Program-made: the position numbers and the translations under genes
The notes under the pieces: model-generated
Databases searched by the model: none
Seen by the model: the letters and a program-made list of their open reading frames with translations, nothing else
What the model was told of the DNA's origin: nothing
Source of the DNA: an uncultured Gemmiger sp.
Lineage (GTDB): Bacteria; Bacillota; Clostridia; Oscillospirales; Ruminococcaceae
Assembly (NCBI GenBank): GCA_944388245.1
Contig: CALXIA010000023.1
Location: 1-34,457, forward strand
Length of the DNA: 34,457 nt
Direction: 5' to 3'
Shown: piece by piece, positions 1 to 34,457 of the stretch
Numbering within the stretch: position 1 is the first letter of the stretch
Layout of the letters: each line of letters opens with the position of its first letter

Positions 1-2
1 TC

Positions 3-695
3 GCCCGCAGGCTCAATGCGCTGGGGCGAAAGACGCCGGCGCAGCTCCGGGCGGAGCAATGCGGCAGAGAAGTCTGTGCGGCAAGCAAAACTAAGGATGG
101 GCGCTATGTATGGACGTATGCGAGTGTAAAAAACATCCTGGTGGAGGAAGCCTATACCGGGGTGCTGATCAACCACCGGTCTGAAACCAACAGTGGCAAG
201 GCGAAGCGATTGGGGCAAGCCGAGTGGTACCGGCACGAAAACTTCTTTCCTGTCATGATCGAGCGCGACATCTGGGAGAAGGTTCAGCAAAAACTGAAAG
301 CGCAGGCCCGCCCAGCCAATGGCAACAAGGCGAAGCACCGCTACGCCGGACTGATTCTCTGCAAAGAGTGCGGCAGCCCCTTTGTGCCGATGATCCGGTA
401 CTGGAACGGCAAGCGGCGTGTGGAGTATGTCTGTAAGGGCTACCATCGGAATGGGAAAAGCTACTGCAGTTCTCACCGTATCCATGAGGAGGTGCTGGAT
501 GCAGCGGTGCAAGAGTTTGTCCAGACCATGCGGGTCAGGATTGCTGAGGAGCAGAAGGACCTGAAGCAGAAGCAAAAAATATGGGCGTTGAGGAAACCGG
601 TCCTCGACGCCCACATTTTGTCGTTACAGAAAAGAATTCAGGAGCTGGAGCAGGAGATAGATGGGATTGCGATGGAAAGAATAAAACTATTGTGA
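3..695 (+). CDS. Large serine recombinase, C-terminal part (5' cut by window edge)
   Basis: The reading frame is open from the first bases, so the gene begins outside the window; about 230 residues are visible. They cover the end of the 'Recombinase' domain (an ARRLN segment followed by VKNILVEEAYTG and a LINHRSE stretch), a zinc-ribbon (CKEC about 125 residues in, then two more Cys after YVCKGY), and a Lys/Glu/Gln-rich coiled coil. This order is that of large serine recombinases of Firmicute integrative elements and phages, which cut and rejoin att sites. The protein stops within the coiled coil after ERIKLL, whereas relatives usually continue for many more residues, so the 3' end is probably truncated. 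Base composition shifts from GC-rich to AT-rich just after the stop. Family assignment is firm; activity cannot be judged because the catalytic Ser domain is outside the window. Confidence 0.85.
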   Translation, partial: ARRLNALGRKTPAQLRAEQCGREVCAASKTKDGRYVWTYASVKNILVEEAYTGVLINHRSETNSGKAKRLGQAEWYRHENFFPVMIERDIWEKVQQKLKAQARPANGNKAKHRYAGLILCKECGSPFVPMIRYWNGKRRVEYVCKGYHRNGKSYCSSHRIHEEVLDAAVQEFVQTMRVRIAEEQKDLKQKQKIWALRKPVLDAHILSLQKRIQELEQEIDGIAMERIKLL

Positions 696-730
696 TAAAC
701 TGAAGATAAACCATAATTAGGGGGTATTTG

Positions 731-2083
731 ATGATTACCAATGTACAATGGGACAATGATCCCATTTTAGGAAATCTGAATCTCAGTTTTACAAAAGATG
801 ATGGGACTCCCTACAAGACCATTGTTCTTGCAGGAGAAAACGGAACTGGTAAAACTCGAATTCTCCAAACAGTAGCAACCTTTTTAAACTTGGGAACCAT
901 TGAACCTTTTAAGTCGATTACCTATGATGTCAATGGTGTGAAGTACACAATTACTCCCTCAAATTCAAATGTAAGCATTGGATTCCATATACGTACTAAA
1001 GAGGGGGAAACTGCGTCCACTCATGTAACTGGATATAAAAGTGATTTAAATAAAATCAAAGAAGATGAGCTGGACATTCGACATTACGGATGTGCATACT
1101 CGAAGGCTCGATCCGGATTCAATACCTCACCTGTAAAATCAACAACGACACAGCAATTAGATGCAGATAGCTATGACAACGATGAGAAAGATGATTTTAC
1201 CAGCATTAAGCAGCTGATTGTTGATGTAAAAGCGCAGGACAATTCTTTACTGGATAAGCTTATTTCCAAAGGTGAGTATACAAACTACGAGAATTTCCAT
1301 AGAACATCGAAAATATTCCGCTTTGAAAATGCATTTAATAACTTTTTTGATACTATCCGGTTTGATGGAGTAAACGAAGAAGATCCAAAGGAAAAGAAAG
1401 TAACTTTTTCTAAAAATGGAAAAAATATTGCGATTGACGACCTGAGTACAGGCGAAAAACAAATTGTATTTAGGGGAGCTCAGCTACTAAAAAATAGCAA
1501 GAATCTCAATGGCGGCATTGTACTTATTGATGAACCAGAACTAAGCATGCATCCCAAATGGCAATCTAAGATTTTTGATTATTATACGGGATTGTTTTCG
1601 CAAGGTGGTACGCAAATGTCGCAAATATTTTTTGCAACACACTCTGAAAATGTTATTCAGGCTGCAGTAGAAAATTTAGATAACACTTTAATTATTATTC
1701 TGTCCTCCGATAGTGGTGTTGTCAAAGCAGATAAGATGAGCAAAATGGTTCTTCCGACGCCAACTGCCGCAGAAATTAATTATTTGGCATTTGGTGTTCA
1801 TACCGTTGATTACCACATTGCTTTGTATGGAGATTTCCAACTCCAGACAGGCAAATCAGCCATAGCTGCTGCGGATACCCATATTCAATCTCAACCAGAA
1901 TATATCCCTGCACAGCACGAGAAATTAGATGCATATCGTCCTGAATACAAAACTTTGCCAACTTATATTCGAAATAAAATCGACCACCCCGATTCTCCGA
2001 GAGTATATACTGAGGCAGAATTTGAGAAATCTATTCTTTTGCTCAGAAGTATTTGCGGTCGTTTGCGCGGTATAACACTGTAA
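731..2083 (+). CDS. AAA/ABC-type ATPase with C-terminal HEPN-like RNxxxH motif
   Basis: A 450-residue protein. ATG 731 is chosen because AGGGGG sits 6 bases upstream; the in-frame TTG at 728 would be too close. Visible motifs are Walker A GENGTGKT (residues 35-42), an ABC-like signature LSTGEKQ (about 238-244), Walker B IVLIDEPELSMHP (Asp/Glu about 267/268) and a switch-His segment FATHSENV. This is the RecF/SMC-like ATPase layout found in OLD-like and AbiEii-like defence proteins. The C-terminal tail has IRNKIDHP with R414, N415 and H419, matching the RNxxxH motif of HEPN ribonucleases, followed by a helix rich in Leu/Ile. The gene is much more AT-rich than its neighbours and lies between a truncated recombinase and tRNA genes, which suggests horizontal transfer. 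No nuclease partner gene is adjacent. The ATPase call is firm; the HEPN reading and a defence or toxin role are inference. Confidence 0.82.
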   Translation: MITNVQWDNDPILGNLNLSFTKDDGTPYKTIVLAGENGTGKTRILQTVATFLNLGTIEPFKSITYDVNGVKYTITPSNSNVSIGFHIRTKEGETASTHVTGYKSDLNKIKEDELDIRHYGCAYSKARSGFNTSPVKSTTTQQLDADSYDNDEKDDFTSIKQLIVDVKAQDNSLLDKLISKGEYTNYENFHRTSKIFRFENAFNNFFDTIRFDGVNEEDPKEKKVTFSKNGKNIAIDDLSTGEKQIVFRGAQLLKNSKNLNGGIVLIDEPELSMHPKWQSKIFDYYTGLFSQGGTQMSQIFFATHSENVIQAAVENLDNTLIIILSSDSGVVKADKMSKMVLPTPTAAEINYLAFGVHTVDYHIALYGDFQLQTGKSAIAAADTHIQSQPEYIPAQHEKLDAYRPEYKTLPTYIRNKIDHPDSPRVYTEAEFEKSILLLRSICGRLRGITL

Positions 2084-2101
2084 TATCTATCAAAGGAAAT
2101 T

Positions 2102-2151
2102 AAAGAATCCGAACCGGTTCTATTCAAAAAAGAACTGGTTCGGATTCTTTA
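2102..2151. terminator. Bidirectional terminator between ATPase gene and tRNA cluster
   Basis: A 20-bp inverted repeat with one G:U-type mismatch and a 9-10 nt loop. The arms begin AAAGAATCCG and end CGGATTCTTT, giving T-rich ends on both strands. It lies 18 bp after the ATPase stop and 4 bp past the 3' end of tRNA-Leu on the other strand, so it can stop both converging transcripts. Confidence 0.8.
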
Positions 2152-2155
2152 ACAT

Positions 2156-2240
2156 TGGTACGGGTAGTGGGGGTCGAACCCACACGCCTTGCGGCACAGG
2201 AACCTAAATCCTGCACGTCTGCCAATTCCGCCATACCCGC
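2156..2240 (-). tRNA. tRNA-Leu (anticodon UAG)
   Basis: An 85-nt cloverleaf on the minus strand with the long variable arm of a class II tRNA. The acceptor GCGGGTA pairs with TACCCGT, and the 3' CCA is encoded. The anticodon stem CAGGA/TCCTG encloses the loop TTTAGGT, giving TAG. It is the last gene of a Phe-Gly-Leu transcript. Confidence 0.95.
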
Positions 2241-2328
2241 AGAATAACCCCAAAAGCAGGGGAGAACCGGAAAACGCCTTCCCGGCAGATAAAGAAAAAC
2301 ACCCGACGCAAGTACGACGGGTGCAATG

Positions 2329-2404
2329 TGGAGCGGCTTACGAGGCTCGAACTCGCTACCTCCACCTTGGCAAGGTGGCGCTCTACCAGATGAGCTAAAG
2401 CCGC
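2329..2404 (-). tRNA. tRNA-Gly (anticodon GCC)
   Basis: A 76-nt cloverleaf on the minus strand beginning GCGGCTT with encoded CCA. The anticodon stem CCACC/GGTGG encloses loop TTGCCAA, giving GCC. It is the middle gene of the three-tRNA cluster. Confidence 0.95.
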
Positions 2405-2408
2405 AAAA

Positions 2409-2484
2409 TGGTGCCTCCGATCGGAATCGAACCAATGACACGGGGATTTTCAGTCCCCTGCTCTACCGACTGAGCTACAGAGGC
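2409..2484 (-). tRNA. tRNA-Phe (anticodon GAA)
   Basis: A 76-nt cloverleaf on the minus strand beginning GCCTCTG with encoded CCA. The anticodon stem GGGGA/TCCCC encloses loop CTGAAAA, giving GAA. It is the first gene of the cluster and lies 22 bp from the -10 hexamer. Confidence 0.95.
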
Positions 2485-2506
2485 CTGTCTGCGTTGCAGC
2501 TTTATT

Positions 2507-2535
2507 AGTATAGCCTGTCCGGCAGAATTTGTCAA
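2507..2535 (-). promoter_or_regulatory. Sigma-A promoter of tRNA Phe-Gly-Leu
   Basis: On the minus strand a perfect TTGACA (2530-2535) and TATACT (2507-2512) are separated by 17 bp, directly upstream of tRNA-Phe. This is a textbook strong stable-RNA promoter. Confidence 0.85.
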
Positions 2536-2582
2536 TACTTTTTTCTTGTATTTTTTTGCAGCAGATCGGCGGCAAAGCAAAA

Positions 2583-2608
2583 CCCCTTTGGCGAAACCGC
2601 CAAAGGGG
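2583..2608 (-). terminator. Terminator of asnB
   Basis: An 11-bp perfect stem (CCCCTTTGGCG with its complement) and a 4-nt loop, followed by TTTT on the minus strand, 10 bp after the asnB stop. Confidence 0.85.
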
Positions 2609-2617
2609 CAGGGGATT

Positions 2618-4462
2618 TTACGCGATGCCGTACCGCACCATCCAATAGTTGATCTGCAGGATATACGCCAGCATCTGGGGGCCTGCCATCAGCTGGCCGA
2701 ACCAGGGCTTGCCGTAGTCCTTGGGCTGGGCAAGGAACCGCGCGGCTTTTTGCGGATCCAGAAAACGGCGCACAGGCGCGTTGGGATCGGCCAGGATCTG
2801 CTTGAACCGTTCGGTCAGCAGGGCCTCGTATACCGGCGAGTAGGTTTTGGGGTATGGGCTTTTCTTGCGGTACAGCAGCTGGGGCGGCAAAAGATCGCGG
2901 CAGGCGTCCCGCAGCAGCTTCTTTTCCATCCCATCCTGATACTTCATCTCCCAGGGCACGTTGTACACATATTCCACAATGCGATGGTCCGCAAACGGCA
3001 CCCGCGCCTCCAGCCCCCAGGCCATGCTGGTGCGGTCCATCCGGTCCAGAAGGGCCTGCATAAACCAGCGCAGATCCAAAAAGCTCATCTCTCTCCGGCG
3101 CCGGACGTCGCCCTGTTCCCCCGGCAGTACCGGGGTCTGGGCCAGTGTGTCCCGGTATTGTTCCTGCACATAGTCCTCCAGGTCCAGCGTGCGGATCGCC
3201 TCGTCGGACAGCAACGCCGTTCGGGCCGACAGGTCGGCGGACCAGGGGAACCCGTCGGCGTGAAGCATCTCTTCCCGGTAGAACCAGGGGTAGCCGCCGA
3301 AGATCTCGTCGGCACATTCGCCGGTCAGGGCCACCTTGTTGTGCTGCTTGACCAGACCGCAAAAATACAGAAGCGAGGCGTCCACGTCGGTCATCCCTGG
3401 CAGGTCCTTCATGCGGACCGCGTCGTTCAGCTGATCGGCCAGCGTGGCTTCGTCGCACTCCAGGTAGGTATGATGCAGCGGATAGAGGGCAAGTACCTGG
3501 TCCACATAGGGCCGGTCCCGGGTGGGCTGAAAGGCGTTGGACTGAAAGCAGGTGTCGTTGTGGGTAAAGTCAAAGGAAAAGGTATTGAGGGTGACGCCTT
3601 GCTGTTCCAGCTGCCGGCAGGCGATCGCCGTGACTACCGTGGAGTCGATCCCGCCGGACAGAAAACTGCAGACCGGCACATCGGAGACCAGCTGCCGTTT
3701 GACCGCGTCCCGCAGCAGCCAGGACACAGTCTCCACGGTCTGCGCGTAGCTGTCCGTATGGGGCCGGGCTTCCAGCACCCAGTAGGGATACTCCCGCACC
3801 CGCTCCCGGGAATACTCCAGCACGCATCCCGGCTTTACCTCTTTCAGCCCGCAAAAGACGCCACAGCCGGGGGTCCGGGCCGGGCCCAGACCAAAGATTT
3901 CCCGGAAGCTGTCCAGATCCGCTTGTGGGTGGATCAGCGGATGGGCGAACAGCGCCTTGGGCTCCGAGCCAAAGACCAGCGTGTTGTCGGTCACGGAATA
4001 GAACAAGGGTTTTACCCCCATCCGGTCCCGGCAGAGGAACAAGGTTTCCCGCGCCCCGTCCCAGATGGCGAAGGCGTAAATTCCGTTGAGTTTTTTGGCC
4101 ACGTCCATCCCGTACTCCATATACCCGCACAGGATCACCTCGGTATCGCAGGTGGTTTCAAAGGAGTACCCGCGGCAAACCAGATCGCGTTTGAGGTCGT
4201 CCGCGTTGTAGATTTCCCCGTTGTAAACGATCCCATATTGGGCTTCTCCCCGCCGGCGCAGCATGGGCTGGACCCCGCCTGCCAGGTCCCGGATGGACAG
4301 CCTGGTATGGGAAAGTCCGATATGGCGCTGCAGATATTCCCCGGTCTGGTCGTGGCCCCGATGCGCGATCGCGGTCCGCATGGAAACAAGGACCTGTTTC
4401 CAGGTCCCGGCATCTTGAAGAAAATCCTGATCAAAACTACAAAATCCGGCAATTCCACACAT
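2618..4462 (-). CDS. asnB: Asparagine synthetase (glutamine-hydrolysing)
   Basis: Makes asparagine from aspartate, ATP and glutamine-derived ammonia in the cytosol. The protein is 614 residues. The start is fixed by chemistry: the initiator Met must be followed directly by the nucleophile Cys of the class II glutaminase, and MCGIAGF at 4462 provides this with a GGGGTG ribosome site upstream; an upstream in-frame extension of 45 codons is rejected. The N-terminal glutaminase shows AHRGHDQTG, SHTRLSIRDL and YNGEIYN. The C-terminal synthase domain has the ATP-pyrophosphatase loop SGGIDST near residue 267 and the TGECADEIFGGY segment. Monocistronic, with its own terminator; the DUF1349 gene upstream is separated by a terminator. 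AsnB-like proteins can also amidate other carboxylates, but nothing in the context suggests this. Confidence 0.95.
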   Translation of the reverse strand: MCGIAGFCSFDQDFLQDAGTWKQVLVSMRTAIAHRGHDQTGEYLQRHIGLSHTRLSIRDLAGGVQPMLRRRGEAQYGIVYNGEIYNADDLKRDLVCRGYSFETTCDTEVILCGYMEYGMDVAKKLNGIYAFAIWDGARETLFLCRDRMGVKPLFYSVTDNTLVFGSEPKALFAHPLIHPQADLDSFREIFGLGPARTPGCGVFCGLKEVKPGCVLEYSRERVREYPYWVLEARPHTDSYAQTVETVSWLLRDAVKRQLVSDVPVCSFLSGGIDSTVVTAIACRQLEQQGVTLNTFSFDFTHNDTCFQSNAFQPTRDRPYVDQVLALYPLHHTYLECDEATLADQLNDAVRMKDLPGMTDVDASLLYFCGLVKQHNKVALTGECADEIFGGYPWFYREEMLHADGFPWSADLSARTALLSDEAIRTLDLEDYVQEQYRDTLAQTPVLPGEQGDVRRRREMSFLDLRWFMQALLDRMDRTSMAWGLEARVPFADHRIVEYVYNVPWEMKYQDGMEKKLLRDACRDLLPPQLLYRKKSPYPKTYSPVYEALLTERFKQILADPNAPVRRFLDPQKAARFLAQPKDYGKPWFGQLMAGPQMLAYILQINYWMVRYGIA

Positions 4463-4575
4463 AAGCACACCCCGTAACAAAAAATACAAAGCGCTTTTCC
4501 ACCCCGACAAGCGCCTGTACCAGTATATTCCGCGGCGGCGATTCTGATACTTTTTCGCGCGCGGCACAGAAAAAG

Positions 4576-4602
4576 CCGCTGTGGGAAACGTTCCCATAGC
4601 GG
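4576..4602 (-). terminator. Terminator of the DUF1349 gene
   Basis: A 12-bp stem with one G:U pair and a 3-nt loop, followed by TTTTT on the minus strand. It lies 50 bp beyond the DUF1349 stop and separates it from asnB. Confidence 0.8.
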
Positions 4603-4651
4603 ATTTTCGGGATGGACAAAGGGCGGGAAAGGGGAGTGTTCTCCCGCTGCG

Positions 4652-5266
4652 TCAGGCTTGCGGGTCCGGCGCTTGCCCGTTGTGCGCCAGCCATTTACAT
4701 TCCGTGATCTCCATGTGGGTGAAAACCGCGCGGAAGGAGGACTCCTCCGGGCTGCAGGCGTAGATGCCGAACCGGATGGCGCCTTTGCCCTCCAGAAGAT
4801 GGCAGACCCGCATCTGATGAAAGGTCACCCCGTCTTCGGAGCACTCGATGCAGAAATCGTCCCCCCGGCGGCTCAAACGATACCACATGGATTTGACCGC
4901 GGCGGAAATTTCGGTGGTGGCCCAGTCGGAATAGCCGTGGTTGGTCACCACGCTGCCCAGATGCTGGAATTGCTCGTTCTCGTATTCAATCGAGCCCTTC
5001 AGCCAGTTTTCCGCGTCCAGATACAACACCACGCCGCACTGGTCAAAGCGATGGTGGCTGTCCGCAAACTCGGTTTTTACCACAAAGGAGAAGAAAGGCT
5101 CCTCGGTGGACATCTGCAGCACCGGCGCGTTGTCGTTGCGGAAATGGTAATAGGTGCGCTGCCACAGATCGGTGTGGGGCTGGGTGACGATTTCGATCCG
5201 GTCCGGGGAAAGTACGCAGCTTTTGGGCTGCCGGGTCCACTGCAACTGGTTCACGTCAAAGTTCAT
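4652..5266 (-). CDS. DUF1349 (concanavalin-like fold) protein
   Basis: A 204-residue protein starting at ATG 5266 behind a consensus AGGAGGTA. The pattern of short aromatic-rich beta strands, with QCGVVLYLDAENWLKGSIEY in the middle, SVVTNHGYSDWA, and RFGIYACSPEESSF followed by FTHMEI near the end, matches the DUF1349 family, which has a concanavalin/lectin-like fold. No signal peptide or membrane segment is visible, so it should be cytosolic. Family members are often encoded beside sugar-utilisation genes, but here it stands alone between tRNA-Pro and asnB, with terminators on both sides. No catalytic function can be assigned; a carbohydrate-binding role would be a guess from the fold. Confidence 0.8.
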   Translation of the reverse strand: MNFDVNQLQWTRQPKSCVLSPDRIEIVTQPHTDLWQRTYYHFRNDNAPVLQMSTEEPFFSFVVKTEFADSHHRFDQCGVVLYLDAENWLKGSIEYENEQFQHLGSVVTNHGYSDWATTEISAAVKSMWYRLSRRGDDFCIECSEDGVTFHQMRVCHLLEGKGAIRFGIYACSPEESSFRAVFTHMEITECKWLAHNGQAPDPQA

Positions 5267-5366
5267 GGTATACCTCCTGTATTCGTTTTCGGTTTCGCGA
5301 TGCCTGAGTGTCTGTTGTGATCCGGCTTGAAAGAACAGAATCTTTCTTGCGGTTTGTAAAACAAAA

Positions 5367-5418
5367 ATGCGGAGTATCCGTAAAAGACCATTTCAGATCC
5401 TTTACCGATACTCCGCAT
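5367..5418 (-). terminator. Terminator after tRNA-Pro
   Basis: A 12-bp perfect stem (ATGCGGAGTATC with its complement) extended by five more pairs past one mismatch, followed on the minus strand by TTTTTGTTTT. The last base overlaps the encoded CCA of tRNA-Pro, so the hairpin begins immediately at the tRNA 3' end. Confidence 0.8.
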
Positions 5419-5493
5419 GGTCGGAGTGGCGGGATTTGAACCCACGGCTTCCTAGTCCCGAACCAGGCGCGCTACCAACTGCGCTACACCCCG
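5418..5493 (-). tRNA. tRNA-Pro (anticodon CGG)
   Basis: A 76-nt cloverleaf on the minus strand beginning CGGGGTG with encoded CCA. The anticodon stem CCTGG/CTAGG (one G:U) encloses loop TTCGGGA, giving CGG. Its 5' end directly follows the T-run of a terminator-like hairpin. Confidence 0.95.
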
Positions 5494-5501
5494 AAAAAAA
5501 C

Positions 5502-5531
5502 GGCAGCAGCTCGTTAAAACACGCTGCTGCC
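5502..5531 (-). terminator. Terminator-like hairpin between tRNA-Gln and tRNA-Pro
   Basis: A perfect 9-bp stem (GGCAGCAGC/GCTGCTGCC) with a 12-nt loop, followed on the minus strand by G and seven Ts that abut the first base of tRNA-Pro. It has the full form of an intrinsic terminator yet sits inside an apparent two-tRNA transcript. Confidence 0.65.
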
Positions 5532-5534
5532 AAA

Positions 5535-5608
5535 TGGTTGGGGAAGAAGGATTCGAACCCTCACAAACAGAGTCAGAGTCTGTCGTGCTACCCTTACACA
5601 ATTCCCCA
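5535..5608 (-). tRNA. tRNA-Gln (anticodon CUG)
   Basis: A 74-nt cloverleaf on the minus strand with the U1:A72 pair typical of bacterial tRNA-Gln (TGGGGAA/TTCCCCA) and encoded CCA. The anticodon stem ACAGA/TCTGT encloses loop CTCTGAC, giving CTG. Confidence 0.95.
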
Positions 5609-5647
5609 TCGGTCTTTTGCGGCGCTCCGTTTCTGGAGTGCTTTATT

Positions 5648-5676
5648 ATTATAGCGAAGCGGGATGGATTTGTCAA
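5648..5676 (-). promoter_or_regulatory. Sigma-A promoter of tRNA-Gln (and tRNA-Pro by read-through)
   Basis: On the minus strand TTGACA (5671-5676) and TATAAT (5648-5653) match the consensus perfectly with a 17-bp spacer, 39 bp upstream of tRNA-Gln. No separate promoter for tRNA-Pro is visible. Confidence 0.87.
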
Positions 5677-5779
5677 CAAGGAAATCGAAGTTTTTTTGAA
5701 AAAATTGCCGATAAATTTTCTCCCGGCTTTCGGATAGAGAAACGGCAGCCACACATACTGAAACCAGGAGGTGAAAATC

Positions 5780-6022
5780 ATGGCGTCTCATAAGCGATCG
5801 GTGGAGGATCGTCTGCGCGAGATGCAGGCGCAGGCCTATGGGCAGAATCTGAACGCGCTGCCGGCCTCGCGGCGGATGGCGCAGGCCCGAGCCGAAGGGC
5901 AACTGGCCCCGGAAGAATCCTATACCCAGCGCCAGCTGATCCACAAACCGCACCGGGTGGAGGAAGCGCGCGCCACCGTCAACAGCCGTCTGCGCAGCAA
6001 GGAAGAATTCCCGCAAGGGTGA
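5780..6022 (+). CDS. Small charged protein of unknown function
   Basis: An 80-residue protein. ATG 5780 is chosen because AGGAGG lies 8-9 bases upstream; the GTG at 5771 overlaps that site. The sequence is Arg/Gln/Glu-rich and predicted largely helical, beginning MASHKRSVEDRLREMQ, with no membrane segment, signal peptide or Cys. I do not recognise a family. A good ribosome site and a terminator right after the stop support a real gene. No function is proposed. Confidence 0.65.
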   Translation: MASHKRSVEDRLREMQAQAYGQNLNALPASRRMAQARAEGQLAPEESYTQRQLIHKPHRVEEARATVNSRLRSKEEFPQG

Positions 6023-6034
6023 CACAAAGGCAAA

Positions 6035-6080
6035 CAAGCGGCCTTCTCCCGGCAGTCTCACCGGGCGGAGGGCCGCTTTG
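6035..6080 (+). terminator. Terminator of the small-protein gene
   Basis: A long imperfect hairpin with arms AAGCGGCC/GGCCGCTT and an inner CTCCCGG/CCGGG pairing, ending TTTG and beginning 13 bp after the stop codon. Confidence 0.65.
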
Positions 6081-6159
6081 CTTTCCGCTGGTGTTCCCGG
6101 CACGGGGATCCGCGGCCAAAATTGCCGGGGATACCGGCGCATTTCGTTGCGAAAAACAG

Positions 6160-6188
6160 TTGCAATCCGCCGGCGAATCTTTTATGAT
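6160..6188 (+). promoter_or_regulatory. Promoter of the YdbC-like / HD gene pair
   Basis: TTGCAA (6160-6165) and TATGAT (6183-6188) are separated by 17 bp, 42 bp before the ATG at 6230. It is a near-consensus sigma-A site. Confidence 0.6.
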
Positions 6189-6229
6189 TAAAGGCAGACA
6201 AATTGAAGAAGACAGGAAGGGTTTGCGAT

Positions 6230-6451
6230 ATGGCAGAATTCAAGTATGAGATCACCGAACGGATCGCGGTTTTGAGCACCAGCGCCAACGGCTGGGAGCG
6301 TCAGCTGAATATGGTCAGCTGGAACGACCGGGAACCCAAGTACGATATCCGCGACTGGTCGCCGGATGGCAGCAAGATGGGCAAGGGCATCAGCCTGAGC
6401 CACGACGAGATGGCCATCCTGAAAGGGATCCTGGAGGACATGGAACTGTAA
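6230..6451 (+). CDS. YdbC-like PC4-fold nucleic-acid-binding protein
   Basis: A 73-residue protein starting MAEFKYEITERIAVLS at ATG 6230, with AGGAAGG 9 bases upstream; an in-frame ATG nine codons earlier lacks a ribosome site. The pattern GWERQLNMVSWND, YDIRDWSPDGSKMGKGISLS and a final helix match the small YdbC family of Firmicutes, whose fold resembles the single-strand-DNA-binding domain of eukaryotic coactivator PC4. Expected role: binding single-stranded nucleic acid in the cytosol. The stop codon overlaps the start of the HD-domain gene by one base (TAATG), so the two are probably translationally coupled. Confidence 0.8.
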   Translation: MAEFKYEITERIAVLSTSANGWERQLNMVSWNDREPKYDIRDWSPDGSKMGKGISLSHDEMAILKGILEDMEL

Positions 6452-7026
6452 TGGGCTATCGGGAAGAGTTCATCGAGATCTTTACCCAGAATATCACCCG
6501 CCCCGGCGCGGACAAGCTGCTGGAATGGCTGGACACCACGGATTTTTATCGGGCGCCCGCCTCCACCCGGTTCCACGGGGCCTGCGAGGCTGGTCTGGTC
6601 ATGCACAGTTTGAATGTGTACCACGCCCTTATGGACCGCTTCTACACGGAAGAGGAAAATAAGGAGAGCTTTGCTATCGTGGCGCTGCTGCACGATCTGT
6701 GCAAGGCCAACTACTACAAAAGCGGCACCCGCAACGTGAAAAACGAGGCCACCGGCCAATGGGAGAAGGTCCCCACCTACAACGTGGAGGATATGTTTCC
6801 CTATGGACACGGCGAAAAAAGCGTCTATTTGATCGAGCGCTTTATCCGGCTCCGGCCGGCGGAAGCGGTCGCGATCCGCTGGCACATGGGCGGTTTTGAC
6901 GACGCGGCCCGGGGCGGTTGCCGTGCCATCAGTGAAGCGTACGACAAGTATCCGCTGGCGGTCAAGCTGCACATAGCCGATCTGCAGGCCACCTATTTGA
7001 TGGAAAAGGGCACCGGCCGCCATTGA
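6451..7026 (+). CDS. HD-domain phosphohydrolase
   Basis: A 191-residue protein whose ATG overlaps the previous stop by one base. Candidate metal ligands of an HD-superfamily site are seen in order: His42 and His52 (FHGACEAGLVMHSL), His81-Asp82 (LLHDLCKANYY), His120 (YGHGEKS) and His135 (RWHMGGF). Such proteins hydrolyse phosphomonoesters or phosphodiesters, often of nucleotides; the substrate here is not predictable. No membrane segment is visible. It is followed by a terminator, so the operon is just this gene and the YdbC-like gene. Confidence 0.8.
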   Translation: MGYREEFIEIFTQNITRPGADKLLEWLDTTDFYRAPASTRFHGACEAGLVMHSLNVYHALMDRFYTEEENKESFAIVALLHDLCKANYYKSGTRNVKNEATGQWEKVPTYNVEDMFPYGHGEKSVYLIERFIRLRPAEAVAIRWHMGGFDDAARGGCRAISEAYDKYPLAVKLHIADLQATYLMEKGTGRH

Positions 7027-7033
7027 AGCCGGA

Positions 7034-7082
7034 AAATTGGTTGGAGGGCAGTCTCCCGCAAGGGGGCTGCTCTCCAATTTTT
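7034..7082 (+). terminator. Terminator of the YdbC/HD operon
   Basis: A hairpin with outer arms AAATTGG/CCAATTT and an inner GC-rich stem closing on GCAA, followed by TTT. It begins 8 bp after the HD gene's stop. Confidence 0.75.
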
Positions 7083-7181
7083 ATGCAGAAAATCTGCTTG
7101 TATATACAGATCTAACGGGGATTTTAGACCGCCAGGCAGCGAAAAACCAAAAGGATACAGGAAAAACACGGGGAAAAATTG

Positions 7182-7215
7182 GGCAATATTGCCAGCGCGG
7201 TTTGGCCAAACCGCG
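7182..7215. repeat. Two adjacent perfect palindromes upstream of argG
   Basis: GGCAATATTGCC (7182-7193, 12 bp) is followed after two bases by CGCGGTTTGGCCAAACCGCG (7196-7215, 20 bp); both are perfect palindromes. They lie 38-71 bp upstream of the argG -35 element. The rest of the 300-bp gap between the HD gene and argG holds only the terminator and the argG promoter. Confidence 0.8.
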
Positions 7216-7252
7216 GGATGGATGGGCAAAACGATAAATTTATAAAAATACA

Positions 7253-7281
7253 TTGACAATGAATAAATATCCAATTATAAT
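7253..7281 (+). promoter_or_regulatory. argGH promoter
   Basis: TTGACA (7253-7258) and TATAAT (7276-7281) are perfect hexamers with a 17-bp spacer, 45 bp before the argG start. Confidence 0.88.
7258..7276 (+). promoter_or_regulatory. ARG box (ArgR/AhrC operator) in the argG promoter
   Basis: AATGAATAAATATCCAATT fills the spacer between -35 and -10 and agrees closely with the Bacillus-type ARG box consensus (CATGAATAAAAATKCAAKT). ArgR bound here with arginine would block RNA polymerase. The argR gene itself is not in the window. Confidence 0.75.
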
Positions 7282-7325
7282 ACAGACAAACCCAGGCAGG
7301 ACCTGGAGGGAGAGAGGGTACCGTT

Positions 7326-8561
<1,236 letters not shown>

Positions 8562-8585
8562 ACGGACCAAAGGAGGATGCTGCCC

Positions 8586-9923
8586 ATGGCAGACGCATAC
8601 GAGACCCGCCTGTGGGGCGGCCGCTTTCACGAGGACGAGGACGCGCTGATGCAGCGGTTCAACGGCAACGCCTGCGAGACGCTGTGGCTCATGGAGCCGG
8701 ACATTGAGGGGAGTCTGGCTCACGTGGCCATGCAGGTGCGCTGCGGCCTGCTCACCGAGGAGGAGGGCAAGACCCTGACCGACGGGCTGGAGAGCATCCT
8801 GGCCGACTGGCGCAGCGGGGCGATCACCTGCGGCCCGGAGTACGAGGACGTACATACCTTTGTGGAACTGAACCTGATCCGCCGTGTGGGGGAGGTGGGA
8901 AAAAAACTGCACGCCGCCCGCAGCCGCAACGACCAGGTCAACACCGACATGAAACTGTACGTCAAGGCACAGCTGCAGCGGGTGGCCGGTCTGATCGACA
9001 GCTTTACCGAAACCTTGCAACAGGTGGCGGAGAAGAACCCCTGGCCCATGCCCGGCTACACCCATCTCCAGCGGGCCCAGGTGGTCACCTTCAAATACTA
9101 CATGCTGGCCTACGCCGAGATGATGGGCCGGGACAAACAGCGGGTGCTCAACGCGCTGGATCTGCTGGACGAGAGCCCGCTGGGCTGCGGCGCGCTGGCC
9201 GGCACCACCCACAACATCGACCGAGCCTTCACCGCTGAGAAGCTGGGCTTCTCCCACGGCCCTTGCAAGAATTTTCTCGATGGGGTGTCCGACCGGGACT
9301 ATGTGCTGGAATCTTTGAGCGCGTTTTCCATCCTGATGATGCACCTGTCCCGCCTGTCGGAGGAGCTGGTGCTCTGGTCCAGCGCCGAGTTCGGGTTCAT
9401 CACCCTGGACGACAAGTACACCACCGGTTCCAGCATCATGCCCCAGAAGAAGAACGCAGACGGAGCGGAACTGGTGCGCGGCCAGACCGGCCGGGTCTAC
9501 GGGCACCTGATGGCGCTGCTCTGCACCATGAAGGGGCTGCCGCTGGCCTACAACAAGGATATGCAGGAGGATAAACTGGCCTTCTACGACAGCCTGAATG
9601 TGGTCACTGCCTGCCTGCAGGTCACCGAGCGGATGATCGCCACCCTGACCCCGCACCCGGACGTGATGCGGGCGGCCATCAAGAAGGGGTTCATCAACGC
9701 CACCGAGGCCGCCGATTACCTGGTGCGCAAGGGGATGCCTTTCCGGGACGCCCACAGCGTGGTGGGGCAGCTGGTACTCTACTGTGAGCAGCAGGGCAAA
9801 GCGCTGGAAGAACTGACGCTGGAGGAGTTGAAAGCAGTCAGCCCGGTCTTTGAAGCGGACGTGTACCCGGAACTGACCTGCGACGCCATCCTGCATCGGG
9901 GCATCAAGCAGGAGATGTTGTAA
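8586..9923 (+). CDS. argH: Argininosuccinate lyase
   Basis: Splits argininosuccinate into arginine and fumarate, completing arginine synthesis. The start is set at ATG 8586, nine bases after AGGAGG; the ATG at 8577 touches the ribosome site. The product of 445 residues begins MADAYETRLWGGRF and has the fumarase/aspartase-superfamily blocks: SRNDQV near residue 115, GYTHLQRAQ near 155, and the signature GSSIMPQKKN near 285. In the signature the usual Pro after KKN is Ala (KKNADGAEL). It lies 24 bp after argG and shares its promoter; a strong hairpin follows. Confidence 0.97.
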   Translation: MADAYETRLWGGRFHEDEDALMQRFNGNACETLWLMEPDIEGSLAHVAMQVRCGLLTEEEGKTLTDGLESILADWRSGAITCGPEYEDVHTFVELNLIRRVGEVGKKLHAARSRNDQVNTDMKLYVKAQLQRVAGLIDSFTETLQQVAEKNPWPMPGYTHLQRAQVVTFKYYMLAYAEMMGRDKQRVLNALDLLDESPLGCGALAGTTHNIDRAFTAEKLGFSHGPCKNFLDGVSDRDYVLESLSAFSILMMHLSRLSEELVLWSSAEFGFITLDDKYTTGSSIMPQKKNADGAELVRGQTGRVYGHLMALLCTMKGLPLAYNKDMQEDKLAFYDSLNVVTACLQVTERMIATLTPHPDVMRAAIKKGFINATEAADYLVRKGMPFRDAHSVVGQLVLYCEQQGKALEELTLEELKAVSPVFEADVYPELTCDAILHRGIKQEML

Positions 9924-9946
9924 TTCGTCTGGAATACAAGAATACG

Positions 9947-9977
9947 AAAACCCGCCGGCAGCCTGCCGGCGGGTTTT
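9947..9977. terminator. Shared terminator of argGH and the ABC-marR operon
   Basis: A perfect 14-bp inverted repeat (AAAACCCGCCGGCA and its complement) with a 3-nt loop, giving TTTT on both strands. It lies between the converging argH stop (9923) and marR stop (9983). Confidence 0.88.
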
Positions 9978-9982
9978 CTGTG

Positions 9983-10429
9983 TCATTCGTCCGGGCCCTC
10001 GGCCGGATCCTGTAAGGTGCGGCGTAGCCGTTCCAGCATATCCAGAAACTGGCGGCACTCGGTCTCGGAAAGCTGGGCGCGGAACGCCGCATCCATCTTC
10101 TCAAACCGGGCGGATACCCGCTCGGCGGCCCGGCGGCCCGATTCGGTCAGGGTCACCTTCTGGCAGCGCCGGCAGGCGGGATCCTGGGTGCGGGTCACAA
10201 GCCCCGCCTCCACCAGCCGGTCCACACTGCGGGACAGGGTGGAGGGATCCACCCCGCATTCCTCGCCCAGTTCCCGCTGGTTGCGGGGGCCGGTGCGCAG
10301 CAGACATTCCAGCAGCCGGGGCTGCCCCTGGCCCAGCGGGATATCCAGCTGCAAAAACTCCTTGCGCAGCGATCGCCGCCGCTCGTTCTCCAGCCGGGAC
10401 ACGGCCAGACGCAGTTCACGCGGTTCCAT
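9983..10429 (-). CDS. MarR-family transcriptional regulator
   Basis: A 148-residue protein starting at ATG 10429 behind AAGGAGG. The winged helix-turn-helix is seen as LLECLLRTGPRNQRELGEEC, then GVDPSTLSRSVDRLVEAGLV and a wing ending QKVTLTESGR; the C-terminal helix is for dimerisation. Unusually, the wing contains CRRC (DPACRRCQ) where relatives have acidic and Arg residues, which could make DNA binding sensitive to oxidation or metal. It is the last gene of the leftward operon, 18 bp after the second ABC gene, which fits an autoregulated drug or metabolite efflux operon. The ligand is unknown. Confidence 0.92.
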   Translation of the reverse strand: MEPRELRLAVSRLENERRRSLRKEFLQLDIPLGQGQPRLLECLLRTGPRNQRELGEECGVDPSTLSRSVDRLVEAGLVTRTQDPACRRCQKVTLTESGRRAAERVSARFEKMDAAFRAQLSETECRQFLDMLERLRRTLQDPAEGPDE

Positions 10430-10447
10430 CGCGTTTCCTCCTTCCGG

Positions 10448-12316
10448 TCAGGCCAGCTGGGACTGGCCGGTGTACAGCTGATAGTAGCGGCCTTTCTGTT
10501 CCAGCAGGGCTTCGTGGTCGCCCCGCTCGATCACCTGGCCCTGTTCCACCACCAGGATGGCGTCGGCGTTGCGCACCGTACTCAACCGGTGGGCGATCAC
10601 AAACACCGTGCGCCCTTCCATCAGGCTGTCCAGCCCCTGTTCGATGAGCTTTTCGGTGCGGGTGTCGATGCTGCTGGTGGCCTCGTCCAGAATAAAGACA
10701 GGGGGCTTGGCCACGGCGGCCCGGGCGATGGCCAGCAGCTGGCGCTGGCCCTGGCTCAGGTTGTCCCCGTCGCCGGACAGCAGGGTGTCATACCCGTTGG
10801 GCAGCCGCCGGATAAAGGAATCCGCGTTGGCCAGCACCGCGGCCTGCCGCACATCCTCATCGCTGGCGGAGAGCCGCCCGTACCGGATGTTGTCCGCGAT
10901 CGTGCCGGTGAACAGGTGGGTGTCCTGCACCACCACCGACAGGCTGCGGCGCAGATCGTCCTTGCAGATGCGGCGCAGGTCCAGCCCGTCGTAGGTGATG
11001 GCGCCGCTATCGATCTCGTAGAAGCGGGTGATCAGGTTGATGATGGTGGTCTTGCCGGCGCCGGTGCTGCCCACGAAAGCGATGGTCTCGCCCGGCCGGG
11101 CAAAAAGGCTCACATCCCGCAAAACCGGTTTGCCCGGCACATAGCTGAAGCACACGTGGTCAAACCGCACATCCCCCTTCAGCGGCACCAGACGGCTGCC
11201 GCCGTTTTCTTCGGGGCATTTCCAGGCGTAGTGGCCGGTGCGCTCGGGAACCTCGGTCAGGCTGCCGTCGGCTTCGGGCCGCACCCGCACCAGGGTCACG
11301 TCTCCCTCGTCGATCTCCGGCGTCTCGTCCATCAGGTTGAAGATCCGTTCCGCGCCAGACAGGGCGCTGAGCAAAAAGTTGCCCTGTTGGGTCAGCTGGT
11401 TCAGCGGCATGGCGCTCTGGCGTACCAGCACCAGATAGGAACTCAGGCTGCCCAGATCGCTGTGGCCGGCCAGCACGAACAGCCCGCCCACACAGGCCGA
11501 TACCGCGTAGTTCACGTAGGACAGGCTCACCACCGTGGGCACCATCATGCCGGCGTAGCGGGCGGCGGCGGTGCCCGCCTGGCGCAAGGATTCGTTCAAC
11601 TCGCAGAACCGGGCGAAATCCTGGGGCTCGTGGTTGAACACCTTCTCCACCTTCTGGCCGGCCACCATCTCCTCCACAAAGCCGTTCAACTCGCCCAGAT
11701 GCTTCTGCTGCTGGGAGAAGTAGTGCTTGCTGCGCCGGCTGCTGTAGAGGATAAACGCCGTCATGGCCGACAGAAAGGCGATCACGATCAGCGACAGCTT
11801 CCAGTTCAGCACAAGCAGCAGGGTGATGGTGCCGCTCACCATACAAAAACTCTGGATCAGCAGGGTGAAGCTGTTGTTCAGCGCCTCGGTCACGGTGTCC
11901 ACATCGTTAGTGAAGTGGCTCATCAGCTCGCCGTGCGTATGGCTGTCAAAATAGCGCAGCGGCAGGCTCTGGACGTGGGTGAACAGATCCTGCCGGATCC
12001 GGGCCACCACCTGCTGGGCGGTGCGCACCATCAGCTGGTTGTAGCCGAAGGTGGCCAGCGCGCCCGCGCCGTACATGACCGCCATGCCCAGGACGGCCCG
12101 AGCCAGCCCGGGCAGATCCCCCGGGGCGATAAAGTTGTTGATGACCGGTTTGAGCAGATAGGTGCCCATCAGGTTGGCCAGACTGCTGACCACCACCAGC
12201 ACCGCCACCACGGTAAGGGCCAGCCAGTGCATCCCCAGATAGGAGCACAGGCGGCGCAGCGCTTTTTTCAGATCTTTCGGCCGTTTGAATCCGCCGGCCG
12301 GCATACGCATCGCCAT
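10448..12316 (-). CDS. ABC exporter half-transporter, subunit 2 (catalytic Walker motifs)
   Basis: A 622-residue membrane protein: six-helix ABC exporter domain (about residues 30-340) fused to a nucleotide-binding domain. The Walker A is GSTGAGKTT, Walker B is VFILDEATSS with the catalytic Glu, and the switch His is present (VIAHRLST). The signature is LSQGQ rather than LSGGQ. An insert of about 40 residues (LTEVPERTGHYAWKCPEENG region) precedes the ATPase domain. The start codon overlaps the previous gene's stop by one base (TAATG). With its partner it should form a heterodimeric multidrug-type exporter of the LmrCD/BmrCD/TM287-288 class. The substrate is unknown. Confidence 0.93.
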   Translation of the reverse strand: MAMRMPAGGFKRPKDLKKALRRLCSYLGMHWLALTVVAVLVVVSSLANLMGTYLLKPVINNFIAPGDLPGLARAVLGMAVMYGAGALATFGYNQLMVRTAQQVVARIRQDLFTHVQSLPLRYFDSHTHGELMSHFTNDVDTVTEALNNSFTLLIQSFCMVSGTITLLLVLNWKLSLIVIAFLSAMTAFILYSSRRSKHYFSQQQKHLGELNGFVEEMVAGQKVEKVFNHEPQDFARFCELNESLRQAGTAAARYAGMMVPTVVSLSYVNYAVSACVGGLFVLAGHSDLGSLSSYLVLVRQSAMPLNQLTQQGNFLLSALSGAERIFNLMDETPEIDEGDVTLVRVRPEADGSLTEVPERTGHYAWKCPEENGGSRLVPLKGDVRFDHVCFSYVPGKPVLRDVSLFARPGETIAFVGSTGAGKTTIINLITRFYEIDSGAITYDGLDLRRICKDDLRRSLSVVVQDTHLFTGTIADNIRYGRLSASDEDVRQAAVLANADSFIRRLPNGYDTLLSGDGDNLSQGQRQLLAIARAAVAKPPVFILDEATSSIDTRTEKLIEQGLDSLMEGRTVFVIAHRLSTVRNADAILVVEQGQVIERGDHEALLEQKGRYYQLYTGQSQLA

Positions 12317-14049
12317 TACAAACCCGCTCCTTCCTGCTGCGAATGGTAGATCTCCTGATAGATGCGGTTATGCTCCAGCAGGGTCCAGTGGTTGCCCACC
12401 TCGTTGATCCGGCCATTGTCCAGGATCACGATCTGGTCCGCGTCCAGCACCGAGGTAATGCGCTGGGCAATGATGATCTTGGTGGTGTGGGGCAGGCAGT
12501 GGGCCAGCCCCTGGCGGATTTTGGCTTCGGTGACCATATCCACCGCGCTGGTGGAATCGTCCAGGATCAGCACCTTGGGCTTTTTCAGGATGGCCCGGGC
12601 GATGCACAGCCGCTGTTTCTGGCCGCCGCTCACGTTCACACCGCCCTGCCCCAGGTCGGTGTCATAGCCGTTTTCCAGCCGGCCGATGAACTCATCCACG
12701 CAGGCGATATGGCAGGCCTCCTCGATTTCGGTGTCGGTGGCGTCCGGCTTGCCCCAGCGCAGGTTTTCCCGCACCGTGCCGCTGAACAGGGTGTTCTTCT
12801 GCAGCACCATGGCGATGGCGTCCCGCAGATGGACCAGGGGATACTCCCGCACCGGCCGTCCATCCACCCGCACAACGCCCTCGGTGGCGTCGTACAGCCG
12901 GGGGATCAGCTGCACCAGGGTGGATTTGGCCGATCCGGTGCCGCCGATGATGCCCACGGTGGAGCCCGCCGGAATTTTCAGGTTGATGTCCCGCAGCACA
13001 TACTCCGCCGCGCCGGCCTTGTATTGGAAGGATACGTGGTCAAACTCGATCTCGCCCCGCTCCACCGTCACGTCCTTCGCGTCCTCCTCGGTGATATCCA
13101 GCGGCTCGTCGATCACTTCAAAGATGCGCTGCCCGCTGGCGATGGCCCGGGTCAGCAGCAGGAACACGTTGGAGAACATCATCAGGCTGTTGAGTACCTG
13201 CAGCACATAGCTGAGAAAGCCGGTCAGCTTGCCCACCTTCATGGCGCCCCCGATGATCATACCGCCGCCGATCCACAGGATGGCCAGAATGGTGCTGTAC
13301 ATCACCAGCTGCATGGCGGGCATGTTGAGCACCGCGATCCGCATCGCCTGGCGGGACACCCGGCACAGGTTGTCGTTCACCTGCCCGAATTTCTCAATTT
13401 CGTATTCTCCCCGCACATAGGCTTTCACGATCCGCACGGCGGTCAGGTTCTCCTGCACGATCCGGTTCACCAGGTCGATGGCCCGCTGCATCCGGCTGTA
13501 GAGCGGCCGCACCCGGCGGATGATCTGAAACAGCAGAAAGCCCAGGGTGGGCGCCGCCACCAGGAACACCAGTGCCAGCCGGGCGTTGATGAGAAAGGAC
13601 ATGGTCAGCGCCGTGATCATCATGATCGGGCTGCGCACCGCCGGGCGCAGCCCGTTGATCACCGCGTTCTGGATGGTGGTCACGTCGCTGGTCAGCCTTG
13701 TCACCAGCGATTCGGTCTGGAACCGGTCCCGGTTGGCAAAGGAAAAACTCTGGATCTTGGCGTACTCCGCCTTGCGCACCTCCGCCGCCAGACCATGGCC
13801 GCACAAGGCGGAAAACCGGGCGCTGCCCACCCCCAGCAGCAGGGCGGCCAGGGCGCACACGCACATCAGCGCCCCCTGCTGAAAAATGTAAGGCCGGTTC
13901 CCGGTGGCCACCCCCACGTCCACGATGTTCACCATGATCATGGGGATCACCAGTTCAAAGACCGCCTCGGCCGCCACGCAGAACATGGCCAGCACAAACC
14001 ATAGCCGGTATTTGTGCAGATACCCGGCAAAGCGGCGGATCAGATGCAT
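12316..14049 (-). CDS. ABC exporter half-transporter, subunit 1 (degenerate site)
   Basis: A 577-residue ABC exporter with six predicted membrane helices followed by an ATPase domain. Its nucleotide site is altered: Walker A reads GGTGSAKST (Ala for the usual Gly before Lys), the residue after Walker B is Asp not Glu (VLILDDST), and the switch His is Gln (IIAQRITSV), while the signature VSGGQ is intact. Together with LSQGQ in the partner this is the standard asymmetric arrangement of heterodimeric exporters, where one ATP site is degenerate. It is the first gene of the ABC-ABC-marR operon; ATG 14049 follows AAGGAG. Expression is probably controlled by the MarR protein at the adjacent palindrome. 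Confidence 0.93.
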   Translation of the reverse strand: MHLIRRFAGYLHKYRLWFVLAMFCVAAEAVFELVIPMIMVNIVDVGVATGNRPYIFQQGALMCVCALAALLLGVGSARFSALCGHGLAAEVRKAEYAKIQSFSFANRDRFQTESLVTRLTSDVTTIQNAVINGLRPAVRSPIMMITALTMSFLINARLALVFLVAAPTLGFLLFQIIRRVRPLYSRMQRAIDLVNRIVQENLTAVRIVKAYVRGEYEIEKFGQVNDNLCRVSRQAMRIAVLNMPAMQLVMYSTILAILWIGGGMIIGGAMKVGKLTGFLSYVLQVLNSLMMFSNVFLLLTRAIASGQRIFEVIDEPLDITEEDAKDVTVERGEIEFDHVSFQYKAGAAEYVLRDINLKIPAGSTVGIIGGTGSAKSTLVQLIPRLYDATEGVVRVDGRPVREYPLVHLRDAIAMVLQKNTLFSGTVRENLRWGKPDATDTEIEEACHIACVDEFIGRLENGYDTDLGQGGVNVSGGQKQRLCIARAILKKPKVLILDDSTSAVDMVTEAKIRQGLAHCLPHTTKIIIAQRITSVLDADQIVILDNGRINEVGNHWTLLEHNRIYQEIYHSQQEGAGL

Positions 14050-14076
14050 ACCGAATCACTCCTTTGCAACAACAAC

Positions 14077-14107
14077 ATTTGCATACGCAACTATTGTAGA
14101 TGCAAAT
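14077..14107. promoter_or_regulatory. Candidate MarR operator
   Basis: A perfect inverted repeat, ATTTGCAT then 15 bases then ATGCAAAT, spans the -10 element and transcription start of the exporter operon; a second related half, TTGC-4 bp-GCAA, overlaps one arm (14080-14091). The position suits a repressor encoded in the same operon. Confidence 0.55.
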
Positions 14108-14121
14108 CAATGGGTTGTCAA
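14093..14121 (-). promoter_or_regulatory. Promoter of the ABC exporter-marR operon
   Basis: On the minus strand TTGACA (14116-14121) and TACAAT (14093-14098) with a 17-bp spacer, 43 bp before the ATG of the first ABC gene. Confidence 0.8.
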
Positions 14122-14135
14122 CTGCGGGGCGGCAC

Positions 14136-14182
14136 AAAGCGCGGGAGCGCATCCGGAAAACCCGGACACGCTCCCGCGCTTT
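14136..14182. terminator. Hairpin downstream of carB-dapF
   Basis: A perfect 14-bp stem (AAAGCGCGGGAGCG and complement) with an inner CCGG/CCGG pairing, 12 bp past the carB-dapF stop. The T-run is stronger on the plus strand (six Ts) than on the minus strand (three Ts). It probably ends the arg-car transcript and insulates the exporter promoter. Confidence 0.7.
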
Positions 14183-14194
14183 TTTGCTGTGTAT

Positions 14195-17100
14195 TCAGAT
14201 CTCCACAACACCCTCGTAGACCAGCACCGCGTCGCCGGTGAGGGTCACCCCCTCGTCGGTGTAGCAGACAGTCACGTCGCCGCCCCGCAGTTTGACGGTG
14301 ATGGGCTCGCCCTTGGGGCAGTAGCCGTTCTCCACCGCCGCCACCACCGCAGCGCAGGCGCCGGTGCCGCAGGCAACCGTTTCCCCGTTGCCCCGCTCAA
14401 ACACCCGCATCTTCAGGGTGTGATCGTTCACCACCCGCACAAATTCGGTGTTTACCCGCTGGGGGAAGAGGGCCGCGTGCTCAAACTGGGGCCCCAGCTT
14501 TTCCAGATCCACCGCGTCCACCCGGGGGCAGAACACCACGCAATGGGGGTTGCCCATCGAAACGCAGGTGATCCGCCAGTCCTGGCCGGCAATGGTGGCC
14601 GGCACATCCACCGCCGGGTCGGCGGTCAGGGTGCAGGGCAGATCAGCGGGGTGCAGGCTTGCCCTGCCCATCTCCACCCGGGCGCTGCTCACCTTGCCGC
14701 CCCGCAGATAGAGATGCAGGTGCTTAATGCCGCTGGCGGTCTCCACCGTGATCTCCTCGCCGGTCACGTAGCCCCGGTCGTGGGCCAGTTTGGCCGCGCC
14801 CCGGATGCTGTTGCCGGCCATCCTGCCCTCGCTGCCGTCCTGGTTGAAGATGCGCATCCGGATATCCGCGACCTGCGAGCGCTCCAGAAGCACCACCCCA
14901 TCGCCGCCGATGCCGTAGTGCCGGTGGCACAGCCGCACCGCCAGGGATTCCGGGCAGGTGATGGCCCCGTCGAAGTTCTCGAAAAAGATGTAGTCGTCCC
15001 CGGTGCCCTGCAGCTTGGCAAAGGGCAGGGTCTGCCGGGTGGTGCGCATGTGGTTCAGGTCCACCAGCTCGGTGTTCTGCTGGGTGAACCGGCTGGCCAG
15101 GATGTCCGCCAGCGCGCTGGCGGTGTCCAGCGAGGTAAAGCAGGGGATGGACAGGGTCAGCGCGTGCCGGTGCAGGGTGATATAGTCGGCCAGCGATTCG
15201 TCCTCCGCCGCGCCGGTGTAGACGATGGCCCCGATCTTGCCCTCATCCAGCAGCCGCAAAATCTCACTGCTTTCCCGCAGGGGCGGCACCCGCCGTACAT
15301 CCACACCCAGAGCCTCCACCGCGTCGGCGGTGTCCGGGGTGGCGTAGAGACCGATGCCCAGGTCATCCAGCTTTTTGGCCACGGTAATGACCTCATACAG
15401 ATCGTGGCCGTCCACGCTCAGCAGTACCCCCGCGCCGCCTTCCAGCAGGGCGGGGCGCACGTCGATGCCCGCCGCGGCCAGCCCCTTGAACAGGGCCTCC
15501 CGCAGGTCCTTGCCGATGCCCAGCACCTCGCCGGTACTCTTCATCTCCGGCCCCAGGTAGGCGTTCACATCGTTGAGTTTTTCAAAGCTGAACACCGGCA
15601 CCTTCACCGCCACATAGGGCGGGGCGGGCCAGAGCCCGTCGCCGTAGCCCAGACTTTTCAGCGGGGCGCCGGTCATCACCCGGGCGGCCAGGTCCACCAT
15701 GGGCACCCCGGTCACCTTGCTGATGTAGGGCACCGTGCGGCTGGCCCGGGGATTCACCTCGATAACGTACAGCTCGTTCTTCCAAATCAGGTACTGGATG
15801 TTCACCAGCCCCTTGGTGCCCAGGGCCAGCGCCAGCTTGCGGGAGCAGTCCACCACCTGGTCCATCATCATGTCGCTCAGGTTGTAGGGGGGATACACGG
15901 CGATGGAGTCGCCGGAGTGCACCCCCGCCCGCTCAATGTGCTGCATCACGCCGGGGATCAGCACGTCGGTGCCGTCGCTGATCACGTCCACCTCCAGCTC
16001 GGTGCCGGGCATGTACTGGTCAATGAGTACCGGGTTCTCGATGCCGCCGGCCAGGATGCGCTGCATGTAGCGGCGCACCTCTTCGTCGCTGCGCACGATC
16101 CGCATGTTCTGCCCGCCGATCACATAGCTGGGCCGCAGCAAAACCGGGTACTCCAGCTGGCGGGCGGCGTTTAGCGCCTCCTCCAGCGTCAGGGCGCTCA
16201 GGCCACGGGGCCGCCGGATGCCGAACTTCTCCAGCAGCGCGTCAAACCGTTCCCGGTCCTCGGCGGTGTCGATGCCCTCGGCGCTGGTACCCAGAATGGG
16301 GATCCGCTTTTCGTCCAGATACCGGGTCAGCCGGATGGCGGTCTGGCCGCCAAAGGCCACCACCACCCCCACCGGCTTCTCCACCGCGATGATGTCCATC
16401 ACGTCCTCCGGGCAGAGGGGCTCAAAGTAGAGCCGGTCGCCGGTGTCGTAGTCGGTGGAAACGGTCTCCGGGTTGTTGTTTATGATCACCACATCGTAGC
16501 CCAGTTCTTTCAGGGTCCAGACACAGTGTACCGAGGAGTAGTCGAACTCGATGCCCTGTCCGATGCGGATGGGCCCGCTGCCCAGCACCAGCACGGTGGG
16601 GTGGCCGCTGCGGGCAAAACTGCGGGCCTCGCAGTGCACCCCCCAGCCGCTGTAGAAGTAGGGGGTGCGGGCGGCAAACTCGGCGGCGCAGGTGTCCACC
16701 ATCTTGTAGATGGCTGACAGGTGTTCCGGCAGCGGCCCGCCGCTGATCCGGGCCAGCGCTGCGTCCGGGTAGCCCAGTTCCTTGCCGGTCAGATATTCCT
16801 CCCGGGTCAGGGTCTTGCCCGTGATGTGCTGTTCGTAGTCCGCCAGGTGGGCCAGCCGATGCAGAAACCACCGGTCGATGCGGGTGATGGCGAAAATCTC
16901 GTCCACCGATACGCCGGCCTTGAGGGCTTCAAAGATGGTAAACAGCCGCTTATCGTCCATCCGGTGCAGCCGTTCGGTCACCGGGGCGTCGTCGGCGGGG
17001 GCGGCGTTCAGGGTATCCAGCCCGATCTCCGCGCCCCGCACCGCCTTCATCAGGGCCATCTCAAAACTGGGCCCGATGGCCATGACCTCACCGGTGGCCT

Positions 17101-18229
17101 TCATCTGGGTGCCCAGCTTGCGGCTGGCGCCGGCAAACTTGTCAAAGGGCCACTTGGGCATCTTGACCACCACGTAGTCCAGCGCCGGCTCAAAGCAGGC
17201 GCAGGTCTCGCCGGTCACGTCGTTGGGGATCTCGTCCAGGGTGTAGCCCAGGGCGATGCGGGTGGTAATCTTGGCAATGGGGTAGCCGGTGGCCTTGGAG
17301 GCCAGCGCCGAGGACCGGCTCACCCGGGGATTCACCTCGATGACCGCGTACTCAAAGCTGTCCGGATTCAAGGCAAACTGGCAGTTGCAGCCGCCCACGA
17401 TGCCCAGCGCGCTGATGATGTTCAGCGAGGCCGAGCGCAGCATCTGGTATTCCTTGTCCGAGAGGGTCAGCGCCGGGGCCACCACGATGGAGTCGCCGGT
17501 ATGCACCCCCACCGGGTCAAAGTTTTCCATGCTGCAGATGGTGATCACGTTGCCCGCCGCGTCCCGCATGGTCTCAAACTCGATCTCTTTCCAGCCGTAG
17601 ATGTACCGCTCCACCAGAATCTGGGTGATGGGGGAGGCATCCAGCCCGGTGTGGGCCACCGCCTGCAGTTCCTCCGGGGTATAAGCCACGCCGCCGCCGG
17701 TGCCGCCCAGGGTGTAGGCGGGCCGCACGATCACCGGGTAGCCGATCCGCTCGGCCACCGCCAGCGCCGCGTCCACCGTTTCGGCAATGTCGCTGGGGAT
17801 CACCGGTTCTCCGATGGCCGCCATGGTCTCCTTGAACTTTTCCCGGTCCTCGGCCTTTTCGATGGCCTCCACGTTGCTGCCGATCAGCCGCACGCCCCGG
17901 CTTTCCAGAAAGCCCTCCCGGCCCAGCTGCATGGCGATGGTCAGGCCGGTCTGGCCGCCCAGCCCCGCCAGCAGGCAGTCGGGCTTTTCCTTGTCGATGA
18001 TGCGCTTGACCGTCTCGGCGGTGAGGGGCTCCAGATAAATTTCGTCCGCCAGCGCCTTGTCGGTCATGATGGTGGCCGGGTTGGAGTTCACCAGCACCAC
18101 ATTCACGCCCGCCTCTTTCAAGACCCGGCAGGCCTGGGCCCCGGCGTAGTCAAACTCCGCCGCCTGCCCGATGACGATCGGGCCGGAGCCGATCATCAGC
18201 ACCTTGCGGATGCTTGTATCAAGTGGCAT
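14195..18229 (-). CDS. carB: Carbamoyl-phosphate synthase large subunit fused to a DapF-like domain
   Basis: One unbroken frame of 1344 residues; ordinary CarB is about 1070. Residues 1-1060 are complete CarB: two ATP-grasp halves (first from IRKVLMIGSGPIVIGQ, second from about 550 with VLVLGSGPIRIGQG) and the C-terminal MGS-like allosteric domain, ending ELVDLNHM. It makes carbamoyl phosphate with CarA for ArgF and pyrimidines. Residues 1061-1344 are a full-length diaminopimelate epimerase fold: LQGTGDDY, GIGGDGVV, MRIFNQDGSEG, SMGNPHCV, VNTEF, ERGNGET and ACGTGA. The second catalytic Cys (1287) is present, but the first is Ala1138 (MAGNSIRG instead of MCGNGIRC), and the substrate Asn of GNDF is Asp1078. 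The epimerase half may therefore be inactive or altered. ATG 18229 overlaps carA by 11 bp. An internal ATG at 15049 could start the DapF part alone but lacks a good ribosome site. Confidence 0.93.
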   Translation of the reverse strand: MPLDTSIRKVLMIGSGPIVIGQAAEFDYAGAQACRVLKEAGVNVVLVNSNPATIMTDKALADEIYLEPLTAETVKRIIDKEKPDCLLAGLGGQTGLTIAMQLGREGFLESRGVRLIGSNVEAIEKAEDREKFKETMAAIGEPVIPSDIAETVDAALAVAERIGYPVIVRPAYTLGGTGGGVAYTPEELQAVAHTGLDASPITQILVERYIYGWKEIEFETMRDAAGNVITICSMENFDPVGVHTGDSIVVAPALTLSDKEYQMLRSASLNIISALGIVGGCNCQFALNPDSFEYAVIEVNPRVSRSSALASKATGYPIAKITTRIALGYTLDEIPNDVTGETCACFEPALDYVVVKMPKWPFDKFAGASRKLGTQMKATGEVMAIGPSFEMALMKAVRGAEIGLDTLNAAPADDAPVTERLHRMDDKRLFTIFEALKAGVSVDEIFAITRIDRWFLHRLAHLADYEQHITGKTLTREEYLTGKELGYPDAALARISGGPLPEHLSAIYKMVDTCAAEFAARTPYFYSGWGVHCEARSFARSGHPTVLVLGSGPIRIGQGIEFDYSSVHCVWTLKELGYDVVIINNNPETVSTDYDTGDRLYFEPLCPEDVMDIIAVEKPVGVVVAFGGQTAIRLTRYLDEKRIPILGTSAEGIDTAEDRERFDALLEKFGIRRPRGLSALTLEEALNAARQLEYPVLLRPSYVIGGQNMRIVRSDEEVRRYMQRILAGGIENPVLIDQYMPGTELEVDVISDGTDVLIPGVMQHIERAGVHSGDSIAVYPPYNLSDMMMDQVVDCSRKLALALGTKGLVNIQYLIWKNELYVIEVNPRASRTVPYISKVTGVPMVDLAARVMTGAPLKSLGYGDGLWPAPPYVAVKVPVFSFEKLNDVNAYLGPEMKSTGEVLGIGKDLREALFKGLAAAGIDVRPALLEGGAGVLLSVDGHDLYEVITVAKKLDDLGIGLYATPDTADAVEALGVDVRRVPPLRESSEILRLLDEGKIGAIVYTGAAEDESLADYITLHRHALTLSIPCFTSLDTASALADILASRFTQQNTELVDLNHMRTTRQTLPFAKLQGTGDDYIFFENFDGAITCPESLAVRLCHRHYGIGGDGVVLLERSQVADIRMRIFNQDGSEGRMAGNSIRGAAKLAHDRGYVTGEEITVETASGIKHLHLYLRGGKVSSARVEMGRASLHPADLPCTLTADPAVDVPATIAGQDWRITCVSMGNPHCVVFCPRVDAVDLEKLGPQFEHAALFPQRVNTEFVRVVNDHTLKMRVFERGNGETVACGTGACAAVVAAVENGYCPKGEPITVKLRGGDVTVCYTDEGVTLTGDAVLVYEGVVEI

Positions 18230-19292
18230 CGTCGGCCCCTCCCTCCATCAGTCGGATAAACCGGTCAAACAAAAATCCGGTGTCCCGGGGCCCGGCACAG
18301 GCCTCCGGATGAAATTGCACGGTAAACGCCCGCTTGCCCGGGTAATCCAGCCCCTCGCAGGTGCCGTCGTTGGCGTTCACGAACCGGGGCCGCGCTCCCG
18401 GCACCGAGTCCGCCACCACCGCGTAGCCGTGGTTCTGGCTGGTGATGTAGGTGCGCCCGCCCAGCAGATCGCGGGCGGGCTGATTGGCCCCCCGGTGACC
18501 GTACTTCAGCTTGACGGTGCGCCCGCCTGCCGCCAGCGCCAGCAGCTGATGCCCCAGGCAGATGCCGAAGATGGGCAGCTTGCCCAGCAGCTTGGACAGC
18601 TCCGCGATGCAGCCGGTGTTCTCCGCCGGGTCGCCGGGTCCGTTGGAGAGCAGCAGCCCGTCCGCACCCAGGGCCAGCACCTGTTCGGCAGTGGTGTCCG
18701 CGGGCAGTACCGTCACCCGGCAGCCCCGCTTTTGCAGCTCCCGGGCGATGTTCGCCTTGACACCGTAGTCCAGCAGGGCCACATGGTGAGTTTCCTGCCC
18801 TTGGGCAGGCAGGGTATGGGGGGCGGCGCAGGTCACCGAAGCCACCGCGCCCTCCACCCGGTAGGCCGCCACCGCCGTCAGATCGGCGGGCGGGGCCGAG
18901 GTGATGATGGCGTTGGTCACCCCGTGCTCCCGGATGATGCGAGTGACCTCCCGGGTGTCGATGCCGCAGATGCCCGGCACGCCTTTTTCTTTTAGAAAAG
19001 CGTCCAGATCGTACTGGCAGCGGAAGTTGGAGGGGGTGGGGCACCAGTGCCGCACCACATAGCCCTTTACCCGGCACTCGCCCTCAAAATCCGCCTCGAT
19101 CACCCCGTAGTTGCCAATGAGGGGAAAGGTCTGCAATACGATCTGCCCCGCATAGCTGGGATCGGTCAGGGTCTCCAGATAGCCGCACATGTTGGTGGTG
19201 AACACCAGTTCGCCCACCGTGTCGCCCGCCGCGCCGAACCGCTGCCCCTCAAAGGCGGTGCCGTCCTGCAGCACGAGCCATGCCTTTTCCAT
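18219..19292 (-). CDS. carA: Carbamoyl-phosphate synthase small subunit
   Basis: The glutaminase subunit: it hydrolyses glutamine and passes ammonia to CarB. Start ATG 19292 is chosen because GAGGTG, which overlaps the argF stop, lies 7 bases upstream; the GTG at 19301 falls inside that site. The 357 residues comprise an N-terminal CPSase domain (AWLVLQDGTAFEGQRFG, FTTNMCGYLETLTDPSY) and a class I amidotransferase domain with nucleophile FGICLGHQ and the His-Glu pair in VQFHPEA. It is the sixth gene of the arg-car operon, with an 11-bp overlap into carB consistent with 1:1 coupled synthesis. Confidence 0.97.
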   Translation of the reverse strand: MEKAWLVLQDGTAFEGQRFGAAGDTVGELVFTTNMCGYLETLTDPSYAGQIVLQTFPLIGNYGVIEADFEGECRVKGYVVRHWCPTPSNFRCQYDLDAFLKEKGVPGICGIDTREVTRIIREHGVTNAIITSAPPADLTAVAAYRVEGAVASVTCAAPHTLPAQGQETHHVALLDYGVKANIARELQKRGCRVTVLPADTTAEQVLALGADGLLLSNGPGDPAENTGCIAELSKLLGKLPIFGICLGHQLLALAAGGRTVKLKYGHRGANQPARDLLGGRTYITSQNHGYAVVADSVPGARPRFVNANDGTCEGLDYPGKRAFTVQFHPEACAGPRDTGFLFDRFIRLMEGGADDAT

Positions 19293-19302
19293 TCCGGTCA
19301 CC

Positions 19303-20214
19303 TCACTGCGCGTTTCCCAGGCACTTCACCAGCACCGCCTTCTGGGCGTGCAGGCGGTTTTCCGCCTGTTCAAAGATCTCGTCCGCGTGCTGTTCAAACA
19401 CCTCGACGGTGATCTCTTCCTCCCGGTGGGCGGGCAGGCAGTGCAGCACCATGGCGTCGGGCTTTGCCACTGCCATGTTGGCGGCGTTCACCTGGTAGGC
19501 GGCGAACACCTTGCGGCGCTCCTCCGCCTCGTCCTCCTGGCCCATGGAGGCCCACACGTCGGTGTAGACCACGTCCGCGTTCTGCATGGCCTGCTGCACG
19601 TCGGGGGTGCAGAGGAACGCGCCGTTTCTGGCCGCCCACTGCATCAGGGCCGCGTCCGGCTTGTGTCCGTCCGGGCAGGCGATCGATACCTGCATCCCCA
19701 TGGTGATGCCGCCCACGATCAGGCTGTTGGCCATGTTGTTGCCGTCACCCACAAAGCAGAGCTTCTTGCCCGCCAGGGCGCCCTTGCGCTCCCGGATGGT
19801 CATCAGATCGGCCAGCACCTGGCAGGGATGACAGTAATCGGTAAGCCCGTTGATGATGGGGATGGAGCCGTATTTGGCCAGATCCTCCACCTCCTGCTGG
19901 GCAAAGGTGCGGATCATGATGCCGTCCAGATACCGGCTTAACACCCGGGCGGTGTCCTCCACCGGCTCGCCCCGGCCGATCTGCAGATCCCGGCTGCTCA
20001 AAAACAGCGCCGCGCCGCCCAGGTTGTACATGCCCACCTCGAAGGACACCCGGGTGCGGGTGGAGGACTTGGAGAAGATCATGCCCAAGGTCTTGCCCTT
20101 GAGCAGATGATGTTCCACCCCGTTTTTCTTTTCGTATTTCAGCTGGTCCGCAATGTTCAGGATCTCGTTGATCTCCGCGGCGGTCAGGTCCGCCAGTTTC
20201 AGCAGGTGTTTCAT
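19303..20214 (-). CDS. argF: Ornithine carbamoyltransferase
   Basis: Transfers the carbamoyl group to ornithine, giving citrulline. It is 303 residues. ATG 20214 overlaps the argD stop as ATGA, with GAGGAG 8 bases upstream; the GTG at 20223 is less likely. Visible motifs are the carbamoyl-phosphate loop SKSSTRTR, HPCQVLAD, and the ornithine loop HCLPAH. No residues suggest the catabolic type, and its place between argD and carA supports biosynthesis: its co-substrate is made by the next two genes. Confidence 0.97.
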   Translation of the reverse strand: MKHLLKLADLTAAEINEILNIADQLKYEKKNGVEHHLLKGKTLGMIFSKSSTRTRVSFEVGMYNLGGAALFLSSRDLQIGRGEPVEDTARVLSRYLDGIMIRTFAQQEVEDLAKYGSIPIINGLTDYCHPCQVLADLMTIRERKGALAGKKLCFVGDGNNMANSLIVGGITMGMQVSIACPDGHKPDAALMQWAARNGAFLCTPDVQQAMQNADVVYTDVWASMGQEDEAEERRKVFAAYQVNAANMAVAKPDAMVLHCLPAHREEEITVEVFEQHADEIFEQAENRLHAQKAVLVKCLGNAQ

Positions 20215-21377
20215 TGTGCGCACTCCTCTTTCAGAATTTGTACCGCCTGCGCCAGCAGGTCTTGGGGAATGTTCAGCGGCGGCAGCAGCCGCACCTTGTT
20301 TTTGGCCCGCAGGGGCAGCACCCCGCGCGCCTGGCAGGCCGCCAGCACCTCGCCCGCGTCCTTTTCGGTTTCAACACCCAGCATCAGCCCGGCGCCGGTC
20401 ACGCTTTTGACGCCCGGCGCGCCCTCCAGCTGGCTGCGTACCCAGTCGCCCTTGGCGGCCACTTCGGCCAGAAATGCCTCGTCCAGCCGTTCCAGAATGG
20501 TCAGCGCCCCGGCACAGCACACCGGGTTGCCCCCGAAGGTACTGCCGTGGCTGCCCGGCGTCAGCACCCCCGCGGCCTTGCCGCCCAGGATCGCCGCGCC
20601 CAGCGGCAAGCCGCCGCCCAGCCCCTTGGCGGTGGTCACCACATCCGGGTGCACGCCGCTGTGCATGTAGCTGAACAGCTTGCCGGTGCGGCCGTTGCCG
20701 GTCTGCACCTCGTCGGCCATGAGCAGCAGCCCCCGCTCGTGGGCCAGTTGTTCCAGCCCCTGGATAAAGGCAGGCTCCAGCGGGATGACCCCGCCCTCGC
20801 CCTGGATGGCCTCAAACAGAATGGCACAGCAGGGGTTTTCGTCCAGAACCCGTTCCACATCGGCCAGGTCATTCGGCTCGGCGTAGACAAAGCCCGGGGT
20901 CAGGGGCAGAAAATCCTTGTGGAACGTCTCCTGGCCGGTGGCGGCCAGGGTGGCCAGGGTACGGCCGTGGAAACTGCCTTTCAAGGTAACGATGGTGGTG
21001 CGGTCCGCGCCCAGGTGTTCAGCCCCGTATTTGCGGGCCACCTTGATGGCGCACTCGTTGGCCTCCGCGCCGGAGTTGCAGAAGAACACCTGCTGCATCC
21101 CGGTGCGCTCACAGAGCAGCGCTGCCAGCCGGGCGCAGGGCTCAGTGTAGTAAAGGTTCGAGGTATGCTGCAGTTTGGCCGCCTGTTCGCAGACCGCTTT
21201 CTGCCAAACCTCGTCGCAGGCGCCAAAGGCGTTCACCCCGATGCCGCTGCCCAGATCGATGTATTCCTTGCCGTCCTCGCCGATGAGCACCGACCCGTGC
21301 CCGCCGGTGAGTACCACCGGGAACCGGGCGTAGGTGGGGGCGATGTAGGTCTGATCCAGCTGTTTAATGTTGTCCAT
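20211..21377 (-). CDS. argD: Acetylornithine aminotransferase
   Basis: A PLP-dependent class III aminotransferase that converts N-acetylglutamate semialdehyde to N-acetylornithine with glutamate. ATG 21377 (MDNIKQLDQTYIAPTY) follows GGGAGG by 6 bases and lies inside the last codons of argB, a 14-bp overlap. The 388 residues show CNSGAEANECAIKVAR, FHGRTLATLAATG, the PLP Asp in LLMADEVQTGNGRTG, and the Schiff-base Lys in TTAKGLGGGLPLGA. Such enzymes can also act on succinyl-diaminopimelate, which is of note given the DapF-like domain at the end of the same operon. Confidence 0.97.
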   Translation of the reverse strand: MDNIKQLDQTYIAPTYARFPVVLTGGHGSVLIGEDGKEYIDLGSGIGVNAFGACDEVWQKAVCEQAAKLQHTSNLYYTEPCARLAALLCERTGMQQVFFCNSGAEANECAIKVARKYGAEHLGADRTTIVTLKGSFHGRTLATLAATGQETFHKDFLPLTPGFVYAEPNDLADVERVLDENPCCAILFEAIQGEGGVIPLEPAFIQGLEQLAHERGLLLMADEVQTGNGRTGKLFSYMHSGVHPDVVTTAKGLGGGLPLGAAILGGKAAGVLTPGSHGSTFGGNPVCCAGALTILERLDEAFLAEVAAKGDWVRSQLEGAPGVKSVTGAGLMLGVETEKDAGEVLAACQARGVLPLRAKNKVRLLPPLNIPQDLLAQAVQILKEECAQ

Positions 21378-22239
21378 AGCTGCCTCCCTGGATAAACATG
21401 GTGCCGATGCCCTCATCGGTGAGGGTCTCGATCAGGATGGCGTGGGGGATGCGCCCGTCGATGATGAACACCCGGTTCACGCCGCGGCGAATGGCCTCAA
21501 TGCAGCAGTCCACCTTGGGGATCATGCCGCCGGAGCTGATGCCCTCCCGCATGAGCTGGGGCGCTTCGCTTACCGTGATCTGGCTGATCAGGGTGGAGGG
21601 ATCGTCCTTGTCCCGCAGGATGCCGCTGGTGTCGGTCATGGAGATCAGGCTCTCGGCCTTGAGGGCGGCAGCGATGCGGGCCGCCGCGGTGTCCGCATTG
21701 ATGTTGTACACATTCCCCTCGGTGTCACAGCCCACCGTGGAGATCACCGGGGTGTATCCCTTTTCCAGTACATCCAGCACCGGCTCCACGTTGATCTGGG
21801 TGATCTCGCCCACATAGCCCAGTTCCGCCCGCAGGGGCTTTGCCTGGATCAGGTAGCCGTCCATGCCGCTCAGGCCGATGGCCTTGCCGCCCTTGCTCTG
21901 CAACAGGCTTACCAGATTTTTGTTGATCTTGCCGGCCAGCACCATCTGCACCAGTTCGGCGGTCTCCTTGTCGGTCACCCGCAGTCCGTCGATAAATTGG
22001 CTCTCCTTGCCCACCCGACGCATCAGATCGCTGATCTCGGGGCCGCCGCCGTGCACCAGTACTACCTTCACCCCAATCAGGCTCAGCAGCACCAGGTCTC
22101 CCATAACGGCCTGTTTCAGTTCCTCGTTGATCATGGCGTTGCCGCCGTATTTCACCACCAGAATTTTGCCGGTGTATTTCTGTATGTAGGGCAGGGCGTG
22201 GATCAGCACTTGCGCCCGCTGCGCGTTGCTCAGTTCCAT
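21364..22239 (-). CDS. argB: Acetylglutamate kinase
   Basis: Phosphorylates N-acetylglutamate. It is 291 residues with the glycine loops VVKYGGNAM and VLVHGGGPEI, plus GLSGMDGYLIQA. The N-terminal helix (SNAQRAQVLIHALPYIQKY) is the extension seen in hexameric, arginine-inhibited kinases, so feedback inhibition by arginine is likely; this fits an operon using ArgJ. ATG 22239 follows GAGGAGG. It starts 13 bp after argJ and its end overlaps argD. Confidence 0.97.
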   Translation of the reverse strand: MELSNAQRAQVLIHALPYIQKYTGKILVVKYGGNAMINEELKQAVMGDLVLLSLIGVKVVLVHGGGPEISDLMRRVGKESQFIDGLRVTDKETAELVQMVLAGKINKNLVSLLQSKGGKAIGLSGMDGYLIQAKPLRAELGYVGEITQINVEPVLDVLEKGYTPVISTVGCDTEGNVYNINADTAAARIAAALKAESLISMTDTSGILRDKDDPSTLISQITVSEAPQLMREGISSGGMIPKVDCCIEAIRRGVNRVFIIDGRIPHAILIETLTDEGIGTMFIQGGSYGQH

Positions 22240-22252
22240 CTGTACAGCCTCC

Positions 22253-23467
22253 TCAGGTGCGGTAGTCGCCGTTGATCTTTACATAGTCGTAGGTCAGATC
22301 GCAGCCCCAGGCGGTGCTTTCCGCTGTGCCGGCGTGAAGATCCACCTGGATCTCGATCTCGCTTTTGAGCAGGATCTCCTTGGCCTGTTCCTCGGAGAAG
22401 GGAATGCCCGCCCCGTCCTTGCACACCGCAATGCGGCCCGCCTCGCTGGCGAAGGCCACGTCTACCTTTTCCACGTCCACCGCCGCGCCGCTGTAGCCAA
22501 TGGCGCAGAGCACCCGGCCCCAGTTGGCGTCCGCGCCGAACATGGCCGCCTTGACCAGGGAAGAGCAGATCACCGCTTTGGCCACGGTGCGGGCGGTGGC
22601 CAAAGCGGCGGCGCCCTGCACACGGCATTCCAGCAGCCGGGTGGCGCCCTCGCCGTCGCCGGCCAGCATCCGGCACAGCTGCATGGTCACGGTGTTCAGC
22701 GCCTGCATAAAGAGGGCAAAATCCTGGTTTTCTTCGGTCACGGGGGTGTTGCGCGCCAGGCCGTTGGCCAGGATGGTCACCATATCGTTGGTGGAGGTGT
22801 CCCCATCCACGCTGACCATGTTGAAGGTGCTCTGCACGTCGGTGGACAGCGCCTTGTGCAGCATCTCGCTGCTGATGGCCGCGTCGGTGGTCAGGAATAC
22901 CAGCATAGTGGCCATGTTGGGGTGGATCATGCCGCTGCCCTTGGCGATGCCGCCCAGATGGCAGGTCTTGCCGTCCAGAGTGAACTCCACCGCCACCTCC
23001 TTGGCGACGGTGTCGGTGGTCATGATGGCTTGGGCGGCGTGCAGGCTGTTGTCGTAGCCAAGATCCGCCACCAGCGGGGCCATACCCGCCTTGATGGGGG
23101 TCAGATCCAGCGGCTGCCCGATCACGCCGGTGGAGGCGATCACCACATCCTCCGCGGCAATGCCCAGCGGTTCGGCGGCCAGTTGACACATGGTTTGGGC
23201 GACCTGCGGCCCGTCCGCGTTGCAGGTGTTGGCGTTGCCGCTGTTGCACAGGATGGCCTGGGCTTTGCCGTCGGCCAGATGGGCCTTGGTCACCAGCAGC
23301 GGCGCGCCCTTCACCAGGTTGGTGGTGTAGACCGCCGCGGCGCTGGCGGGACAGTCGCTGACGATCAGCGCCAGATCCCGCTTGGACTGATTTTTCCGGA
23401 TGCCGCAGTGGATGCCCGCGGCCTTGAACCCCTGCGCGGCGCAAACGCCGCCTGTGATCTGTTTCAT
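22253..23467 (-). CDS. argJ: Glutamate N-acetyltransferase / ornithine acetyltransferase
   Basis: Recycles the acetyl group from N-acetylornithine to glutamate, so the pathway needs no ArgE; many homologues also use acetyl-CoA. It is 404 residues, made as a precursor that self-cleaves before the Thr of MIHPNMATML into alpha and beta chains, a motif that is intact. Other family blocks are LCNSGNANTCN, ASTGVIGQPL and MFGADANWGRVLCAIGYSG. ATG 23467 follows GAGGAG; 58 bp separate it from argC. Confidence 0.96.
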   Translation of the reverse strand: MKQITGGVCAAQGFKAAGIHCGIRKNQSKRDLALIVSDCPASAAAVYTTNLVKGAPLLVTKAHLADGKAQAILCNSGNANTCNADGPQVAQTMCQLAAEPLGIAAEDVVIASTGVIGQPLDLTPIKAGMAPLVADLGYDNSLHAAQAIMTTDTVAKEVAVEFTLDGKTCHLGGIAKGSGMIHPNMATMLVFLTTDAAISSEMLHKALSTDVQSTFNMVSVDGDTSTNDMVTILANGLARNTPVTEENQDFALFMQALNTVTMQLCRMLAGDGEGATRLLECRVQGAAALATARTVAKAVICSSLVKAAMFGADANWGRVLCAIGYSGAAVDVEKVDVAFASEAGRIAVCKDGAGIPFSEEQAKEILLKSEIEIQVDLHAGTAESTAWGCDLTYDYVKINGDYRT

Positions 23468-23525
23468 GATGTGCTCCTCTTTGCTTCTTATTTGTAATAT
23501 AGGATAGACAGATGAATCGGGCGGT

Positions 23526-24455
23526 TTATTCCAACCGAAGCCCGGTCTCGGGCGGCAGGCCCAGCACCAGGTTCATGCACTCCACCGCCGCGCCGCTGGC
23601 CCCTTTGCCCAGGTTGTCGTAACGGGCCATCAGCAGGATACGCTCCTCGTTGCCGCCCACCGAGATCTCCATCCGGTCCAAGCCGCTCAGCGCGGCGGCG
23701 GAGAAGAACCCTTCCTCGCCGGTTTCGGGCTGCCACCGGACCACCGGCCCGGTATAGAGGGAGGCGTACAACTGCCGCACATCCTCCGGCGTGCCCTTCA
23801 GCTGGCTGCGGAACAGGGGAACGGTCACCGCCATACCGCTGTAAAAATCCGCCACGATGGGGCAGAAGACGGGGGCGTTCACCAGTCCAATCACCGCTTG
23901 CATCTCGGGAAGATGCTTGTGGGTTTGGCTCAATCCATACTGACGGGGCGCGTTCAGCAACCCGCTTCGCTCCGGGGCTTCATACTGGGCGATCATGGAT
24001 TTCCCACCGCCGCTGTAGCCCGTCAGGGAAAAGCTGGTCACGGGATAATCCGCCGGAAGGATTCCTTCTCTCACCAACGGTTGTACCAGCGCGATAAAAC
24101 CGCTGGCGTGGCAACCGGGAACGGCAATCCGCTTGCCGGTCTGGATGGCGTTGGCGTAGGCGGGCCCCAATTCGGGCAAACCGTAGGCCCAACCGGGAGA
24201 AGTGCGGTGCGCGGTGGATGCGTCCAGGATCACCGCGCTGGTTCCCTCCGCCAGCGCTACCGCCTCCCGGGCAGCCGCGTCCGGCAGACAGAGAAACGCG
24301 ATGTCGCAGGCGTGCAGTGCCTCCCGACGGGCTTGCGGATCCTTGCGGGTTTCTTCTGGCAGAGTGAGCAGGGTAAGGTCCTTGCGCAGCGCCAGTCTTT
24401 GGTGAATCTGCAGGCCGGTAGTGCCGGCGCTGCCGTCAATAAAAATCGTGTGCAT
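23526..24455 (-). CDS. argC: N-acetyl-gamma-glutamyl-phosphate reductase (short type)
   Basis: Reduces N-acetylglutamyl phosphate with NADPH to the semialdehyde. The start MHTIFIDGSAGTTGL at ATG 24455, after AGGGGG, is the normal beginning of the short ArgC class; a 93-codon upstream extension of the frame runs through the promoter and is rejected. The 309 residues include the nucleotide loop DGSAGTTG, a catalytic Cys in VPGCHASGF, and SLTGYSGGGKSM. It is the first gene of the arg-car operon and carries an ARG box in its promoter. Confidence 0.95.
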   Translation of the reverse strand: MHTIFIDGSAGTTGLQIHQRLALRKDLTLLTLPEETRKDPQARREALHACDIAFLCLPDAAAREAVALAEGTSAVILDASTAHRTSPGWAYGLPELGPAYANAIQTGKRIAVPGCHASGFIALVQPLVREGILPADYPVTSFSLTGYSGGGKSMIAQYEAPERSGLLNAPRQYGLSQTHKHLPEMQAVIGLVNAPVFCPIVADFYSGMAVTVPLFRSQLKGTPEDVRQLYASLYTGPVVRWQPETGEEGFFSAAALSGLDRMEISVGGNEERILLMARYDNLGKGASGAAVECMNLVLGLPPETGLRLE

Positions 24456-24508
24456 AGTGAAAATCCCCCTGCAATACGGGCAAACCAGACGGCTTGCCGA
24501 CTGGATAT

Positions 24509-24537
24509 ATTTTACATCATGATGCATAAATATGCAA
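24509..24537 (-). promoter_or_regulatory. Promoter of argCJBDF-carAB
   Basis: On the minus strand TTGCAT (24532-24537) and TAAAAT (24509-24514) with a 17-bp spacer, 53 bp before argC. The hexamers are weaker than those of argG. Confidence 0.65.
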
Positions 24538-24539
24538 TA
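24521..24539. promoter_or_regulatory. ARG box (ArgR/AhrC operator) at the argC promoter
   Basis: GATGCATAAATATGCAATA, centred on the near-palindrome TGCATAAATATGCA, covers the -35 hexamer of the argC promoter. It matches the Bacillus-type ARG consensus at most positions and is the second such box in the window, both at arginine promoters. Confidence 0.7.
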
Positions 24540-24631
24540 GTTTTTAGTTTGAAATATTCTCTTTCCCAGGATTTTGCGGAATACATACAGAATGGCGGGG
24601 GAAAAGATCGGTGGATTGGACATTTTCACAG

Positions 24632-24668
24632 TTGCAAAAGAGTGAATAAATACACGGTGCTTTTGCAA
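24632..24668. repeat. Perfect 9-bp inverted repeat upstream of tRNA-Asp
   Basis: TTGCAAAAG (24632-24640) and CTTTTGCAA (24660-24668) flank a 19-base AT-rich centre. It lies between the divergent argC and tRNA-Asp promoters. No T-run follows, so it is not an obvious terminator; function unknown. Confidence 0.6.
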
Positions 24669-24715
24669 GGGGAAAAACGGGATGAAAAATATGGCAAATT
24701 TTTTTGAAAAAGGTG

Positions 24716-24744
24716 TTGACTTTTGCGTTGCCATCCCGTATAAT
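24716..24744 (+). promoter_or_regulatory. Promoter of tRNA-Asp-Thr
   Basis: TTGACT (24716-24721) and TATAAT (24739-24744) with a 17-bp spacer, 33 bp before tRNA-Asp. Confidence 0.85.
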
Positions 24745-24777
24745 AAACAACGTCGCCGGTACGACGGTCGACAATCT

Positions 24778-24854
24778 GGCCCGGTAGTTCAGTTGGTTAG
24801 AACGCTAGCCTGTCACGCTAGAGGTCGTGAGTTCGAGCCTCATCCGGGTCGCCA
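24778..24854 (+). tRNA. tRNA-Asp (anticodon GUC)
   Basis: A 77-nt cloverleaf starting GGCCCGG, with encoded CCA. The anticodon stem CTAGC/GCTAG encloses loop CTGTCAC, giving GTC. Confidence 0.96.
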
Positions 24855-24857
24855 TAT

Positions 24858-24933
24858 GCTGTTATAGCTCAGTCGGCAGAGCACATCCTTGGTAAGGATG
24901 AGGTCGTGCGTTCGAATCGCATTAACAGCTCCA
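24858..24933 (+). tRNA. tRNA-Thr (anticodon GGU)
   Basis: A 76-nt cloverleaf starting GCTGTTA, with encoded CCA, three bases after tRNA-Asp. The anticodon stem CATCC/GGATG encloses loop TTGGTAA, giving GGT. Confidence 0.96.
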
Positions 24934-24969
24934 AAAAACCGCTTGAACACATTGTTCAAGCGGTTTTTT
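24933..24969 (+). terminator. Terminator of tRNA-Asp-Thr
   Basis: A perfect stem of 16 bp (AAAAAACCGCTTGAAC and complement), 5-nt loop, followed by TTTTTTCTTTTT. It starts at the last base of tRNA-Thr. Confidence 0.9.
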
Positions 24970-25317
24970 CTTTTTCAGCGAACGGTCCCAAAGGCATAAA
25001 ATTGTCTGGCGTTTGGCACGCGTTTGGCACAAAGAATGGGACGGCCGGCGTTTGCCTTATCACGGGAAATTGTTACGGCATTGATGTTGATCCTGTGGGG
25101 AACGAGGATTGCTGGGAGGTATCATACAAGCGGTTGCTCCGACCGAACCCAATCTGTATCTGTTTTGAAAAATATTACATTGTTACATTTTTGGCAAAAG
25201 GTAAAAATCTTACGATAAAGCTATCGATTTGTTTCAATTTTCAATGAAATCGGGCAAATCGAACAAAAGTGTTAACTTATTTTAGGCGCTAAATTGTGCG
25301 CGTAACACAAGAACATC
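24970..25317. other. Intergenic stretch without a convincing gene
   Basis: About 350 bases between the tRNA-Thr terminator and the chemoreceptor promoter. It holds a tandem 11-bp repeat, GCGTTTGGCAC twice (25009-25030), and AT-rich sequence further on. One open frame crosses it but begins inside tRNA-Thr and has no ribosome site. It could be a remnant of DNA inserted at the tRNA; nothing proves this. Confidence 0.5.
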
Positions 25318-25346
25318 TTGTCAGGTGTACTAGTTTTATGTATAAT
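25318..25346 (+). promoter_or_regulatory. Promoter of the chemoreceptor gene
   Basis: TTGTCA (25318-25323) and TATAAT (25341-25346) with a 17-bp spacer. It is about 155 bp before the start codon, so the transcript would have a leader of roughly 150 nt. No SigD-type flagellar promoter is evident. Confidence 0.6.
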
Positions 25347-25502
25347 AATAATCAATAATTATTCGCCATCGAATTAAAGGGGGTGCGATAGTTTGCGTTG
25401 CTCTACCGGCTGGAGAATGCTTCGTGCGGCATAAAAGCAGAGAAGGTCGGGAGAACTTATTAAGCAAAAAGATTGCTAATAGTATAAGGCGGAGGGAGAC
25501 TC

Positions 25503-27644
25503 ATGAAAAAAGAATTCAATGTGAACGCAAAAACAGTAAAATTTGGGATTGTTCCCAAAATGCTGCTCGGAATTCTGGCCCCCTTGTTTGTGGTGCTGAT
25601 TGTGATCAGCATTTTCCTGGGGTTGCGGAGTTCTGCTACGGTCAATGAAGTCATGAGTGCTGAACTGGATGCGGAAACCAGAGCGGCAGCATATCAGATA
25701 GAAGCGTTTTTTGATCGGTATTATGGTATTGCCGAGTCACTGGCGGCAAATCAGGCTATCCAGGCCATTATCAGTCAGGATACAGAGGGCGGCGCTGCCA
25801 CGCATGCACAATACGGAGAGTTGTTGGCCATGCTGGAAACCGTGCGTCAGAATAATGCGGAGGACATTGATTATATCTGGGTGTCCGATTTCCGAACGGC
25901 GGAGGTGCTGCAGAACGACGGCACAGTTTTTGGCCCGGATCAGCTGGACTATACGACCCGTTCCTGGTATACCCTGGTTATGGAGCAACAGGAAACGATC
26001 GCTACGGAGGCCTATACCGGCACGAACAGCAACGACATTATGATTACGGTGGCGACCCCTGTGTTTGTCAACGGTTGGATCCAAGGAATCGTAGGAATCG
26101 ATCTCAATATGCAGCACCTTCGCCAGCTGATGGACCAGGTCAAGATTGGTACGGAAGGCTATATTACCCTGTATGATCTGAACAGCCAGATTATCTATCA
26201 CCCGGATGATGCGGTCGTCAATACCAACGCGGCGGACGCGAATTATTCCGAGAATATGCGGAACGCGATCTTGAATAAAGAAGATACCGCGGCCATGCTG
26301 TATACCCGTGGCGCGACGGAATATTACGGCAGCACCGCCCCCGTAGGTTCTGTGGGGTATATGGTACTGGGCGTTATGCAGGTTGGGGAATATACCGCGC
26401 ATACTACTGCAATCCTGCGGATTCAGGTGATCGGGATGGTGGTATGTGGAATTGTGCTGACAGTGATCTGTGTGATCCTGGCGCTGTCCATTACCCGTCC
26501 GCTCAAGCGCCTGGACCGGGTTGTGGGCCGGCTGGCGGATGGAGAACTGGACGTGGAAGTGGATACCCGCGGCCGGGACGAAGTCAGCGAAGTGGGCGCC
26601 AATGTGGAACGGATCGTTCTGCGCCTGAAGGAGTATATCCTGTACATTAACGAGATCTGGGAAGTACTTCACCAGATCGGGGACGGAAATCTTCAGTTTA
26701 CGCTGGAACATGCGTATGCTGGAGAGTTTTCCAAGGTCAAAGAGGCGCTGTTGCATATTCGCGATACCTTGACCGAGACATTGACCAATATTGCCCAATC
26801 GGCAGATCAGGTAAACGCCGGGGCGGACCAGATCGCCAGCGGCGCGCAGGCGCTGGCGCAGGGCGCCACCGAACAGGCGTCCTCGGTTGAGGAGCTTTCC
26901 TCCGCGATCCAGGAGTTGTCTGGTCAGGTGAGCGATGGCGCCGATAAGGCGGCAGAAGTGGGCAAATTCATGGAGCAGATCAAAGAGGAAGTGGAAAAGG
27001 GCAACCATCAGATGGAACAGATGCGCGTCGCCATGAAAGATATCAGCACCCAGTCGGTCGCGATTCGCGGAATTATTAAGACCATTGACGATATCGCGTT
27101 CCAGACCAACATTCTGGCCCTCAACGCAGCTGTGGAGGCAGCCCGTGCCGGCGCGGCCGGAAAGGGTTTTGCCGTGGTGGCGGACGAGGTCCGCAGTCTG
27201 GCGGGCAAGAGCGCGGAAGCCGCCAAAAAGACCAACCAGCTGATCGAGAGTTCGGTACAGGCGGTCAAGCACGGCGAAAGTTTGACCCAGCTGACCGCGG
27301 AGTCGCTGACCATTGTGGCGGACGGTACACGTCAGGTCGTGAATACCATTGAGGGCGTTGCCGTTGCGTATCAAGATCAGGCCAGCCGCATTTCCGAGAT
27401 CGCCAAGGGCGTGGATCAGATCTCCAGCGTGGTTCAGACCAATTCGGCCACGGCGGAACAGAGCGCGGCGGCCAGCGAAGAGCTGTCCGGCCAGGCAAGC
27501 ATGATGCGCGGGCAGGTCGCGCATTTCAAGCTGGGCCAGGATACCGGGTGGGAAGAACCGCCCGCAATGCCGGAACCTCGCGCACCGAAACAGCCGCAAA
27601 TGGCGCACAGCGGTTCAGACGGAGACGGAAAGTATTCTTTCTAA
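25503..27644 (+). CDS. Methyl-accepting chemotaxis protein (dCache receptor)
   Basis: A 713-residue transmembrane receptor that would sense an extracellular ligand and control CheA. In order: cytoplasmic N-terminus, TM1 (about 21-44), a long extracellular domain with the dCache layout ([46 protein letters not shown]), TM2 (about 302-328), HAMP ([23 protein letters not shown]), and a helical signalling domain with the conserved tip [20 protein letters not shown] around residues 528-547. It has no C-terminal CheR-docking pentapeptide. ATG 25503 follows GGAGGGAGAC. No che or flagellar genes are in the window; the ligand is not predictable. Confidence 0.95.
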
Positions 27645-27651
27645 AAGCTGA

Positions 27652-27685
27652 AAAACTGCCGGTAAGCTTGCTTGCCGGCAGTTTT
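27652..27685 (+). terminator. Terminator of the chemoreceptor gene
   Basis: An 11-bp perfect stem AAAACTGCCGG/CCGGCAGTTTT with a 12-nt loop, starting 7 bp after the stop and ending in TTTT. Confidence 0.82.
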
Positions 27686-27791
27686 GTGCGTTATCCCGTA
27701 GCAAAGGGCGGGTTTTGTATGTTATACTGAAAAAAACATGCGTGCGCTGCGAAAAACTCTAAAATAATTTGAGGGGGTAGGGGATAGGCGG

Positions 27792-28607
27792 ATGTACCAA
27801 AAATACAGTATCGGCAAGATGGCGTCTCTGCTGGGGATCTCGTCCGAGGCGATTCGCTACTATGAAAGCAAGGACATCATCCGGCCGCTGCGAGATCCGG
27901 AAACCGGATATCGCTATTACAGCACCTGGGATTTCCACATGCTGCTGCGGGCGCGGCATTACCAGAAATACGGCTTTTCTCTGGAGGAGGTCAGCGAACT
28001 GTTCCGCAGCCGTGAGTTGTCCTTTATCCAGGACCGCCTCCACGACCAGGAAGCCGTGATCGAGCGTGAGATCGTGTACCAGATGAATCTGCTCAAACGT
28101 ATCCGGCAGAGCCAGCAGATGATCCAGGATGCGCGCCAGAGCGTGGGGCAGTACAAACTGGCCCAACGCCCCGGTATTTTTCGCACCAATACGCAGAAAA
28201 ATTATACCCTTTTTAAGGAAAAAGCCCAGCTGGACCGTATTGAAGAATGGGTGGAAAAAGAGCCGTTTGTTTATTCCTGCGCGGTGTTTTATGAGGCGAA
28301 CATCCGGGCAGGGGACTCTCACTTTGATTTCGGTATGGGGTTGAACGAGGAGTATGCCGAATTTCTCCGGGTCCGGGAGGGGCCCGGGGTGCAGTATTAT
28401 CCGCCCTGCCTTTGTGTGCATACCTGCGTGCCTTCCCGGTCCGGGCAGTATTTGACCCTGGACAATCTGGAGGAAGGTCTGGCCTGGCTGCGGCGGAACG
28501 GGTTGGCCCTGGCGGGGGACGTGGTCACCCAGGTGGTCTGCATGACCAAGCCGGAGGATGAGTATTTCAACTGGCATATTGTTTGGTTCCCAGTGGCGCC
28601 GCCCTAA
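27792..28607 (+). CDS. MerR-family regulator with C-terminal effector domain
   Basis: A 271-residue protein beginning YSIGKMASLLGISSEAIRYYESKDIIRP, the classic MerR winged helix (residues 5-75, with YRYYSTWDF), then a dimer coiled coil (about 80-125), and a C-terminal region of about 140 residues resembling GyrI-like ligand-binding domains. This is the BmrR/TipA arrangement: sensing an organic molecule, not a metal. No Cys cluster for metal binding is seen. It lies directly upstream of the SDR-transporter operon, whose promoter has a 19-bp spacer with a dyad, so activation of those genes is likely. Start ATG 27792 follows a G-rich site (GGGGGTAGGGG). Confidence 0.88.
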   Translation: MYQKYSIGKMASLLGISSEAIRYYESKDIIRPLRDPETGYRYYSTWDFHMLLRARHYQKYGFSLEEVSELFRSRELSFIQDRLHDQEAVIEREIVYQMNLLKRIRQSQQMIQDARQSVGQYKLAQRPGIFRTNTQKNYTLFKEKAQLDRIEEWVEKEPFVYSCAVFYEANIRAGDSHFDFGMGLNEEYAEFLRVREGPGVQYYPPCLCVHTCVPSRSGQYLTLDNLEEGLAWLRRNGLALAGDVVTQVVCMTKPEDEYFNWHIVWFPVAPP

Positions 28608-28617
28608 TCTTATCGCG

Positions 28618-28666
28618 AAACGCGCCGGATTTCTTGTCACTTTTGACAGGAAATCCGGCGCGTTTT
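28618..28666 (+). terminator. Terminator of the merR gene
   Basis: A perfect 15-bp stem AAACGCGCCGGATTT with complement, with an inner TGTCA/TGACA pairing, ending in TTTTCTT; 11 bp after the stop. Confidence 0.85.
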
Positions 28667-28682
28667 CTTGCAAAATGCCTGC

Positions 28683-28713
28683 TTGACATTCAAACGCCTT
28701 GAATCCCTATACT
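28683..28713 (+). promoter_or_regulatory. MerR-type promoter of the SDR-MFS operon (19-bp spacer)
   Basis: TTGACA (28683-28688) and TATACT (28708-28713) are separated by 19 bp, longer than the optimal 17. Overlong spacers of 19-20 bp are the hallmark of promoters activated by MerR proteins through DNA distortion. Confidence 0.72.
28688..28704. promoter_or_regulatory. MerR operator dyad
   Basis: The perfect inverted repeat ATTCAA-ACGCC-TTGAAT lies inside the 19-bp spacer, exactly where MerR regulators bind. The merR gene ends 80 bp upstream. Confidence 0.7.
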
Positions 28714-28830
28714 ATTTGGCGGAAACAGATCGATCCTCCCACCGGATGGGCCCCCGGTATGAGGATCTCTCTTTTGGCTAAGATTGTTAAAATCAAAACG
28801 TTATAAAACGAACAAAGGAGCGAGGTTGCA

Positions 28831-29613
28831 ATGAGTCAGGAAAAGAAGGTCGTGCTGATCACCGGCGCCGCTATGGGGCAGGGCCGTGCGCACGCGGTCA
28901 AGTATGCGCAGAACGGGTTTGACGTGGTGCTGGCGGATATGCTGGATGTGGAGGATCCCCGGTTCCAGGAGACCATCCGGGAGCTGAACGGCCTGGGCGC
29001 CGAAGTGCTGGCGGTCAAAGCCAACGTGTGCAGCACTCCGGATATGGAGAAGCTGTTCGCGGACGCCTGGGAAAAGTTCGGCCGGCTGGACGTGGTCATC
29101 GCCAATGCCGGCGTGATCAACTTCGGCAACACCTGGGAACTCACCGACGCGCAGGTGGAAAAGGTCATCAACATTGACCTGATCGGTACCTGGCGCACCG
29201 ACAAATATGCCACCCAGTACATGCTCAAGCAGGGCTTCGGGCGGATCATCAACATCTCCTCCACCAGCGGCCTGTACGGCACCCCCAAGCTGGCCACCTA
29301 TTGCATGGCGAAGTGGGGCGTGCTGGGCCTGACCAAGACCCTGGCCAAGGAAGTGGGCAGCAAGGGTATCATCGTGAACGCTTTGTGCCCCACCAAGGTC
29401 AAGACCCCCATGTGCGAGACCCAGGACTATGTGGAGTTCATCAATGAACTTACCGGCAAGCATTTTGCGGACTATAAAGAGATGTACGCCGGCGTGCCTT
29501 TCCTGGATGTGGAGGACATCTCCGATATGGTCTACTGGCTGGGCACCAGCCGCGCGGCCGGCAAGTTCAACGGCCGGGATGTGGCGCTGGATCTGGGCAC
29601 GCTGCAGTGCTGA
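28831..29613 (+). CDS. Short-chain dehydrogenase/reductase (SDR)
   Basis: A 260-residue NAD(P)-dependent oxidoreductase of the classical SDR family. It has the cofactor loop TGAAMGQGRAHA (residues 12-23), the NAG motif (VIANAGVI), the Ser in NISSTSG, and the catalytic YCMAK pair. The GQGRAHAV form of the first loop resembles the carveol-dehydrogenase and mycofactocin-coupled SDR group; no mycofactocin genes are present here. ATG 28831 follows AAAGGAGCGAGG. It is followed after 27 bp by an OFA-type transporter, so the likely job is oxidising or reducing an alcohol/ketone that is taken up or exported. The substrate is unknown. Confidence 0.92.
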   Translation: MSQEKKVVLITGAAMGQGRAHAVKYAQNGFDVVLADMLDVEDPRFQETIRELNGLGAEVLAVKANVCSTPDMEKLFADAWEKFGRLDVVIANAGVINFGNTWELTDAQVEKVINIDLIGTWRTDKYATQYMLKQGFGRIINISSTSGLYGTPKLATYCMAKWGVLGLTKTLAKEVGSKGIIVNALCPTKVKTPMCETQDYVEFINELTGKHFADYKEMYAGVPFLDVEDISDMVYWLGTSRAAGKFNGRDVALDLGTLQC

Positions 29614-29640
29614 GGATAATTTGAGAGGAGAATCGGAATC

Positions 29641-30861
29641 ATGACCGTTACCAAATCGACCCGTTGGCGTGTTTTTGCGGGCGTCTGGCTGCAGAGTCTG
29701 TTCACTTCGGCCACCGCCTATTTCAGCCTGTTCTGCATCCCGCTGACCACCCAGTTCGGCTGGAGCGACTCGGACTTCGCGCTGGCATATACCATCTATA
29801 TGTTTGTCTACTGTGCGGTGGGCTTCATCGGCGGCTCGCTGGCCGAGAAACTCAGCCCCCGCATCACCATCTACATCGGCCTGTGCCTGTTTGCCGGCGG
29901 CTGGTTCCTGACCGGCTTTGCCACCACCATCCCGCAGCTGTATATCTTCTATGGCCTGCTGGCCGGCGCGGGCGGCGGCATGATCTATCCCGCCTGCCTG
30001 CCCACCGCCCTCAAGTGGTTCCCGGACCGCTCCGGCTCTATCTCCGGCCTGGTGCAGGCCGGCGCCTCCTGCGGCCCCTTCATCATGAGCCCCATCGCCC
30101 AGGCGATGATCGACTCACTGGGCGCGCAGATGACCTGCCGGATCCTGGGCATTGTGTTCCTGATCGGCGTGGGCGCTGTGGCCTGGATGATCGTTCCCTG
30201 CCCGGAAGGCTGGCTGCCGGAAGGCTGGAAGCCCTCCGAGAGCCAGGCAAAGGTTCTGAAGTCCCGGGATTATAACCTGGGTCAGATGGTCAAGACCCCG
30301 GTGTTCTGGGTGCTGCTGGTCATGTTTATCTTTGCCAACGCGGCCGGCACCATGATGGTCTCCTTCACCAGCCCTATTGCCCAGCGCCAGGTGGGCCAGG
30401 ACGCCATGACCGCCGCCCTCTGCGTGTCCATCATGACCCTGTCCAACATGTGCGGACGGATCGGTTTCGGTTTCATCTATGATATTTTGAAAGGCTGGAA
30501 GAGCCTGATCCTGCTGATGCTCATCAACGGCGCCTCCATGCTGCTGCTGACCCAGGCCACCACCCTGCCGTTCTTCATCCTCTGCGTGGTGCTGGTGGGC
30601 TTCTCCTTCGGCGGCCTGCTGGTGGTCTTTGCCCCGATGGTCCGTCTGATCTTCGGCTCCAAGTACTACAACCGGAACTATGGCCTGATCTTCATCGGCT
30701 ACGGCATCGGCGCCTTTGTAGGCCCCAAGATCAGCGCCTATTTCTACGATACCACCGGCCAGTATACCCTGGGCTTTGTGGGGTCCGCGATCCTGGCGGT
30801 CGCCGCCATCGTGCTGATCCTGATCGCGCAGAAGATGGCTGAAAAGATGACCCGCTCCTGA
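29641..30861 (+). CDS. MFS transporter, OFA (oxalate/formate antiporter-like) family
   Basis: A 406-residue membrane protein with about 12 hydrophobic helices, starting at ATG 29641 after GAGAGGAG. Segments such as YGLLAGAGGGMIYPACLP, LKWFPDRSGSISGL and QMVKTPVFWVLL at the start of the second half are typical of the OFA branch of the major facilitator superfamily, which carries small carboxylates and other anions. It is co-transcribed with the SDR. Many OFA proteins are linked to enzymes for the same substrate, so it probably imports the SDR substrate or exports its product. Confidence 0.9.
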   Translation: MTVTKSTRWRVFAGVWLQSLFTSATAYFSLFCIPLTTQFGWSDSDFALAYTIYMFVYCAVGFIGGSLAEKLSPRITIYIGLCLFAGGWFLTGFATTIPQLYIFYGLLAGAGGGMIYPACLPTALKWFPDRSGSISGLVQAGASCGPFIMSPIAQAMIDSLGAQMTCRILGIVFLIGVGAVAWMIVPCPEGWLPEGWKPSESQAKVLKSRDYNLGQMVKTPVFWVLLVMFIFANAAGTMMVSFTSPIAQRQVGQDAMTAALCVSIMTLSNMCGRIGFGFIYDILKGWKSLILLMLINGASMLLLTQATTLPFFILCVVLVGFSFGGLLVVFAPMVRLIFGSKYYNRNYGLIFIGYGIGAFVGPKISAYFYDTTGQYTLGFVGSAILAVAAIVLILIAQKMAEKMTRS

Positions 30862-30887
30862 CGGTCTGTACCAAATACCAAATTACG

Positions 30888-30926
30888 CCGCGGGGCGGTA
30901 TGGCAAAAGGCCATGCCGCCCCGCGG
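30888..30926 (+). terminator. Terminator of the SDR-MFS operon
   Basis: A very stable hairpin: CCGCGGGGCGG with perfect complement plus an inner ATGGC/GCCAT pairing and an A-rich loop; TATTT follows. It starts 26 bp past the transporter stop. Confidence 0.75.
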
Positions 30927-30981
30927 TATTTATGTTCAGCCCCTTTCCGGGAACAGCCTCATTGTTTTTCCAGGTTTTCCC

Positions 30982-31010
30982 TTGCCTTGCCCCCAAAAGC
31001 GTGGTAAAAT
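30982..31010 (+). promoter_or_regulatory. Candidate promoter of the tetR gene
   Basis: TTGCCT (30982-30987) and TAAAAT (31005-31010) with a 17-bp spacer, 51 bp before the ATG. A second -10-like TGTATAAT at 31034-31041 has no good -35. Confidence 0.5.
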
Positions 31011-31061
31011 AAAAACAAATTCTTTGTATTGTATGTATAATGCCGGGGGAGGGAAGAAGCA

Positions 31062-31670
31062 ATGCCCAGGGTGGCCTATTCGGAGGAGGAAAAGCGCCGT
31101 GTCCGGGAACAGCTGATCTCCACCGGGCTGGAGCTGATGGGCCGTCAGGGGATCCAGCACACCACGGTGGAGCAGATCTACACGGCGGTGGGCATCTCCC
31201 GCACCTTTTTCTACTCCTTCTTTCCCACCAAGGAGGATCTGGTAGTGGAGACCCTTTACCTGCAGCAGCCCCGGATCCTGGCCTTTGCCCGCCGCCTTGC
31301 CGGGGACCCGGCCCTCAGCTGGCGCCAGGCCTTTTATACCTTTCTGCGCGCCTGCTGCTATGGCGAACAGAACGGCATCGCGGTACTCACGGTGGAGGAA
31401 CAGCAGAAGATCTTCCGCCGTCTGTCGCCGGAGAGTTATGCCGCCTTCCGGGACAAGCAGGCGCTTTTGTTCGGCCGCATCCTGGAATGTTTCGGCATCC
31501 GGGCCGACCGGGAGCGGATTGCCCTGTTCACCAATCTGAGCCTGACCGCCATGATCGTGCGCCGGGCCATTCCCGAGACCCTGCCGCTGTTCGTGCCCGA
31601 AGCGGCCGACGCCACGGTGGAATTTCAGATCAACGCCATTGTGGACGCAATGGAAAAACTGCGCGGCTGA
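31062..31670 (+). CDS. TetR-family transcriptional regulator
   Basis: A 202-residue protein starting at ATG 31062 after GGGGGAGGGAAG. The N-terminal helix-turn-helix is clear: LISTGLELMGRQGIQHTTVE then IYTAVGISRTFFYSFFPTKEDL (about residues 18-60), as in TetR repressors. The helical C-terminal two thirds is the variable ligand-binding part. It may control itself or the SDR-MFS operon upstream, but no operator of its own is evident. A longer overlapping frame in another phase (31040-31795) is a GC-bias shadow. Confidence 0.9.
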   Translation: MPRVAYSEEEKRRVREQLISTGLELMGRQGIQHTTVEQIYTAVGISRTFFYSFFPTKEDLVVETLYLQQPRILAFARRLAGDPALSWRQAFYTFLRACCYGEQNGIAVLTVEEQQKIFRRLSPESYAAFRDKQALLFGRILECFGIRADRERIALFTNLSLTAMIVRRAIPETLPLFVPEAADATVEFQINAIVDAMEKLRG

Positions 31671-31678
31671 CCACTTTT

Positions 31679-31711
31679 TCCGTCCGGAGCCCGTCTTTGG
31701 ACGGAGTTTTT
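31679..31711 (+). terminator. Terminator of the tetR gene
   Basis: A 7-bp perfect stem TCCGTCC/GGACGGA with a 13-nt loop followed by TTTTTT shortly after. AT-rich sequence follows for about 50 bp. Confidence 0.72.
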
Positions 31712-31844
31712 TATCGGCTATATAAAAATAAAAAATATAAAATATCTTTATTTATTCGCAGGCCATTGGCTGCCGTACCCGCCGTACTGCGGTGAAATCT
31801 TCGCCGCATAGAGAAACATCCAAGCGATCAGGAGGTAACAAGAC

Positions 31845-32330
31845 ATGGGATTTTTCCGCAATCTGTTCCAGGGTCCGCAGGTGGACCAGTCCAAAAGCGA
31901 CGCCAACGCCCGCCGGATGCGCCAGTTGTTTGACGGTGTGGTGGAAAACGGCGGCCGCTACCGGCTGATCTTCGGCTATACCGAGGACGTGAGCCGCTTC
32001 AACTACGGCTTTGTACATGGCAGCAAGACCAAGATCGGCAACCTGATCGTGGGCTGGAACGAGGCCGACGAGACCATCGTGGTGGTGCCCACCGTGCCGG
32101 ATCTTTCCAGCTGCGGGGAACCGGTCACATATCGCCGGTCCGACATCCGCAAGGCCGTCCGCGCCAAGTATCCCACCGACGCCTTCACCATCTACCCGGA
32201 GGGGAAGGGCTATCTCGCCATCAACGCCTATGACTGGCTGGAGGATGAGAGCCTGTATGTCTATGTGTCCCAGGAAGAGGAACTGGCTGCTTTTACCGAC
32301 TTTTTTGTCAACCGCTATACCAAAAAATAA
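31845..32330 (+). CDS. Conserved-looking protein of unknown function
   Basis: A 161-residue soluble protein starting at ATG 31845 after a consensus AGGAGGTAAC. It begins MGFFRNLFQGPQVDQSK, a short amphipathic start like that of some small Firmicute proteins, then alternating strands (RYRLIFGYTEDV, NLIVGWNEADETIVVVPTVP, LYVYVSQEEEL). There is no signal peptide, no membrane segment and a single Cys. I do not recognise the family. It is followed after 15 bp by the gene with a DUF1266-like region, so the two form an operon. Between the tetR terminator and this gene lies a 9-bp hairpin (31788-31808) with no T-run. Confidence 0.72.
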   Translation: MGFFRNLFQGPQVDQSKSDANARRMRQLFDGVVENGGRYRLIFGYTEDVSRFNYGFVHGSKTKIGNLIVGWNEADETIVVVPTVPDLSSCGEPVTYRRSDIRKAVRAKYPTDAFTIYPEGKGYLAINAYDWLEDESLYVYVSQEEELAAFTDFFVNRYTKK

Positions 32331-32345
32331 TGGAGGAAACCCGTC

Positions 32346-33500
32346 ATGATCGATTTCGACGAGATCAACCGCCGTGCCCGGGCGGCGAAGGAAAATGCCT
32401 CCGCCAGCCTGAAAGAGATGGAAAAGCGTCTGGAGGAACCCGCGCCAAAGCCGGAACAGCCGGCCGAGGAATCCGCAGCCCGCGAGCCGGAGCCGCCGCC
32501 CCGGGTGGAGATGTTCGGTCAGAGCTTTTCCCCGGAGGACCTGGCCGGTCTTGTGGCCAATCAGGCACAGCTGCAGCAGATGGTGGACCAGAAGGTGGCC
32601 GAGGCGGCTGCCGGGAATCTGAATTTTATGATGGAACAGCTGCTGGGAGAGGACATGGGGGTGCTGATGGCCGCCATGGAGACCCTGTCCGCCGGGGAGG
32701 AGGAGGACTGGGAAGAAGAACCCTTTGACGAAGCCCGGGAACAGGAACTGTATACCCTGCTGGAGGACACCATGGCCCGCCTGGACGCGCTGCCGGAACC
32801 GGAGCCGGTCGCGTATGGCAAGGACGAAGTCCGCTGGGAGCGGTTCGGGGTCCTGCTGTCCGGCCTGATCTCCCGGCTGAACGATCACGCGCTGGACGAA
32901 CTGGATGTGGAAGAACATCTGCCGGTCATGGAGCAGAAGATCGCCTCGCTGGTGCGGGGCTCCTGGGGCATCAGCGGCCGCAGCGAACTGCTGGAGATGC
33001 TGCGCTACCTGAGCCGGGAAGGCTATACCCTGCGCTATCAGCTGTACGCGGAGGCGGATTCGCCAAACGAACTGCTGGAAGGGGAGGAGGACGAGGAGGA
33101 ACAGGCCAACATTGCCCGGGCCTGGCGGTTTGCCCGGCGCTACCGGGACCGGTATTCCCCGGCCTTTATGACCGGATGGGATGTGGGCCGGGCGGCCATG
33201 CTCACCCGATGGGGGGCCTATCTGGGCTGGCTCACCGAAAACGAGGCGGTGGGCATTTTGTGGGAGCTGTCCCAGAAGGCCGCCGAAGAATTGACCGGCT
33301 GGCGGGAGTTCGCCTGCTCCTACCTGTTCGGCGGCTTGATGTGGAAGATGCTCTGTGGGGACAGTGCTGCCGCCAGTTACCTGGGCAGTCTGGCGGATGC
33401 GGCCACCGATCTGCTGGCCGGCGGCGGAGATCGTCCCGGCGGCCAGTGGCGGGCCTGTCCCTGGCCGGCCCGCCGTCCCATCGGCTTTTCGCAGCATTAA
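32346..33500 (+). CDS. DUF1266-like protein with acidic N-terminal region
   Basis: A 384-residue cytosolic protein starting at ATG 32346 behind GGAGG. The N-terminal 150 residues are rich in Glu, Pro and Ala, with a likely coiled coil (INRRARAAKENASASLKEME) and acidic runs. The C-terminal half (from about residue 215) has the Trp/Arg-rich pattern of DUF1266: LRYLSREGYTLRYQLYAE, ARAWRFARRY, FMTGWDVGRAAMLTRWGAYL, GWLTENEAVGIL and YLFGGLMWK. The DUF1266 region has no known reaction. It is co-transcribed with the preceding unknown gene and ended by a terminator. The family call is moderate. Confidence 0.75.
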   Translation: MIDFDEINRRARAAKENASASLKEMEKRLEEPAPKPEQPAEESAAREPEPPPRVEMFGQSFSPEDLAGLVANQAQLQQMVDQKVAEAAAGNLNFMMEQLLGEDMGVLMAAMETLSAGEEEDWEEEPFDEAREQELYTLLEDTMARLDALPEPEPVAYGKDEVRWERFGVLLSGLISRLNDHALDELDVEEHLPVMEQKIASLVRGSWGISGRSELLEMLRYLSREGYTLRYQLYAEADSPNELLEGEEDEEEQANIARAWRFARRYRDRYSPAFMTGWDVGRAAMLTRWGAYLGWLTENEAVGILWELSQKAAEELTGWREFACSYLFGGLMWKMLCGDSAAASYLGSLADAATDLLAGGGDRPGGQWRACPWPARRPIGFSQH

Positions 33501-33506
33501 ACCTGT

Positions 33507-33546
33507 GCGCCCCGCTCTGTGCCTGTCGCAGCGCGGGGCGCTTTTT
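33507..33546 (+). terminator. Terminator of the DUF1266 operon
   Basis: A perfect 9-bp stem GCGCCCCGC/GCGGGGCGC with inner CTG/CAG pairing, followed by TTTTT. Confidence 0.82.
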
Positions 33547-33571
33547 GTCCGGTGCGCGCTGCGACAAAAGG

Positions 33572-33580
33572 TGGTATAAT
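33572..33580 (+). promoter_or_regulatory. Possible extended -10 promoter of the helicase gene
   Basis: TGGTATAAT is an extended -10 (TGnTATAAT) 39 bp before the helicase ATG; no good -35 lies at the right distance. Confidence 0.4.
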
Positions 33581-33619
33581 AGGGGACGTTCGAATTGCAT
33601 TGACAGGTCGAGGTGCGCC

Positions 33620-34457
33620 ATGGAGTTTTCCCAATTCAAATCCCACTATGCCCTGCAACTGGACCCTCAGCAGGAGGCGGCGGTACAGGCGGTGGAGGGC
33701 CCGGTGCTGCTGCTGGCGGTGCCCGGCAGCGGCAAGACCACCGTCTTGGTGGCCCGGCTGGGCTATCTCGTGCACGGGCGTGGCGTGCCCGCCGGGGAAA
33801 TCCTGACCATGACCTACACGGTGGCGGCCGCGGCGGATATGCGGCGGCGGTACGCGGCCCTCTTCGGGGAAGAGGAGGCCGCCCGGCTGGCCTTCCGCAC
33901 CATCAACGGGGTGTGCAACCGGATCATCCGCCTGTATGAGCAGGAGTATGACCGCACGGCCTTCTCCCTGCTGGAGGAGGGCCGCAAAAACGCTCTGCTG
34001 GCCGAGCTGCTCCGGGCCCAAAAGGGCGAGTTTGCCGGTGAGAGCACCGTCAAGGGGCTGGCCACCGCCATTACCTACGCCAAAAATCAGATGCTCACCG
34101 ACGAAGAATTGGGTGAGATAGAGGTGGAGGGCTGCGACTTTGCGCCGCTCTACCGGGTCTACTGCCGCGCCATGCGGGAGCGGCGGCTCATGGACTACGA
34201 TGATCAAATGGTCTATGCGCTGCAGATTCTGCGCCGCTGCCCCGACCTGCTGGCCCGGCTGCGGAGCCGCTGGCGCTGGTTCTGTGTGGACGAGGCCCAG
34301 GATACATCCAAGATCCAGCACGCGATCCTGCGGATGCTGGCCGGGGAAAACGGCAACCTGTTCCTGGTGGGGGACGAGGACCAGAGCATCTACGGATTCC
34401 GGGCCGCCTGCCCGGGGGCGCTCACCCATTTTGAGGAACACTATCCCGCCGCCCGCG
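33620..34457 (+). CDS. UvrD/Rep-type superfamily 1 DNA helicase (3' cut by window edge)
   Basis: The frame from ATG 33620, with GAGGTG 5 bases upstream, stays open to the window end; 279 residues are visible. It starts MEFSQFKSHYALQLDPQQEAAV (Q-motif Gln), then Walker A VPGSGKTT (about 35-42), TMTYTVAAAADMRRR (motif Ia region), FRTINGVCNRII, Walker B CVDEAQDTS (about 222-230) and LVGDEDQSIYGFR (motif III). This is the N-terminal half of a 3'-5' DNA helicase of the UvrD/PcrA/Rep family, used in repair or replication restart. The normal TFTNKAA block reads TYTVAAA and the His of FHS is Asn, so it is a divergent member, not clearly PcrA itself. Confidence 0.92.
   Translation, partial: MEFSQFKSHYALQLDPQQEAAVQAVEGPVLLLAVPGSGKTTVLVARLGYLVHGRGVPAGEILTMTYTVAAAADMRRRYAALFGEEEAARLAFRTINGVCNRIIRLYEQEYDRTAFSLLEEGRKNALLAELLRAQKGEFAGESTVKGLATAITYAKNQMLTDEELGEIEVEGCDFAPLYRVYCRAMRERRLMDYDDQMVYALQILRRCPDLLARLRSRWRWFCVDEAQDTSKIQHAILRMLAGENGNLFLVGDEDQSIYGFRAACPGALTHFEEHYPAAR

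Follow-up and report, generated by a model that had tools for sequence, protein, structure and literature searches.

Diaminopimelate (DAP) epimerase, DapF (EC 5.1.1.7), works with two catalytic cysteines, and a passage of PMC8225329 gives both the signature around the first of them, N-x-[DN]-[GS]-[SENGFT]-x4-C-[GI]-N-[GA]-x-R, and the residues that hold DAP in the Haemophilus influenzae enzyme, i.e., Asn11, Asn64, Gly74, Asn75, Asn157, Asn190, Glu208, Arg209, Gly218, and Ser219. We use this numbering throughout, with Cys73 and Cys217 as the catalytic pair. An E. coli DapF in which both cysteines are changed to alanine does not epimerise, and catalytically dead E. coli DapF still binds and activates RppH (PMC4227774). 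Single cysteine mutants of the related 2,4-diaminobutyrate (Dab) racemase PddB retain less than 0.1% of activity, as stated in a section of PMC8225329. Among enzymes of the carbamoyl-phosphate pathway, portions of PMC7053772 and PMC6245113 describe dead dihydroorotases that are kept in the pathway's complexes, one of them being necessary for activity. Here we describe a locus in which a DapF domain lacking Cys73 is joined to CarB, the large subunit of carbamoyl-phosphate synthetase (CPSase).

A CarB-DapF fusion in one reading frame

The window, by which we mean the whole 34,457 nt stretch analysed (contig CALXIA010000023.1 of an uncultured Gemmiger sp., assembly GCA_944388245.1), holds a stop-free frame of 1344 residues at 14195-18229 on the minus strand. 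In a profile search, its CarB part (residues 1-1060; 15050-18229, minus strand) matches TIGR01369 over residues 4-1042 with 1378 bits against a cut-off of 1027; it also matches PF02786, PF25596, PF02787, and PF02142, and spans the two ATP-grasp halves and the MGS-like allosteric domain. The latter, located at residues 947-1032 (15134-15391, minus strand) by PF02142 and an alignment with E. coli CPSase, adjoins the DapF domain (residues 1061-1344; 14198-15049, minus strand), which has the DapF fold and matches TIGR00652 over residues 1070-1342 with 247.1 bits against a curated cut-off of 114.65.

The initial annotation of this DNA had proposed an in-frame fusion whose frame runs past the natural C-terminus of CarB, and the proposal holds on both counts: the two family models score over their cut-offs within the one frame, and the end of the CarB part, NTELVDLNH, aligns with VELVDISRL plus a stop, the natural end of the host's own unfused CarB. 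The best explanation is that one protein is encoded, an arginine CPSase large subunit with a DapF domain directly after the MGS domain; carbamoyl-phosphate synthesis by this protein is predicted from the family match and the adjacent carA. Chance and an assembly or frameshift artefact were ruled out because the same fusion occurs in other genomes of the genus, in the named isolate record Gemmiger sp. An120 (L033), and, with its junction unchanged, in further genomes of the order. Antisense to the fused gene lies a 756-aa open frame (13904-16174, plus strand) that is probably an artefact of base composition.

Genomic context

The fused gene is the last of an arginine operon, argC-argJ-argB-argD-argF-carA-carB, on the minus strand. 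Its other members are argC (23526-24734; TIGR01851, of the argC_other type, the match starting at residue 96 of the longest frame), argJ (22253-23467; TIGR00120), argB (21364-22239; TIGR00761), argD (20211-21416; TIGR00707), argF (19303-20223; TIGR00658), and carA (18219-19301; PRK12838.1, 432.8 bits), the glutaminase partner, which adjoins the fused carB. The remaining genes argG (7326-8561; PF00764/PF20979) and argH (8577-9923; PF00206/PF14698) are encoded on the plus strand, as is an AAA ATPase at 728-2083 that matches PF13304 (AAA_21, "putative AbiEii toxin").

The host genome (G000; 75% complete, 64 contigs) is close to Gemmiger sp. An120 (95% domain identity) and encodes a second CarB, of 1068 aa and without a DapF domain, grouped with carA, pyrE, pyrD, a dihydroorotate dehydrogenase electron-transfer subunit, pyrF, and pyrC. 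Because of its position in the arg operon and the separate unfused carAB in the pyrimidine operon, the fused enzyme is very probably an arginine-specific CPSase. The link to arginine and pyrimidine supply that had been suggested earlier for the fusion would thus concern arginine and not pyrimidines, whose operon has its own carAB.

By our by-eye reading of the alignment, the MGS domain of the window has Leu, Pro, Tyr, and Gly at the positions of E. coli Lys954, Lys993, Asn1015, and Thr1017, and keeps Thr974, Thr977, and Thr1042. We take Lys954, Thr974, Asn1015, and Thr1017 to be residues of the UMP site. Lys993 and Thr977 are named as UMP-site residues in a passage of PMC6245113, which also gives roles for Ser948 and Thr1042. 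The substitutions would fit a release of the fused CPSase from pyrimidine control.

Active-site residues of the DapF domain

On a codon check, the residues read in the initial annotation proved exact, all on the minus strand. Ala1138 (GCC, 14816-14818) stands at the position of Cys73, Cys1287 (TGC, 14369-14371) is the second catalytic cysteine, Cys217, and Asp1078 (GAC, 14996-14998) replaces Asn11, a contact of the reactive alpha-amino group in the contact map of a section of PMC8225329. The first-cysteine signature is broken at two places, by Ala1138 at the cysteine itself and by a serine at the [GA] place, and the replacement is alanine rather than the threonine of trans-3-hydroxyproline dehydratase. 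Most other substrate residues are kept, as had also been said: the distal carboxylate contacts Asn1129 (Asn64; 14843-14845), Asn1227 (Asn157; 14549-14551), and Asn1260 (Asn190; 14450-14452), and Glu1278-Arg1279 (Glu208-Arg209; 14393-14398), which contact the distal amine and carboxylate.

Distribution of the fusion and of Cys73

A search of related genomes, suggested along with those readings, found the fusion across the genus and the order. It is present in each of the four genus members searched, the three others at 95-96% domain identity, and in 125 of an even sample of 396 genomes from the order. A DapF match was obtained in 300 of the 396, and DapF places were read in all 300; among the 96 genomes without a match, only G115 and G017 (genus g15 of the window's family, both near-complete) were examined further, and in them neither DapF nor Ddh, the meso-DAP dehydrogenase, scored over threshold. 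Together with eight further relatives, the 125 form a comparison table of 133 fused domains, which includes G378, a genome that also has a standalone DapF. Two fused relatives, G041 and G016, were kept outside this table, and G084, G107, G260, and G379 were dropped because the residues before their DapF domain are not CarB; in G107 (contig C9, L202), the domain lies near the start of a 794-residue frame, unattached to CarB. L053 and L067 are fused proteins ended by contig edges rather than standalone ones, and weak second DapF-like places below cut-off in G033, G161, G235, and G337 were left out of the reading. The junction is near-uniform, with a CarB end of NTELVDIN or similar, usually followed by MR, and then the DapF domain.

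Named records were also searched, with a query that included the linker and so over-represents fusions among the loci found. In 79 of the best 80 of 557 loci, more than 100 residues of frame lie upstream of the domain; the remaining one is ended by a contig edge. With upstream flanks no longer than 5 kb, many of them shorter, 62 of these 80 loci show carA and 21 show argF, and none of the five pyrimidine query genes was found around the best 80 of 557. Given these counts and short flanks, the arginine context holds for the window and part of its relatives, not for all of them. At L045, L047, L071, and L103, argF lies directly before the fused carB, and carA was not found within the locus.

Cys73 is kept in 36 of the 133 fused domains and absent from 97, where it is replaced by Ala (74), Gly (12), Ser (6), Phe (3), Pro (1), or Tyr (1), and in no case by Thr. 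All 71 standalone DapF rows in the tree set keep it. Cys217 is present in 34/34 scored Cys73-keeping fused domains (those of G079 and G145 are incomplete and unscored there) and in 91 of the 96 Cys-less domains that could be scored. Nothing that we found was an active DapF subfamily with alanine at Cys73, the finding that the initial annotation had named as counting against its reading. Some genomes depart further from the common pattern: the fused domain of G188 (L246) has both catalytic cysteines replaced (IGGN, ASGTG), that of G041 (L318) keeps Cys73 and carries Ser and Gly at the positions of Cys217 and Asn75, respectively, having lost the opposite cysteine, that of G016 is Cys-less with one TAG in frame, and G145 has lost part of the domain.

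A quick tree, in which many forks are weak, was built from 202 domains: 129 of 132 fused rows (three shorter than 240 residues were omitted), 71 standalone rows, and two truncated fused rows, without G378. The fused domains group together on a branch with an SH-aLRT of 84, with two standalone rows nested inside. A single large Cys-less clade comprises 79 rows, counting the two truncated ones (SH-aLRT 96). Cys73 was lost several more times within two-Cys lineages, and the best tree requires a minimum of nine changes among fused rows. The fusion is old and order-wide.

Other routes to meso-DAP

Whether the host genome has a second, complete dapF, a question raised at the outset, was answered by a two-Cys copy (MCGN, ACGTG) that scores 209 bits and is 32% identical to the fused domain; the host also has a Ddh match of 447 bits. 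In this standalone DapF (L002, 1486-2349) the GNPH and VNTEF motifs differ and the tree branch is long, and we refer to it as a putative DAP epimerase.

Another meso-DAP route, for which DapF and Ddh family matches were the sole criterion, is present in 92/97 Cys-less versus 23/36 Cys73-keeping genomes. The standalone DapF of G002 and G003 comes from a protein search and was not scored by TIGR00652, and the standalone copy of G188, which has a TAG in its match, was counted as a spare route. All 18 Cys-less rows outside the main clade have another route. The 13 Cys73-keeping genomes without one include G145, with its incomplete domain; in 12 surveyed genomes, an intact two-Cys fused domain is the sole meso-DAP route detected. 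By DapF/Ddh family match, no other route was found in five Cys-less genomes, three of which have LysA over cut-off, or in G041, which has lost Cys217. A PLP-type DAP epimerase, DapF2, is proposed in a passage of PMC9026213 and could explain the Cys-less genomes without a detected route.

These counts fit the idea that Cys73 can be lost only where the fused domain is not needed as an epimerase. Nevertheless, an independent-pairs test of Cys loss against spare route, with four usable pairs, gave no support despite the striking raw counts, and since this is the phylogenetically controlled test, we do not claim the correlation as proof. Four genomes carry a two-Cys fused carB-dapF and, 0.1-3 kb away on that contig, a standalone dapF that also has both cysteines: G179 (L217/L276), G259 (L225/L164), G331 (L226/L153), and G156 (L203/L142). 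Such pairs may show how a fused copy becomes free to lose Cys73; the sister genome G236 no longer has it.

Retention and possible role of the Cys-less domain

Across the Cys-less set, the DAP-holding residues are 95-99% kept, with Thr taking the place of Ser219; the mean majority fraction, for comparison, is 0.69. The exception is Asn11, changed in 30 of the 97 Cys-less domains (26 to Asp) versus 0 of the 36 Cys73-keeping ones. The distal residues kept here are those lost in PddB, whose substrate lacks the distal carboxylate. The pocket thus still looks built for a DAP-like ligand while catalysis appears broken. Their retention also makes a ligand without a distal carboxylate unlikely, which counts against that class within the earlier option of an enzyme with another substrate.

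For the DapF domain, dN/dS within the window's genus is 0.048-0.071, and the CarB part next to it gives 0.041-0.065. Other groups mostly lie below 0.26 (e.g., 0.037-0.255 in g65), with exceptions up to 0.587, namely two g37 pairs with G062 (0.28-0.29) and the g160 pairs with G410 (0.186-0.587); pairs with saturated dS yielded no ratio. Genus g80 (G068, G135, and G333; L210, L209, and L248) has lost Cys73, Cys217, Glu208-Arg209, Asn157, and Asn190; it nonetheless keeps a full in-frame domain, at a dN/dS of 0.137-0.158.

Our preferred reading, for which we see about an even chance, is a pseudo-epimerase that the arginine CPSase retains as a module for DAP binding or for assembly. With both cysteines present, the fused domain probably works as a DAP epimerase. 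The window's lineage has lost the first of them and retained the pocket, which would leave a pseudo-epimerase without epimerase activity. Most likely a DAP isomer would be bound without turnover, and either the ligand-dependent closure of the two lobes or the mere presence of the domain in the assembly would tune or stabilise CarB, by which arginine synthesis would be tied to the DAP/lysine pool. A more specific version is tentative, and we place it below even: that with the order-wide fusion and the loss of the cysteine the domain became a DAP-binding allosteric domain of the arginine CPSase, with control by DAP replacing the lost control by UMP. Among the options offered in the initial annotation (a one-base enzyme, another substrate, a sensor of DAP, decay), the sensor or regulatory one appears to fit best.

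The retained pocket favours ligand binding by the Cys-less domain, and it is what argues against a pure scaffold, i.e., a ligand-free DapF domain kept for the folding, assembly, or stability of CarB, which would not need the pocket residues that nearly all other Cys-less genomes keep. The g80 lineage favours just such a scaffold, since there much of the pocket is gone along with Cys217 and the in-frame domain persists, and a precedent exists in the inactive dihydroorotase of the P. aeruginosa ATCase described in a passage of PMC7053772; we consider this reading rather unlikely. If Cys217 alone deprotonated a DAP-like substrate, the domain could be a one-base enzyme carrying out exchange, elimination, or one-way chemistry. 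Its retention in 91 of the 96 scored Cys-less domains would agree with this, and a portion of PMC8142540 reports that, among proline-racemase relatives, an epimerase becomes a dehydratase when its Cys is replaced by Thr, and that single-Cys glutamate racemase mutants eliminate from chloro-substrates. However, the replacement here is mostly Ala or Gly, incapable as acid or base, there is no known candidate substrate with a leaving group, and Asn11 is Asp in the window, all of which make a one-base enzyme improbable.

We are more doubtful still of an epimerase that remains active with another residue standing in for Cys73. Five Cys-less genomes lack another detected meso-DAP route, and a cysteine six residues on (MxGNxxRC) is present in 85/97 Cys-less domains, but the window and its genus have Gly at that place, the cysteine is equally present in 36/36 Cys73-keeping domains, and the mutants of E. 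coli DapF (PMC4227774) and, in the section of PMC8225329 cited above, of the Dab racemase speak against activity. That the domain is what decay has left of a formerly bifunctional enzyme seems to us scarcely credible. A catalytic residue has disappeared, other routes to meso-DAP are available, larger losses are seen in g80, G188 (both cysteines), G145 (part of the domain), and G016 (TAG in frame), and the pairs with G410 and G062 have the higher ratios; in the window's genus, however, the Cys-less domain is under the same strong purifying selection as CarB, and a full-length frame and pocket are kept through a large clade, so that decay, one of the options first listed, is rejected there.

If the preferred reading of a DAP-binding or assembly module is true, the fusion would connect arginine synthesis directly, at the level of one protein, to the DAP/lysine/peptidoglycan pathway, and this in an order to which many gut bacteria belong. 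It would also provide natural stages between a bifunctional enzyme and a pseudoenzyme, so that forms of one fusion that have the catalytic cysteine can be set beside forms that lack it. For annotation, a DAP epimerase should not be assigned to a genome in which the sole "dapF" is a Cys-less fusion to CarB.

Comparison with known systems

Neither CarB nor DapF is a new family, and CPSase complexes that contain dead enzyme domains have been described before. In the open-licence PubMed Central literature, we found no paper on a CarB-DapF fusion; automatic database annotation of it may well exist. A plasmid-collection record inspected for such annotation carried none. The domain shares with DapF (EC 5.1.1.7) the fold, a family score over the cut-off, the distal-carboxylate residues, and Cys217, and differs in being fused to CarB, in having Ala for Cys73 and Asp for Asn11, and in being predicted not to epimerise. 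The E. coli DapF/RppH pair is similar in that a protein of the DapF fold can control another enzyme and needs no epimerase activity to do so (PMC4227774). In contrast to the domain described here, which is covalently joined to a CPSase and naturally Cys-less, the E. coli protein is a separate two-Cys enzyme that binds an RNA pyrophosphohydrolase. The inactive dihydroorotase domain or chain of CPSase/ATCase complexes (URA2; P. aeruginosa pDHO) is likewise a dead metabolic enzyme retained within an enzyme of the carbamoyl-phosphate pathway, but the enzyme and pathway differ, the present case being a DAP epimerase on an arginine CPSase. In human trans-3-hydroxyproline dehydratase the cysteine has become Thr, whereas here it is mostly Ala or Gly. 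PddB is also a repurposed DapF relative; according to a section of PMC8225329 it keeps both cysteines and loses the distal-carboxylate residues, and the fused domain does the reverse.
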